Shown here: positions 1 through 64,000 of the stretch, piece after piece
How the letters are laid out: each line of letters begins with the position of its first letter
Position numbering within the stretch: position 1 is the stretch's first letter
NCBI GenBank assembly: GCA_947454955.1
Contig: CANGLW010000003.1
Coordinates: 1-64,000 of the forward strand
Direction of reading: 5' to 3'
Source of the DNA: Comamonadaceae bacterium
GTDB taxonomy: Bacteria > Pseudomonadota > Gammaproteobacteria > Burkholderiales > Burkholderiaceae_C
DNA: 64,000 bases
Position numbers and translations under genes: made by a program
The notes under the pieces: generated by a model
The model's input: the letters and a program-made list of their open reading frames with translations, nothing else
The model's database searches: none
What the model was told of the DNA's origin: nothing

Positions 1-944
1 CTGACATTCAGGTGATTTGCGTGCAGATGAACGACTCCAAAGCCATGATGGACTCCATCGACGCAGAAGAACGCGTGCTGCTCGATGACGTGGGCTTGTT
101 CAGCGACGGCACGGCGGTGAAACAAGTGGGCGAAGAGACGTTTCGCCTGACGCAAGCGCTGGTGGACGACTACATCGAGGTGGACACCGACGCGGTGTGC
201 GCGGCCATCAAAGACGTGTTTGTGGACACCCGCAGCATCGTGGAGCCTGCCGGCGCCATGGCGGTGGCAGCCATCAAACAGTACGTGGCCAAACACAAGT
301 GCAAGGGCAAAAGCTTTGCCGCGATTTTGTGCGGCGCCAACATGAACTTCGACCGCTTGCGCTTTGTGGCCGAACGCGCCGAGGTGGGCGAAGAGCGCGA
401 GGCGCTGTTTGCGGTGACCATTCCTGAAGAGCGCGGCAGTTTCAGGCGCTTTTGCGAGCTGATTGGCAACCTGCCAGGCGGCCCGCGCAATGTGACCGAG
501 TTCAACTACCGCATCAGCGACTCGGCGCAGGCCCATGTGTTTGTGGGCCTCACCACCACCAAGGGCGAGAGCGCGAAAATTGCCAACAACTTCAACAAGC
601 ACGGCTTTGAAGCGCTGGACCTCACCCACGACGAGCTGGCCAAAGAGCACATCCGCCACATGGTGGGCGGGCACTCGGCTCTGGCGCAAAACGAGCGGCT
701 TTTGCGCTTCGTGTTCCCCGAGCGGCCCGGTGCTTTGCTGAAGTTTTTGAGCCTCATGCGCCCGGGCTGGAACATCAGCCTGTTCCACTACCGCAACCAG
801 GGCGCCGACTACGGCCGCATTCTGGTGGGCCTGCAAGTGCCCAAGGCCGACGACAAAGCCTTTGCCAAGTTTCTCGCCACGCTGGGCTACGCTTACGTGG
901 ACGAAACCCACAACCCGGTGTTCAAGTTGTTTTTGCAGGCTTGA
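1..944 (+). CDS. ilvA: Threonine dehydratase (threonine ammonia-lyase, biosynthetic), C-terminal part; truncated by window start
   Basis: Open frame from the window edge; VEPAGAMAVAAIK PLP-fold segment followed by two ACT-like regulatory repeats (EERGSFRRFCELIG, PERPGALLKFLSLMRPGWNISLFHYRNQGADYGRILVGLQVP). Confidence 0.93.
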   Translation, partial: DIQVICVQMNDSKAMMDSIDAEERVLLDDVGLFSDGTAVKQVGEETFRLTQALVDDYIEVDTDAVCAAIKDVFVDTRSIVEPAGAMAVAAIKQYVAKHKCKGKSFAAILCGANMNFDRLRFVAERAEVGEEREALFAVTIPEERGSFRRFCELIGNLPGGPRNVTEFNYRISDSAQAHVFVGLTTTKGESAKIANNFNKHGFEALDLTHDELAKEHIRHMVGGHSALAQNERLLRFVFPERPGALLKFLSLMRPGWNISLFHYRNQGADYGRILVGLQVPKADDKAFAKFLATLGYAYVDETHNPVFKLFLQA

Positions 945-1015
945 AACAGCCGCTGTCACGCACAGCAACCTAGGTGCAGCGCCACACTTTTAGAATGAAT
1001 ACGAAGGAGAAATTG

Positions 1016-1795
1016 ATGAACTACGAGATGATTCAAGTGCGTGTGGAGGCTGGCAAGGTCGGCATCATCACGCTCAACCGACCCAAACAACTCAACGCCC
1101 TCAACGACCAGTTGATGAATGAGCTGGGCGAGGCCCTGGCCGCGTTTGACGCCGACGAGCACATCGGCTGCATGGTGATCACCGGCAGCGAAAAAGCGTT
1201 TGCTGCAGGCGCTGACATTGGCGCCATGGCCACCTACAGCTTCACCGATGTGTACAAGCACGACTACATCACCCGCAACTGGGAACGCATCCGCCAGATC
1301 CGCAAGCCCGTGATTGCCGCAGTCAGTGGCTTTGCCCTGGGCGGCGGCTGCGAGCTGGCCATGATGTGCGACTTCATCATTGCCGCGGACAATGCGCGCT
1401 TTGGCCAACCCGAGATCAAGCTGGGCGTGATTCCTGGTGCCGGCGGCACCCAGCGCCTGCCCCGCGCGGTGGGCAAAGCCAAAGCCATGGACATGGCGCT
1501 GACCGGCCGCATGATGGACGCGGCCGAGGCCGAGCGTGCTGGCTTGGTCAGCCGCGTGGTGGCGCTGGACAAGCTGATGGACGAAACACTGGGCGCGGCG
1601 CTGATGATCTGCGACTACTCGCAAATCGCCACCATGGCGGCCAAAGAATCGGTCAACCGCGCCTTTGAGAGCGGCCTGAGCGACGGGGTGATGTTTGAGC
1701 GCCGCCTCTTCCACGCTTTGTTTGCCACCGCCGACCAAAAAGAAGGCATGGACGCCTTCGTGAACAAGCGCAAGGCCGAGTTCAAACACGGCTGA
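1016..1795 (+). CDS. Enoyl-CoA hydratase
   Basis: MNYEMIQV start with AAGGAGA upstream; crotonase signatures [51 protein letters not shown]. Confidence 0.93.
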
Positions 1796-1822
1796 AATTT
1801 CCCGCTATAATTTGCCCCTCTT

Positions 1823-1899
1823 GGTGATATAGCTCAGTTGGTTAGAGCGCAGCATTCATAATGCTGATGTCGGTGGTTCAAATCCACCTATCACCACCA
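1823..1899 (+). tRNA. tRNA-Met (anticodon CAT), CCA encoded
   Basis: 77-nt cloverleaf: acceptor GGTGATA/TATCACC, D-arm AGCTCAGTTGGTTAGAGC, anticodon loop TTCATAA, T-arm GGTGGTTCAAATCCACC, terminal ACCA. Confidence 0.95.
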
Positions 1900-1905
1900 A
1901 ATTCC

Positions 1906-1938
1906 AAAGTCCCCGCACCCTGTGTTCGGGGACTTTTT
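1906..1938 (+). terminator. Rho-independent terminator downstream of tRNA
   Basis: AAAGTCCCCG...CGGGGACTTTTT stem plus T run. Confidence 0.8.
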
Positions 1939-1957
1939 CATTTGGAACCACCATCTT

Positions 1958-1992
1958 TAAAAGCCCCTGCACAGTGTGCCGGGGCTTTTTTC
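1958..1992 (+). terminator. Second, tandem Rho-independent terminator
   Basis: AAAAGCCCC...GGGGCTTTTTT stem plus T run. Confidence 0.75.
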
Positions 1993-2180
1993 TTGGGTCG
2001 CCACCTCCCGCACAAGCGCCGCCACTTCAAAACTTAAGGTGACCTAACCCTCAAGAAGTACCTGTGACAGACCGTTATTACCTGTATCAATTTATTGGCG
2101 CGCTTCAATAATTTGATCAGAAGGAAGCACCGCAGATCGGCTGTGTTTCCAGCTTCCCATCACTTAACGGAGTCCTTGGT

Positions 2181-4106
2181 ATGTCACTGGTCATGAAACG
2201 CCCCGCCGCTGCGGCACCTGAAACCAACCCTGCCGTGGTTCGCGGCGTGAGCCGGCAGATGAGCCGCGACGCCGATGCCCAGCGCAAACGCGCCCGCACC
2301 CTGGCCAAGCAGCAGCAAGCCGCCGAGCGCGTGGCCAGTGCGTCAAGCCAAGTCTCTGCCGGTGTGAACGAAGCCGCCTCCGCCGCTGAAGAACTCAAGC
2401 GTGCGTCCGACGAAATTGCCAGCGGTGCTGAAGAGGCATCCGGTGCTGCACAGGAATCATTAGCGGCCATCACCCAGATCACCGGGGCCATCGAGCGCCA
2501 GCTCAACGCTGCCAAAGACGCACAAACCCGCGCCCAAACCATGCAGCGCCTGGTGGGTAAGGTCAACGAAGAAGTACAAGCCACCGTGACCAATGTGGGC
2601 GTGGCCGCACAGCGCCAGGGCGAGTCGGTCAAGATGGTGGCCGAGCTGGAGCGCCAGGCCGCCAACATTGGCGACATCGTCAAGGCCGTGGCCCGCATTG
2701 CCGACCAAACCAACCTGCTGGCCCTGAACGCCGCCATTGAAGCCGCACGCGCCGGTCAACACGGCAAGGGCTTTGCGGTGGTGGCCGACGAGGTGCGCAC
2801 CCTGGCGGAGACCAGCGAGAAAAGCGCCAAACAAATCCAAGACCTGGTGGGTCAAATCCAGGGCGATGTGAAAAGCATTGCCGAAGGCATCAACGACGCG
2901 GCTGAAACGGTGCAAAGCGAGACCGAGAAGAGCAAAACCATCATCCAGCAGCTCGACAAAATCGGTGAAGACTCGGTAGAGATTGTGGCGGGCGCCAACG
3001 AAATTGCCTCGGCCGCGCAGCAGTCCATCACCGCAGCTAACCAAGCGCTTAAGGGCGCAGAAACCATTGCCGCGGCTGCGACCGAGCAAAGCTCGGCCTG
3101 CGAAGAAGCCGCCAAAACCGTGCAAGAGCAAAGCACCGCCCTGGCCGAGTGCGAGCAAACCGCATCGAACTTATCTGAACTGGCCGATGAGCTGAAAAAC
3201 AGCACCGACATTGGCAAGAGCGCCGAAGAGGTGGCCTCGGCCGCTGAAGAGCTCTCCAGCGCGGTGCAAGAAATCAACCGCTCGGCCAGCCAAATCATGG
3301 TGGCCTTGGAAGAGATTCGTAAAGGCGCGCAGGCCCAGTCCAGCGCCACCGCTGAATCGGCTGCGGCCATCAGCCAAATTGAAAAAGGCGCGCAACTGGC
3401 CTCCAACCGCGCTGGCGGTGCGCGTGAACTCGCCACCACCATCAAGAGCTTGATGGGCGAGAACAAGGTGATGATCGACGGGCTGATCAACAGCATTTCT
3501 TCGAGCGTAGAAGCCACACGCAGCAGCGCGCAGCAAATCAAGGCGCTCGAACTCATCAGCCGCAAGATCGACAAGATTGTGGATGCGATCACGCAGGTGT
3601 CCATCCAAACCAACATGCTGGCGGTCAACGGCAGCATTGAAGCCGCGCGCGCTGGCGAGTACGGCAAGGGCTTTGTGGTGGTGGCCACCGACATTCGCAA
3701 CCTGGCGCACGACTCGGCCGAGAACGCCGACCGCATCAAAGACCTGGTCAAGTCCATCCAAGACCAAATTGGTTTGGTGGGCCGCGACCTGAGCGAGATC
3801 ATGGTCTCTGCGATGAGCGAGGTGGAAAAAGCCAAGAGCATCACCGCCAACTTAGTGAGCATGGAAGAAGACGTGGCCAAGCTCGAAGAAGGCAACGCCG
3901 AAGCGGTGGCCGCCTCCGAAGAAATTGTGGCCGCACTCACGCAAGTGAAGGTGGGCGTGGACCAGGTGTCCACCGCCGCCAACCAGGCCGAAAAAGCTGC
4001 TGAGCAGGCCGCCACGGCAGCGCGTCAGCAGTCCACCGGCGCAGAGGAGTTGTCGGCCGCGATTGAAGAAATCGCCTCCTTGGCGGACGAGTTGCAAAGC
4101 AACTGA
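2181..4106 (+). CDS. Cytosolic methyl-accepting chemotaxis protein with two receptor signalling (hairpin-tip) domains
   Basis: Two MCP tips in one [41 protein letters not shown] and [38 protein letters not shown]; no obvious transmembrane or ligand-binding region. Confidence 0.9.
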
Positions 4107-4126
4107 GCCAACACAGGAGAGCCGCT

Positions 4127-5734
4127 ATGGAAATCTCTGACGACTTGGCATCGGCAAGCGCCGATGCCATCGACGAGGCTGCGCAGGACCGGCAATTTGT
4201 CACCTTCAGCGTGGCCGATGAAATGTTCGCGGTGCAAATGGCACCGGTGCAAGAAATCATCCGCGTGCCCACGGTGGCGCGATTGCCGCTGGCCCCCCAT
4301 TCACTCGACGGCCTGGCCAATTTGCGCGGCCGTGTGCTGCCCATCGTGAACCTGCGTCGCATCTTTGGTGTGGACGCACGCGAGCATGACGACGCCACCC
4401 GCGCGGTGGTCATCAACCTGGGCCAGCCCCTGGGGTTTGTGGTGGACCATGTCTCGAGCGTGATCAGCGTGGAGCCCGAGGAAATTGAACCGGCCCACCA
4501 CATCCAGTCGGTGGTGCAGTCGGATTACCTCACCGGCGTGATCAAGCGCCCCAGCCCCGAGGGCGGCAAAGACCAGTTGCTGCTGGTGCTGGACTTTGAC
4601 CGCGTGGTGCGCGAGCAGTTCGCCAGCATCGCGCAAATGCAAGCCGCGCGCGGCCAGGCCCGCATCACCAGCCAAAGCCATGAGAGCGCGGCCGAAACCT
4701 CGGTGGACGACAAGGTCACCAGCGATGAGCTGCGCCTGGTGAGCTTCACCGTGGCGGGGCAAGAGTACGCGATTGACATTGCCGAGGTGCGCGAGATTGT
4801 GCAGCGCCCTGACGAGATCAGCGAGTTGCCCAACACGCCCTCGCATGTGCTGGGCTTGATGTCATTGCGTCAACGCTTGTTGCCGCTGGTGGGTTTGCGC
4901 CACTTGTTTGGCTTGCCCGATGTGGACCACGACGAGCGCCACCGCATTGTGGTGGTGTCACTGCCCGATGGCGGCCAGATGGGCCTGGTGACCGACACCG
5001 TCAAAGAGGTGCTGTCTGTGCCACGCACCCAGGCCGATGACATGCCTTCGCTGCTCTCGCACGATCCGGGCATGAAAGAGTTCTCGGCCATTTGCCGCCT
5101 GGACGATGGCAAGCGCCTGGTCTCGATCATCGCCACCCAGCACCTGCCCGGCTTGAGCCATTTGAGCGAGCTCGTGAACCACGACAACGCCCACACCCCT
5201 GAGGAGACCGAGACCATGAGCACCACCCAAGCCGGCAACGACGATGACACCCAGGTGGTCATCTTCCGCCTGGGCACCGAAGAGTACGGCGTGCCCATCA
5301 TGAGCGTGCAAGAAATTGTGCGTGTGCCCGAGGTGCTGACCCGCGTGCCGCGCACACCTTCGTACGCCGAAGGTGTGATCAACCTGCGTGGCACGGTGCT
5401 GCCAGTGATTGACCAGCGCACACGTTTGGGCCTGCCCAAAAGCGAGCGCAACGACCGCCAACGCATCATGGTCTACACCCTGGGTGGCTTACGCACCGGC
5501 TTCATTGTGGACTCGGTGGCCGAGGTGCTGCGCATCTCGAAAAACAACATCGAGCACGCGCCTGAGTTGTCGCATGAGCAGGCCAAGCTCATCACCCGCG
5601 TGGCCAAGCTCGAAGGCGACAAGCGCCTGGTGATGCTGATCGACCCCGACCAGCTGCTGGGCAGCATCGACAGCACGGTGCAAGACATGGTCAGCCACCA
5701 CGCTGAACCAGAAACGATGGCCATGGCCGCTTGA
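4127..5734 (+). CDS. Chemotaxis coupling protein with three tandem CheW domains
   Basis: Three CheW modules: QFVTFSVADEMFAVQMAPVQEIIRVP..., LRLVSFTVAGQEYAIDIAEVREIVQRP..., TQVVIFRLGTEEYGVPIMSVQEIVRVP...GVINLRGTVLPVIDQR. Confidence 0.9.
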   Translation: MEISDDLASASADAIDEAAQDRQFVTFSVADEMFAVQMAPVQEIIRVPTVARLPLAPHSLDGLANLRGRVLPIVNLRRIFGVDAREHDDATRAVVINLGQPLGFVVDHVSSVISVEPEEIEPAHHIQSVVQSDYLTGVIKRPSPEGGKDQLLLVLDFDRVVREQFASIAQMQAARGQARITSQSHESAAETSVDDKVTSDELRLVSFTVAGQEYAIDIAEVREIVQRPDEISELPNTPSHVLGLMSLRQRLLPLVGLRHLFGLPDVDHDERHRIVVVSLPDGGQMGLVTDTVKEVLSVPRTQADDMPSLLSHDPGMKEFSAICRLDDGKRLVSIIATQHLPGLSHLSELVNHDNAHTPEETETMSTTQAGNDDDTQVVIFRLGTEEYGVPIMSVQEIVRVPEVLTRVPRTPSYAEGVINLRGTVLPVIDQRTRLGLPKSERNDRQRIMVYTLGGLRTGFIVDSVAEVLRISKNNIEHAPELSHEQAKLITRVAKLEGDKRLVMLIDPDQLLGSIDSTVQDMVSHHAEPETMAMAA

Positions 5735-6957
5735 TGGAGGGACGTGTGTTGAAGGTTCTGGTCATTGATGACTCCGCCCTCATGCGCCGCTTGCTCAGCC
5801 AAGTGCTCACCGAGGCTGGCCTGAAAGTGGCCATGGCGCGCAATGGACGTGAAGGCGTGGAGCAGGTCACCGAGTGGCAGCCCGACGTGGTCACTTTGGA
5901 CATCAACATGCCCGAGATGGATGGCTTGACGGCGCTCTCGCTCATCATGCAAGCCCGCCCCACCCCGGTGGTGATGGTGAGCTCGCTGACCGAGCGCGGC
6001 GCGCAAGTCACGCTTGAAGCGCTGGCCCTGGGCGCGGTGGATTACATCGCCAAGCCCGGGGGCACCATCTCGCTGAGCATGGACAGTGTGGCCAAAGACC
6101 TCATCAACAAAGTGCGCTGCGCGGCCAAGGCACGCATCCGCATGCCCGGCCCGCACGACCCCAACACACCCGCCCGCACAAGCAAACCTGTTGCCAGTGA
6201 TTCCCTGGGCCGCAAGGCTTTGAGCCGCACACCGCCTGCACCCCACACACCACCTGCACCTTTCGCAGCCCGTGCGCGCCAACGCTTGGACGACACCGGC
6301 ATGTTGCCCAGCACCACACGGGGTACATCTGGCAGCGCGTTGGTCAACACGACCAACAGCACCAGCCAGCTGCCGGGCTTGGTGGTGATGGGCGTGTCCA
6401 CCGGTGGGCCGCGCACGCTCGAAGACATCTTGCCCAAGCTGCCGGCCGACTTCCCCTGGCCGGTGCTGATTGCCCAGCACATGCCGGCGAACTTCACCGA
6501 TGTGTTTGCCAAACGCATGGCCGCGCTGTGCGCGCTCGATGTGCGCGAGGCCGCCACACCCATGCCGATCGAACCCGGGGTGATTTACATCGCCCGCGGT
6601 GGGAGCGACATGGTGGTGTCTGAGCGCTTGGGCCGATTGATCGTGCAGCCCTTGCCGGAGTCGGCGGTGCACCCCTGGCACCCGTCGGTGGACCGCATGG
6701 TGGAAACCGCCCTGCGCCACATGCCAGCGCAACGCATGGTGGGCGTTCTGCTCACCGGCATGGGCAACGACGGCGCGGAGCAAATGGCGCGGCTGCGCCA
6801 AATGGGTGGCCGCACGATCGCTGAATCAGCCGATTCAGCGGTGGTGTTTGGCATGCCGCAAGAACTCATCAACCGCCAAGGCGCCACCCAGGTGCTGCCG
6901 GCCACAGCCATCAGCGCGCAATTGGTGAGCTGGATGGGCAAACCCATCAAACACTGA
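5731..6957 (+). CDS. cheB: Chemotaxis response regulator protein-glutamate methylesterase CheB (start uncertain: 5731 TTG, 5734 ATG or 5746 GTG)
   Basis: Receiver VLVIDDSALMRRLLSQ...VVTLDINMPEMDGL; methylesterase GVSTGGPRTLEDILPKLP...QHMPANFT...LLTGMGNDGAEQM; GGAGGGA precedes the GTG at 5746. Confidence 0.93.
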   Translation: MMEGRVLKVLVIDDSALMRRLLSQVLTEAGLKVAMARNGREGVEQVTEWQPDVVTLDINMPEMDGLTALSLIMQARPTPVVMVSSLTERGAQVTLEALALGAVDYIAKPGGTISLSMDSVAKDLINKVRCAAKARIRMPGPHDPNTPARTSKPVASDSLGRKALSRTPPAPHTPPAPFAARARQRLDDTGMLPSTTRGTSGSALVNTTNSTSQLPGLVVMGVSTGGPRTLEDILPKLPADFPWPVLIAQHMPANFTDVFAKRMAALCALDVREAATPMPIEPGVIYIARGGSDMVVSERLGRLIVQPLPESAVHPWHPSVDRMVETALRHMPAQRMVGVLLTGMGNDGAEQMARLRQMGGRTIAESADSAVVFGMPQELINRQGATQVLPATAISAQLVSWMGKPIKH

Positions 6958-6965
6958 GGACCCCT

Positions 6966-7589
6966 ATGGGACTGAAAAAACCAAGCGCCCAACTGGGCCT
7001 GCACGAGGTAGTGGAACGCGAACACCCGCGCGACCAAGCCGGCCTGCTGATGCAACTCAAAGACGCCCAGGCTGGTAACCGCCGCTGGGCTGCACGCGAC
7101 CTGGCGCAGTACCCCGCCACCGCCACCACCCTGGGCGAAGCCTTGCTGAGCGAACGCGACACCAGCGTGCGCACCGCGCTGTTCACCACCCTGGCGGGCT
7201 TTGCCACTGACGACGCGGTCAACGCCTTGCTGCCGCTCTTGCGCAGCGAAGACGCGGGCTTGCGCAACGGCGCCATTGAGGCCCTGACCGAGATGCCCCA
7301 GGCCGTGGCCCCGCGCATCCAAAGCCTGCTGCACGACAGCGACCCCGATGTGCGCATCTTCACCGTGAACTTGCTCGCTGAATTGCGCCATGAACAAGTG
7401 GCCACCTGGCTGCGCCAAGTGCTGCAACAAGAAAGTGCGGTCAACGTGGTGGCCGCAGCCATTGAGGTGATGACCGAGGTGGGCGACCTGCAAGACGTGC
7501 CGGTGCTGCGCGCGGTGGGTCAGCGTTTTGACGACCCCTTTGTGGGCTTTGCCGCAGACATGGCGATTGAACGAATCGAGGCTGCATGA
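6966..7589 (+). CDS. HEAT-repeat domain protein (chemosensory operon)
   Basis: Repeated helical HEAT-like units: SVRTALFTTLAGFATDDAVNALLPLLRSEDAGLRNGAIEALTEMP..DPDVRIFTVNLLAELRHEQVATWL. Confidence 0.8.
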   Translation: MGLKKPSAQLGLHEVVEREHPRDQAGLLMQLKDAQAGNRRWAARDLAQYPATATTLGEALLSERDTSVRTALFTTLAGFATDDAVNALLPLLRSEDAGLRNGAIEALTEMPQAVAPRIQSLLHDSDPDVRIFTVNLLAELRHEQVATWLRQVLQQESAVNVVAAAIEVMTEVGDLQDVPVLRAVGQRFDDPFVGFAADMAIERIEAA

Positions 7590-8446
7590 GAACCGCTGCT
7601 GTCGTGGCCCCCAAGGCTTCAGCGATTGCTGACACCGACTTTCTGAAGTTCCGGGATTTTTTCTACCGAAAAACCGGCATCCACTTCGACGAGAGCAAAC
7701 GCTATTTTGTCGACAAGCGACTGGTCGAGCGCATCGAAGCCACCGGCTCGGACAACTTTCGCACCTACTTTGTGAACCTGCGTTTTGAATCAGGCACTGC
7801 TGAGTTGCAAAAGCTGGTCAATGCGATGACGGTCAACGAGACCTACTTCTTTCGCGAGGCCTACCAGTTCGACTGCATGGTCAAAGACATGCTCAATGAA
7901 ATTGCCAAGCGCAAACGCCCGGGCGACCGCATCCGCATTTGGTCGGTGCCGTCGTCCACCGGTGAAGAGCCCTACAGCATCGCGATTTATTTGCTCGAAC
8001 GCTGGGCGCACATTGAAGACTACGAGGTCGAGATTTTTTCCTCGGACATCGACACCGAGGTCTTGGCGTCTGCGCAAAAAGGCGTGTACTCCGCACGCTC
8101 GGTGGCCAACCTACCCAAAGCGTACCTGGAGAAATATTTCAAGAAGCTCAACGACAACGAGTTCGCGATTTCACGTGACCTGGTCTCAGCGGTGGAGTTC
8201 AACCGCATGAACCTCACCGACCCGACGGACACCAAACGCTTTCGCGATATCGATTTGATCTTCTGCCGCAACTTGCTGATTTATTTTGACGAGATGTCAC
8301 GTCGCATCGCAGCCGAGGGCATGTTCGAAGCGCTCAACCCCGGGGGCTTTGTGTGCCTGGGGCACTCCGAGTCGATGAGCCGCATCTCCAATTTGTTTTC
8401 CGTGCGCCGCTTCCCGGATGCCATGGTCTATCAAAAGCCCATCTAA
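7586..8446 (+). CDS. cheR: Chemotaxis protein methyltransferase CheR
   Basis: FRDFFYRKTGIHFDESKRYFVDKRLVERI; VNETYFFREAYQF; IWSVPSSTGEEPYSIAIYLLE; FSSDIDTEVLASAQKGVY; DLIFCRNLLIYF. Confidence 0.95.
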   Translation: MRTAAVVAPKASAIADTDFLKFRDFFYRKTGIHFDESKRYFVDKRLVERIEATGSDNFRTYFVNLRFESGTAELQKLVNAMTVNETYFFREAYQFDCMVKDMLNEIAKRKRPGDRIRIWSVPSSTGEEPYSIAIYLLERWAHIEDYEVEIFSSDIDTEVLASAQKGVYSARSVANLPKAYLEKYFKKLNDNEFAISRDLVSAVEFNRMNLTDPTDTKRFRDIDLIFCRNLLIYFDEMSRRIAAEGMFEALNPGGFVCLGHSESMSRISNLFSVRRFPDAMVYQKPI

Positions 8447-8456
8447 GGAACCAGCC

Positions 8457-8894
8457 ATGAAAAGAATTATGGTGATTGACGACGCTGCCACCGTGCGCAT
8501 GTACCACCGCAAGATGCTGGGCGATGCCGGCTGGCAGGTGGAAGAGGCCATCAATGGTTTGGAGGCCCTGGAAAAAGTGGCCAGCCAAGCCAGTGACGAG
8601 CCCTTCGATTTGTATGTGAGCGACATCAACATGCCCAAGATGGACGGCTACGCCTTTGTGCGTGAGCTGCGCCGCATGAGCATCCCGCAGGTGCCGGTGC
8701 TGATGGTCTCCACCGAGGCCCAAACGCAAGACGCCAACGCTGCCAAAGACGCGGGCGCCAACTGTTACCTGGTCAAACCCGCTCGCCCGGCTGAGCTGGT
8801 GCTGACCGCGGCAATTTTGCTGGGCGACCAGGCCGCTGCGATGAAAGCTGCCAGCCAAATGACCACCTCAAGCACCCAGGGAGCCAAGGCATGA
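8457..8894 (+). CDS. CheY-like response regulator
   Basis: MKRIMVIDDAATVRMYHRKML...DLYVSDINMPKMDGYAFVRELR...YLVKPARPAEL. Confidence 0.92.
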   Translation: MKRIMVIDDAATVRMYHRKMLGDAGWQVEEAINGLEALEKVASQASDEPFDLYVSDINMPKMDGYAFVRELRRMSIPQVPVLMVSTEAQTQDANAAKDAGANCYLVKPARPAELVLTAAILLGDQAAAMKAASQMTTSSTQGAKA

Positions 8895-11212
8895 GCATGA
8901 ACACGTCCGACCTACTGGAGCAATTCACGCTCGAGGCGCGCGACTGCCTCGAGGTGGTGGGCCAACGCCTGCTGGACCTGGAGCGCGAGCCCGCCAACGC
9001 GGAGATGATCAACGACCTGTTCCGTCAGGTGCACACCCTCAAAGGCAACTGCGGCCTGTTTGAGTTCAAGGCACTTGAGCGCGTGGTGCACGCTGGTGAA
9101 GACCTGCTGGACCGCGTGCGCAACGGCCGTATGGCCTACACGCCTGAGCTGGCCGACGCCCTGCTCAACGCCATGGACTACACCGCCGAACTGGTGGACG
9201 AGATTGCCGCGCACGGCGAGCTGCCCGCCCAAGCCGACGACCGTGCGGTGGTGCTGGCTGCAGCCTTGCGTGCCTTGTTGGATCCCACCAAGCCAGTGAT
9301 CGCATCCGACAACGCAACGACATCTACAGTTGCCGCTACAAATTCTGTAGCAGCCCTTGAGCCTCTGCCTGACTGGGCCAAAGATTTGCCCGAGGCCTGC
9401 CACGCCAACGGTCTCATCGCCCTGCGCTACCAGCCCGAAGCGGAGTGCTTTTTCAAAGGCGAAGACCCCTGGCATTTGGCCCTCAACATCCCGGGTCTTG
9501 TACACCTTTGCGTCCAAGGCGCCAAGCCTTGGCCCAGTGCGGCCGAGTTTGATTGCTATGCCTGCAACCTCGACATCGTGGCGGTGAGCAGCTCGCCCAA
9601 GGCTTACCTGGAAGAACATTTCCGCTACGTGCCCGAGCAAGTGAGTTGGGCCGAGATGCATACCGCGCAAGCAGATGTCCCGGTGAGTGACGACGCGGCC
9701 ACGGCCTTGCTCAAACAACGGGTGCTGCAAATTTGGGACGAACAACGCGCGCTCTTGGCACGCCCGGGCCTGGCCGCTGGCACTGTGGTGGGCACCCGCA
9801 TGGTGGTGGCGCACTTGCTGCAACTGTGGGGCAGTGATGCCGCCACGGTTGAGGGCTTGAAAGCCTTGCCCGCTGGTGCCACACCCCTGGCCACCTGGAT
9901 GCAGGCCCACCACCCCGGTGGGGCAGCCGCTGCCGCTGCACCTGTGGGTAACAACGTGGCCGCGCTGGAGCCACGCATGGGGTCGTCCATGGGCACGGCC
10001 ATGGGTGGCAACGCCAGCAGCGAAGAAGCTGCTGCAGGTCACCGTGTGCTCAAGGTCGCGCAAGACAAGATCGACCGTTTGATGGATTTGATTGGCGAAA
10101 TGGTGGTGGCGAAAAACGCCCTGCCCTATGTGGCCACCCGCGCTGAAACCGTGTTTGGCCAGCGTGAACTCGCCCGCGAAATCAAGGCGCAATACTCGGT
10201 CATCAACCGCATTGCCGAAGACATGCAGCACGCCATCATGCAAGTGCGCATGATGCCGGTGGGCACGGTGTTCCAGCGCTTTGGGCGCTTGGTGCGCGAC
10301 CTGTCCAAGAAGCTGGGCAAAGAGGTGCAGCTGGTGGTTGAAGGTGAAGACACCGAGGCCGACAAGAATGTGATTGAGGCCCTGGCCGACCCGCTGATCC
10401 ACATCTTGCGCAACAGCCTGGACCATGGCTTGGAGTTGCCCGCAGTGCGTGTGGCCGCCGGCAAACCCGCCATGGGCACGCTGCGGGTGAGTGCCCACCA
10501 AGAAGGCGACCGGGTGATGCTAGACATCGCCGACGATGGCGCGGGCATTGACACCGACCGCGTGCGCGCCAAGGCGGTGGAGCGCGGCTTGATTCCTGAA
10601 GACCGCGCCAGTTCTTTGAGCGAACAAGAAGCGCAGCAACTCATTTTCCTGCCCGGCTTTTCCACGGCCGACACCATCTCTGACCTGTCAGGTCGCGGTG
10701 TGGGCATGGACGTGGTGCGCTCAGCGGTCGAACGCATCAACGGCACGGTGACGCTGGAGAGCGAGCGCGGCAAGGGCACCACTTTGCGTTTGGCTTTGCC
10801 GCTCTCGATGGCGGTGACCAACGTGATGATGATCGAAACCGGTGAGCGCCGTTTTGGCGTGCCCATGGATTTGATCGTAGAAACCGTGCGCGTGCCGGCC
10901 GAAGACATCCACCACTTCAAGCAGTCGCGCACCGCGGTGCTGCGCGGGCGCATTGTGCCGCTGCGTGCCATGAACGAGTTGCTGTCGGTGGACACGCCGC
11001 AGCGCCTGAACGAAGAAGGCGAACACGCGGTGCTGGTGGTGCGCAGCGGGCGCGAAAACGTGGGCCTGATCGTGGATGACTTCCACGGCACCAGCGACAT
11101 CATTTTGAAGCCCCTGGAGGGCGTGCTCTCAGGCCTGACGGGTTTTGCCGGCACCGCCTTGATGGGCGACGGCAGTGTGTTGATGATTTTGAACCCCAAG
11201 GAGTTGCTCTGA
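8891..11212 (+). CDS. cheA: Chemotaxis histidine kinase CheA
   Basis: HPt (FRQVHTLKGNCGLF), H-box dimer/ATPase (HILRNSLDHGLELP; DDGAGID; GRGVGMDVV; GKGTTLRLALPLSMAVTNVMMIETGERRFGVPMDLIVETVR) and C-terminal CheW-like domain. Confidence 0.95.
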   Translation: MSMNTSDLLEQFTLEARDCLEVVGQRLLDLEREPANAEMINDLFRQVHTLKGNCGLFEFKALERVVHAGEDLLDRVRNGRMAYTPELADALLNAMDYTAELVDEIAAHGELPAQADDRAVVLAAALRALLDPTKPVIASDNATTSTVAATNSVAALEPLPDWAKDLPEACHANGLIALRYQPEAECFFKGEDPWHLALNIPGLVHLCVQGAKPWPSAAEFDCYACNLDIVAVSSSPKAYLEEHFRYVPEQVSWAEMHTAQADVPVSDDAATALLKQRVLQIWDEQRALLARPGLAAGTVVGTRMVVAHLLQLWGSDAATVEGLKALPAGATPLATWMQAHHPGGAAAAAAPVGNNVAALEPRMGSSMGTAMGGNASSEEAAAGHRVLKVAQDKIDRLMDLIGEMVVAKNALPYVATRAETVFGQRELAREIKAQYSVINRIAEDMQHAIMQVRMMPVGTVFQRFGRLVRDLSKKLGKEVQLVVEGEDTEADKNVIEALADPLIHILRNSLDHGLELPAVRVAAGKPAMGTLRVSAHQEGDRVMLDIADDGAGIDTDRVRAKAVERGLIPEDRASSLSEQEAQQLIFLPGFSTADTISDLSGRGVGMDVVRSAVERINGTVTLESERGKGTTLRLALPLSMAVTNVMMIETGERRFGVPMDLIVETVRVPAEDIHHFKQSRTAVLRGRIVPLRAMNELLSVDTPQRLNEEGEHAVLVVRSGRENVGLIVDDFHGTSDIILKPLEGVLSGLTGFAGTALMGDGSVLMILNPKELL
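9335..9351. repeat. 17-bp palindromic element copy GCTACAAATTCTGTAGC inside cheA
   Basis: GCTACA-N5-TGTAGC; near-copy in nrdB. Confidence 0.6.
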
Positions 11213-11487
11213 TGGCCCTGCAATTTGACGACCAGGTGGCCACCCTGGCAGGCACGGTGACGGTGGAAGAGGCCGAGACCTTGTCGAACTGGCTCAAAGC
11301 GCAAGTGGCGCTCGAGGGCGGCAACCCTGCGGTGAACCTCAGTGACTGCGAGCATGTGCACGCCGCAGTGCTGCAAACCCTCTTGGCCCTCAAGCCTGCG
11401 TTGGCTGGTGAGCCCGCCAATACGTATTTGAAACAGGTGCTGAGCGCAGCGCTAGGTTCAACGCAAGCACAACGTGCCCCCGCCTGA
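11212..11487 (+). CDS. STAS-domain protein (chemosensory operon)
   Basis: Short ORF, ATGA-type coupling to cheA; VTVEEAETLSNWLKAQ...VNLSDCEHVHAAVLQTLLALKP resembles STAS domains. Confidence 0.7.
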   Translation: MALQFDDQVATLAGTVTVEEAETLSNWLKAQVALEGGNPAVNLSDCEHVHAAVLQTLLALKPALAGEPANTYLKQVLSAALGSTQAQRAPA

Positions 11488-11500
11488 GAAAGGACACACG

Positions 11501-11866
11501 ATGAAACACATCCTTCTGGTGGACGACTCCGCCACCATGCTCATGAGCCTCAAAAGCACGTTGGAGATCAGCGGCTTCAAAGTGGACGTGGCCACCGACG
11601 GCCAAGTGGCCCTGGGCAAAGTGAAATCGGGCCTCAAGCCTGACCTGATCATCACCGATATCAATATGCCCAACCTCGATGGCATCGGCCTGATCCGCGC
11701 GGTGCGCCAGCTGCTGCGCTTCACCCCGATTTTGGCGCTGACCACCGAGAGCCAGCAGACCAAACGCGATGAAGCCAAGTCGATCGGTGCCACCGGCTGG
11801 TTGGTCAAACCGGTGGGCGGTGCCGATCTGGTGCGGGTGATCAAGCAAGTGATTCCGGGGGCATGA
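11501..11866 (+). CDS. CheY-like response regulator
   Basis: MKHILLVDDSATMLMSLKSTLE...DLIITDINMPNLDGIGLIRAVR...GWLVKPVGGADL; AAAGGA upstream. Confidence 0.92.
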   Translation: MKHILLVDDSATMLMSLKSTLEISGFKVDVATDGQVALGKVKSGLKPDLIITDINMPNLDGIGLIRAVRQLLRFTPILALTTESQQTKRDEAKSIGATGWLVKPVGGADLVRVIKQVIPGA

Positions 11867-11875
11867 AAGAGACAC

Positions 11876-13135
11876 ATGAGCAGCAACACTGAACAACGCG
11901 GCGTGGTGGCCTACCTCAAGCACGCGCTCAACCCCAAAGAGCCGGTGGCTTGGGCGCTCATGTCGCTGGGGGTCGTGGCTTGGCTACCCACCTTGGCGCC
12001 GCAGTGGTTCAACTACGAGCAAGTGACCTGGCTGGCGGTGGGCCTGTGCGTGGGCTGGGTGCTGCACCCGCACCTCACCCACCACAAGCAGGCGCGCAAC
12101 CTGCGCACCAACGATGTGATCGCCCAAGACATCAGCACCTCGCAGCAAGCCTTTGGCGTGCTCAAACAACAGGTGAGTGCCACCATCCAGACCTCGGAAA
12201 CCGCGGTGTTTGCCATGATGGAACGCATGACGCGCGTGCACCAAACCACCATGGCGCTGCGTGAGCGCATTGTGGAATCGGTCAGCAAATCACAAACACT
12301 GTCCAGCGATTCGCTGAGCAAAGCCGGGCGTGACAGCGCGTCGGTCTCGCGCCTGGCCGACCACCAGCGTGAGTTTGAAACCATCCGCAACAACAGCTTG
12401 GAGCGGGTGCGCAGCGTGGCCAGCCAAGTGCGCCACCTCACACCCTTGGCCGCGACCATCTCTGACATTTCGCGCCAGACCAACCTGATTTCCATCAACG
12501 CCTCGATTGAAGCCGCGCGTGCGGGTGAATCGGGTGCGGGCTTCAAGGTGGTGGCCACCGAGGTGCGGCGCCTGTCCACCCAAACCGCGCAAGCGGCCAA
12601 GCAAATCACCGATGGCATCCACCAAGCGGCGCGATCGATCGAGGAAGAGTTGGCTGAGCTGCAAACCAGCATGAACAGCGAAACCTCGGGCCAACTCACA
12701 GAAATTGCGCAGCACATCGAGGACATGAGCCGCACCCTGGGCGAGGTGGTGCCTTACCTGGCCAGCCTGTCTGAGCACATGGACGCGGTGATGAACGAGG
12801 TCACCACCGACATTGTGGAAACGCTGGGCGACATGCAGTTCCAGGACATCAACCGCCAGTTGCTCGAGCAAATCAACCACGCGCTGGGCAGCTTGTCCAC
12901 GCACTTCGCGCAGCTCTACAAACTCATCGACGGTCAGGCCCCGCCACCGCCCATGATGCTTGAAGAGCTCATGCAGGTCTGGACCAGCAACTATGTGATG
13001 CACTCGCAACGCGTGGCCCATGTGCTGGGCTCAGGTGGTTCGAACGAGGGCGAGGTGGTGGTGCCCGATGAAGAACAAACCGTGGGCAACCTGGAGCTGT
13101 CCACCACCAGCGGGCCGCGCATCGAGTTGTTCTGA
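11876..13135 (+). CDS. Membrane-anchored methyl-accepting chemotaxis protein with CheZ-like C-terminal motif
   Basis: Two N-terminal hydrophobic segments; MCP tip [43 protein letters not shown]-terminal [15 protein letters not shown]. Confidence 0.85.
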
Positions 13136-14358
13136 TGGCCGAGCCTGTCACCGCCCTGGTCTTGAGTGGCGGTGGGGCTCGCGCGGCCTACCAAGTGGGG
13201 GTGCTGCAAGCACTCTCGCAATTGCGCCGCGACGCTTTGGGCGACCAAGCGCTCCACGACAACCCCTACAAAATCATCATCGGCACCTCGGCCGGCGCCA
13301 TCAACAGCGCAGCCCTGGCTTGCCAGGCCGATCGGCATGACACCGCGGTGCAAGCCCTGGCCCAGGTGTGGGCGAATTTTTCAGCCGAGCAGGTGTACCG
13401 CGCTGACTCGCTGGGCGTGATTCGCAGCGGCGCGCAGTGGCTCACCATGCTGTCCATGGGTTGGGCGCTGGCACGTTTCAAACGGCTCAAACCTCGCTCG
13501 CTCTTGGACAACACCCCCTTGGCCGAGTTGCTGGAACAACTCATCCCCATGGAGCGGCTGCCCACCATGTTGGCGCGCAAGCACCTGCACGCGCTGGCGG
13601 TCACGGCCTCGAGCTACTCCAGTGGCGAGCACGTGACCTTTTACAGCGCGGCCAAACCTGTGGAGCCCCTGATTCGTTCGCAGCGCTTGGCGGTGCCCAC
13701 CCAGCTCATCCACGAACACTTGTTGGCGTCTTCGGCCATCCCTTTCATTTTTCCAGCCAAGCGCATCCACCACGCCAACGCCAGTGGCTCGCAGGCGGCC
13801 TGGTATGGCGACGGCGCGATGCGACAAACCGCGCCGCTCTCACCCGCTATTCATTTAGGAGCGGACAAGCTCCTCATCATCGGTGCTGGGCGCATGAATG
13901 AGCCCAAAAACGTGGCCAGGTCCACCGCGCCGTACCCCACTCTGGCGCAAATTGCAGGCCACGCCATGGCCAGCATTTTTTTGGACGCGCTGGCGGTGGA
14001 CATTGAGCGCATGAACCGCATCAACCGCACGCTGGCCTTGTTGCCCGAATCGGTGCGCGAGAGCTCACCGCTGCGTCCCATGCAAAGCCTGGTGATCGCG
14101 CCTTCGCAGCGGATTGATGAGATCGCCGCACGCCATGTGCACCACTTGCCTGGCCCCATCCGGGTGCTGCTGGCCGGCGCGGGCGTGGGCAAAACGGGTC
14201 AGCAAACCCAGGGCTCGGCCTTGGCGAGTTACCTCTTGTTTGAAGCGCCTTTCACCCGCGAGCTCATGGCCCTGGGCGAGGCCGACACCCTGGCACGGCG
14301 CACCGAAGTGGCGGCCTTTTTTGGCTGGAACGACACGCCCAGGCCTCAGGCTTTATGA
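13135..14358 (+). CDS. Patatin-like phospholipase family protein
   Basis: LVLSGGGARAAYQVGVLQAL, IIGTSAGAINSA nucleophile elbow, DGAMRQTAPLSPAI. Confidence 0.9.
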   Translation: MAEPVTALVLSGGGARAAYQVGVLQALSQLRRDALGDQALHDNPYKIIIGTSAGAINSAALACQADRHDTAVQALAQVWANFSAEQVYRADSLGVIRSGAQWLTMLSMGWALARFKRLKPRSLLDNTPLAELLEQLIPMERLPTMLARKHLHALAVTASSYSSGEHVTFYSAAKPVEPLIRSQRLAVPTQLIHEHLLASSAIPFIFPAKRIHHANASGSQAAWYGDGAMRQTAPLSPAIHLGADKLLIIGAGRMNEPKNVARSTAPYPTLAQIAGHAMASIFLDALAVDIERMNRINRTLALLPESVRESSPLRPMQSLVIAPSQRIDEIAARHVHHLPGPIRVLLAGAGVGKTGQQTQGSALASYLLFEAPFTRELMALGEADTLARRTEVAAFFGWNDTPRPQAL

Positions 14359-14453
14359 TGTTGGCTTGAAGCGCGCGGCCGTCAAGCGGCCAACCCAGTC
14401 CTGAAAACCATCAGGGTTTCACAGCGCCATCCCCATTCAGGTCTAGATAGATA

Positions 14454-14470
14454 GCTATCGAAAGCATAGC
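14454..14470. repeat. 17-bp palindromic element copy GCTATCGAAAGCATAGC, just upstream of miaB
   Basis: GCTAT-N7-ATAGC. Confidence 0.6.
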
Positions 14471-14475
14471 AATTC

Positions 14476-15822
14476 ATGAGCAAAAAAGTTTTCATCAAAA
14501 CCTTCGGCTGCCAGATGAACGAGTACGACTCGGACAAGATGGCCGATGTGCTGGGTGCCGCCCAGGGCTACGAGCCCACACAAAATGTGGACGAGGCCGA
14601 CCTGATTTTGTTCAACACCTGCTCGGTGCGCGAGAAGGCGCAAGAGAAAGTGTTTTCTGACCTGGGCCGCATCAAGCACCTGAAGAAAAAAGGCGTGCAA
14701 ATTGGCGTGGGTGGTTGCGTGGCCAGCCAAGAGGGCGAGGCCATCATCAAGCGTGCGCCTTATGTGGACGTGGTCTTCGGTCCGCAAACCTTGCACCGCT
14801 TGCCCGAGCTGCTCAACGCACGCGCGCAGCTCAACAAACCGCAGGTCGACATCAGCTTTCCTGAGATTGAAAAGTTCGACCACTTGCCGCCAGCCAAGGT
14901 GGAAGGCGCGAGTGCCTTTGTGAGCATCATGGAAGGTTGCAGCAAGTACTGCAGCTACTGCGTGGTGCCCTACACCCGCGGCGAAGAGGTGAGTCGCCCG
15001 TTTGAAGATGTGCTGGTGGAAATCGCCGGCCTGGCCGACCAGGGTGTGAAAGAAATCAACCTGTTGGGTCAAAACGTGAACGCCTACCGCGCACCGATGG
15101 TGACCGACAGCATGGCCAGCACCGGGGAGGTGGCGGACTTTGCCACGCTCTTGGAATTTGTCTCGGACATCCCGGGCATTGAGCGCATCCGCTACACCAC
15201 CAGCCACCCCAACGAGTTCACGCCCGCGCTGATTGCCGCTTACGACAAACTGCCCAAGCTGGTGAGCCACCTGCACCTGCCGGTGCAACACGGCTCGGAC
15301 AAAATTTTGATGGCCATGAAGCGCGGCTACACCGCCATGGAATACAAAAGCACGGTGCGCAAGCTGCGCGCCATTCGCCCCGGCATGAGCATGAGCAGCG
15401 ATTTCATTGTGGGTTTTCCCGGCGAGACCGACGAGGACTTCAGCAAGATGATGAAGCTCATCGACGATGTGGGCTTTGACAACTCGTTCAGTTTCATCTT
15501 CAGCCCGCGCCCGGGCACGCCTGCAGCCAACCTGCACGACGACACGCCGCATGAGGTCAAGCTCGCGCGCCTGCAAACCCTGCAAGCGGCGATTGAGACC
15601 AACCTCACCGCCATCAGCGCCAGCCGCGTGGGCACGGTGCAGCGCATTTTGGTGGAAGGCCCGTCCAAACGCGATGCGGCGGAGTTCATGGGCCGCACCG
15701 AGTGCAACCGGGTGGTGAATTTCGCTGCACCCGCAGAGCGTGCGGCGCAACTCGTGGGGCAGCTGGTGGATGTGAGGGTGACCGAGGCGCTGCACTACAG
15801 CTTACGCGCCGAGCTCGTCTAA
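14476..15822 (+). CDS. miaB: tRNA-2-methylthio-N6-dimethylallyladenosine synthase MiaB
   Basis: [17 protein letters not shown]; radical [34 protein letters not shown]-terminal TRAM-like region. Confidence 0.97.
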
Positions 15823-15859
15823 CACCGACCCAGCCGGGCCTGATTGAAAGAACCCAGCC

Positions 15860-17221
15860 TTAAAAAGGCTTGGGCATGCCCTTCATGCCGCCCATGCGCT
15901 TCATCATTTTCATGAGGCCGCCACCGCGCATTTTTTTCATCATGTCTTGCATCTGCTCGAACTCTTTGAGCAGGCGGTTCACATCCTGCACCTGAACGCC
16001 GGAGCCCGCGGCAATGCGGCGCTTGCGGGTGGCTTTGATCAGGTCGGGCTTGCGGCGCTCCAGCGGCGTCATGCTTTGGATGATGCCCTCTTTGCGGCGC
16101 ACATCTTTTTCCACCTTGTTCAAATCCATCTGACCGGCTTTGGCCGCCATTTGCGCCGGCAGTTTTTCCATCAGGCTGGACAAACCACCCATTTGTTTCA
16201 TCTGCTGGATTTGCGAGAGGAAGTCGTTCAAATCAAAGTCGCCGCCGCTCTTGACCTTGGCCGCGAGCTTTTGCGCTGCCGCCATGTCCACACCGGCAGC
16301 CACTTGTTCGACCAGGGCCACGATGTCGCCCATGCCCAGCACGCGCCCGGCGTGGCGCTCGGCATCGAAGACTTCCAGGCCGTCAATTTTTTCGCTGGTA
16401 CCAGCCAGCTTGATGGGCACACCGGTGACCGCACGCACCGAGAGCGCCGCGCCGCCGCGCGAATCGCCATCGGTTTTGGTCAAGATGATGCCGGTCAGCG
16501 GCAAGGCCTCTTTGAAAGCCTTGGCGGTGTTGATCGCGTCCTGGCCCTGCATGGCGTCCACCACAAACAAGGTCTCAATCGGTTTGAGCGCGGCGTGTAA
16601 CTCGCTGATCTCGCGCATCAGCGCTTCATCAATCGCCAAGCGGCCAGCGGTGTCGACCAACAGCACATCAAAGTAATGTTTGCGCGCGTAGTCCAGCGCG
16701 GCCAATCCGATGTCCACCGGTTTTTGATCGGGCGTGCTGGGGAACCACTCGGCCCCGGCCTGGGCGGTCACGGTTTTGAGCTGCTCAATGGCCGCGGGGC
16801 GGTACACGTCGCCCGAGACGGTGAGCACTTTTTTCTTGCGCTTCTCAATCAGGTGCTTGGCCAGCTTGGCGGTGGTGGTGGTTTTACCGGCACCTTGCAA
16901 ACCGGCCATCAGAATCACCGCGGGCGGCTGAGTCGCCAGGTTCAAGTCGCTCACACCCTCGCCCATGGTGGCAGCGAGTTCTTTGTTGACGATGCCCACC
17001 AAGGCTTGGCCTGGGGTGAGCGAGCCCATCACCTCTTGGCCCAGGGCTTTGTCTTTGACGCGCGCGATGAAATCACGCACCACCGGCAGGGCCACGTCGG
17101 CCTCCAACAAAGCCATGCGCACCTCGCGCAGCATGTCGGTGACGTTCGATTCGGTGATGCGCGCCTGACCGCGGATTTCTTTGACGAGGCGACTGAGTTT
17201 GTCGGTGAGGGCTGAGGCCAT
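15860..17221 (-). CDS. ffh: Signal recognition particle protein Ffh (SRP54)
   Basis: GLQGAGKTTTTAKLAKHL, DTAGRLAIDEALM, TKTDGDSRGGAALS, Met-rich M domain; start at MASALTDKLSRLVKEIRG. Confidence 0.97.
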   Translation of the reverse strand: MASALTDKLSRLVKEIRGQARITESNVTDMLREVRMALLEADVALPVVRDFIARVKDKALGQEVMGSLTPGQALVGIVNKELAATMGEGVSDLNLATQPPAVILMAGLQGAGKTTTTAKLAKHLIEKRKKKVLTVSGDVYRPAAIEQLKTVTAQAGAEWFPSTPDQKPVDIGLAALDYARKHYFDVLLVDTAGRLAIDEALMREISELHAALKPIETLFVVDAMQGQDAINTAKAFKEALPLTGIILTKTDGDSRGGAALSVRAVTGVPIKLAGTSEKIDGLEVFDAERHAGRVLGMGDIVALVEQVAAGVDMAAAQKLAAKVKSGGDFDLNDFLSQIQQMKQMGGLSSLMEKLPAQMAAKAGQMDLNKVEKDVRRKEGIIQSMTPLERRKPDLIKATRKRRIAAGSGVQVQDVNRLLKEFEQMQDMMKKMRGGGLMKMMKRMGGMKGMPKPF

Positions 17222-17302
17222 GGATGCGTGGGCGCGTGCTTGCGCAACGCCGGGGTTGATGACGGGGGCGCTTGGCGGCTGCAAAGCGCTAAACTGTCAC
17301 CC

Positions 17303-18112
17303 ATGATTTTAGCGAATGGCTCCGGCTTGTCTTTGCTTTGCGCCATGGCTGGCGCAGCCTACGTGCTGCCCGCGGCCTTGCTGAGCCAACTCGGCGCCAA
17401 ACCTGCGCGCCTGGTGCTCATGCTGGCCTGGGCACTGCACGGCCTGCTGCTGGCCTGGGGCTTGCTGGCCGATGAACCGCGCTTTGGTTTTGCCCCGGCC
17501 CTGTCGGTCACCGCCTGGTTGGCCCTGGCTATCTACGGCATTGAGAGCCGCTTCTACCCCCAGCTGCCCAGCCGCAAAGCCTTGATGGTGGCCGGTGGCG
17601 TGGGCCTGCTCACCCTGGCTTTATCGTGGCTTTACCCGGGTCAGGCCCTGCACGCCTCGGCCTCGGTGTGGCTGCCGGTGCACCTGGCTTTGGGCATTGC
17701 GTCTTATGGTTTGTTTGCCGCCGCAGCGGTGCATGCCTGGTTGATGAACCGCGCGGAAGTGCGCATGCGCCAGATCAGCGCGCCCGCAGGTGGCCTGCCC
17801 TTGCTCACCTTAGAGCGTTTGACCTTCCGCTTTGTGAGCGCGGGTTTTGTTTTGCTCAGCGCCACCTTGCTCTCGGCGGTGTTGTTTGGTGAGTCTTTGT
17901 ATGGCAACGGCACGGCCTGGCGTTGGGACCACAAAACCGTGTTCTCGCTCTTGTCGTGGGTGGTGTTTGCGGTGCTGCTGCTGGGGCGCGCGCGCTTTGG
18001 CTGGCGCGGCCGGCGCGCCGCACGCCTTTTGTATGGCGGCACCACGCTCTTGCTGCTGGCCTATGTGGGCTCGCGCTTTGTGCTGGAAATCATTCTGCAG
18101 CGCAGCGCATGA
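17303..18112 (+). CDS. Cytochrome c assembly-like inner membrane protein (YpjD/CcsA family)
   Basis: Polytopic membrane protein with ASVWLPVHLALGIASYGLF and RWDHKTVFSLLSWVVFA motifs; divergent from ffh. Confidence 0.85.
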   Translation: MILANGSGLSLLCAMAGAAYVLPAALLSQLGAKPARLVLMLAWALHGLLLAWGLLADEPRFGFAPALSVTAWLALAIYGIESRFYPQLPSRKALMVAGGVGLLTLALSWLYPGQALHASASVWLPVHLALGIASYGLFAAAAVHAWLMNRAEVRMRQISAPAGGLPLLTLERLTFRFVSAGFVLLSATLLSAVLFGESLYGNGTAWRWDHKTVFSLLSWVVFAVLLLGRARFGWRGRRAARLLYGGTTLLLLAYVGSRFVLEIILQRSA

Positions 18113-18336
18113 AGTTCTTTTTCATCTTGCTGGTGGTGCTCATAGGCCTGTGGTTCTGGAAGCAGCGCCAGAAAAAACCCAGCAAGCCCTCCACACCCGC
18201 CAAAAAGCAAGACGCTCACGTGATCATGCTCAAGTGCGCGGTCTGTGGGGTGCATGTGCCCGACACCGATGCCCTGGCCGGCCAACGCGGCGCCTACTGC
18301 AGTGCTGAACACCGACGCCAAGCCGAAGGCCTCTGA
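18109..18336 (+). CDS. Small PP0621-like protein (N-terminal TM, CxxC motif)
   Basis: MKFFFILLVVLIGLWFW...MLKCAVCGVHVPDTDALAGQRGAYCSAEHRRQ; ATGA overlap with upstream gene. Confidence 0.75.
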   Translation: MKFFFILLVVLIGLWFWKQRQKKPSKPSTPAKKQDAHVIMLKCAVCGVHVPDTDALAGQRGAYCSAEHRRQAEGL

Positions 18337-18922
18337 GGTGCCCCCCGCTGGCCCCCTGTGGCTGGCGGGTTGGTACCGCTTTGCGCACCGGGTCGATTCA
18401 CCCAACTTCGGCCCGCGCCCCGCTGGCGCGTGCATCGACCTCGTGGTCATCCATTCCATCAGCTTGCCGCCGGGTGAATTTGGCAATGGGTGCGTGCAGG
18501 CGCTGTTCACCAACCAGCTCGACTGGAACGCACACCCCTATTTCAAAAGCATCGAGGGGCTGCAGGTGAGTGCGCACTTTTTCATCGACCGCGCCGGCGG
18601 CCTGTACCAGTTTGTGAGCGCCGATGACCGGGCTTGGCACGCCGGGGCCTCGCAGTACCGCGGGCGCGAGAACTGCAACGACGACAGCATTGGCATCGAG
18701 CTTGAAGGCTTAGAAGGCGGCGCGTTCACGCCCGCGCAGTACGAGACCTTGATCGCGCTCAACGCGGCCATCACCGCCCAATACCCCGTGGCTCACCTGG
18801 CCGGCCATGAGCACATCGCCCCAGGTCGCAAGGCCGACCCGGGTGCAGGTTTTGACTGGGCACGCGTGGGCCGCGCCAGTGGCTTACCCGATTCGGGTTT
18901 GCCCTTGGGTGTTGCCCGCTGA
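18245..18922 (+). CDS. ampD: 1,6-anhydro-N-acetylmuramyl-L-alanine amidase AmpD (exact start uncertain)
   Basis: IDLVVIHSISLPPGEFG...QVSAHFFIDRAGGLYQFVSADDRAWHAGAS...NDDSIGIELEG...LAGHEHIAPGRKADPG. Confidence 0.93.
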   Translation: MGCMCPTPMPWPANAAPTAVLNTDAKPKASEVPPAGPLWLAGWYRFAHRVDSPNFGPRPAGACIDLVVIHSISLPPGEFGNGCVQALFTNQLDWNAHPYFKSIEGLQVSAHFFIDRAGGLYQFVSADDRAWHAGASQYRGRENCNDDSIGIELEGLEGGAFTPAQYETLIALNAAITAQYPVAHLAGHEHIAPGRKADPGAGFDWARVGRASGLPDSGLPLGVAR

Positions 18923-19212
18923 TCACAGACCGGGCGAACCACGGGCCGGGTGGTTGAAAAATAATTTCAATCGACACGTGAGCCCGCATTGATGCGATCA
19001 AGGCGTTTGCAGATCTAGCACTTACGCGGTTTTTTTCATATTTCATGCGCCCCAGACGGGCAAACCGCCTGCCAAGCCTTGCTGCGCTTAGCTTGGCACC
19101 CTCAAAGCCGCGATTTCCATTGCTGCCCACAGACCCCGACGCAAGCCTGTCTTGACCTTGGACAAGATAGGACTTCACGGCGTTCACCAGCATGGTGCAG
19201 CCTTCGAGGCAT

Positions 19213-19260
19213 ACACTATAGGTAGTGCTCTTGCCGGATGTCACACACCATATATAGTGT
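19213..19260 (+). promoter_or_regulatory. Two NrdR-like boxes upstream of nrdA, second overlapping a candidate -10
   Basis: ACACTATAGGTAGTGC (19213-19228) and ACACCATATATAGTGT (19245-19260), 32 bp centre to centre; possible -35 TTGCCG / -10 TATAGT with 16-bp spacer. Confidence 0.75.
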
Positions 19261-19391
19261 TTACCACGTTGGTGTTGCCGCCGGTTTTTTCTGACGAATT
19301 TCTCGCCAGACAGCACCGAAAGACATCAATCGACACGACCCCCAACGACGACAAGCCAGAACACCCAACACAAAAAGACGACGAGGACCCG

Positions 19392-22313
19392 ATGCAAACA
19401 GCCACCCCCACCCCTGTGTCTGCGCCAGCTGGCGTGATGACACGCACCCTGAGCGAAGCCGCTCCCCAGGCGCTCAACCAATACCAAATCATCCGCCGCA
19501 ACGGCGCGGTGGTGCCTTTTGAGCCCAACAAAATCGCTGTGGCCATGATGAAAGCTTTCCTGGCCGTGCACGGCACCCAGGGCGCGGCCTCGGCCAGCGT
19601 GCGCGAAGTGGTGGAAAGCCTCACCCAAAACGTGAGCCGCGCTTTGATGCGCTCACGCCCAGGCGGCGGCACCTTCCACATTGAAGACGTGCAAGACCAG
19701 GTGGAGCTGGGCTTGATGCGCGGTGGCCACCACGAGATTGCCCGCGCTTATGTGCTGTACCGCGAGCGTCGCGCCCAAGAGCGCGCCACCCAAACCACCC
19801 AGGCTGCCCCCAAAGCCCCGGCGCTGCATGTGACCGACAACGGTGAGCGCATCGCCCTGGACATGGACCGCCTGCAACACCTGATTGAAGCGGCCTGCCT
19901 AGGCCTGGGCGCTGATGTGAAGGCCGAGCCCATCTTGGCCGAGACCATGCGCAACCTGTACGACGGCGTGCCGGTGGACGAGGTCTACAAAGCCTCTATC
20001 CTGGCTGCGCGCACCTTGATTGAAAAAGACCCCGACTACACCTACGCCACTGCGCGTTTGCTGTTCCACACCATCGCCAAAGAGGTGCTGGGCCGTGACG
20101 TGGCGCCCGAGGACATGCAAGAGGCCTATGCCGATTACTTCCCCGGGTTCATTAAAAAAGGCGTGGACAACGACCTGCTGGACGAGCAACTGCTGCAGTT
20201 CGACCTGAAGCGTTTGGGCCAAGCCCTCAAGGCCGAGCGCGACCTGAACTTTGATTACCTGGGTCTGCAAACCCTGTATGACCGCTACTTCTTGCACGTG
20301 CGCAAAACCCGCATCGAGCTGCCCCAGGCGTTCTTCATGCGCGTGGCCATGGGCCTGTCGTTGGGCGAGATTGACCGCGAAGCGCGCGCCATCGAGTTCT
20401 ATGAAGTGCTCTCGAGCTTTGACTTCATGTCCTCCACCCCCACCCTGTTCAACTCGGGCACCTTGCGCAGCCAGCTCTCGAGCTGCTACCTGACCACCGT
20501 GCCTGACGATCTGGACGGCATTTACGAGTCCATCAAAGAAAACGCTTTGCTGTCGAAATTCGCTGGCGGCCTGGGCAACGACTGGACCCGCGTGCGCGCT
20601 TTGGGCAGCCACATCAAGGGCACCAACGGCGAGTCACAAGGCGTGGTGCCTTTCCTCAAGGTGGTCAACGACACCGCCGTGGCAGTGAACCAAGGCGGCA
20701 AGCGCAAGGGCGCGGTCTGCACTTACTTGGAAACCTGGCACCTGGACATTGAAGAGTTCCTGGAGCTGCGCAAGAACACGGGTGATGACCGCCGACGCAC
20801 CCACGACATGAACACCGCCAACTGGATCCCCGACCTCTTCATGCGCCGCGTGATGGAAAAGGGCACCTGGACGTTGTTCTCGCCGTCTGACGTGCCTGAC
20901 CTGCACGACAAATTCGGCACCGACTTCGAACGCGCTTATGTGAAGTACGAAGAGAAAGCCGCACGCGGCGAGATCAAGCCCTCACGCACCCTGCAAGCCA
21001 CCGACCTGTGGCGCAAGATGCTCACCATGCTGTTCGAAACCGGCCACCCTTGGATCACCTTCAAGGACGCTTGCAATGTGCGCTCGCCCCAACAACACAC
21101 CGGCGTGGTGCACTCCTCCAACCTGTGCACCGAGATCACGCTCAACACCAGCGACACCGAAACCGCGGTGTGCAACCTGGGCTCGATCAACCTGCGTCGC
21201 CACCTCAAAGACGGCCACATCGACCACGAGAAACTCAAGCGCACCGTGTCGACCGCCATGCGCATGCTCGACAACGTGATCGACATCAACTACTACGCGG
21301 TCAAGAAAGCGCGTGACTCGAACCTGCGTCACCGTCCGGTGGGCTTGGGCATCATGGCTTTCCAAGACAGCTTGTATGAGCTGCGCATCCCTTACGCCAG
21401 CGACTCCGCTGTGCAGTTTGCCGACGAGTCCATGGAAGCGGTGTGCTACTACGCTTACTGGGCATCGACCGAGTTGGCCAAAGAGCGCGGCCGTTACGCC
21501 ACTTACAAAGGCTCGCTGTGGGACAAGGGCGTGCTGCCTTTGGACACCTTGAACCTGTTGGCTGAAGCCCGCGGTGGTTATGTGGAAGTCGACCGCAGCA
21601 TGACGCTGGACTGGGAAGCCCTGCGCGCCAAGATTGCCGCTGATGGCATGCGCAACTCCAACTGCGTGGCCATTGCGCCGACCGCCACCATCTCCAACAT
21701 CATCGGCGTGGATGCGTCCATCGAGCCTTGCTTTGGCAACCTCTCGGTCAAGTCCAACCTGTCGGGTGAGTTCACCGTGATCAACAGCTACCTGGTGCGT
21801 GACTTGAAGCGCCTGGGTCTGTGGGACGACGTGATGGTCATGGACCTCAAACACTTCGATGGTTCTTTGAGCCCCATCGACCGCGTGCCACAAGAGATCA
21901 AGTCGCTCTACGCCACCGCGTTCGAAGTGGAAACACGTTGGTTGGTGGAAGCCGCTGCACGTCGCCAGAAGTGGATCGACCAAGCGCAGTCACTCAACAT
22001 CTACATGGCAGGCGCATCAGGCAAGAAGTTGGACGACACCTACAAGCTTGCTTGGTTGCGTGGCTTGAAGACCACCTACTACCTGCGCACCATGTCGGCC
22101 ACGCACGCTGAGAAATCAACTGTTGCATCGGGTCAACTCAACGCGGTGTCCTCGGGTTCTGCATCAGGCATGAGCGCTGCAGCAACACCTGCGTCGTCAG
22201 CACCGAGCGCGTTGGAAGCAGCTGCCGCTGCTGCACAAGCGCAGATGGTGACCGCAGCCACCGACATCAAATTCTGTGCGATCGATGATCCCGGTTGCGA
22301 GGCTTGTCAGTAA
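19392..22313 (+). CDS. nrdA: Ribonucleoside-diphosphate reductase class Ia, alpha subunit
   Basis: ATP-cone N-terminus (IIRRNGAVVPFEPNKIAVAMMKAF), STPTLFNSGTLRSQLSSCYL, NLCTEITLNTS, C-terminal CEACQ. Confidence 0.96.
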   Translation: MQTATPTPVSAPAGVMTRTLSEAAPQALNQYQIIRRNGAVVPFEPNKIAVAMMKAFLAVHGTQGAASASVREVVESLTQNVSRALMRSRPGGGTFHIEDVQDQVELGLMRGGHHEIARAYVLYRERRAQERATQTTQAAPKAPALHVTDNGERIALDMDRLQHLIEAACLGLGADVKAEPILAETMRNLYDGVPVDEVYKASILAARTLIEKDPDYTYATARLLFHTIAKEVLGRDVAPEDMQEAYADYFPGFIKKGVDNDLLDEQLLQFDLKRLGQALKAERDLNFDYLGLQTLYDRYFLHVRKTRIELPQAFFMRVAMGLSLGEIDREARAIEFYEVLSSFDFMSSTPTLFNSGTLRSQLSSCYLTTVPDDLDGIYESIKENALLSKFAGGLGNDWTRVRALGSHIKGTNGESQGVVPFLKVVNDTAVAVNQGGKRKGAVCTYLETWHLDIEEFLELRKNTGDDRRRTHDMNTANWIPDLFMRRVMEKGTWTLFSPSDVPDLHDKFGTDFERAYVKYEEKAARGEIKPSRTLQATDLWRKMLTMLFETGHPWITFKDACNVRSPQQHTGVVHSSNLCTEITLNTSDTETAVCNLGSINLRRHLKDGHIDHEKLKRTVSTAMRMLDNVIDINYYAVKKARDSNLRHRPVGLGIMAFQDSLYELRIPYASDSAVQFADESMEAVCYYAYWASTELAKERGRYATYKGSLWDKGVLPLDTLNLLAEARGGYVEVDRSMTLDWEALRAKIAADGMRNSNCVAIAPTATISNIIGVDASIEPCFGNLSVKSNLSGEFTVINSYLVRDLKRLGLWDDVMVMDLKHFDGSLSPIDRVPQEIKSLYATAFEVETRWLVEAAARRQKWIDQAQSLNIYMAGASGKKLDDTYKLAWLRGLKTTYYLRTMSATHAEKSTVASGQLNAVSSGSASGMSAAATPASSAPSALEAAAAAAQAQMVTAATDIKFCAIDDPGCEACQ

Positions 22314-22323
22314 AAAATTTGTG

Positions 22324-22356
22324 GCAAAGCTTGATGACGAACGCATCAGGCTTTGC
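22324..22356 (+). other. Stable stem-loop in nrdA-nrdB intergenic region
   Basis: GCAAAGCTTGATG-ACGAACG-CATCAGGCTTTGC: 13-bp stem (one T-G wobble), 7-nt loop, no T run. Confidence 0.6.
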
Positions 22357-22458
22357 ACACAACGATGCGATAGCGCAACACAAACAACGCACGAAATGAT
22401 CTAAACACTTTGCATTTCATTTCACTGCGTTGATAATCACTCAATTGGATAAAACTAT

Positions 22459-23646
22459 ATGTTGAACTGGGACGAAGAAATCAAGCCTGCCGCACAACCT
22501 GCCATGCAGCCGATGCGTCAACCTGATTTGAACGAGGTGCAGGCCGCTTATTCGAAAGCTCTTCATGCCGCTACACAATCTGTAGCGGCACAAGCCTCCG
22601 TCACCTCCACAGAAGCCCCCAAAGCCGCCCACCGTGTCAGAGCTTCTGACAAACGCATCATCAACGGCCAGACCGATGTGAACCAGCTGGTGCCCTTCAA
22701 GTACAAATGGGCCTGGGAAAAATACTTGGCCACTTGCGCCAACCACTGGATGCCGCAAGAGGTCAACATGACGCGCGACATCGCCTTGTGGAAAGACCCC
22801 AACGGTTTGAGCGAAGACGAGCGACGCATCGTCAAGCGCAACCTGGGCTTCTTTGTGACCGCCGATTCTTTGGCCGCCAACAACATCGTGTTGGGCACTT
22901 ATCGCCACATCACCGCGCCTGAGTGCCGCCAGTTCTTGCTGCGCCAAGCGTTTGAAGAAGCCATCCACACCCACGCTTACCAGTACATCGTGGAGTCGCT
23001 GGGCCTGGATGAGAGTGAAATCTTCAACGCTTACAACGAAGTTCAGTCCATCCGCGACAAAGACCAGTTCCTGATCCCCTTCATCGAAGCGATCATGGAC
23101 CCCAACTTCCACACCGGCACGCCCGAGAACGACCAGACCTTGCTCAAGTCGCTCATCGTGTTTGCTTGCTTGATGGAAGGTCTGTTTTTCTACGTGGGCT
23201 TCACCCAAATTCTGGCCCTGGGCCGTCAAAACAAGATGACCGGTGCCGCTGAGCAGTACCAGTACATCCTGCGCGACGAGTCCATGCACTGCAATTTCGG
23301 CATCGACCTGATCAACCAGCTCAAACTCGAGAACCCGCACCTGTGGACAGCCGAGTTCAAAGCCGAGATCCGCGCCTTGTTTGAAAAAGCCGTGGAGTTG
23401 GAATACCGCTACGCCGAAGACACCATGCCGCGCGGCGTGCTGGGCCTGAACGCCTCCATGTTCAAAGGCTACCTGCGCTACATCGCCAACCGCCGTGCCA
23501 CGCAGATCGGCCTGGAGGCGCTCTTCCCCAACGAGGAAAACCCCTTCCCGTGGATGAGCGAGATGATTGACCTGAAAAAAGAACGCAACTTCTTTGAGAC
23601 TCGTGTGATCGAGTACCAATCAGGTGGCGCCCTGTCGTGGGATTGA
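22459..23646 (+). CDS. nrdB: Ribonucleoside-diphosphate reductase class Ia, beta subunit
   Basis: Ferritin-like di-iron motifs: [42 protein letters not shown]. Confidence 0.96.
22570..22586. repeat. 17-bp palindromic element copy GCTACACAATCTGTAGC inside nrdB
   Basis: GCTACA-N5-TGTAGC; encodes AATQSVAA, compare AATNSVAA in cheA. Confidence 0.6.
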
Positions 23647-23686
23647 CCTGCAACCCATGACATTTGCATACGCCTTGCCCCTGCAA

Positions 23687-23726
23687 CACACCGCGTGGTG
23701 TGCTTGTGAACACACCATTCGGTGTG
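23687..23726. promoter_or_regulatory. Two identical-arm palindromes CACACC-N4-GGTGTG, 24 bp apart, upstream of the histone H1-like gene
   Basis: CACACCGCGTGGTGTG (23687-23702) and CACACCATTCGGTGTG (23711-23726). Confidence 0.55.
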
Positions 23727-23838
23727 AGGGTCCGGGCTCCCCCGTTCATGGCGTTGGGCATCTGCCCAGCCCCATGAATCGTTTCAACCGTCATCCTCGG
23801 TATGAAACGCTTCTTGTAACTTGATCAAGGAGAACACA

Positions 23839-24369
23839 ATGGCAACTGCAAAAAAACCGGCCGCTAAGAAGGCCGCTCCCGCAAAGAAAGTCGCTGCAAA
23901 AAAACCCGCAGCAAAAAAAGTAGCCGCTAAGAAGCCTGCTGTTAAAAAAGCAGCTGCTAAAAAGCCGGTCGCTAAAAAAGTAGCCGCTAAGAAGCCTGCT
24001 GTCAAAAAAGCAGCTGCTAAAAAGCCGGCCGCCAAGAAAGTAGCAGCTAAGAAGCCTGCTGTTAAAAAAGCAGCTGCTAAAAAGCCGGCCGCTAAGAAAG
24101 TAGCAGCTAAGAAGCCTGCAGCCAAGAAAGCTGCTGCTAAAAAGCCTGCTGCCAAGAAAGCCGCTGCCAAGAAGCCTGCAGCCAAGAAAGCTGCTGCTAA
24201 AAAGCCTGCCGCTAAAAAACCTGCTGCCAAGAAAGCTGCCAAAAAGCCGGCCGCTAAGAAAGCAGCGAAAGCACCCGCTGCCAAGCCTGCCGCTGCCCCC
24301 GCTGCTGCAGCTCAAACCACACTGAACCCTCAGGCTGCCTGGCCGTTTCCCACTGCCAGCAAGCCCTGA
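23839..24369 (+). CDS. Histone H1-like Ala/Lys/Pro repeat protein
   Basis: [27 protein letters not shown]... tandem (V/A)[16 protein letters not shown] repeats; AAGGAG upstream. Confidence 0.9.
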
Positions 24370-24390
24370 TCGACTCAGTTGAGTTTGTCA

Positions 24391-24425
24391 AGCCCGAAGC
24401 TCGCAAGAGCCTCGGGCTTTTTTAT
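24391..24425 (+). terminator. Rho-independent terminator
   Basis: AGCCCGAAGCTCGCAAGAGCCTCGGGCTTTTTTATT. Confidence 0.85.
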
Positions 24426-24461
24426 TAAATGCCTCGGGCTTTTTTCATGGGGAGTGTGAAT

Positions 24462-25364
24462 TCAAAGACCGAGTGCGGCTTTGTCCAAGGTGTAGTTCTG
24501 CGGCCCGCGTTGCGCAATTTTGAGCGAGCCCAAACGGTTGCCCAGTGCCGCGCACTGCGCCAGCGACCAACCCTGCTCCAAACCGAAGAGCAAAGCGCCA
24601 CGGTAAGCGTCGCCACAACCGGTGGGGTCCACCACCGCTTCAGCCTTGATGGGTGGCACATGGGTTTTGTTGCCGTCCACCCAGACATCGCTGCCATCGG
24701 CACCGCGGGTGATGATCAGGCCCTCGACCTTGCGTGAAATGTCCGCAGGACTCCAGCCGGTGCGGTCGCTGAGCATCTGACCTTCGTAGTCGTTCACCGT
24801 GACCCAGGTGGCCTGGTCGATGAAGCGCGCCAGGTCTGCGCCATCGAACATGGGCAGACCCTGACCCGGATCGAACACAAAAGGAATGTCAGCCGCTTTC
24901 ATTTGCGCGGCATGCTCAATCATCGCGTCACGCCCATCGGGCGAGATGATGCCCACGCGCACATCGGCCATGGCGCTGATCTTGATCTCATGCGCGTGCA
25001 TCATCGCGCCGGGGTGGAAGGCGGTGATCTGGTTGTTGTCGCGGTCGGTCATGATCATGGCCTGCGCGGTGTAGGTGCTGCTCACTTGGCGCACATGCTG
25101 CGTGCTGATGCCCAGGCCCTGCAGACGCGCCAAATAATCGGCGCCATCGTTGCCCACCGTGGCCATGGGAATAGGTTGGCCGCCCAAAGCCTTGAGTGCG
25201 TAGGCGATGTTGCCAGCGCAACCGCCAAAGTCGCGGCGCAGCGAGGGCACCAAGAACGACACATTAAGAATGTGCAGTTGGTCGGGCAAGATCTGTTCAG
25301 AGAACTTGCCCTCGAAATTCATGATGGTGTCAAAAGCCAGCGAGCCGCAAATCAGGGAAGCCAT
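24462..25364 (-). CDS. PfkB-family carbohydrate/nucleoside kinase
   Basis: FGGCAGNIAYALKALGG; VVDPTGCGDAYRGALLFGL anion-hole motif. Confidence 0.9.
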   Translation of the reverse strand: MASLICGSLAFDTIMNFEGKFSEQILPDQLHILNVSFLVPSLRRDFGGCAGNIAYALKALGGQPIPMATVGNDGADYLARLQGLGISTQHVRQVSSTYTAQAMIMTDRDNNQITAFHPGAMMHAHEIKISAMADVRVGIISPDGRDAMIEHAAQMKAADIPFVFDPGQGLPMFDGADLARFIDQATWVTVNDYEGQMLSDRTGWSPADISRKVEGLIITRGADGSDVWVDGNKTHVPPIKAEAVVDPTGCGDAYRGALLFGLEQGWSLAQCAALGNRLGSLKIAQRGPQNYTLDKAALGL

Positions 25365-25380
25365 AGGGTGTCCTATCGAA

Positions 25381-25863
25381 TCAAGGGTAAAAAGCCAGCA
25401 GCCGGTAGCCCGCCACGCGGGCGGCGTCCGGCCAAGTGTCGGGCAGGGTCAAGCCCTGGGTGATGCGCAGCTGCGCACCGGCCAAGAGCATATCGTCTTT
25501 GGCCTCGAGCTCTTGAGCGGTGATCACGCGGCGCAGCACCACGCCCGAGCTGCTGTCGGTCAGGCTCAACGCCAAAGCGGGCAAGGCCAGATCGGCACGG
25601 CTGGTGTTGCGTAAATTCATTTGCAAGCGGTAGGTGTTGCCCGCCACCCGCTCAAAGGATGAGGACTCGATCACCAAGGCCTCAGCGCGTTGGGGCAACA
25701 CCGGCTCGCACGACCAGGTGCGGCACACACGCTCGAGCATCGCGGTCACACCGGGGTAGGCGCCGAGTTGTTCGCGGCTGAGCATCAACTGCAATGCCAT
25801 CAAAAACAAGAGCAACACCGCCAGGAAAATCAAGGCTGGTGTGCGTGAAGAAGGCTGTAACAC
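25381..25863 (-). CDS. DUF3426-type membrane-anchored protein
   Basis: Single N-terminal TM, LQMNLRNTSRADLALPALALSLTDSSSGVVLRRVI typical of DUF3426; next to prmA. Confidence 0.75.
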   Translation of the reverse strand: MLQPSSRTPALIFLAVLLLFLMALQLMLSREQLGAYPGVTAMLERVCRTWSCEPVLPQRAEALVIESSSFERVAGNTYRLQMNLRNTSRADLALPALALSLTDSSSGVVLRRVITAQELEAKDDMLLAGAQLRITQGLTLPDTWPDAARVAGYRLLAFYP

Positions 25864-25875
25864 GCGAGCGCCCTG

Positions 25876-26769
25876 TCAGCGGCGCGCTGTCATCAGCACC
25901 CAACCCTCTTGGGTGTCAGCCACGTCCAGCTGCACATAGGGCGCGTACGCGGCTTTGAGCTCATCGGTTTGTCGCTCCAAAATACCGGCCAGCACCAGCG
26001 AGCCACCGGCGGCCACACGGTCGCACAACAAGGGGGCAAGCACTTTGAGGGGCGTGGCCAAAATATTGGCAAGAACTGTTTGATAAACACCATCCCCAAT
26101 GCCTGCGCCTTGCTCAGGCAAAGCGGCTTGGAGGGTCACGTGGTTGGCCTGCGCGTTGAGCAAGGTCGCGCTCACCGCATCGGGGTCGATGTCCAGGGCA
26201 TGGATGTCTTGCGCGCCGAACTTGGCCGCACCAATGGCCAAAATGCCTGAGCCGCAACCGTAGTCCAGCACCCGGCCAAGATTTTGAGAGTTACGCGCAA
26301 TCCAGCGCAAACACATGCGGGTGGTGGGGTGGGTGCCAGTGCCAAAAGCCAAACCGGGGTCAAGCCGAATGACGGTTTGTGCCTGCGCTGGCGGCTCGTG
26401 CCAGGTGGGCACAATCCAAAACGTGGGGTTGATTTCCACCGGTTCGAACTGCGACTGCGTCAAACGCACCCAGTCTTGTTCGGGCACATGCTGCACACCC
26501 AGCACCTCGCAGCCGGCAAAGAAGTCTTGCGCTTGCAAGAGCACCGCTGCCTCGTTCGCCGCGTCTTTGTTCGGGTAGAGCGCAATCACGCGCGAGCGCT
26601 GCCAGCCGTCTTTGGGCGCGGGCATGCCCGGCTCGCCAAACAGGGCTTGCTCGGCATCGGTTTGGGCGTCGGCGTCTTCCACGCTCACGCTCAGGGCATC
26701 GAGCGCATCGAGCGCATCGCTCAGCGTCTCCACCCGGTCTTGCGGGCACATCAGGCGTAACTCGAACAT
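25876..26769 (-). CDS. prmA: Ribosomal protein L11 methyltransferase
   Basis: LDPGLAFGTGTHPTTRMCLRWI, VLDYGCGSGILAIGAAKFGA; start [10 protein letters not shown] overlaps accC stop. Confidence 0.96.
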   Translation of the reverse strand: MFELRLMCPQDRVETLSDALDALDALSVSVEDADAQTDAEQALFGEPGMPAPKDGWQRSRVIALYPNKDAANEAAVLLQAQDFFAGCEVLGVQHVPEQDWVRLTQSQFEPVEINPTFWIVPTWHEPPAQAQTVIRLDPGLAFGTGTHPTTRMCLRWIARNSQNLGRVLDYGCGSGILAIGAAKFGAQDIHALDIDPDAVSATLLNAQANHVTLQAALPEQGAGIGDGVYQTVLANILATPLKVLAPLLCDRVAAGGSLVLAGILERQTDELKAAYAPYVQLDVADTQEGWVLMTARR

Positions 26770-28118
26770 CAGCGTTTGTGTTGGCTCAGCCACTCTTCGA
26801 GGTAATGGATGTTGGTGCCACCGCTCATGAACTTGGCATCCACCATCAACTCACGGTGCAAGGGGATGTTGGAGTTGATGCCTTCGACCACCGTCTCAGC
26901 CAGCGCGGTGCGCATGCGGGCAATGGCTTGCGCGCGGGTGTCGCCGTGCACAATGATTTTGCCGATCATCGAGTCGTAGTTCGGGGGCACAAAGTAGTTG
27001 GTGTAAACATGCGAATCCACCCGCACACCCGGGCCACCCGGGGCGTGCCACATGGTGATGCGACCGGGTGAGGGGATGAATTTGTAAGGGTCTTCGGCGT
27101 TGATGCGGCACTCGATCGCGTGCCCGCGGATCTCGATGTCGCGCTGGGCAAACGGCAGTTTCTCGCCAGCGGCCACCATGATCTGGGTTTTCACAATATC
27201 GATCCCAGTGATGAACTCGGTCACCGGGTGCTCCACCTGCACGCGGGTGTTCATCTCGATGAAATAAAACTCGCCGTCCTCGTACAAGAACTCAAAGGTG
27301 CCCGCGCCACGGTAGCCAATTTTTTTACAGGCCGCCACACAACGCTCGCCAATTTTCTCAATCAACTTGCGCGGGATGCCCGGGGCGGGCGCTTCTTCAA
27401 TCACCTTTTGGTGACGGCGCTGCATGGAGCAATCGCGCTCGCCCAGGTACACCGCGTTGCGGTGCTTGTCGGCCAGCACCTGAATCTCGATGTGGCGCGG
27501 GTTCTGGAGAAACTTCTCCATGTACACCGCAGGATTGCCGAATGCTGCACCGGCCTCGGCCTTGGTCATTTGCACCGCGTTGACCAGCGCCGCCTCGGTG
27601 TGCACCACCCGCATGCCGCGCCCACCGCCGCCGCCTGCGGCTTTGATGATGACCGGGTAGCCAATCGACTTGGCGATGCGGCGGATCTGCGCGGGTTCAT
27701 CAGGCAACTCGCCCTCGGAACCTGGCACGCAAGGCACGCCAGCTTTGATCATGGCCTGCTTGGCCGAGACCTTGTCGCCCATGATGCGGATCGACTCGGG
27801 GGTGGGGCCAATGAACTGGAAACCGCTTTGCTCGACCTTCTCGGCAAAGCCAGCGTTCTCGCTCAAAAAACCGTAACCGGGGTGGATGGCCTCGGCATCG
27901 GTCACCTCGGCCGCCGAGATGATGGCGGGCATGTTGAGGTAACTCAAATTAGAGGCTGCTGGGCCGATACACACCGCTTCTTCGGCCAACTTCACGTATT
28001 TGGCTTCGCGGTCGGCCTCGGAATAGACCATCACCGCTTTCACGCCCAGCTCGCGGCAGGCGCGCTGGATGCGAAGCGCGATCTCGCCACGGTTGGCGAC
28101 CAGAATTTTCTTGAACAT
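26769..28118 (-). CDS. accC: Acetyl-CoA carboxylase biotin carboxylase subunit
   Basis: [55 protein letters not shown]. Confidence 0.98.
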
Positions 28119-28130
28119 GAGGGGCCTGCT

Positions 28131-28598
28131 TTATTCGATGATGAACAAAGCTTGACCGTACTCGACGGCCTGGCCGTTGTCGCACAGGATTTTGCGCACC
28201 GTGCCCGACTTGTCGGACTCGATCTCGTTGAGGATCTTCATGGCCTCGACGATGCACAGGGTGTCGCCCTCTTTGACCACCGAGCCCACTTCCACAAACG
28301 AGGCAGCGCCAGGCGACGACGAACGGTAGAAGGTGCCCACCATGGGCGACTTGACGGTGTGACCAGTGGCTTCAACCGCCTCGGTTGCCACGGGGGCAGC
28401 GGCGGGTGCTTCAGCGACGGGGGCTGGAGCCGCGACAGGCTGGGTCAACACCGGTGCGGCGGGGGCCACATAGCTTTGCACCACAGCTGGGGCGCTTTTG
28501 ACGATGCGAACTTTGCCCTCGGCCTCGGTGATTTCAAGCTCCGAGACATTGGAATCAGACACCAGGTCGATGAGGGTTTTGAGTTTGCGCAAATCCAT
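28131..28598 (-). CDS. accB: Acetyl-CoA carboxylase biotin carboxyl carrier protein
   Basis: [14 protein letters not shown]-terminal [13 protein letters not shown] biotinylation motif. Confidence 0.97.
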
Positions 28599-28708
28599 AG
28601 AAGCTCCAACGTTTTGATGGCTAAGCATCAACAAAACAAGGTAACAGGTGGCTTTTTGCAGCGATCTTGATCGCTCTGCATCTCAAGGCCACCCGTACGC
28701 AGAAGCCC

Positions 28709-29254
28709 TTACTTTAACCCATGCCAGCGCTGCAGGTCATCGGGGCTGACCCGACCTATCTTGCGATCCAGCACTTGGCCTTTGGCACCCACCACCACGG
28801 TGAAGGGCAAACCACCCGGGCCATTGCCCAAACTTTGGCTCAGCGCCACCCCTTCCATGCCGGCCATGACCACCGGAAACGCCAAAGGCTGACGCGCTAA
28901 AAAGGCCTGAACAGCAGACAGCTTATCCACCGCCAAACCCAAGACTTGCCAACCGTTGGCTGAATTTTGCTGGGAAAAGGCGTTCAATAAAGGCAATTCT
29001 TCAATGCAAGGCGGGCACCAGGTGGCCCAAAAGTTGATCAGCAAAGGCTTGCCTTGCAAGCTCTTCAAGGCCAAGCTGCCACCTTCGGGCGTGTTCAGCG
29101 TCAAGCCCCACAGGGCGGCCAAAGCCGGGTCAACAGCAGCACCAGAACCCGCCGGACCCGCTGGACCCGCGTTACGCTGCCAAGCCACCCCCACACCGGC
29201 CAACACCCCCACAGCCGCAGCACCCGCCACCCAAACACGTCGATTCATCGTCAC
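28709..29254 (-). CDS. TlpA-like thioredoxin-fold disulfide reductase
   Basis: N-terminal signal anchor; KPLLINFWATWCPPCIEELPLLNAF. Confidence 0.88.
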   Translation of the reverse strand: MTMNRRVWVAGAAAVGVLAGVGVAWQRNAGPAGPAGSGAAVDPALAALWGLTLNTPEGGSLALKSLQGKPLLINFWATWCPPCIEELPLLNAFSQQNSANGWQVLGLAVDKLSAVQAFLARQPLAFPVVMAGMEGVALSQSLGNGPGGLPFTVVVGAKGQVLDRKIGRVSPDDLQRWHGLK

Positions 29255-29844
29255 AACACACCCTCATCTGCTTCTAAAAGTGCCAAAACGGCTTTCAAGT
29301 CACCTCGCGGTGTGCGGTTTTTTGCGTCAGGCTTGAGGGCACCTCGCAAATCATCCAAATCATGGATGAGTAAATGCACGCCCACACTCTCGCCCAAGTC
29401 CAGGCAACGGTCATGAACACTCAAGGCATCGACCGGCTCGCCCTGAAAACCCGGCACGCTTTTGACCTCAAAACGCACACCCAGATCAATCAAACCAATC
29501 TCAGCCGACTTGGGGTCATCGCAAAACAATTGCAGGTAAATATCCGACAAGCGGGTGGCGGTGCCGTACCAAACCGCGCCACTCAAGTGCGGGCGAAACT
29601 CCGCCAAGCGCCGCATCCATTCGGCCGCCAGGCGGCGCAGAGCGCGCAATTCTTTGGGCTGGGTGTCGGCGCAAAACAGGTCGATGTACTCGCGCACCGC
29701 GTCTTCAAGTTCGTCGTTGCCAGGCAAGGGGGTGCGCGGCGGCAAGCCCAGTTGCTTGACCGCGCGGCGCTTGGCCGGCCCCCACTCCAGGCCTTCTTCC
29801 ACCGCGATCTGCGCGGCCACTGCGGCAATTTCTGACTTGCTCAT
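29251..29844 (-). CDS. Conserved hypothetical protein (nucleotidyltransferase-like fold possible)
   Basis: MSKSEIAAVAAQIAVEEGLEWGPAKRRAVKQLGLPPRTPLPGNDELEDAVREYI; overlaps tlpA start; longer ORF to 30303 would run antisense into mpl. Confidence 0.7.
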   Translation of the reverse strand: MSKSEIAAVAAQIAVEEGLEWGPAKRRAVKQLGLPPRTPLPGNDELEDAVREYIDLFCADTQPKELRALRRLAAEWMRRLAEFRPHLSGAVWYGTATRLSDIYLQLFCDDPKSAEIGLIDLGVRFEVKSVPGFQGEPVDALSVHDRCLDLGESVGVHLLIHDLDDLRGALKPDAKNRTPRGDLKAVLALLEADEGVL

Positions 29845-29898
29845 AAGCTCCCACCATGCCCATTCAATGCGCTTGATTGTGCCGCCTAAAATCAGCGC

Positions 29899-31488
29899 AT
29901 GCATATACACATTCTGGGCATTTGCGGCACCTTCATGGGGGGCCTGGCCGCCCTGGCCCGGGAGGCTGGCCACACCGTCACCGGCTGCGACGCCGGCGTT
30001 TACCCCCCGATGAGCGACCAGCTGCGCGCCCTGGGCATCGAGCTGATGGAAGGTTTTGGCACCGAGCAACTCGCGCTCCAACCCGACATGTATGTGGTGG
30101 GCAATGTGGTGAGCCGCGCGCGCCAAGCCGACGGCACGCCGAAGTTCCCGCTGATGGAAGCCATCATGGACCAGGGCCTGCCCTACACCAGCGGGCCGCA
30201 GTGGCTGGCCGAGCATGTGCTGCAGGGCCGTCATGTGTTGGCGGTGGCTGGCACGCACGGCAAAACCACAACGACCTCGATGTTGGCTTGGATTTTGGAA
30301 CACGCGGGGCTGCAGCCTGGGTTTTTAGTGGGCGGCGTGCCTTTGAATTTTGGGGTGTCTGCGCGTCTTGGGGGGGGCTCATCAAACCGTCGTGTTGATA
30401 GCGGTGAAGGCGGAGCAGGACAGGCCTTGGCTCCGTGTCCCCCGCCCGCTTTGCGGGCTCCTCCTTTACCTGCGCCAAGCCCAGACCTACCCCACCTTGG
30501 GCAGCGCCTTGATGGAGCAACAGCTGACTCAGCGTCTTCTCTCGCTGGCACGGCCCCCTCGGGGGGCAGCGAGGACACACCAGTGCCGAGCGTGGGGGCC
30601 CCATTCGTCATCGAGGCCGACGAGTACGACACCGCGTTTTTCGACAAGCGCAGCAAATTTGTGCATTACCGCCCGCGCACCGCGGTGCTCAACAACCTGG
30701 AGTTTGACCACGCCGACATCTTTGATGACTTGGCGGCGATCGAGCGGCAGTTTCACCACCTGGTGCGCACCGTACCGGCCAGCGGGCGGGTGGTGGTCAA
30801 TGGGCTGGAAGAAAGCCTAGCGCGGGTGGTGCACACCGGGTGTTGGAGCGAGCAGCGCAGCTTTGGCGCTGCGGTGAGTGATTTTTCTGCGCAGGGCGAG
30901 CCGCATGATTTTGCGGTGCTGCAGGCTGGCAAGGTGGTCGCGCAGGTACGCTGGTCTCTTAACGGTGTGCACAACCAGCTCAACGCGCTGGCTGCTATCG
31001 CTGCGGCTGAGCATGTGGGCGTGTCGCCGCAGGCCGCTGCGCAGGCGCTGAGTGAGTTTCAAAACGTCAAACGCCGAATGGAAGTGCGTGGCACGGTGGG
31101 CGGTGTGACGGTGCTCGACGACTTTGCGCACCACCCCACCGCCATTCGCACCACGGTGGACGGGTTGCGCCGGCAGGTGGGCAGCGCGCGTATTTTGGCG
31201 GTGTTTGAGCCGCGCTCCAACACCATGAAGCTGGGCACGATGAAGTCGCAACTGCCTTGGAGCTTGGAACAAGCCGACCTGTCGTTTTGCCACAGTGGCG
31301 GCTTAGGCTGGGACGCCACTGAAGCCCTGGCACCTATGGGTGCGCGCTGTGTGGTGGCTGACAACATCGGCGCATTGGTCGATGCCGTCATCGCCGCGGC
31401 CAAGCCCGGTGACCACATCTTGTGCATGAGCAATGGCGGCTTTGGCGGCATTCACCAGAAGCTGCTGGATGCGCTATCGAAAAAATAG
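29899..31488 (+). CDS. mpl: UDP-N-acetylmuramate:L-alanyl-gamma-D-glutamyl-meso-diaminopimelate ligase, with in-frame insertion
   Basis: MHIHILGICGTFMGGLAALAREAGHTVTGCDAGVYPPMS; AGTHGKTTTTSMLAWIL; FVIEADEYDTAFFDKRSKFVHYRPRTAVLNNLEFDHADIFDDL; LDDFAHHPTAI. Confidence 0.95.
   Translation: MHIHILGICGTFMGGLAALAREAGHTVTGCDAGVYPPMSDQLRALGIELMEGFGTEQLALQPDMYVVGNVVSRARQADGTPKFPLMEAIMDQGLPYTSGPQWLAEHVLQGRHVLAVAGTHGKTTTTSMLAWILEHAGLQPGFLVGGVPLNFGVSARLGGGSSNRRVDSGEGGAGQALAPCPPPALRAPPLPAPSPDLPHLGQRLDGATADSASSLAGTAPSGGSEDTPVPSVGAPFVIEADEYDTAFFDKRSKFVHYRPRTAVLNNLEFDHADIFDDLAAIERQFHHLVRTVPASGRVVVNGLEESLARVVHTGCWSEQRSFGAAVSDFSAQGEPHDFAVLQAGKVVAQVRWSLNGVHNQLNALAAIAAAEHVGVSPQAAAQALSEFQNVKRRMEVRGTVGGVTVLDDFAHHPTAIRTTVDGLRRQVGSARILAVFEPRSNTMKLGTMKSQLPWSLEQADLSFCHSGGLGWDATEALAPMGARCVVADNIGALVDAVIAAAKPGDHILCMSNGGFGGIHQKLLDALSKK
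30370..30603 (+). repeat. Probable inserted repeat-like sequence within mpl (78 codons, in frame)
   Basis: Separates conserved GVSARL from FVIEADEYDT; Pro/Ser/Gly-rich low-complexity translation; begins at G8; contains hairpins GCCCGCTTTGCGGGC and GCCCCCTCGGGGGGC. Confidence 0.65.
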
Positions 31489-31489
31489 C
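31473..31489. repeat. 17-bp palindromic element copy GCTATCGAAAAAATAGC spanning the mpl stop codon
   Basis: GCTAT-N7-ATAGC; TAG stop at 31486-31488. Confidence 0.6.
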
Positions 31490-31533
31490 GTCAATCTCAA
31501 TATCAAAGAGACTTATCGCTGGATTTCTCATAA

Positions 31534-31560
31534 AAAACGCCCGGCAGAACCGGGCGTTTT
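31534..31560. terminator. Bidirectional Rho-independent terminator between mpl and aroG
   Basis: AAAACGCCCGG-CAGAA-CCGGGCGTTTT. Confidence 0.85.
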
Positions 31561-31635
31561 CATGGGTTGAATCATGAGTTGAGGCTGAACTCAATCAGCT
31601 CAGCAACAGCTCGTCATCAACATCTCATCCGCATC

Positions 31636-32760
31636 TCATCCACGTTGGCGGCGTGCCAACACACCTTGTGACAAGACGTCCAAACAGGCCAGCGAATCGT
31701 CCCAACCCAGGCAGGCATCGGTGATGCTCTGACCGTAGGCCAACTTGCTCGGGTCGTCTTTGCCGGGGGTGAACTTCTGGGCGCCGGCTTGGATGTGGCT
31801 TTCCACCATCACGCCAAACACCTGGTGCGACCCGCTGCTGATTTGCGCGGCGATGTCTTTGGCCACCTCGAGCTGCTTCTCGTGCTGCTTGCTGCTGTTG
31901 GCATGGCTGCAGTCCACCATCAAGGTGGGGGGCAGCTTGGCGGCTTCCAGGTCTTTGCAGGCGGCGGCCACGCTGGCGGCGTCGTAGTTCGGTGCCTTGC
32001 CGCCGCGCAAAATCACGTGGCAGTCTTGGTTGCCGTTGGTTTGCACAATGGCCACCTGGCCGTTTTTGTGCACCGACAAAAAGTGGTGGCCACGGCCTGC
32101 GGCTTGGATCGCGTCGGTGGCGATTTTGATGTTGCCGTCCGTCCCGTTCTTGAAACCAATGGGCGCAGAAATGCCCGAGGCCAGCTCGCGGTGCACCTGG
32201 CTCTCGGTGGTGCGCGCACCAATTGCGCCCCAGGCGATCAGGTCGCCAATGTACTGGGGCGAAATCACGTCCAGGAACTCGCTGCCCGCGGGCAGGCCCA
32301 GGCGGTTGATCTCAATGAGCAGCTGGCGCGCGATGCGTAGGCCCTCGTCAATGCGGTAGCTCTCGTCCAGGTAGGGATCGTTGATCAAACCTTTCCAACC
32401 CACCGTGGTGCGCGGCTTCTCGAAGTACACGCGCATCACAATTTCCAGCGTGCCCGCGTACTGGTCGCGCAGCACCTTGAGGCGGCGGGCGTAGTCAATC
32501 GCAGCAGCCGGGTCGTGGATGGAGCACGGGCCAATCACCACCAAGAGGCGGTCGTCGGTGCCGGCCATGATGTTGTGGATGGTCTTGCGGGTGTCGGTGA
32601 TCAGGGTCTCGACCGGCGTACCCAAAATCGGGAAAAAGCGAATCAGATGCTCAGGTGGGGGTAACACAGTGATGTCCTTGATGCGTTCATCGTCCGCATG
32701 GCTGGTGCGGTCCATGGGTTGCGCACCGGGGGGATATCGGTGGATCTGAGGGTTGGTCAT
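31636..32760 (-). CDS. aroG: 3-deoxy-7-phosphoheptulonate (DAHP) synthase, class I
   Basis: LLVVIGPCSIHDPAAAIDYARRL; MRVYFEKPRTTVGWKGLINDP; LPAGSEFLDVISPQYIGDLIAWGAIGARTTESQVHRELASG; DCSHANSSK. Confidence 0.97.
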   Translation of the reverse strand: MTNPQIHRYPPGAQPMDRTSHADDERIKDITVLPPPEHLIRFFPILGTPVETLITDTRKTIHNIMAGTDDRLLVVIGPCSIHDPAAAIDYARRLKVLRDQYAGTLEIVMRVYFEKPRTTVGWKGLINDPYLDESYRIDEGLRIARQLLIEINRLGLPAGSEFLDVISPQYIGDLIAWGAIGARTTESQVHRELASGISAPIGFKNGTDGNIKIATDAIQAAGRGHHFLSVHKNGQVAIVQTNGNQDCHVILRGGKAPNYDAASVAAACKDLEAAKLPPTLMVDCSHANSSKQHEKQLEVAKDIAAQISSGSHQVFGVMVESHIQAGAQKFTPGKDDPSKLAYGQSITDACLGWDDSLACLDVLSQGVLARRQRG

Positions 32761-32787
32761 CGCGTGTCCTTTCAATTCAATGGGGCA

Positions 32788-32820
32788 TAAAAAAACCGCC
32801 GGGGTTTCCGGCGGTTTTGG
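32788..32820 (-). terminator. Attenuator terminator in the aroG leader
   Basis: RNA sense (minus): AAAACCGCCGG-AAACC-CCGGCGGTTTTTTT; 8-bp GC stem (32795-32802/32808-32815) plus T run, upstream of the aroG start. Confidence 0.85.
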
Positions 32821-32849
32821 GAGGATTCGGGCTGCTTTTCAGGCTGTGC

Positions 32850-32912
32850 TCAGATCTCTCTACCGCCGGTGGCGCTTGAGAAATAAAAGTAGCTAAAGAA
32901 AAACTTAGACAT
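32850..32912 (-). CDS. aroG leader peptide MSKFFFSYFYFSSATGGREI (20 aa, Phe/Tyr-rich)
   Basis: ATG TCT AAG TTT TTC TTT AGC TAC TTT TAT TTC TCA AGC GCC ACC GGC GGT AGA GAG ATC TGA; 7 aromatic residues in positions 4-11; followed by the terminator above. Confidence 0.8.
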   Translation of the reverse strand: MSKFFFSYFYFSSATGGREI

Positions 32913-32993
32913 GCATTCAATGTAACACAGCTTGCTGACAGTGATTTGACGACCTGCTTAGGTAGGTCCTTGAGGCCGTCTTTGAGACGAACA

Positions 32994-34454
32994 TCAAGCC
33001 GTGCCGCCCACCGTCAAACCATCGATGCGCAAGGTGGGTTGACCCACACCGACCGGCACGCTTTGGCCTTCTTTGCCGCAGGTGCCCACACCGCTGTCCA
33101 AGGCCATGTCGTTGCCGATCATGCTCACACGCGTGAGCGCATCAGGGCCGTTGCCCACCAAAGTGGCGCCTTTGACGGGGTAAAGAATTTTGCCGTTTTC
33201 CACCCAGAAGGCCTGGCTGGCGCTGAACACAAATTTGCCCGAGGTGATGTCCACCTGACCGCCACCGAAGTTGGTGGCGTACAGGCCTTTTTTGATGCTC
33301 GCCACAATCTCGCCAGGCTCTTTGTCGCCGCCGAGCATGTAGGTGTTGGTCATGCGGGGCATGGGCACGTGGGCGTAGCTTTCGCGTCGGCCGTTGCCAG
33401 TCAGGCGGTTGCCGCTCAAGCGCGCGTTCATCGCGTCTTGGATGTAACCCTGCAAAATGCCGTCTTCAATCAGCACATTGCGCTGGGTGGGGTTGCCTTC
33501 GTCGTCCACATTCAGGGAGCCACGGCGGTCGGCAATCGTGCCGTCGTCCAGCACGGTCACACCTTTGGCCGCCACACGCTGGCCGACGCGACCCGCAAAA
33601 GCGCTCGAGCCCTTGCGGTTGAAGTCGCCTTCCAGGCCGTGGCCAATCGCTTCGTGCAACAAAATGCCAGGCCAGCCCGGGCCCAACACCACGGTGAGCT
33701 CACCCGCAGGCGCGGGGCGCGCGTCCAGGTTGGTCACCGCGTTGCTCACCGCCTCGCGCACATACTGCTGCACCAGCGCGTCGTCAAAATGGTCCAAGCC
33801 AAAGCGACCGCCGCCACCCGATGAGCCCACCTCGCGGCGGCCTTTGTGCTCGGCAATCACGGTCAGGCTCAGGCGCACCAGGGGGCGCACATCGGCCGCC
33901 AGCGTGCCGTCAGCGCGCGCGACCATGACCACGTCGTACTCGCTGGCCAAGCCGGCCATGACCTGCACCACCCGCTTGTCGGCGGCGCGGGCGAGTTGCT
34001 CGACTTTTTCCAGCAAAGCAATTTTGCTGGCGCTATCGAGCGTGCTGATGGGGTCGATGCCTGGGTAGAGCGAGCGCGACGATGCTATTTTTTTGCTAGC
34101 AGCCTTGACCCGTGCGCTCTTGCCCGCAGTCGAAATGGTGCGCACGGTGTGGGCCGCATCGAGCAAGGAGTCCAGAGAAATATCGTCGGAATAGGCAAAG
34201 GCGGTTTTCTCGCCACTCACCGCACGTACGCCCACGCCCTGGTCGATGCTGAACGAGCCGGTTTTCACAATGCCTTCTTCCAAACTCCAGCCTTCGGAGC
34301 GGGTGTATTGGAAGTAGAGGTCGGCATCGTCCACGCGGTGGGCGCGGATGTCGGACAAGGCGCGCATCAGGTGCGATTCGTCCAGGCCGAAGGGGGTGAG
34401 CAGCAGGTCCCGGGCAATGGCCAGGCGTTCAAGGGTGGGTTCGCGTGAAATCAT
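32994..34454 (-). CDS. tldD: Metallopeptidase TldD (modulator of DNA gyrase)
   Basis: GWPGILLHEAIGHGLEGDFNRKGSSAFAGRVG HExxxH motif; GGGQVDITSGKFVFSASQAFWVENGKI. Confidence 0.96.
   Translation of the reverse strand: MISREPTLERLAIARDLLLTPFGLDESHLMRALSDIRAHRVDDADLYFQYTRSEGWSLEEGIVKTGSFSIDQGVGVRAVSGEKTAFAYSDDISLDSLLDAAHTVRTISTAGKSARVKAASKKIASSRSLYPGIDPISTLDSASKIALLEKVEQLARAADKRVVQVMAGLASEYDVVMVARADGTLAADVRPLVRLSLTVIAEHKGRREVGSSGGGGRFGLDHFDDALVQQYVREAVSNAVTNLDARPAPAGELTVVLGPGWPGILLHEAIGHGLEGDFNRKGSSAFAGRVGQRVAAKGVTVLDDGTIADRRGSLNVDDEGNPTQRNVLIEDGILQGYIQDAMNARLSGNRLTGNGRRESYAHVPMPRMTNTYMLGGDKEPGEIVASIKKGLYATNFGGGQVDITSGKFVFSASQAFWVENGKILYPVKGATLVGNGPDALTRVSMIGNDMALDSGVGTCGKEGQSVPVGVGQPTLRIDGLTVGGTA
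34084..34100. repeat. 17-bp palindromic element copy GCTATTTTTTTGCTAGC inside tldD
   Basis: GCTA-N9-TAGC. Confidence 0.5.
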
Positions 34455-34557
34455 GCCCACATTCTAGGAAGAATGGCCCAGCGTGGTGGCGCTCAGGTTA
34501 ATCCAGGTGCGTTCCGATGCTGATGAGCATCAAAACTTCAGCCTTGATCAACTTTGC

Positions 34558-35448
34558 TCAGGCTTGACCTCTAGGCTTCACAAACTGTTTGAACAGTGCG
34601 CCATCGTCCTCTTGCGCCAAACCTGCTGCACTGGCCTGGGCAAACGCACCTGCGGCCAAGGGGCCGAGCAGCCCCGCAAAGCCCGCGGCCTGCGCGGCCT
34701 CCACCGCCAAGCGGGTGTCTTTTTCCAGCAGGGTCATGTGGGCGCGGGGTTCAAAGTCAGCGGCCAGGGCGCGGCGCATGCGGTCTGAACCAATCCAGCT
34801 CTGGCCGCTGGACTGCTCGATCACATCCAAGGTTGCGGCCATGTCCAGCCCCAAAGCGTTGGCCAGGCCCATGACCTCGGCCGCGCCCACCAAGTTGATG
34901 CCAGCGAGCAGGTTGTTGACCAGCTTGGTGCGCGCACCGTCGCCCACCCGTTCGCTGATGCGAAAGAGCTTGGCCGACAAAGCTTGCAACAGCGGCTGGC
35001 AGCGTTCAAACACCGCGTTGGGGCCGGCCACCATGAGGCTCATGCTGCCGTCACGCGCACGCGCTGGGCCACCGGACATGGGCGCGTCCAGGGTGTGGAT
35101 GCCGTGTTGCGCCAAGCGATCAGCCAAACGCACGGTGGCTGCGGGCGCGATGGTGGGGCACAGCACCACCACACCGCCAGCGGGCAAGCCATGCACCACG
35201 CCATCGCTTTGACCGGGCTTGCCAAACAGCACAGCCTCAGCCTGCTGGTCATCGACCACCGCGATGATGACCGCTTCTGTTTTTGTAGCGGCTTCACAAG
35301 CATTGGCGGCGCCTACAGCCCCCAAAGACTGTAAAGCCTGGATTTTCTCGGGCACGATGTCGTGCACGTTCACGGACCAACCGCGGCTGAGCAAATTGGC
35401 CGCCATGGCCCCGCCCATCAGGCCTACCCCCACGATGCCGATGTTCAT
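34558..35448 (-). CDS. NAD(P)-dependent oxidoreductase, 3-hydroxyisobutyrate dehydrogenase-like
   Basis: MNIGIVGVGLMGGAMAANLLSRGW Rossmann motif; LDAPMSGGPARARDGSMSLMVAG; KLVNNLLAGINLVGAAEVMGLA. Confidence 0.92.
   Translation of the reverse strand: MNIGIVGVGLMGGAMAANLLSRGWSVNVHDIVPEKIQALQSLGAVGAANACEAATKTEAVIIAVVDDQQAEAVLFGKPGQSDGVVHGLPAGGVVVLCPTIAPAATVRLADRLAQHGIHTLDAPMSGGPARARDGSMSLMVAGPNAVFERCQPLLQALSAKLFRISERVGDGARTKLVNNLLAGINLVGAAEVMGLANALGLDMAATLDVIEQSSGQSWIGSDRMRRALAADFEPRAHMTLLEKDTRLAVEAAQAAGFAGLLGPLAAGAFAQASAAGLAQEDDGALFKQFVKPRGQA
35273..35289. repeat. Imperfect 17-bp element copy (minus-strand GCTACAAAAACAGAAGC) in oxidoreductase gene
   Basis: Same length and left arm as the cheA/nrdB copies; right arm degenerate. 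Confidence 0.35.
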
Positions 35449-36599
35449 GTTTGCACCAATCGTTTGGATTTGGCGATCGACATCAAAATGCCCAGCCCCA
35501 GCCCCAGAGTCACCATGGCCGTGCCGCCATAGCTGATGAACGGCAGGGGCACGCCCACCACCGGCAAGATGCCGCTGACCATGCCCATGTTCACAAAGGC
35601 GTAGGTGAAGAAAATCAGGGTGATGCTCGCGGCCAGCAAACGCGCAAACAGCGTGGGCGCTTGCAGGGCAATCATCAAGCCTCGCACCAGCATGAAGATG
35701 AAACCGGCAATCAACAACAAGTTGCCCAAGAGGCCGAACTCTTCAGAAAACGCGGCAAACACAAAGTCGGTGGTGCGCTCGGGGATGAATTCCAGGTGGG
35801 TTTGCGTGCCCTGCATGAAGCCCTTGCCAAAGAAGCCGCCCGAGCCGATCGCGATCATGCCCTGGATGATGTGAAAACCCTTGCCCAGCGGGTCGCGGCT
35901 GGGGTCGAGCAAGGTGCAAATGCGTTGCTGCTGGTAGTCGTGCAGCACCGGCCAGCGCACACCTTTGGCGCACAGCTCAGGCTCAAACACCACCAGCAAG
36001 ACCAAGCCCACCAGGCCCACGATGATCGGGGGCAGCAGGTATTTCCATTTCAAGCCGGCAAAGAAAATCACCGAAAAACCAGCGGCAAACACCAAAATGG
36101 CGGTGCCCAAATCGGGTTGCTTCACGATCAGGGCCACCGGCAAAAGCAAGAGCCCCCAGGCCACCGCAAAGTCACCTGGACGCAACTGGCCTTCGCGCTT
36201 TTGGAACCACCAAGCCAGCATGAGCGGCATGGCGATTTTCAAAATCTCGCTGGGCTGAATCACCACGCCCACATTCACCCAGCGGCGCGCGCCTTTTTTG
36301 GTGATGCCAAAAATCGCCACTGCCACCAAGAGCGTCACGCCCAAGACATACAAGGGAACAGCTAAGCTCATCAAACGGTGCGGTGGGATTTGCGCCACCA
36401 CAAACAGCATGAAGCCCGCAATGAGCATGTTGCGCGCGTGGTCGGCGAAACGGGTGCCATGGTCGAAACCGGCCGAGTACATGCACAGCAAGCCCGCGCC
36501 TGCCAGCAAAAACACAGCAAACGCCAAGGGACCATCGAAGCCCTCCACCCAAGGTTGGAGGCGCTTGCGCCAGGGAGCCCGTTCATAAACCACAGCCAT
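35445..36599 (-). CDS. rodA: Rod shape-determining protein RodA (SEDS glycosyltransferase)
   Basis: Polytopic; FIPERTTDFVFAAFSEEFGLLG; GILPVVGVPLPFISYGGTAMVTLGLGLGILMSI. Confidence 0.96.
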   Translation of the reverse strand: MAVVYERAPWRKRLQPWVEGFDGPLAFAVFLLAGAGLLCMYSAGFDHGTRFADHARNMLIAGFMLFVVAQIPPHRLMSLAVPLYVLGVTLLVAVAIFGITKKGARRWVNVGVVIQPSEILKIAMPLMLAWWFQKREGQLRPGDFAVAWGLLLLPVALIVKQPDLGTAILVFAAGFSVIFFAGLKWKYLLPPIIVGLVGLVLLVVFEPELCAKGVRWPVLHDYQQQRICTLLDPSRDPLGKGFHIIQGMIAIGSGGFFGKGFMQGTQTHLEFIPERTTDFVFAAFSEEFGLLGNLLLIAGFIFMLVRGLMIALQAPTLFARLLAASITLIFFTYAFVNMGMVSGILPVVGVPLPFISYGGTAMVTLGLGLGILMSIAKSKRLVQT

Positions 36600-36669
36600 G
36601 CCCGATTATCCCGCGTGTGGCGCCGCAGCGCGCAGCCTCAACCCCTAATAACCCGCCAGTAACCCGCTA

Positions 36670-37440
36670 TCAACCCGCCACCCGGGCTTTGGCGCGGCGT
36701 TCATGCGGCGGGCGCTTGAGGCAAAGTTGCAAACTCGTGCGCCCGGGCTGGCTGTGCCACTGCAGTTGCGCGCCCATGGACTGTGCCCGCAAGGCCATGG
36801 AGCGCAGGCCCTTGCCACTCATGATGTCGTTCTTCAAAAGCTCGGCCATGTCAGGCGCTGCAAAGCCCACGCCGTTGTCGGTCAAGGTGAGCCAGGTCTC
36901 ATCGCCCTGGGCGGTCAGCGAAATGTCCAGGCGCGTGGCTTGCGAGTGTTGAAACACATTCGACAAGGCCTCGTACAACACAAACTGCAAATGCCGCGTG
37001 GCCGTGCTGTCAAGAAAGGGCAGCGGTTCCATTTGCGCCACGTCCCAGTGCAGCTGCAAGTCTGACGCGGCAAAACGCGGCGCCAAGCGGTAACGCATGT
37101 TGGCCAACAAGGTGGACACATCGCCCGGGATCAAATTGAAGGCGTCGATCGAGAGCTTGAGTTGGTCCATCGACTCTTGCAGGCTCTCCAAAACCGCCTG
37201 CTGGCTCGATTGCCCCGACTGCACCTGGCGAATGGCCGCACTCAGGTGCGCGCCCACGCTGTCGTGCATATCGCGAAGGATGCGGGTGCGCTCGGCGCTG
37301 CGCGCCTGTTCGCGGGCCAAGCGCTCCAGGCGCTGGTAACTCTCACGCAGGGCTTGTTCTTTGCTTTGCAAATGCCGCATGAGCAGCCACAGGCCGGCGG
37401 CACACCCCAGCCCCAAAGCTAACCACCACATCGGGTTCAC
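36670..37440 (-). CDS. Sensor histidine kinase, NarL/UhpB (HisKA_3) type
   Basis: RTRILRDMHDSVGAHLSAAIRQ; LTDNGVGFAAPDM; GKGLRSMALRAQSMGAQL; one N-terminal TM. Confidence 0.9.
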   Translation of the reverse strand: MNPMWWLALGLGCAAGLWLLMRHLQSKEQALRESYQRLERLAREQARSAERTRILRDMHDSVGAHLSAAIRQVQSGQSSQQAVLESLQESMDQLKLSIDAFNLIPGDVSTLLANMRYRLAPRFAASDLQLHWDVAQMEPLPFLDSTATRHLQFVLYEALSNVFQHSQATRLDISLTAQGDETWLTLTDNGVGFAAPDMAELLKNDIMSGKGLRSMALRAQSMGAQLQWHSQPGRTSLQLCLKRPPHERRAKARVAG

Positions 37441-37444
37441 AGCC

Positions 37445-38167
37445 TCAGTGCTCCAGCAAGCCTAAGCGGGTGGCTTCAAACACCGCCTCGGTTTTAGAGC
37501 TGACCGCCAACTTGTTGTAAAGCCGTTTGATGTGGCTTTGCACGGTGTGCACCGTGACCGCTTGGAGGCGCGCAATTTCAGCGTAGGTGTAGCCCCGGGC
37601 GATGAGGGCCAGCACCTCATGCTCGCGCGGGGTGAGCAACTCAGACGCCTGGGCCGAGGGCACCAACGCAAAAGGCGCGTTGTTGACAGGCGTAGGGTTC
37701 GCGGCCTTGCCAGAAGTGCCCGGCGGGCGGCCTGAGCTTTCTTGCGCACCTTCTTGAAAGCGGGTGAGCAAACGCCGCGCGATCATGGGCGAGATGGGCG
37801 AGGCGCCCGCGCGCATGTCCAGGATGGTGCGGGCCACGTCGTCCATGGCCGAGTCTTTGTGGATGTAGCCCAGGGCGCCAGCCTCGATGCTGGCCAACAC
37901 GTTGTCATCATCACCAAACATGCTGATGACCAGCGGCTCGCAAGCCGGGTGCAAGCGGCGTGCGCAACGTATCACCGCCAGCCCCGAACCATCGGGCAAG
38001 CCCAGGTCGGTGAGCAGCACATCGAGTTCGTGGTGTTCCAGCCAACTCAGTGCCGCCTGGACCGTGCCCACGCTACCGACCAGGCTCAAGCCCTCATGAG
38101 CCAAGAGGCTTTGCTCAAAAAACTCACGGGTGGCGGGGTCGTCTTCAACAATCAGTACGCGGGTCAT
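37445..38167 (-). CDS. LuxR/NarL-family response regulator
   Basis: MTRVLIVEDDPATREFFEQSL; LTDLGLPDGSGLAVI; HTH LTPREHEVLALIARGYTYAEIARLQAVTVHTVQSHIKRLYNKL. Confidence 0.95.
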   Translation of the reverse strand: MTRVLIVEDDPATREFFEQSLLAHEGLSLVGSVGTVQAALSWLEHHELDVLLTDLGLPDGSGLAVIRCARRLHPACEPLVISMFGDDDNVLASIEAGALGYIHKDSAMDDVARTILDMRAGASPISPMIARRLLTRFQEGAQESSGRPPGTSGKAANPTPVNNAPFALVPSAQASELLTPREHEVLALIARGYTYAEIARLQAVTVHTVQSHIKRLYNKLAVSSKTEAVFEATRLGLLEH

Positions 38168-38276
38168 GGCTTGGGAGGGGGCAGGAGGGCCAGCGAGACA
38201 GGGCCATTCACAGGCCTCATGCTAGGTGCAGCCCATGGGCTTAAGCGTGCGATTTGCGGCCTATCATCGGCCCAAT

Positions 38277-38870
38277 ATGGCGCTTCACACCACCCACCTG
38301 CTCTACCTGCACGGCTTTCGCTCCTCACCTGCCTCCACCAAAGCGCGCATGGTCTGCGACCACCTGGCACGCACCCAGCCGCAGGTCACGGTGTGGTGCC
38401 CGCAACTGCCGCCTTCGCCCCAAGAAGCCTTGAGCATGGTCATGCATGGCACGGCCGATTGGCCCAGCGACAGCATGGCGGTCATCGGCTCGTCGTTGGG
38501 CGGGTTTTACGCCACCATCGTCTCGCAACAACGGCACTGCCGCGCAGCCCTGCTCAACCCCGCGGTCGACCCGGCGCGCGACTTGGCCAAGTACATTGGC
38601 GAGCACAGCAGCTGGCATAACGCCGAAGAAACATTCTTTTTCCGAGCCGAGTTTGTCGACGAGTTGCGCGCCATGTCGCCAGGTGAACTGAAAGCGCCCG
38701 AGCTGATTTACGCGCTGATCGCCCAGGGCGACGAGGTGCTGGATTGGCGCGAGATGCAAGCGCGCTACGCCAAGTGTCGCCATCGTGTGCTGCCGGGCAG
38801 CGACCACGCCATCAGCAACTTTGCCGAGTATTTGGACGAGGTGCTGCGCGAGATCGGCCTGGCGGCTTAG
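38277..38870 (+). CDS. YqiA/YcfP-family alpha/beta hydrolase
   Basis: LLYLHGFRSSPASTKARMV; VIGSSLGGFYATIVSQ; LNPAVDPARDL; GSDHAISNFAEYL. Confidence 0.9.
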   Translation: MALHTTHLLYLHGFRSSPASTKARMVCDHLARTQPQVTVWCPQLPPSPQEALSMVMHGTADWPSDSMAVIGSSLGGFYATIVSQQRHCRAALLNPAVDPARDLAKYIGEHSSWHNAEETFFFRAEFVDELRAMSPGELKAPELIYALIAQGDEVLDWREMQARYAKCRHRVLPGSDHAISNFAEYLDEVLREIGLAA

Positions 38871-38886
38871 CGATTTAGTTTGCGGT

Positions 38887-39366
38887 CTACTTGACGGGAG
38901 CAGGCAAGCTCAAGGTCATGCGCGCACCTTGGGGCGAGACCAGCACCGCCTCACGGGCTGTGACAGAAGCCAAGCGCCAATCGGCGTTCACCGCTTGGCC
39001 CACACGCACCGGCTTGGCCACCTGGCCGTTGATGGAAATCACCGCCGCACCCTGCGTGCCTTGGCCCGCCACCACGCCTGAGAGCACCAACACCGCATTG
39101 GTTTGAACCTCCACCGCTTGGGTCTCACCCAAAGCACGGGCCACCAAAGCGGTGTCCACCGTCTTCGGCGCATCAGACACAGCTGTGGCCAAGGGCAAGG
39201 GCGAAGGCTGGGGCCATTTCAGCACCCAGGCCATCACGCTCCAACCCACAAGGCCGGCCAGCACCGCCGCCACCCAGAGGGGCGCGCGACGCCCAGTCAA
39301 GTCAAGACTTGATGAAGACCTGGCAATTGGCGAGCTATTCAAAGGCATAGGAAGATTATGATTCAA
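38887..39366 (-). CDS. gspC: Type II secretion protein C (HR domain), divergent from the other gsp genes
   Basis: N-terminal TM; LVLSGVVAGQGTQGAAVISINGQVAKPVRVGQAVNADWRLASVTAREAVLVSPQGARMTLSL. Confidence 0.8.
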   Translation of the reverse strand: MNHNLPMPLNSSPIARSSSSLDLTGRRAPLWVAAVLAGLVGWSVMAWVLKWPQPSPLPLATAVSDAPKTVDTALVARALGETQAVEVQTNAVLVLSGVVAGQGTQGAAVISINGQVAKPVRVGQAVNADWRLASVTAREAVLVSPQGARMTLSLPAPVK

Positions 39367-39395
39367 GCACTCTCTGGAATGTTGAGGAAGTGCTC

Positions 39396-39812
39396 ATGAA
39401 ACGATTGCAACGCGGCTTCACTTTGATCGAACTGATGGTGGTGCTGGTCATCATCGGCGTGCTGGCCGCGCTCATCGTGCCCAACGTGATGAACCGCGCC
39501 GATGATGCCCGCGTGACCGCTGCGCGCACCGACATCAACAACCTGGTGCAAGCGCTCAAGCTCTACCGCCTGGACAACCAGCGTTACCCCACCGCCGCGC
39601 AAGGCTTGCAAGCGCTGATGGTCAAGCCCAGCACCGACCCCATACCGCCCAACTGGAAACCTTACCTGGACAAGCTGCCCAACGACCCCTGGGGTCGTCC
39701 CTACCAGTTGCTCAACCCGGGCATCAAGGGCGAGATTGATGTGATGTCGCTCGGTGCAGACGGCCAACCCGGCGGCGAGGGCAACAACGCGGATGTGGGC
39801 AGCTGGCAATAA
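39396..39812 (+). CDS. gspG: Type II secretion major pseudopilin GspG
   Basis: GFTLIELMVVLVIIGVLAALIVPNVM; TDINNLVQALKLYRLDNQRYPTAAQGLQALM. Confidence 0.97.
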   Translation: MKRLQRGFTLIELMVVLVIIGVLAALIVPNVMNRADDARVTAARTDINNLVQALKLYRLDNQRYPTAAQGLQALMVKPSTDPIPPNWKPYLDKLPNDPWGRPYQLLNPGIKGEIDVMSLGADGQPGGEGNNADVGSWQ

Positions 39813-40299
39813 ACACCCCCCCCGGGCCGCGCGCGGCCTGACCCTGCTGGAAATGCTGGTGGTGGTGGCCATCATCGCCCTGGGCACCCTGGGCGTGAGC
39901 CTGGCCTTGCGCGACAACAACAACCGCCTGGACCGCGAAGCACAACGCCTGGCTGCTTTGCTCGATGCCGCCCGCGCGCAATCGCAAGCCACGGGTGTGC
40001 CGGTGTTGTTCCGTGTATCTGAGAACGGTTTTGTGTTTGAAGGCCTGCCTGTCAACAACACAAACGCTGTGTCCAACACCAACATACCGCCCACGTTGCA
40101 AACCTGGCTGTATGCCGACACCAGCGTGCAAGTTATCCGCGTCTCCAACGCCAGCCCGGTCAATGCTTTGCTGCTCGGGCCTGAGCCACTGATTCCCGCG
40201 CAAGCACTGCGCCTCATCAGCCGCGAGTCGGGCGCGCAATTGCTGCTGCGCACCGATGGGCTGCGCGGTTTTCAAGTGTCATCAGGGGCTACGCCTTGA
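39793..40299 (+). CDS. gspH: Type II secretion pseudopilin GspH (start uncertain, 39754 or 39793)
   Basis: RGLTLLEMLVVVAIIALGTLGVSLAL prepilin motif; operon position. Confidence 0.88.
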   Translation: MWAAGNKHPPRAARGLTLLEMLVVVAIIALGTLGVSLALRDNNNRLDREAQRLAALLDAARAQSQATGVPVLFRVSENGFVFEGLPVNNTNAVSNTNIPPTLQTWLYADTSVQVIRVSNASPVNALLLGPEPLIPAQALRLISRESGAQLLLRTDGLRGFQVSSGATP

Positions 40300-40649
40300 A
40301 GCCGCGTGGCTTCACCTTGGTGGAGGTGCTCGTCGCCCTGGCGATCGTGGCCATCACCTTGGCGGCGGGTCTTCGCGCTGCGGGTGGTTTGACGCGCACT
40401 GCCGAGCGGCAAGACACCTTGGTGCTCGCGCAGTTGTGCGCCGAGAACGAGCTGGTCAAGCTGCGCCTGAGCAAGCAAATGCCCGGTGTGGGCGAGCAAA
40501 CCCTGCCCTGCCCGCAACTGCAACGCGAACTGCGGGTGCAGCTGGTGGTGAGGCCCACACCCAACCCCAATTTTTTGCGGGCCGATGCGCGGGTGTGGGA
40601 CGAGCAAGGCCCGGTGTGGCAACTCTCTACCGTGGTGGGGCGCTTCTGA
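40296..40649 (+). CDS. gspI: Type II secretion pseudopilin GspI (TTG start)
   Basis: RGFTLVEVLVALAIVAITLAAGLRAAGGL; AENELVKLRL. Confidence 0.93.
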   Translation: MKPRGFTLVEVLVALAIVAITLAAGLRAAGGLTRTAERQDTLVLAQLCAENELVKLRLSKQMPGVGEQTLPCPQLQRELRVQLVVRPTPNPNFLRADARVWDEQGPVWQLSTVVGRF

Positions 40650-41378
40650 ATGAAAGCACGCGGCTTCACCCTGGTTGAGTTGCTGGTGGCCTTGAGCGTC
40701 ATGGCGCTCTTGGCTTTGCTAAGCTGGCAAGGCGTGGACAGCATGACGCGCACCCAAGCGGCCATCACTGAGCGGCAAGACGCCAGTGGTGTGCTGCGCA
40801 GCAGCTTGGCGCAATGGAAAACCGACCTGGATGCCGCGGTGAGCAAAGTGCCCAACCTGCCCAGCCAAGCCGGCCCCATGGACTGGAACGGCCTGGTGTT
40901 TCGCGTGGTGCGCCACGCGCCACCGGGTGCTGCTGCGGGTTGGCGTGTGGTGGCTTGGGCCAGGCAAGACGTGAATGGCGTGGCGCATTGGGCGCGCTGG
41001 CAATCCGCCCCCTTGCCCGACCAGGCCAGCCTGCTGCAAGCCTGGCAACAGGCTGAGCGTTGGGCACAAAACCCAGGTGCCGACCCGCAAGCCCTGGCCT
41101 TGTTGCCCGCCACCCAAATGCAATTGTTTTATGCGCGCGATGGTGCGTGGGTCAACCCGCTGTCATCAGGCAACACCACAGCGGGTAATACGACAGCGAA
41201 CAACACAAACACCACCGCGACGGCTTCGCCCACCGCAGTCCCCACATCCACATCCAGCCCCAGCAGCACCGCGCCTGATGGCGTGCGCCTCATCTTGAAT
41301 GTGCCTGCGCAGGTTCAGGGGGGTGGACGCATCTTGAGTGACTGGGCGCAGCCCACCTTGACGGGGGGGAAATCCTGA
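40650..41378 (+). CDS. gspJ: Type II secretion pseudopilin GspJ
   Basis: RGFTLVELLVALSVMALLALLSWQGVDSM; operon position. Confidence 0.93.
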   Translation: MKARGFTLVELLVALSVMALLALLSWQGVDSMTRTQAAITERQDASGVLRSSLAQWKTDLDAAVSKVPNLPSQAGPMDWNGLVFRVVRHAPPGAAAGWRVVAWARQDVNGVAHWARWQSAPLPDQASLLQAWQQAERWAQNPGADPQALALLPATQMQLFYARDGAWVNPLSSGNTTAGNTTANNTNTTATASPTAVPTSTSSPSSTAPDGVRLILNVPAQVQGGGRILSDWAQPTLTGGKS

Positions 41379-42331
41379 TGCGCCGCATGAAGGCAGGGCT
41401 GAAACAGCGCGGTGCCGCGCTGCTCACCGCCATGCTCACCGTGGCCCTGGTGGCCACCTTGGCCGCGGGCGCCTTGTGGCAGCAATGGCGCGCGGTGGAG
41501 GTGGAACAGGCCCAGCGCACGCAGCAGCAAATGGGCTGGATTTTGCTCGGCGCGCAAGATTGGGCGCGACTGATTTTGCGCGAAGACGCCAACGCTGGAT
41601 CGGTGGACCATTTGTCTGAGCCGTGGGCACTGCCCTTGCAAGAAGCACGGCTCAAAAGTTTTCTCAACAGCGAAGCGCAAATTGACGAGACCGACAGCCT
41701 GGACCAAAGCTTTCTGTCGGGGCGCATCAGCGACTTGCAAGGGCGCTTGAACCTGCTCAACCTGGTGGACAACAAAAAGATCGACGCTGAGGCCTTCGAA
41801 GCCTTTGGCCGCTTGTTCGCCGCCCTGGGTTTACCGCCCAACACCTTGGTGGCTTTGACCCTGCAACTCAAAGACGCCACCCTGGGCCAAGGCTTGCTCA
41901 TGCCCGAGCGATTGACTGACCTGCAACGATTCGGCTTGAGCAGCCCCATGCTGCAAGCCCTCTCGCCTTTTGTCACCTTGCTGCCCAGCCGTACGCCGGT
42001 GAACCTCAACACCGCACCGCCCGAGGTGCTCATGGCCGTGCTGCCGGGTCTGGACGCGGCCGCGGCGCAAAACCTGGTTCGGCGTCGCGCCTCGGCGCAT
42101 TTCAAAAGCGTGGAGGAAGCCCTGCAAGCCGTGCCCGACCTCAAACCCGGGGTGCAGGTGAGCAACTTGAGCGTCTCAAGCCGATATTTCGAGGTGCGCG
42201 GCCTGCTGCGGCTGGACCGCCTGACGCTAGAACAGCTATCAATATTAGAGCGAGATAGCGGCCAAATACGGGTTTTATCCCGTCATACAGGCTCACTACA
42301 ATCACTCAGAGATGTCTACGCTGATCGTTGA
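41378..42331 (+). CDS. gspK: Type II secretion minor pseudopilin GspK
   Basis: RGAALLTAMLTVALVATLAAGALWQQ; DLQGRLNLLNLVDN; PVNLNTAPPEVLMAVLPGL. Confidence 0.94.
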   Translation: MRRMKAGLKQRGAALLTAMLTVALVATLAAGALWQQWRAVEVEQAQRTQQQMGWILLGAQDWARLILREDANAGSVDHLSEPWALPLQEARLKSFLNSEAQIDETDSLDQSFLSGRISDLQGRLNLLNLVDNKKIDAEAFEAFGRLFAALGLPPNTLVALTLQLKDATLGQGLLMPERLTDLQRFGLSSPMLQALSPFVTLLPSRTPVNLNTAPPEVLMAVLPGLDAAAAQNLVRRRASAHFKSVEEALQAVPDLKPGVQVSNLSVSSRYFEVRGLLRLDRLTLEQLSILERDSGQIRVLSRHTGSLQSLRDVYADR

Positions 42332-43580
42332 TCTGAGCCAAGCCTGGCGGCATGCGCGTGCCGGGCTGGATTTTGTCTTGAGCCAGGACGGCGCAAGCCT
42401 GAGCCGCCAAGGCAACGCGGCGCCCGCTTTGCTGCCAGCGGCGACCGAACTCATCGCGGTGGTGCCGCCCCAGGCTTTGTCTTGGCATGTGCTGCGATTA
42501 CCCGAAGGCCTCAAGCTCAGCGCCCGCAGCGAACCCAACAAGTTACGCGCCGCGCTGGTGGGCCTCATGGAAGAGCAACTGCTGGCCGAGCCCGACACCC
42601 TGCACCTGGCGGTGTTTGAGCATGCGCAGCCCCAGCACCTGTGGGTGGCGGTGTGCGATGCCGCGGCCCTGCGCGCTGCCCTGAATGTGCTCGAAGATGC
42701 GGGCCGCGTGGTGCACCGTGTGGTGCCGGCTTACTCACCCACCGCCTCATCCGAGGTGCCCAGCTTGCACGTCGTGGGCGAGGACGCCGCGCAATTGGTG
42801 CTGTCTCATTCAGAAGGTGTGCTGTGCTTGAACGGCAGCGATGAGGCCTGGCGCTTGGTGCTGAATTTGCCCATCGTTGGCGCTTCGTCAACGCCGCTGC
42901 AAATTCACGCTGAACCCGCAGCCGTTCGGCAAGCTGAACTCAAGGCAGGCCGAGCGGTCACGCTTCAAACCCCGGCGCAACACCTGCTGCGCTTGATGGC
43001 CTCGCCCTTCAATCTGGCGCAGCACAACTTTGCGCAGTCGCGCCGTTTGCGCGGGCAAAAGCTGGTGGTGCAAGGGCTTCACAACCTTTGGCAGGCCCGT
43101 GCCTGGCGACCCGCGCGTGTGGGCTTGGCACTTCTCATTTTGGTGAACTTGGTCGGCATCAAGTTGCTGGCCTGGCAAGAACAAACGAACCTGCAAGCCA
43201 AGCGCGCACAAGCCGCACAAGTCTTGCAAGCCACCTTTCCTGAGGTGACCTTGGTGGTGGATGCGCCGCTGCAAATGGCGCGCTCCATGGCGCAGCTGCA
43301 ACGCGGCAGCGCGGTCGATCTGAGCTTGGCCCTGCAAACCCTGGCGCAAACCCTGCCGCAAGCCAAGGTCAGTGGCTTGGTGATGTCGGCCACCGAGGTG
43401 CGCTTGCAAGGTTTGGCGCTGGACGCGACACAGACCAGCCAATTGCAAGCCGCGTTCAAAGCCGCTGGCGTTGCCGCGCAGGCCATGGGCCAGGACTGGG
43501 TTTTAGGCGTGAATGCAGGCGCCAGCTCAGGGATAAGTGCAGGGATAAGTGCAGGGACAAATTCGGGGGTAAAACCATGA
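42312..43580 (+). CDS. gspL: Type II secretion protein GspL
   Basis: Operon position; VVPPQALSWHVLRLPEG...RAALVGLMEEQLL actin-like domain; TM LALLILVNLVGIKLLAW. Confidence 0.9.
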   Translation: MSTLIVDLSQAWRHARAGLDFVLSQDGASLSRQGNAAPALLPAATELIAVVPPQALSWHVLRLPEGLKLSARSEPNKLRAALVGLMEEQLLAEPDTLHLAVFEHAQPQHLWVAVCDAAALRAALNVLEDAGRVVHRVVPAYSPTASSEVPSLHVVGEDAAQLVLSHSEGVLCLNGSDEAWRLVLNLPIVGASSTPLQIHAEPAAVRQAELKAGRAVTLQTPAQHLLRLMASPFNLAQHNFAQSRRLRGQKLVVQGLHNLWQARAWRPARVGLALLILVNLVGIKLLAWQEQTNLQAKRAQAAQVLQATFPEVTLVVDAPLQMARSMAQLQRGSAVDLSLALQTLAQTLPQAKVSGLVMSATEVRLQGLALDATQTSQLQAAFKAAGVAAQAMGQDWVLGVNAGASSGISAGISAGTNSGVKP

Positions 43581-44059
43581 GCTCAGCCCTCTTGCCCTTG
43601 AAAAACTTCTGGCAAAAACTGCAGCCGCGTGAACGCACCGGCTTGGGCGTGGCGGCCAGTTTGTTGATCATCTATGTGATGTGGGCGCTGTGGTTACTGC
43701 CTGCTTGGCGCGTGCTGGACAACGCACCCGCCCAACACCGCGCCTTGGATGAATCCTTGGCGCGCATGGTGCACATGCAAAGCCAGGTGCAAGCGCTGCG
43801 CAGCCAAAACAAGGGCAGCACGACAGACTCTGCTAAGGCGCGAATCGAACGCAGCCTGGGCACGCTCGGCGATGGCGCCAAGCTTGAAGCACAAGGCGAC
43901 CAAATCGTGGTTACTCTTAAAAACATAGCGCCCACCCAGCTTGCTGTCTGGTTGAACGACCTGCAACAGCAACAACTGGCGGTGCAAAGCGGCCAAATTC
44001 AAGCCTCAGGTGCTGAGCCCCTGTGGAGTGGCCGCTTGAACTTCAAGGGTGCGCCATGA
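43577..44059 (+). CDS. gspM: Type II secretion protein GspM
   Basis: Operon position, single N-terminal TM, FWQKLQPRERTGLGVAASLL. Confidence 0.88.
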   Translation: MSSALLPLKNFWQKLQPRERTGLGVAASLLIIYVMWALWLLPAWRVLDNAPAQHRALDESLARMVHMQSQVQALRSQNKGSTTDSAKARIERSLGTLGDGAKLEAQGDQIVVTLKNIAPTQLAVWLNDLQQQQLAVQSGQIQASGAEPLWSGRLNFKGAP

Positions 44060-44826
44060 GTGTGCGCAGCTACCTTGGCTTAGGCCTGTGCGCCGTTGCA
44101 GGTGCCTTGCTGGCCACCGTTGCGCTGGCCCCGGCCGCGTGGCTCAGCAAGGCCGTCAACAACGCCACCGAGGGCCGCGTGCTGCTCTCAGGCGCGCAAG
44201 GCACGGTGTGGACAGGCTCGTCGCAACTGGTGCTCAGCGGTGGTCCGCAAAGCCAAAGTGCCAGCCGTTTGCCCGATGGTGTGCAGTGGCAAGTGCGCCC
44301 AAGCTGGACGGGCCTGCGCTTGACCCTCACCGCGCCTTGCTGCGCACCGCAAGGCCTGCAACTCGATGTGGGTCTGCAAGGCTTGGGTCTGGCCTTGACT
44401 TTGCAAGACCAACAAAGCCGCTGGCCTGCGCAGTTGCTGGCGGGTTTGGGCACGCCTTGGAACACCCTGCAGTTGCAAGGCGACTTGAGCCTGCAAAGCC
44501 AAAACTTAACGCTCAACCTCGCCACCCAAAACTGGACCAGCACCGGACAGTTGGTGCTGCAAGCCCAGGGCATGAGTTCGCAGCTCAGCACCCTGCGCCC
44601 CATGGGCAGCTACATCCTCACCCTGCAAGGCGGGGCCACGCCCACCTTGCAGTTGCAAACCGCGCAAGGGCCGCTGCGTTTGAGCGGCGAAGGCTTGTGG
44701 GTGGGTGGGCGTTTGCGTTTCACAGGTGAGGCCAGTGCCGAGCCTGCCCAAGAGGCCGAACTGGCCAATTTGCTTAACATCATGGGGCGGCGCAACGGCG
44801 CGCGCTCTGTCATCACCCTGGGCTGA
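44056..44826 (+). CDS. gspN: Type II secretion protein GspN
   Basis: Operon position; AVNNATEGRVLLSGAQGTVWTGSSQLVLSGG; GEGLWVGGRLRFTGEASAEP. Confidence 0.88.
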   Translation: MSVRSYLGLGLCAVAGALLATVALAPAAWLSKAVNNATEGRVLLSGAQGTVWTGSSQLVLSGGPQSQSASRLPDGVQWQVRPSWTGLRLTLTAPCCAPQGLQLDVGLQGLGLALTLQDQQSRWPAQLLAGLGTPWNTLQLQGDLSLQSQNLTLNLATQNWTSTGQLVLQAQGMSSQLSTLRPMGSYILTLQGGATPTLQLQTAQGPLRLSGEGLWVGGRLRFTGEASAEPAQEAELANLLNIMGRRNGARSVITLG

Positions 44827-44828
44827 TC

Positions 44829-46916
44829 ATGCGAAACCAACACCATGCCGCTTGGCTCTTGCCTACCTTGCTTGCCTTGTGGGTGCACAGCGCCTGGGCA
44901 CAAACCCCGGGCATCAACCAAGACAAACCCGGTGGCCCGGTCACCTTGAATTTTATGAACGCGGACATTGAAGCGGTGTCGCGCGCCATGGGCAGCATCA
45001 CCGGCAAACAGGTGGTGGTGGACCCGCGCGTCAAAGGCACGGTGAGCTTGAGCACCGACCAGCCCGTCAACAGCGCCACCGCCTACAACCAGTTTTTGAC
45101 CGTGCTGCGTTTGCAAGGCTTTGCGGTGGTTGAATCCGGCGGCTTGCTCAAGGTGGTGCCTGAGGCCGATGCCAAACTGCAAACTGGCGTGGTGGCCGCC
45201 ACCGCACCAGGCACCAGCCAGATCTTGACGCAGGTCTTCAAGCTCAACCACGAGAACGCGGCTAACCTGGTGCCGGTGCTGCGCCCGCTCATCAGCCCGA
45301 ACAACACCATCAACCACAACCCGGGCAACAACTCCCTGGTCATCACCGACTACGCCGACAACCTGCAGCGCATGGCGCGCATCATCAACGCGATGGATGT
45401 GGCCAATGGCAGCGATGTGGAAATCGTGCCGCTCAAGCACGCGATTGCTTCTGACCTGGCGGTGCTGGTCACACGTTTGCTCGACCCAGCCACCGCGGGC
45501 GCACCCGCGCCAGGCGGGGCAGACGCCACTTTCAAAACCACGGTGTTGCCTGAGCCACGCGCCAACGCGCTCATCATCCGCGCGGCCAACCCGGCCCGTG
45601 TGGCGCTGGTCAAGTCGCTCATTGACAAGCTCGACCAACCCACCGCCGGTGGCACAGCCAGCGGCAACATCAACGTGGTGTATTTGAAAAATGCCGACGC
45701 TACCAAACTGGCCGCCACGCTGCGCGGCATTTTGACCGGGCAGGTCAGCAACCCTGGTAGTAACCCTGGCTTGTCAGGCATGCAACCAGGTGCTCTAGCG
45801 CCCATCAATGCCGCAGCGCCCGGCTCGAGCTTCAACACCAGCACACCAGCCGCTCAGCCCGGTGGGCAGGTGCAGGCCGACCCGTCCACCAACTCGCTCA
45901 TCATCACCGCGCCCGAACCACAGTACCGGCAACTGCGCGCGGTCATCGACAAGCTTGATGCGCGTCGTGCCCAAGTGTTTGTGGAGAGCTTGATTGCCGA
46001 GGTGAACTCCGACCGTGCGGCAGAAATCGGCATTCAGTGGCAAGGCCCGATCGGCAAAGCGGGTGATGCCACCGTGGGTTTGTTGGGCACCAATTTCGGC
46101 ACCGGCGCACGCAATATTTTCAACCTCTCGCAAGGCACCACCGCGCCTGCACCCGGCTTGAATGTGGGCGCGGCGCAAAACATCAACGGCGTTTATGTGC
46201 TGGGTTTCTTGGGCCGCTTGCTGGAACAAAACGGTGACGGCAATGTGCTGTCCACACCCAATTTGCTCACCCTGGACAACGAAGAAGCCAAGATTGTGGT
46301 GGGCCAAAACGTACCCTTTTTAACCGGCCAATACACCAACGCGAATGTGGGCGGCACCGGTGCGGTCAACCCGTTTCAAACCATTGAGCGCAAAGACGTG
46401 GGCCTGACCCTTCGCGTCAAACCGCAGGTGAGCGAGAACGGCACCGTCAAGCTGCAAATCTTCCAAGAGGTCTCCAGTGTTGACCCCGCCTCGCTGGCCT
46501 CGCCCAGCGGCATCACCACCAACAAACGATCGATCGAGTCGAATGTGTTGGTGCAAGACGGCTCGGTGGTGGTGCTTGGTGGCCTGCTGCAAGACCAGTA
46601 TTCGGGCGATCAAAGCCGGGTGCCCGGCCTGGCTGACATTCCGATTTTTGGTAACCTGTTCAAGAGCGAAACCCGCGGCCGCAAGAAAACCAACCTGATG
46701 GTGTTCCTGCGCCCGGTGGTGTTGCGTGATGCGGATTCCTTAGAGAACTTGTCGATGGACCGCTACACCCAAATGCGTGGCGCGCAACAAGGCGCGCAAC
46801 CGCAACCCAACCAGATCTTCCCGATCAACAGCGCACCGGTGTTGCCCGCTGCCGAAGGGCGTGCACCAGCATCGGCGTCCACCGCACCTGCAGCCACCAA
46901 CACCCCCGCACGCTGA
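44829..46916 (+). CDS. gspD: Type II secretion outer-membrane secretin GspD
   Basis: N0 domain VTLNFMNADIEAVSRAMG; secretin IGIQWQGPIG...NVLSTPNLLTLDNEEAKIVVGQNVPFLTGQ...VPGLADIPIFGNLFKSETRGRKKTNLMVFLRPVVL. Confidence 0.97.
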   Translation: MRNQHHAAWLLPTLLALWVHSAWAQTPGINQDKPGGPVTLNFMNADIEAVSRAMGSITGKQVVVDPRVKGTVSLSTDQPVNSATAYNQFLTVLRLQGFAVVESGGLLKVVPEADAKLQTGVVAATAPGTSQILTQVFKLNHENAANLVPVLRPLISPNNTINHNPGNNSLVITDYADNLQRMARIINAMDVANGSDVEIVPLKHAIASDLAVLVTRLLDPATAGAPAPGGADATFKTTVLPEPRANALIIRAANPARVALVKSLIDKLDQPTAGGTASGNINVVYLKNADATKLAATLRGILTGQVSNPGSNPGLSGMQPGALAPINAAAPGSSFNTSTPAAQPGGQVQADPSTNSLIITAPEPQYRQLRAVIDKLDARRAQVFVESLIAEVNSDRAAEIGIQWQGPIGKAGDATVGLLGTNFGTGARNIFNLSQGTTAPAPGLNVGAAQNINGVYVLGFLGRLLEQNGDGNVLSTPNLLTLDNEEAKIVVGQNVPFLTGQYTNANVGGTGAVNPFQTIERKDVGLTLRVKPQVSENGTVKLQIFQEVSSVDPASLASPSGITTNKRSIESNVLVQDGSVVVLGGLLQDQYSGDQSRVPGLADIPIFGNLFKSETRGRKKTNLMVFLRPVVLRDADSLENLSMDRYTQMRGAQQGAQPQPNQIFPINSAPVLPAAEGRAPASASTAPAATNTPAR

Positions 46917-46919
46917 GCC

Positions 46920-48308
46920 ATGCGTTACCCCCTGCCCTACGCTTTTGCCCGCACCCAGCAGGTGCTGCTGGAGGACGACGGGCAGTCGACCACCCTGTGG
47001 GTGCACCCGGGCAGCAACTTGAGTGGTGTGGGTGAAGTCACGCGCGTGCATGAGGTGCAGCACCTCGCGCAACTCAGCGCGCCCGAATTGCAGCAACGCA
47101 TCAGCAGCGCCTATGCGCAAAGCGACAGCAGTGCGGCCACGGTGATTGGCGAGGTGCAGAGTGATGCCGACCTCTCGCGCATGATGCAAGAGCTGCCCGC
47201 GGTGGAAGACCTGCTGGAAACCATGGACGATGCGCCCATCATCCGCATGCTCAACGCGCTGCTCACCCAGGCCGCGCGCGATGGCGCGAGTGACATCCAC
47301 ATCGAGCCTTATGAGAGGCATTCGGTGGTGCGTTTTCGTGTGGATGGCACCCTGCGCGAGGTGGTGCAACCCAACCGCGCGCTGCACGCTGCGCTCATCT
47401 CGCGCCTGAAAATCATGGCCGAGATCGACATTTCAGAAAAGCGTTTGCCGCAAGACGGTCGCATCTCGCTGCGCATTGGCACCCGGGCCATGGACGTTCG
47501 GGTGAGCACCCTGCCCAGTGCACATGGCGAGCGCGCGGTGCTGCGTTTGCTGGACAAATCTCAAAGCCAATTGACCCTGGAATCCATTGGCATGAAGGGT
47601 TCCGTGCTCTCAAATTTAGAGCATTTGATTTCTCAGCCGCACGGCATCATTTTGGTCACCGGCCCCACCGGCTCGGGCAAAACCACCACGCTGTACGCGG
47701 CCTTGAGCCGTTTGGATGGGCACAGCAGCAACATCATGACGGTGGAAGACCCGATTGAGTACGAGCTTGCAGGTGTGGGCCAAACCCAAGTGAACGCCAA
47801 GATTGATTTGACCTTTGCCAAGGCCCTGCGCGCCATCCTGCGCCAAGACCCGGATGTGATCATGATTGGCGAGATTCGTGATTTTGAAACCGCGCAAATC
47901 GCCATCCAGGCCTCGCTCACTGGTCACCTGGTACTGGCCACCTTGCACACCAACGACGCGTCCAGCGCGGTGACCCGTTTGATCGACATGGGCGTGGAGC
48001 CTTTTCTGCTCAGCTCGTCCCTGTTGGGGGTGCTGGCCCAACGCTTGGTGCGCAAAACCTGCACCGCTTGTGGTGGCGCCGGTTGCGAAGCCTGCGCTCA
48101 CTCAGGCTACCAAGGCCGCACCGGCATTTTTGAATTGCTGCAAGCCGATGACCATCTGCGCGAACTCATCCACCAAGGCGCTGCTGAAGCAGACATCCGC
48201 GCAGCAGCTCAGCGCGCGGGCATGGTGCTGATGCGTGAAGACGGCCAAGCCTTGGTGGACCAGGGCATCACCACGCGCGAAGAGTTGCTGCGCGTGACCC
48301 GCGATTAA
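46920..48308 (+). CDS. gspE: Type II secretion ATPase GspE
   Basis: [76 protein letters not shown]. Confidence 0.97.
47606..47622. repeat. 17-bp palindromic element copy GCTCTCAAATTTAGAGC inside gspE
   Basis: GCTCT-N7-AGAGC. Confidence 0.45.
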
Positions 48309-49024
48309 CGCCCATGCAACCAGCCCCAAGCCATGATCAAGCCGATCATCACCGGCTGATGCACCAGGTAATACAACAAGCTGTGGCGGCCCAGCCATGT
48401 CAAAGGCGAGAGCTGGCGCGGCAAGCGCAACGCTGCAAGGTATGGGCCCCAAGTTCTGGCCAACACCGCACCCCACAACATCACACCCCACCAGGGCAAC
48501 AGGGGCACGTGGTCTTCGGTCATCGGTTTGTGGCTGATCAGGCCCAGCCAGTTGAGTGCTGGCGTGTTGAACACCGCCAAATTGAACTGGCTGTGCAGCC
48601 AAGGGGCGGCTTGTTGCAGGGCCACGATGCAAGCGCCCAGCACCAACAACTTGGCGTTATTCAATCGCAAGGCCAAACGAGTCAGCAGCGTCATCACCGC
48701 CACGCCGTGCAGCACGCCAAAGTAAATGAAGCTGCTCGGAAACATGAGGTAGGAGCCTGCGCTGACCAAGAGCGCAGCACCCACAATTTGCGCCCAACGC
48801 CGCCAAAAACGTGGCCAGGGCGGGTTCATGGTGCAGGCCGCACCTGCGCACAGCAAAAACAAACTCACAATCGCGGTGCGCTGCGCAGTCCACAACACGT
48901 CGTTGTAAAAATCGGCCTTCAAGTAGCCGGCGTGTTGCAGGTCAAAGCAAAAATGAAACACGGTCATCCACACCATGGCCGCACCACGTGCACCATCGAG
49001 CGCAGCCCACCGTTCTGACCTCAT
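48305..49024 (-). CDS. DUF1624/heparan-alpha-glucosaminide N-acetyltransferase-like membrane protein
   Basis: [27 protein letters not shown]; polytopic; [23 protein letters not shown]. Confidence 0.88.
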
Positions 49025-50222
49025 GCCTGCCTACTCCTTCAAAGCCCTGGATGCCCAAGGCAACCACCGTAGCGGCATCATAGACGCGGACAGTGTCAAA
49101 GCCGCGCGGCACCAGCTGCGCGCGCAGTCGCTCATTCCCTTAGAGGTAACGCCGGGTGCCAAAACCACACTGGGTGGCCCGCGCCGCCTGATGAGCACCA
49201 CCACCTTGGCGGTGTGGACGCGCCAACTCGCAGGTCTGGTGAGTGCAGGCTTGCCCCTGGAACGCGCCTTGAGTTCTTTGTCGGACGAAGCCGACTCGCC
49301 TGCCCTGGCCGGCCTCATGGGCACGCTGCGCAGCGAGGTCAACGCCGGTGCCACTTTTGGCGCAGCCCTGGCCCAGCACCCGCGCGAGTTCTCCGACATC
49401 TACCGCGCGGTCATCGCCGCGGGTGAGCAAAGCGGCAATTTAGGTTTGGTGCTGGAGCGATTGGCCGACGACCTGGAAGAACAACAAGCCCTCAAAAGCA
49501 AACTGATGGGTGCGGCGCTGTACCCGGGCATTGTGTCGCTGGTGGCCTTGTTCATCGTCATGTTTTTGATGACCTATGTGGTGCCCCAAGTGGCTGGGGT
49601 GTTCACCGGCACGCAGCGCGCCCTGCCCTGGCTCACGGTGGCCATGCTGTCTTTGAGCGAGCTGGTGCGTGTGCACGGCTGGTGGTTGTTGCTGCTGGCC
49701 CTGGCCGCTGGCGCAGGTGTGGCGGGCCTGTACCGCCAGGAAGGCCCACGCCTGACCATGGACGCCGCGTTTTTGCGCCTGCCGGTGATCGGGCGCTTGG
49801 CCCGCGGCTACAACGCGGCGCGTTTTGCATCCACCCTGGCCATGCTCAGTGCCGCGGGGGTGCCCATCCTCAAAGCCTTGCAGGCCGCAGCGCAAACCCT
49901 GAACAACCGCGCCATGCGCAGCGATGCTTTGGAGGCCCTGGTGATGGTGCGCGAAGGCGCGCCCCTGGCCTCGGCCCTGGCCCAGCACCCCAGGTTCCCG
50001 GGCCTGCTGGCCATGTTCGCCCGCCTGGGCGAACAAACCGGCCAACTGCCCGACATGCTGCAACGCGCCGCACGCCAGCTGGGCAACGACGTGCAACGCC
50101 GCGCCCTGCAACTCGCCACCCTGCTCGAACCCCTGCTGATTGTGGCCATGGGCCTGGTGGTCATGCTCATCGTGCTGGCCGTGCTGCTGCCCATCATCCA
50201 GATGAACACCTGGGTGAAGTGA
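49023..50222 (+). CDS. gspF: Type II secretion inner-membrane protein GspF
   Basis: [76 protein letters not shown]. Confidence 0.97.
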   Translation: MPAYSFKALDAQGNHRSGIIDADSVKAARHQLRAQSLIPLEVTPGAKTTLGGPRRLMSTTTLAVWTRQLAGLVSAGLPLERALSSLSDEADSPALAGLMGTLRSEVNAGATFGAALAQHPREFSDIYRAVIAAGEQSGNLGLVLERLADDLEEQQALKSKLMGAALYPGIVSLVALFIVMFLMTYVVPQVAGVFTGTQRALPWLTVAMLSLSELVRVHGWWLLLLALAAGAGVAGLYRQEGPRLTMDAAFLRLPVIGRLARGYNAARFASTLAMLSAAGVPILKALQAAAQTLNNRAMRSDALEALVMVREGAPLASALAQHPRFPGLLAMFARLGEQTGQLPDMLQRAARQLGNDVQRRALQLATLLEPLLIVAMGLVVMLIVLAVLLPIIQMNTWVK

Positions 50223-50315
50223 TAAATAGTGAAAATATATTGATATTATGGTCAGATTGAAGTAAGCTATCATAAGAAAAATCGTTTCCTTTCAAACGTA
50301 GAAAGGGAGGCGATC

Positions 50316-52454
50316 ATGAAAAAAATAGCTGCGTATCTCGCAATGAGTACGGTCGTTTTGGCTGGGTGCGGCGGGGGTGGCGGTAGCGGTCCAGGAGCTA
50401 CCGCTAGCAATCTAAGTGTTAATGGCACGGCGTCCAAGGGGCTGCTTTCTGGCGCTGAAGTTCAAGCCTATACACACGATGCCAACAACACCCCAATAAA
50501 GTTTGGCCAGGCGGTGAAGACCAATGTCAATGGTGAGTACACCTTGTCCTTGCCCAAAACCGATAAACCTGTCGTGATTGAAATCAAGGCCGTGCCTGGC
50601 ACCAAGATGCTGGATGAAACAGTTGTTGAAAATGGCTCATTCAAATCGGTAGATGCGCCAGCGAATCTGGTGATACGCACTGGCGTTTCTTCGTTGACCG
50701 AAGATGCAACGGCACACGCCAACCCATATACCGAAGCAGCCGTCCATGCAGCCCTGACGGCTACAGACGGTAGCAACGTCAAAGTTCCATTAACAGCCAA
50801 TACATTTAACGCCGCGAAAGGCGCAATTCGCGAAAGTCTCTCTGGGTCAAACCCCTTCATGATCCGTGGTGTTAACGCCAATCATGACAACATCACCGAT
50901 GATGAGAGAAAGTTCACAACCTTACTGGCTGGTATTGCCCAAAAGGGAAAGGAAACTTCATGCCAAGGCGATTCAACAGGAATCACATGCGTCATAGCCA
51001 CCTTGAATGACGCATCCAAGGTGAAGGTTGACAACACTAATAAAGTCACCTTTGCTGATCCAACAAAACAAAATGACGAACTTAAAAATATTGTTAACAA
51101 AGCAAAAGAGGTTAACAATAGTTTTGTAAATATTGCCAAGAACAGCTTACCTGATCCAGTCAAAGTTACCGCTTCGGTAGATCCAGTTGTTGTATCGGCA
51201 AAAGATAGCTTAGAGGCATTTATTAAAGCCATGCGAGATGGGTTTAAGTCATCGCAGACTACCATTCGAACTGCGACCGATGATCTCTATAAACGTACGA
51301 AAGACTTGCGGGCTGTAGCTGGCTTCACAGGGATTAACGAAGTAGTTAATAGCCTGAAAGGTTGCGACATTAACTCAGAGAAATTCACTTGTAACCCAAC
51401 AAGTGGCTTGATAGCTGTCACATATACAGCTCAGAACAATGGGTTTAGCTATGCCTACAGGCTACCTTATGGATTGGATAGGTATATGAGAACAACTGGG
51501 TTTATATACCGAGACACCATCAACCAGCAAACCACACAAGCAGCTTTTAGCGTCACAGCCAATACATTTTTAGTTGATTCTTCAAACAACGTTATTAAAA
51601 ATGTTGCTGAGTCTAAAATTCTCGCAAATATCTCCGTCAGCAGTGGTGCTAAATTCGATAACTGCACAGACTGCACATTCACGATTTCATCAAGCAACAA
51701 AGTATATGATGAAAGTAATCAAAGTAAATTCATAACAGCTAATTTAGAAAATATCACAGGTAGTGCCACGATTACCAATGGGATTACAAAAAAAGCTGCT
51801 GCATCGGGCAAATTTACAGTATCTACAGCTGACAATGATGTGTTCTCTGGGGGGATTGATAAAATTGAGGCAATTGCAATTGAGGGAGATATTGCCCCAC
51901 AACTTCGACCTACCAATATTAGTCTTAGCTTTCTAACCAAAACTCGACTCTCAGACATCCTTAGCGGAACCTTAATACAAACTTATGACTACAGCACTTT
52001 TGATCCAAAAAAATTCTACGGAAATCAGTGTCAATACACCCTAATCACAGCACCAGGGAAAACAACAGGGACTTTTGAATACACTTACTCAGATCAAATA
52101 TGCACATACAATGATAGTATTTATAATTTATCAATGAAATTAAATGTGGCAGGTAATTCCAGTATCACATACAACTCAAATCAATCTGAAAAACTAAAAA
52201 GAAGCCCTTCGTTACAAATAACAACAAATGGAAACTTCATCAGCATATCCAGTACTGAGGAAATCGTTAGAAGCAATTGGCAAATTTCACCCGGATCAAA
52301 AACCATCATCAAAAGCTCATCAGGCGACTTCGTTGCAGAAGGTGATGTTATGAATGGGGCGTTCAGTGGACCTATCATGCGCAACAAGACCCAAATCGGC
52401 CAGATCACCAAGAACGTGATCTACGTGAATGGTCAAGAAATCTCTTTGTACTGA
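50316..52454 (+). CDS. Hypothetical large lipoprotein (712 aa), AT-richer than surroundings
   Basis: Lipobox MKKIAAYLAMSTVVLAGC-GGGGG; GGGAGG upstream; N-terminal carboxypeptidase-regulatory-like stretch LSGAEVQAYTHDANNTPIKFGQAVKTNVNGEYTLSLPKT. Confidence 0.85.
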   Translation: MKKIAAYLAMSTVVLAGCGGGGGSGPGATASNLSVNGTASKGLLSGAEVQAYTHDANNTPIKFGQAVKTNVNGEYTLSLPKTDKPVVIEIKAVPGTKMLDETVVENGSFKSVDAPANLVIRTGVSSLTEDATAHANPYTEAAVHAALTATDGSNVKVPLTANTFNAAKGAIRESLSGSNPFMIRGVNANHDNITDDERKFTTLLAGIAQKGKETSCQGDSTGITCVIATLNDASKVKVDNTNKVTFADPTKQNDELKNIVNKAKEVNNSFVNIAKNSLPDPVKVTASVDPVVVSAKDSLEAFIKAMRDGFKSSQTTIRTATDDLYKRTKDLRAVAGFTGINEVVNSLKGCDINSEKFTCNPTSGLIAVTYTAQNNGFSYAYRLPYGLDRYMRTTGFIYRDTINQQTTQAAFSVTANTFLVDSSNNVIKNVAESKILANISVSSGAKFDNCTDCTFTISSSNKVYDESNQSKFITANLENITGSATITNGITKKAAASGKFTVSTADNDVFSGGIDKIEAIAIEGDIAPQLRPTNISLSFLTKTRLSDILSGTLIQTYDYSTFDPKKFYGNQCQYTLITAPGKTTGTFEYTYSDQICTYNDSIYNLSMKLNVAGNSSITYNSNQSEKLKRSPSLQITTNGNFISISSTEEIVRSNWQISPGSKTIIKSSSGDFVAEGDVMNGAFSGPIMRNKTQIGQITKNVIYVNGQEISLY

Positions 52455-52457
52455 TCG

Positions 52458-53516
52458 ATGACGAGCTTCATCTCAAATGGCCGCCTTGCGGCCATTTTTT
52501 TTAGTGCACTTTGCTTGAGCGTCTCGGCTCAAACGCTGAGCTATAGCCATGACACGCTTTTTTCTAGCGGTGGCTTGTCTGCAGATTACTGGGCTCAACA
52601 GAGTTTGAGCGAACGCCCTTCGCGAGTGGTCATGCTCGACGATGCGAGGTTACGCGCATCAGCCGAACTGGCAGGGCAAATGCTTTGGCTTGAGCGCCGG
52701 CTGCTAGGGGAATATCGCGGCAACAGCAATGTGCTGGCGCTGGCTGCTAAGCCAGACACCAGCATCAAATCGGGTCAGACTTCTAACTTTCCGTTAGAGG
52801 GTAAGGTGCGAGCCTTTGAGTTCGACGCCTTGGGCGCCACGCTGAAGCAAAGTCTTACCTCTGCATGGACAGCCAGCTTGTCTCCCCAGCTGGTGTTCTT
52901 GAAAAACTACACAGAAACTAATGGCAATGGCAGCCTGATCACGAGCAACTCAACCGCAGATGCAGCGGGGCAACTCAATCGTTTTGGCATGAGCTCTTAC
53001 GGCTTTTCTACGCAAGAGCAAAACCTGCGGTTTGACCCTGGCTGGTCCTTAGATCTAAGCACGCAGTACAAGGGCGATCACTTTTCGTTTGACTTGAGTG
53101 TTCAAAATTTAGCCTCAGAGATTTCAACCCAAGGGCTTTATTACAGCTACCGTGATTACAACGTGCGCACTCAAAATGGCACGCTCAACCTCAGTGACAC
53201 CCCCAGTATTTCGGGCAGGTATGGTCAACAAAACACCAAGTTGGCGCTACCGAAAATTACCAAACTCGACCTCAGCCCTTCGGCCTGGCATGGCTTGAGC
53301 GTTGGAGCGTTTGGGGTGGAGAACGACTTTGTACCGGTGTTGTCTTACCGGACGGATTTGCTCCTACCGGGAGCAATGGCTCAAATGATGGGCGAAGGTA
53401 ACTGGCGTTTAAGCTATTCAATGGCTTGGCTCAAGACCAAAGGTAGTATCTCCGTCACATGGGCCGCAGGGCTTGCCCCCATTTGGCAAATCAATGCTTT
53501 AAGCCTCTCCTTCTAG
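52458..53516 (+). CDS. Hypothetical secreted/outer-membrane protein (352 aa, terminal Phe)
   Basis: Signal peptide MTSFISNGRLAAIFFSALCLSVSA-QT; C-terminal INALSLSF typical of outer-membrane barrels. Confidence 0.75.
   Translation: MTSFISNGRLAAIFFSALCLSVSAQTLSYSHDTLFSSGGLSADYWAQQSLSERPSRVVMLDDARLRASAELAGQMLWLERRLLGEYRGNSNVLALAAKPDTSIKSGQTSNFPLEGKVRAFEFDALGATLKQSLTSAWTASLSPQLVFLKNYTETNGNGSLITSNSTADAAGQLNRFGMSSYGFSTQEQNLRFDPGWSLDLSTQYKGDHFSFDLSVQNLASEISTQGLYYSYRDYNVRTQNGTLNLSDTPSISGRYGQQNTKLALPKITKLDLSPSAWHGLSVGAFGVENDFVPVLSYRTDLLLPGAMAQMMGEGNWRLSYSMAWLKTKGSISVTWAAGLAPIWQINALSLSF
52475..52502 (+). terminator. Intrinsic terminator embedded in the start of the downstream ORF
   Basis: AAATGGCCG-CCTTG-CGGCCATTT + TTTTT (T8 run): 9-bp perfect stem. 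Confidence 0.85.
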
Positions 53517-53564
53517 TGCGCCACTGAGCCCTTAAATCTCCGCCCCTCATGGGACAATCTGCCC

Positions 53565-55616
53565 ATGTACTTATTGTTTGAAGAAGCCGGCAAATTTTTG
53601 ACCGGCCGGGTGATGTCCGAGGCCGATAGTTCCTTGCAGGTGGAGCTCATCTCCGGCAAGCGGGTCAAGGTCAAGGCGGCCAATGCGCTCTTGAAGTTTG
53701 ACAAGCCCACACCGCCTGAGCTGATGGCCGCTGCTCAAAGCTTGAGCGAAGGCATTGAGCTGGACCTGGCCTGGGAATTTGCGCCTGAGGACGAGTTCGG
53801 CTTTGCTGACTTGGCTGCTGTGTATTTTTCAGACCCGCCGTCTCTGACCGAACAAACCGCTGCGCTCTTGCGCTTGTTTGAAGCGCCGCATTACTTCCGC
53901 CGCGCAGGCAAAGGCCGGTTCAAAAAAGCACCCTCAGAGATCATCCAGCAAGCCCTGGCGGCGATTGAAAAAAAGCGCCTGGTTCAAAAGCAAATTGACG
54001 CTTGGGCTCAAGAGCTCGCGCAAGGGCAGTGCCCCGAGCCTATCCGCGAGCAGCTGTACAAAATTCTGTTCAAGCCCGACAAAAACGCGCCTGAGTACAA
54101 AGCGGTGGTGGAAGCTGCCAAGGCCACACAAACCGCGCCCTTGGCGCTCTTGCAAAAGGCGGGGGCCATCACCTCGCCTTACCAGTTTCACTGGAAGCGT
54201 TTTCTGTTTGAAAACTTTCCCAAGGGCACCGCGTTTCCTGCGCTGCAGGCCCCGGCCATTGCAGACGAGCTGCCGGTGGCTCAGGCAAAAGCTTTTTCCA
54301 TTGACGACTCAGCCACGACTGAGATTGACGATGCCTTGTCGGTCCAAGGCTTGGGCACAGGCACGGTGACGGTGGGCATTCACATTGCCGCACCCGGCTT
54401 GGCCGTGCAGCGGGGTGATGCCATCGACAACCTGGGCCGCGCGCGTTTGAGCACGGTGTACATGCCGGGCTACAAAATCACCATGCTGCCCGACGAGGTG
54501 GTGCAAAGCTACACCTTGCAAGAAGGGCGCGACTGCCCCGCGGTGTCTTTGTATGTGAGCTTTGACGAAGCGACCCTGGAGATCAGCAGCAGCGTCACAC
54601 AGCTTGAGCGCGTGCCGATTGCCCACAACCTGCGGCATGACCAGCTCGACCACATCGTCACCGAGCCTTGGCTACAAAACACCATGGAGCATGACAACAC
54701 GCCAGAGCCCTTGCCAGCACTGCGTGATCAGCTATCGTTTTTACACCGCTTGGCTTTGAACCTGAAAGCCAAACGTGAAGTGGTGCGCGGCAAACCCGAA
54801 ACCTTCAACCGACCCGACTACAACTTCCGCTTGGCGGGCAACGACGGCGTTGAACCCCAAGGCCATGAAGAGGTGTTGATCGGCATTCGCCAACGCGGCG
54901 CGCCGCTGGACTTGATCGTGGCCGAGGCCATGATTTTGGCCAACAGCACCTGGGGCCAGTGGATGGCCAGCTTGGGTGTGCCCGCCATCTACCGCAGCCA
55001 GGCCTCTTTGCAGCCGGGTGTGAAGGTGCGCATGGGCACCAAGGCCCTGCCGCACGCAGGCATTGGCGTGCCCAGCTATGCCTGGAGCACCTCGCCCCTG
55101 CGCCGTTACACCGACCTGGTGAACCAGTGGCAGATCATCGCTTGTGCGCGCCACGGCCAGACCGCTGCGTTGGCCGCGCCCTTCAAGCCCAAAGACTCGG
55201 ATTTGTTCGCCATCATCTCGGGCTTTGATGCGGCCTACAGCACCTACAACGGCTACCAGGGCGCGATGGAGCGCTTCTGGACGCTACGTTATGTGCAGCA
55301 GCGCGGCCTGCTGGAACTCACCGCCACCGTGTTCAAAGACAACCTGGCGCGTGCCGATGACATTCCCTTGGTGTTGCCGGTTTTGGGCGCGCAAGGTCTG
55401 CCGCGTGGCGCAAAGCTGCGCGTGAAATTGGGTGAGATTGACCTCATCACCCTGGATGTGAATGGCACGTTGCTCGAGCGCTTAGACACCCCCGAGGTGG
55501 TCAGCGATGAGGACGAAGACGACGAGCCCAGCGCCGGCCCGATTGCGATTGCGGTGGACATGAGCGACAGCGCAGATAACGCAGAGGGCAGCGACAAAAC
55601 CGCCCCACCCGCCTAG
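53565..55616 (+). CDS. RNase II/RNB-family exoribonuclease
   Basis: AFSIDDSATTEIDDALSVQGLGTGTVTVGIHIAAPGLAV; YKITMLPDEVVQSYTLQEGRDCPAVSLY; RRYTDLVNQWQI. Confidence 0.95.
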   Translation: MYLLFEEAGKFLTGRVMSEADSSLQVELISGKRVKVKAANALLKFDKPTPPELMAAAQSLSEGIELDLAWEFAPEDEFGFADLAAVYFSDPPSLTEQTAALLRLFEAPHYFRRAGKGRFKKAPSEIIQQALAAIEKKRLVQKQIDAWAQELAQGQCPEPIREQLYKILFKPDKNAPEYKAVVEAAKATQTAPLALLQKAGAITSPYQFHWKRFLFENFPKGTAFPALQAPAIADELPVAQAKAFSIDDSATTEIDDALSVQGLGTGTVTVGIHIAAPGLAVQRGDAIDNLGRARLSTVYMPGYKITMLPDEVVQSYTLQEGRDCPAVSLYVSFDEATLEISSSVTQLERVPIAHNLRHDQLDHIVTEPWLQNTMEHDNTPEPLPALRDQLSFLHRLALNLKAKREVVRGKPETFNRPDYNFRLAGNDGVEPQGHEEVLIGIRQRGAPLDLIVAEAMILANSTWGQWMASLGVPAIYRSQASLQPGVKVRMGTKALPHAGIGVPSYAWSTSPLRRYTDLVNQWQIIACARHGQTAALAAPFKPKDSDLFAIISGFDAAYSTYNGYQGAMERFWTLRYVQQRGLLELTATVFKDNLARADDIPLVLPVLGAQGLPRGAKLRVKLGEIDLITLDVNGTLLERLDTPEVVSDEDEDDEPSAGPIAIAVDMSDSADNAEGSDKTAPPA

Positions 55617-55630
55617 ACAAGCCCCGCCTC

Positions 55631-56488
55631 GTGAATATCAGCACGCTAGTACCACCCAAGCTCAGCCCCTTGGCCTGGGCATTGGCCGCGTCATTGGTCT
55701 TTCATGGGGGCTTGTTGACGGTGCGCTTTGTGGAGGCGCAAATTTCCAAACGGGCTTTTGAAAACAGCGCGCTCGATGTGGTGCTGGTCAACGCCAGCAC
55801 CGAGGTGCCCGACAAAGCCGCGGCCTTGGCCCAGGCCAATTTAGCCGGTGGCGGCGATGCTGCGCAGGGCCGCGCCAGCAACCCCTTGCCTGCCACGCAA
55901 GACAGCGCAGGCAATGCGGCCCTGGACCAGGCGCTGCGCGAACGGTCTGCCCTGCTGCGCCGCCAAACCTTGATGCTCTCCAAGGTGCGTCAGCAAATCG
56001 CGGCCCTGCCGGTGCTCGACCCACTGGCCAACAACGCGACCGATGAAGACATTGCCCGCGAAGAAAAACGCCGGCAGCTCTTGAAAACCCTGGCCGAGAT
56101 TGAGCGGCGCATCAACACCGAAAGCACCCGGCCCAAGAAGCGTTACATCAGCCCGGCCACGCGCGAGGTGGTGTACGCTGCCTACTATGACCAATTGCGC
56201 CGCGCCATTGAGGACAAGGGCACTGCCAACTTTCCCACGCTCTCGGGGCAAAAGTTGTATGGTGAACTCACCATGGTGATCACCCTGGACCACCGCGGCC
56301 GCATTGTGACCACCGACATCGCCGACAGCTCTGACAACCCGGCGTTGGACCGCCGCGCGCTGGCCATCGTGCACAGCGCAGCGCCCTTTGGTGCGTTCAG
56401 TGGCCCCATGCGCCGCCAGGCCGACCAGTTGGTGGTGGTCTCGCGCTTTCGCTTCACGCGTGACGACACGCTGCAAACCCAGCCATGA
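55631..56488 (+). CDS. TonB-family energy transducer-like protein (GTG start)
   Basis: N-terminal TM anchor; C-terminal LYGELTMVITLDHRGRIVTTDIADSSDNPALDRRALAIVHSAAPFGAF. Confidence 0.85.
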   Translation: MNISTLVPPKLSPLAWALAASLVFHGGLLTVRFVEAQISKRAFENSALDVVLVNASTEVPDKAAALAQANLAGGGDAAQGRASNPLPATQDSAGNAALDQALRERSALLRRQTLMLSKVRQQIAALPVLDPLANNATDEDIAREEKRRQLLKTLAEIERRINTESTRPKKRYISPATREVVYAAYYDQLRRAIEDKGTANFPTLSGQKLYGELTMVITLDHRGRIVTTDIADSSDNPALDRRALAIVHSAAPFGAFSGPMRRQADQLVVVSRFRFTRDDTLQTQP

Positions 56489-57231
56489 AAATTTTGGACC
56501 GTTGGTTCCTGCACCCGCTGTGGCTCACGGTGACCTGGGTGGTCTTGGCCTTCTTGGCGCTGCAGTTGTTTTTTGCAGCGCGCATTGCGCTGATGATCGT
56601 GGTCAACCCCGAGTCCACCGCGTTTGAACGCACCCAGGCCTGGCAAATTCAACAGGCCAAAGGCCGCTTGCCCTGGCGACAAACCTGGGTGGACTACGAC
56701 CAAATTTCCAAGCACCTCAAGCGTGCGGTCATCGTGTCGGAAGACGACGGCTTTGTGAACCACGACGGCGTGGACTGGGACGCACTTGAAAAAGCCTGGC
56801 AAAAAAACGCACGAGCCGAAGCCCAAGCGCAACGCCAAGGCAAAGCGGTCGCCAAGCCACCGAAGGTGGTGGGCGGCTCCACCATCTCGCAGCAACTGGC
56901 GAAGAATTTGTTTTTATCGGGCGAGCGCACGCTGTGGCGCAAGTCGCAAGAGTTCATCATCACCTTTTGGCTGGAGGTGCTGCTGAGCAAGCAACGCATT
57001 TTGGAGATTTACCTCAACCATGTGGAATGGGGTGAAGGCGTGTTTGGCGCCGAAGCTGCGGCGCAACATTACTTTCGAAAAAGTGCCGCGCAACTCAGTC
57101 CCGAAGAGGCTGCGCGCCTGGCGGTGATGTTGCCGCGCCCCAAGTATTTTGAGAAGCTGCCCAACTCGGCGTATTTGGCCGAGCGTTCGGCGGTGATTGC
57201 ACAGCGCTTGATGCGCGCGGAGCTGCCCTGA
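56485..57231 (+). CDS. mtgA: Monofunctional biosynthetic peptidoglycan transglycosylase
   Basis: [82 protein letters not shown]. Confidence 0.96.
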
Positions 57232-57779
57232 TGCGTATCCTTGGTATCGACCCTGGTCTTCGCACCACCGGTTTTGGGGTGATTGATGTGGAGGGCCCCA
57301 AGCTGCGTTATGTGGCCAGCGGCACCATCAGCACCATGCATTTGGCGCGTGGCGAATTACCCGCGCGCCTCAAGGTCTTGTGCGATGGCGTGCGCGAAGT
57401 GATTGCGCGCTACCAACCGCAACATGCCTCGGTCGAGATCGTGTTTGTGAACGTCAACCCGCAGTCCACCCTGTTGTTGGGCCAAGCGCGCGGAGCTTGT
57501 GTGGGCACCTTGGTGAGCGCCGATTTAGCAGTGGCCGAGTACACCGCGCTACAAATGAAAAAAGCCGTGGTGGGTCAGGGGCGTGCTCAGAAAAACCAAA
57601 TCCAAGAGATGGTCAAACGCCTGCTGAATTTACCTGGCCTGCCCGGGCCAGACGCGGCCGATGCGCTGGGCATGGCCATCACCCACGCCCATGCGGGCCA
57701 CGCGATTGCGCGCTTGGCGCAAAGCACCGAGTTGGTTCGTAAAGCGAGTGGTTTGTACCGGGCGGGCAGAACGCGTTAA
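57231..57779 (+). CDS. ruvC: Crossover junction endodeoxyribonuclease RuvC
   Basis: [62 protein letters not shown]. Confidence 0.97.
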
Positions 57780-57781
57780 GT

Positions 57782-58705
57782 TCACCAAGCCGGCGCTAAT
57801 TTGGCGAAGCCTTTGGGCGCGAGTTTCTCGTTCTCAAAGGTCACTTCTTCCCAGCATTGGGGCTGCTCGATCAAGGCGCGCAAGAGCTTGTTGTTCAGAC
57901 CGTGGCCTGAGCGAAACGCGCTGTAGCTGGCCAAAAGGGGCTTGCCCAAAATGTAGAGGTCGCCCATGGCGTCCAAAATTTTGTGTTTGACGAACTCATC
58001 GTCATAACGCAGGCCACCGGCGTTGAGCACCTTGTAGTCGTCCATCACGATGGCATTGTCCAAACCTCCGCCCAGGGCCAGGCCGTTGGCGCGCATCATC
58101 TCCACGTCTTTGGTGAAGCCAAAGGTGCGCGCACGGGCAATGTCGCGCGCGTAGGTGTTCTCGCTCATGTCAAACACCACGCGCTGACCGGTGGCGTCCA
58201 CCGCGGGGTGGTGAAAGTCAATTTCAAAGCTCAGCTTGTAGCCATGGAAAGGCTCCAGGCGCGCCCATTTTTCATTGGCGCCCTCGCCTTCGCGCACTTC
58301 CACAGGCTGGGTGATGCGCACAAATTTGCGCGCTGCGTTTTGGGTGACGATGCCAGCGCTTTGCAAGAGGAAAACAAACGACGCGGCCGAGCCATCGAGA
58401 ATCGGCACCTCTTCGGCGGTGATGTCCACATACAGGTTGTCGATGCCCAGACCTGCGCAGGCCGACATCAGGTGCTCGACCGTGTGTACCTTCGCACCAC
58501 TGCGTGAGAGGGTAGAGGCCAGGCGCGTGTCGGTGACCGACTCGGCGTTGACCGGGATGTCCACCGGCTGGGGCAAATCGACCCGGCGAAACACAATGCC
58601 GGTGTCAGGCTGCGCGGGGCGCAAGGTGATCTCCACCCGCTGCCCGCTGTGCAGCCCCACGCCCACAGCGCGGGTGATGGATTGAAGGGTGCGTTGTTGC
58701 AGCAT
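57782..58705 (-). CDS. lpxC: UDP-3-O-acyl-N-acetylglucosamine deacetylase
   Basis: [81 protein letters not shown]. Confidence 0.98.
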
Positions 58706-58771
58706 GCTTGGATTGTAAGTTTGCTGGTTTACCTTTGTGGGTTCAAGGTCAGTGCGCTTGACCTGCCGCAG

Positions 58772-59326
58772 TCAAGGCTGGCGGGGCTTGCGCCAATGCG
58801 CCACGCTCAGCAAGGCCCAGCGCGCGAGGTACAGCACCACCAAAGAGCCGACCAAATCACCCAAGGCCATCACCAGGGTGCTGCGCACAAAGTCTTCGGT
58901 CAGGCCCTGGCTCAAGTACCAGAGCTGGTGCAGCAAAGGGCTCACCACCGCAAACACCGCGGCCATTTTCAGCAGGCCCAGACCATTGAGCCCCTTGAGG
59001 TCCGCGCCCAGGCCCAGAAAATCCACACAGAACTTGCGGGCCAACAAGGGGGCGCCACCCGAGATCAAGCCGGTGACGATGGAAGACTGCCAATTGCCCT
59101 CAAAGAAAAAGAGCAGGCTGGTGATGATGGAAGCCAGCGCGATGCCCAAAGCACCACTGACCCCAAACACCAAAATGAAAGCCAGGCGCAAACCGCTGGG
59201 CAGAAAGATCCAACTCACGCCGGCAGAAAACGTCAAGGCACTGAACAGCAGGGTGTTGACCTCAAACAGCACACCGTAGGCCAGTGCCGTGCCCAGCACC
59301 ACCGCCACATATGACGGCAAGGTCAT
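58772..59326 (-). CDS. Hypothetical polytopic membrane protein (MASE1-like appearance)
   Basis: Several hydrophobic segments; WIFLPSGLRLAFILVFGVSGALGIALAS. Confidence 0.65.
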   Translation of the reverse strand: MTLPSYVAVVLGTALAYGVLFEVNTLLFSALTFSAGVSWIFLPSGLRLAFILVFGVSGALGIALASIITSLLFFFEGNWQSSIVTGLISGGAPLLARKFCVDFLGLGADLKGLNGLGLLKMAAVFAVVSPLLHQLWYLSQGLTEDFVRSTLVMALGDLVGSLVVLYLARWALLSVAHWRKPRQP

Positions 59327-59652
59327 GCGCGTGAAGCGTCCAGACACTCGTCGATTTTGGCGAAGAACTTGCGGGTTTGCGGGGTTTGGATGATGTACTT
59401 CACGCGGTTGTCTTGCTCATCAACCTGCAAAGCAATGAAGCCTTTGGCGCGCAAAGACTTCAAACGACGGTGCACCGTGGCCGGCGAGGCATCAGGGAAC
59501 AGGGCCATGGCATCGAGCACCGGCATCTTCTTGCCCGCATCCCACTGCGCGGCCAAACCATTGAGGATGCGCTCTTCCAAAGCATCCATGGCCGGAAAAG
59601 CCGGCAAGTCCTTGACGGCTTGCATGAGGTTGAGGAACTTCAGATAAGACAT
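59323..59652 (-). CDS. Winged-helix (MarR-like) transcriptional regulator
   Basis: DAMALFPDASPATVHRRLKSLRAKGFIALQVDEQDNRVKYIIQT. Confidence 0.8.
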   Translation of the reverse strand: MSYLKFLNLMQAVKDLPAFPAMDALEERILNGLAAQWDAGKKMPVLDAMALFPDASPATVHRRLKSLRAKGFIALQVDEQDNRVKYIIQTPQTRKFFAKIDECLDASRA

Positions 59653-59785
59653 GGCTTGTTCACTTTGATCAGATGATAGAGATGATAAACCTCAATGGCC
59701 CCAAAACCAAACAATTCCGTTGCCACTCTGCTATGAAAAACAGAGCAACCAACAGGCCTCATAGAGTGATTAAAACTCCACAGTT

Positions 59786-59909
59786 GATTGACGAGGGTTC
59801 AAGCGTCGCGAGCCGGCCGCGATGAGGTCGAGGCGCACAGCCGTACTGCTGTACGGCGAGCACCACAGACCTCAGCCCGGTTGGCGCAGCAGCTTGAAAC
59901 CCGTCAATC
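59786..59909. repeat. 124-bp imperfect palindrome at the ftsZ 3' end
   Basis: Ends GATTGACGAGGGTTCAAGC ... GCTTGAAACCCGTCAATC; central CCGTAC-TGCT-GTACGG; much of the interior also pairs. Confidence 0.75.
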
Positions 59910-61148
59910 GGCTTGTTTGCGCAAAAAAGCTGGGATCTCAAAGTCATCCATCCCACCCGACGACAAGGCATCCACCTTCGCGGCCGCTTGGGTGCGGTCG
60001 GTGGGTTTGCGCCAGACGCTGGGGATACGGCTTGCACCGTAGTCGGGTTGGGTCAGACCTGTGGGGCTCAGGCTGGTGGGCGAAACACCCAGCACCGAGT
60101 TGCTGTTGACCTGGAAGGGCACGTTGTCGGTGCCGGTGCGCTGCTGCGTGGTGTAAACCTGCAGCGGGGGCGCGGTGCGGCGGCCATTCTGGTGGCTCAA
60201 GCCGGTGGCCACCACGGTCACGCGGATCTGGTCGGCCAGGCTGTCGTCGTGCGCGGTGCCGTAAATCACATGGGCATCGGGCGATGCAAACGCGCGGATG
60301 GTGTTCATGGCCAGCTTGGATTCGCTCAGCTTCAAAGAACCTTTGGCCGCGCTGATCAAGACCAGCACGCCCTTGGCGCCCGAGAGGTCGATGCCATCGA
60401 GCAGCGGGCAAGCCACGGCTTGCTCAGCGGCGATGCGTGCACGGTCTGGGCCGCTGGCGGCAGCGGTGCCCATCATGGCTTTGCCGGGTTCGCCCATGAC
60501 GGTGCGCACGTCTTCAAAGTCCACGTTCACATGGCCGGGCACATTGATGATTTCGGCAATACCGCCCACCGCGTTTTTCAACACGTCGTTGGCTTGTGCG
60601 AAGGCTTCGTCTTGGGTGATGTCATCGCCCAGCACTTCGAGCAGCTTCTCGTTCAAGATGACGATGAGCGAGTCCACATTGGCTTCCAACTCGGACAAGC
60701 CCGCATCGGCGTTGCTCATGCGGCGGCCGCCTTCCCAGTCGAAAGGTTTGGTGACCACACCCACGGTCAAGATGCCCATCTCTTTGGCCACACGCGCGAT
60801 CACGGGGGCTGCACCGGTGCCCGTACCACCGCCCATGCCGGCGGTGATGAAGAGCATGTGCGCGCCTTCGATGGCTTGGCGGATGTCGTCCACCGCCAGT
60901 TCAGCGGCGTCGCGGCCTTTGTCGGGCTTGCTGCCAGCACCCAAGCCGGTGTTGCCCAGCTGAATCACTTTATGCGAGGCGCAACGGGCCAAGGCCTGCG
61001 CGTCGGTGTTGGCGCTGATGAACTCCACGCCTTGCACGGCGCTGGCGATCATGTGCTCCACAGCGTTGCCGCCGCCACCGCCCACACCGATCACTTTGAT
61101 CTGGGTGCCTTGGTTGAAACCTTCGTCTTCAATCATTTCGATGCTCAT
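59904..61148 (-). CDS. ftsZ: Cell division protein FtsZ
   Basis: IKVIGVGGGGGNAVEHMI; AGMGGGTGTGAAPVIA; KPFDWEGGRR; TVVATGL; C-terminal DDFEIPAFLRKQAD. Confidence 0.99.
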   Translation of the reverse strand: MSIEMIEDEGFNQGTQIKVIGVGGGGGNAVEHMIASAVQGVEFISANTDAQALARCASHKVIQLGNTGLGAGSKPDKGRDAAELAVDDIRQAIEGAHMLFITAGMGGGTGTGAAPVIARVAKEMGILTVGVVTKPFDWEGGRRMSNADAGLSELEANVDSLIVILNEKLLEVLGDDITQDEAFAQANDVLKNAVGGIAEIINVPGHVNVDFEDVRTVMGEPGKAMMGTAAASGPDRARIAAEQAVACPLLDGIDLSGAKGVLVLISAAKGSLKLSESKLAMNTIRAFASPDAHVIYGTAHDDSLADQIRVTVVATGLSHQNGRRTAPPLQVYTTQQRTGTDNVPFQVNSNSVLGVSPTSLSPTGLTQPDYGASRIPSVWRKPTDRTQAAAKVDALSSGGMDDFEIPAFLRKQAD

Positions 61149-61272
61149 TTTTTTCTCCTGCAGTTGCCGATTGTTTTAAAAGATAATTTTTTTTGTGTTC
61201 ATGAAGGCGGGTCACAGCACCGCCATCGAGAGTGGGGGCTGCCGCGGGCTAACCAAAGTGGGTGTTTCATGG

Positions 61273-62502
61273 TCAGAAGTTCCCGATGAACCAGTCTTTG
61301 ACGCGACCCATGGCGGTCTTCATCGAGCCGCTCTTTTGCGCCACCTTGAAGCCACGCAAACGCGCCAGACGGGCTTCTTCCAAGAGGCCCATCACCGTGG
61401 CGGCGCGGGGCTGCGCCACCATGTCGGCCAGGGCGCTGTCGTACTTCGGGACGCCGCGCCGCACCGGTTTCAAAAAGATGTCCTCGCCCAGCTCCACCAT
61501 GCCGGGCATGACCGCGCTGCCGCCGGTGATCACGATGCCGCTGGAGAGCATTTCTTCAAAGCCCGACTCGCGCAGAACCTGGTGCACCAGCGAGTAAATC
61601 TCTTCAATGCGTGGCTCAATCACGCCGGCCAAGGCTTGGCGGCTGAGCATGCGCGGGCCGCGGTCGCCCAGACCGGGCACTTCCACCTGCACCTCGGGGT
61701 CGGCCAGCATTTGTTTGGCAAAACCGTTTTCCACCTTGATGTCTTCGGCGTCTTTGGTGGGGGTGCGCAAAGCCATGGCGATGTCGCTGGTGATCAAGTC
61801 GCCCGCGATCGGGATCACCGCGGTGTGACGAATCGCACCACCAGTGAAGATGGCCACATCCGTCGTGCCCGCACCAATGTCCACCAGGGCCACGCCCAGT
61901 TCTTTCTCGTCATCGGTCAAGACCGACAAGCTCGAAGCCAAGGGGTTGAGCATGAGCTGCTCAACTTCCAGGCCGCAGCGGCGCACGCACTTGATGATGT
62001 TTTCCGCCGCGCTGTGCGCGCCGGTGACGATGTGCACCTTGGCTTCCAAGCGGATGCCGCTCATGCCGATGGGCTCGCGCACATCTTGGCCGTCGATGAT
62101 GAACTCTTGCGGCTCAACCAACAACAAACGCTGGTCGGTCGAGATGTTGATGGCCTTGGCGGTTTCCACCACGCGGCCCACGTCTGCCGCGGTGACTTCG
62201 CGGTCTTTGACGGCCACCATGCCGCTGGAGTTGATGCCGCGAATATGGCTGCCGGTGATGCCGGTGTAAACGCGGCTGATTTTGCAGTCGGCCATCAGCT
62301 CGGCTTCTTTCAAAGCCTGCTGAATGCTTTGCACGGTGGCGTCGATGTTGACCACCACACCGCGCTTGAGGCCGTTGCTCGGGGCCACACCCAGGCCAGC
62401 GAGTTTGAGTTCGCCCCCGGGCTGCACCTCGGCCACCACCACCATGATTTTGGCCGTCCCGATGTCCAGGCCAACCACCAAGTCTTTGTACTCTTTTGCC
62501 AT
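61273..62502 (-). CDS. ftsA: Cell division protein FtsA
   Basis: LVVGLDIGTAKIMVVVAEV; ALVDIGAGTTDVAIFTGGAIRHTAVIPIAGDLITSDIA; GIVITGGSAVMPGM; C-terminal VKDWFIGNF amphipathic helix. Confidence 0.98.
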   Translation of the reverse strand: MAKEYKDLVVGLDIGTAKIMVVVAEVQPGGELKLAGLGVAPSNGLKRGVVVNIDATVQSIQQALKEAELMADCKISRVYTGITGSHIRGINSSGMVAVKDREVTAADVGRVVETAKAINISTDQRLLLVEPQEFIIDGQDVREPIGMSGIRLEAKVHIVTGAHSAAENIIKCVRRCGLEVEQLMLNPLASSLSVLTDDEKELGVALVDIGAGTTDVAIFTGGAIRHTAVIPIAGDLITSDIAMALRTPTKDAEDIKVENGFAKQMLADPEVQVEVPGLGDRGPRMLSRQALAGVIEPRIEEIYSLVHQVLRESGFEEMLSSGIVITGGSAVMPGMVELGEDIFLKPVRRGVPKYDSALADMVAQPRAATVMGLLEEARLARLRGFKVAQKSGSMKTAMGRVKDWFIGNF

Positions 62503-62515
62503 AGTGCGTCTTTCC

Positions 62516-63289
62516 TTATTTCTTTTTCACATCAGCGCTGGTCGTCACACCGCGCAAACGAAGGGCGTAGCCATCCTCGTAGCGCAGATCGGCGGATTCC
62601 AAAGCGTTGAGGCGCCGTCCGTAGCGCGAGGTCACTTGCGTCACGGTTCTTAAAAAACGTTGGGTGCGAGCGGTCACTTCTTCTTCGTTACCGCGGCCCA
62701 GCTCCACCACCGCGCCGGTGTCCAAAGACACGCGCCAGCTGCCGCGGTTGCTCATTTCCAAATCGGTCAGGGGCAGGTCCACCGCGTCAAACACCGGCAA
62801 CAAGGCGCGGTACATGGCCAGCACCGAGCCCGCTTGGTTGAGCGGGCCGTTCAGGCGTGGGAGTTCTTGCTCCAGATCGTCCACATTGGCCTCGAACACC
62901 TCGCCTTGGGTGTTGATGAGGGTGGAGGCACCGTCATCGCCCCAGAAGGCTACGGGCTTGTGTTCTTCCAAAATCACTTGCAGGCGGTTGGGGAACTCGC
63001 GGCGCACCACCGCTTTGCGCACCCAGGGCGCAGACTCGAACACCTCGCGGGCTTGCGCCAAATCCACCGTCAGGAAGGTGCCGTTCAAACGCGAGGCCAC
63101 GTTGGCACGCAAGGTCACCGCGTTGTTGTGGCTCACATCGCCGGTGACGGTGATGCCGCGGATGTCAAACACCTCATGGCGCACCACCCAGCTCACCAAA
63201 GCGCCCGCGCCCAGCAGCACGAAGCACAGCACCAACAACTGGGTGCTGAGGTTCATGAGCCGGATGTCGACGCTTTGGGGCATGTCCAT
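62516..63289 (-). CDS. ftsQ: Cell division protein FtsQ
   Basis: MDMPQSVDIRLMNLSTQLLVLCFVLLGAGALVSWVVRHEVFDIRGITVTGDVSHNN (POTRA); order ddl-ftsQ-ftsA-ftsZ-lpxC. Confidence 0.95.
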   Translation of the reverse strand: MDMPQSVDIRLMNLSTQLLVLCFVLLGAGALVSWVVRHEVFDIRGITVTGDVSHNNAVTLRANVASRLNGTFLTVDLAQAREVFESAPWVRKAVVRREFPNRLQVILEEHKPVAFWGDDGASTLINTQGEVFEANVDDLEQELPRLNGPLNQAGSVLAMYRALLPVFDAVDLPLTDLEMSNRGSWRVSLDTGAVVELGRGNEEEVTARTQRFLRTVTQVTSRYGRRLNALESADLRYEDGYALRLRGVTTSADVKKK

Positions 63290-63291
63290 GG

Positions 63292-64000
63292 TCAGGCCTT
63301 GGTCTGGTCCAGGGTGGCGCTTTGCAGCAAGCGCACACACAGTTCGTCGTAAGCGATGCCACTGGCCTTGGCCGACATGGGCACCAGCGAGTGCCCGGTC
63401 ATGCCAGGCGCGGTGTTGATTTCCAACAAGTAGGGTTGACGGGTGCGCGCATCGATCATCACATCGGCACGCGCCCAACCGCGGCAACCCAAGGTCTTGT
63501 AGGCCTTGAGCACCAGGGCTTGGATGGCGGCCTCTTCACCGGCGGGCAAACCGCAGGGCACCAGGTACTGGGTGTCGTCGTTGAAGTATTTGTTTTGGTA
63601 GTCGTAGTTGCCACCGGGCGCCACGATGCGAATCACCGGCAGGGCTTGGGCGCTGGCGCCACTGCCCAGCACCGGCACGGTGACTTCATCACCGGCAATG
63701 AACTGCTCGCACAAAACCTGTGGGTCGTGCTGCGCGGCGGCTGTGTAAGCGGCTTCGCATTGCGCGATGTCCATCACCTTGGTCAGGCCGATGGTGGAGC
63801 CTTCGCGCGCGGGCTTAACAATCATCGGTGCGCCCAGGGCCTTGAACGCGGCTTGCGTGGCCTGCACGCTGTCCACCTGTTGCCAAGCGGGGGTGGACAA
63901 ACCTTCAGCGCGCCAAATGCGCTTGGTCATGGTTTTGTCGATGGCGATGCTCGAGGCCATCACGCCTGAGCCGGTGTAGGGAATGCCCAGCAATTCGAGC
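63292..64000 (-). CDS. ddl: D-alanine--D-alanine ligase, truncated at window end
   Basis: [76 protein letters not shown]. Confidence 0.97.

Follow-up and report, generated by a model that had tools for sequence, protein, structure and literature searches.

In Escherichia coli, aroF, aroG and aroH are controlled by the protein repressors TyrR and TrpR in response to the aromatic amino acids. An attenuator with a Phe-Tyr-Phe leader precedes the DAHP synthase gene of Corynebacterium glutamicum (aroR-aroF), and this system is described as reacting to Phe but not to Tyr limitation (Neshat 2014, via PMC11802643; PMC4046766). The trpL leader RNA of Sinorhizobium meliloti has its 5' end right at the AUG start codon of its leader ORF (PMC7298713). 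In the stretch of Comamonadaceae DNA analysed here (64,000 nucleotides, hereafter the window), aroG is very probably controlled by a cis-acting, ribosome-mediated transcription attenuator, a conclusion well supported by comparison. The locus combines an ORF with aromatic codons upstream of aroG, predicted to be translated, an intrinsic terminator between this leader ORF and aroG, and a mutually exclusive antiterminator, formed from the leader ORF, that a stalled ribosome is predicted to set free.

The regulated gene, aroG (31636..32760, minus strand, with its ATG at 32760 and its own Shine-Dalgarno sequence), encodes a DAHP synthase (3-deoxy-7-phosphoheptulonate synthase), as the first-pass annotation had held; the product matches TIGR00034 (aroFGH) with 530 bits against a cut-off of 173, and no other DAHP synthase of its type was found in the genome assembly. 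Its upstream neighbour, tldD (34460-32994), lies on the same minus strand, to which all coordinates of the element refer. Re-reading of the sequence placed the 20-codon leader peptide ORF, MSKFFFSYFYFSSATGGREI (32850..32912, stop included), and its regulatory codons 4-11, TTT TTC TTT AGC TAC TTT TAT TTC (F F F S Y F Y F; 32880..32903), exactly where they had been annotated; the ORF has no Shine-Dalgarno sequence and is kept in all readable relatives. The intrinsic terminator claimed ahead of the DAHP synthase start was likewise borne out by sequence, fold and alignment, and consists of a 5' arm, ACCGCCGG (32808..32815), the loop AAACC, a 3' arm, CCGGCGGU (32795..32802), and a U-run of seven T (32788..32794), that is, ACCGCCGG-AAACC-CCGGCGGU-U7 in all (32815-32788). 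Moreover, the leader contains a segment identical to the terminator 3' arm (leader arm CCGGCGGU, 32862..32869), and the complementarity of this antiterminator 5' strand to the terminator 5' arm, which serves as the antiterminator 3' strand, is exact over 8 nt, as first reported. Folding further revealed a leader-internal hairpin, absent from the first-pass annotation, that is predicted to compete for the leader arm (protector or pause hairpin); its strands are AUUUCUC (32878..32884, inside leader codons 10-12) and GAGAGAU (32854..32860), in which GAGAG is nearly invariant in the alignment.

The leader region folds with z = -4.2 relative to dinucleotide shuffles. Among ATG ORFs of 10-45 codons on both strands of the window, the leader is the sole one with at least 7/8 aromatic residues, and first-order Markov random windows yielded 0.0 such ORFs on average (60 runs). 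Generic promoter and terminator scans of the window listed neither the -10 element described below nor the attenuator terminator, although the latter is clear in the direct fold and in the family alignment. Elsewhere in the window, mpl carries an apparent in-frame low-complexity insertion (PPPALRAPPLPAPSP...GGSEDTPVPSVG; 30390-30590, plus strand), parts of which are found again at four other genomic sites with 78-96% identity; this recurrence suggests a dispersed repeat inside a coding gene.

For comparison within the Comamonadaceae, 80 contigs of named genomes that carry close relatives of aroG were sampled, which gave 78 readable upstream regions and, with the window, 79 loci. Conservation of the mini-ORF and arms, proposed earlier as a check, held in every case: the same leader, arms and terminator were present in 78/78 readable aroG upstream regions, with a shared layout of a leader that includes six to nine aromatic residues, a GGCGG arm, and a CCGCC/GGCGG terminator followed by a U-run. 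A covariance model (R2) matched 117/121 genomes of the window's family. The consensus of the aromatic run among the relatives is FYFxYFWF, and a Trp codon occurs in the run at 70/79 loci; the window has Tyr at that place, and a locus from the same GTDB genus (L205, genome G535) has Trp. The F/Y run behind the sensing of Phe and Tyr previously proposed for this locus was confirmed, but most relatives carry Trp as well. Because the Trp codon is so widespread, the family-wide sensor would ancestrally read Phe, Tyr and Trp.

The extended -10 element of the window, TGTTACATT (32919..32927), ends 6 nt before the leader ATG. The corresponding box, TGnTAnnnT, was found at 79/79 loci, compared with 0 in 7,419 nt of background, and stood 6-8 nt before the leader ATG in 76 of them; it was exactly TGCTACATT at 59/79. 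The stricter pattern TGTGnTAnAnT-N6-8-ATG occurs once in the 2.78-Mb genome, with an expectation of 0.01 in the window. Upstream of the box, the 79 loci share essentially no conserved information at the -35 position. An SD-like 4-mer was found before the leader ATG at 0/79 loci, and the same test was positive before aroG at 73/79. The usual spacing between a -10 element and the start site puts the predicted transcription start on the leader AUG or no more than 2 nt from it, so that the leader mRNA is probably leaderless, a feature missed in the first-pass annotation. As for a start downstream of the leader ORF, which the first-pass annotation had raised, the likely promoter lies upstream of that ORF. 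The box was present in 5/14 families; outside the Comamonadaceae, it turned up in f40 and f23, in most of f44 and in part of f4, and was missing from the other families examined. The probable leaderlessness is therefore a feature of the lineage.

The following course of events may be proposed. Transcription would begin at or beside the leader AUG, and ribosomes would load without a Shine-Dalgarno sequence. A shortage of charged tRNA-Phe or tRNA-Tyr (in most relatives of tRNA-Trp, too) would stall the ribosome at codons 4-11, where it would cover the 5' strand of the leader-internal hairpin and leave the leader arm CCGGCGGU free to pair with the emerging terminator 5' arm, allowing RNA polymerase to continue into aroG. 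With plentiful aromatic amino acids, the ribosome would reach the UGA and mask the leader arm, so that the terminator forms and transcription ends; if the leader were untranslated, the internal hairpin would hold the arm, again with formation of the terminator. The start of transcription, stalling, read-through and the identity of the acting amino acids are what we infer from the sequences, and the stalling and antitermination logic originally put forward is supported by conservation, covariation across families and geometry.

The geometry was evaluated on the assumption, taken from established footprint data, that the leading edge of the ribosome lies 12 nt past the first A-site base. With codons 4-11 of the window leader in the A site, all 8 antiterminator pairs are free; codon 12 in the A site leaves 5 pairs and codon 13 none, codon 11 being the last aromatic codon. 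In most of 138 loci across families, 11-15 nt separate the first nucleotide of the last aromatic codon from the GGCGG core downstream. In the fold of the ribosome-free nascent window leader, UUUCUC/GAGAGA pairs together with an inner CGCC/GGCG stem, and the antiterminator does not form. The UUCUC/GAGAG pairing is kept in nearly all Comamonadaceae. Nevertheless, the stability of the protector hairpin relative to synonymous recodings (mean z 0.1) does not exceed that of controls, which makes its role less certain, and the ribosome-free leader arm is predicted to be hidden at 36/79 loci, about half. The complete terminator is in all cases the favoured structure at equilibrium, so that antitermination would depend on the order of folding, a dependence common to all classical attenuators.

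The compensatory changes sought to corroborate the pairing were found across families, between the leader and terminator arms; the Comamonadaceae alone were uninformative, since their arms hardly vary and give no covariation signal to read, and the search was therefore widened to the order. At the base adjoining the core, three-way covariation links the leader arm with the two terminator arms across families: the pair between leader and terminator 5' arm is C-G in 25 and U-A in 19 of 66 (U-G in 1, other in 18), and within the terminator, 32 G-C and 30 A-U pairs were counted. When one locus was taken per family (14 families), the match between leader and terminator exceeded that of permuted pairs, with a median p of about 0.01. 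Duplexes between a leader and its own terminator had a mean of -16.6 kcal/mol versus -15.3 kcal/mol for swapped partners (0/200 permutations); some families (f8 and f44) run against this overall mean, their own-pair duplexes being weaker than swapped ones. One locus (L208) has a different core in its leader arm, AUUAGCGG, and in its terminator 5' arm, CCGCUGGU, and still has a 12-bp duplex, which makes it a natural compensatory variant. The parts of the element, their spacing, their conservation and the three-way covariation are directly visible in the sequences.

Codon usage in the leader was also distinctive. In Comamonadaceae, the leader Arg codon is CGA or AGA in 64/65, compared with only 2.4% of aroG Arg codons, the leader Glu codon is GAG in 65/65, and the first Gly of the leader arm is GGC in 65/65; the second is GGA or GGU in 64/65, compared with 14.5% in aroG. 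The GGCGG core, which encodes Gly-Gly in this family, is read as Leu-Ala-Glu, Pro-Ala-Val or Thr-Ala-Val in others. Since the arms covary across families and the leader arm is read in different frames, these comparisons indicate that it is constrained as an RNA element, not as a peptide. Synonymous recoding gave a weak signal for the antiterminator (mean z -0.7). RNAalifold applied to the family alignment recovered no helix but the terminator, since helices that exclude each other cannot be displayed together.

The element extends well beyond the family. Covariance model R1 found one significant copy in the window's own genome and matched 60/250 genomes sampled across the order, in 59/60 of them directly upstream of aroG. 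Altogether, at least 14 GTDB families of the order Burkholderiales have the element ahead of aroG, as does one family outside the order, where the two strong class-level matches beyond the order (L188 and L189) are also upstream of aroG. These two loci (genomes G413 and G261; same class, family outside Burkholderiales) have the leaders MNAARASFYFWYYFPKPLAEEG.. and, starting with GTG, VNTPCARFYRWYYFPKPPAEEG... Weak class-level matches (E about 1e-3) and most second matches in genomes of the family were not counted, since they have the look of terminators alone. When 40 aroG upstream regions from genomes lacking a model match were inspected, at least two (L151 and L180) proved to carry the element, most other readable ones had no aromatic leader in view, and tblastn on the short fragment failed to place the remainder. 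A second match of another kind lies upstream of leuA in the window's family (L197:480-700, G549:C24); its leader, MNFNFSSTLLLLLPANGQQ.., contains five Leu codons and is accompanied by a terminator and, 7 nt ahead of the ATG, by the same extended -10 element as at aroG (TGTGCTATATT). The arrangement resembles that of aroG and suggests a leaderless attenuator for leucine.

The position of the hairpin between tldD and aroG, with tldD upstream on the same strand, would also suit a plain tldD terminator next to a mini-ORF that arose by chance. However, the element tracks aroG and not tldD: just part of the order-wide loci have a recognisable tldD C-terminus upstream, and the attenuator of L189 sits downstream of groEL. 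Several relatives also have a separate hairpin and T-run right after tldD, ahead of the -10 box. In Variovorax loci (e.g., L028, L036 and L057), such a second hairpin with its T-run (e.g., CCCGGTCGCTTGACCGGGTTTTT) lies just upstream of the box and separates tldD from the leader promoter, so that tldD transcription can end without the attenuator terminator. Since Markov sequence yields no such ORF and all readable relatives contain it, a chance origin has practically no probability left and may be regarded as already refuted by the comparative data.

A trans-acting role has a precedent in S. meliloti, where attenuation at trpL sets free both an RNA and a peptide with functions in trans (PMC7298713), and a terminated leader RNA of about 130 nt is expected at aroG as well. 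Yet the peptide sequence and the frame of its C-terminal half vary, whereas the RNA arms and the aromatic run are retained, a pattern that speaks for tRNA sensing and pairing in cis; an added trans role would be compatible with this, but a small RNA or peptide acting in trans with cis attenuation secondary or absent is quite improbable. As remote as the chance origin is a leader switched by a bound metabolite or protein (a riboswitch or an RNA-binding protein), with the peptide merely opening the structure, even though terminator/antiterminator logic suits any class of attenuator. A search of Rfam with the window leader and ten divergent loci brought no family to its threshold, and hence no riboswitch, T-box or leader at gathering score; the window scored 22.3 bits against Phe_leader (cut-off 55) and 24.1 bits against Leu_leader (cut-off 50). 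Besides the ORF, the loci contain no conserved aptamer-like region, and the conserved sensor is the codon run with its spacing to the ribosome edge.

Neither a TyrR-type HTH nor TrpR was found in the genome, which is 94.8% complete, so that attenuation may be the principal control of aroG. Apart from the main comparative study of proteobacterial attenuators (Vitreschak et al. 2004, FEMS Microbiol Lett 234:357), the element is absent from Rfam and from the searchable literature; the accessible portions of a survey of premature terminators (PMC2965389) make no mention of aroG, and those of a tyrA-centred study (PMC1173090) do not describe the element. We lean, by a modest margin, toward regarding it as an undescribed, order-wide class of pan-aromatic (Phe, Tyr and Trp) attenuators, leaderless in Comamonadaceae, that provides the main transcriptional control of entry into the shikimate pathway in bacteria lacking TyrR and TrpR, the same leaderless design serving other pathways in the lineage (leuA, L197). 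Such a class would explain how the first committed step is tuned to all the aromatic amino acids in a large environmental group without the repressors of E. coli. It would also represent a natural sensor of three amino acids, with a leader that may be leaderless, and a single reporter construct would suffice to test its logic. In addition, an RNA model is now at hand with which this regulatory element, missing from Rfam, can be searched for.

By analogy, the mechanism is classical, operating in the manner of the enteric phe, trp and leu attenuators. With those of E. coli pheA and trp (RF01859 Phe_leader and RF00513 Trp_leader), the locus shares a product-rich leader, antiterminator and terminator hairpins and, as predicted here, a protector hairpin; the E. 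coli attenuators differ in serving terminal branches and in sensing one amino acid each. DAHP synthase transcription is under aromatic amino-acid control also at E. coli aroF, aroG and aroH, where it is exerted by repressor proteins of the kinds sought here. S. meliloti trpL resembles the present element as a leaderless leader RNA that attenuates a gene of aromatic biosynthesis, the start being predicted in our case, and differs in sensing Trp only, in preceding trpE(G) and in belonging to Alphaproteobacteria. Compared by description, C. glutamicum aroR-aroF likewise has a ribosome-mediated attenuator with an aromatic leader before a DAHP synthase gene; it belongs to a distant phylum, whereas the leaders described here contain six to nine aromatic codons, usually including Trp. 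Collectively, the mechanism, a DAHP synthase attenuator (Corynebacterium) and a leaderless leader peptide (S. meliloti trpL) were already known; apparently new for this lineage are the taxonomic breadth, the occurrence of all three aromatic amino acids in the leader and the probable leaderless start.
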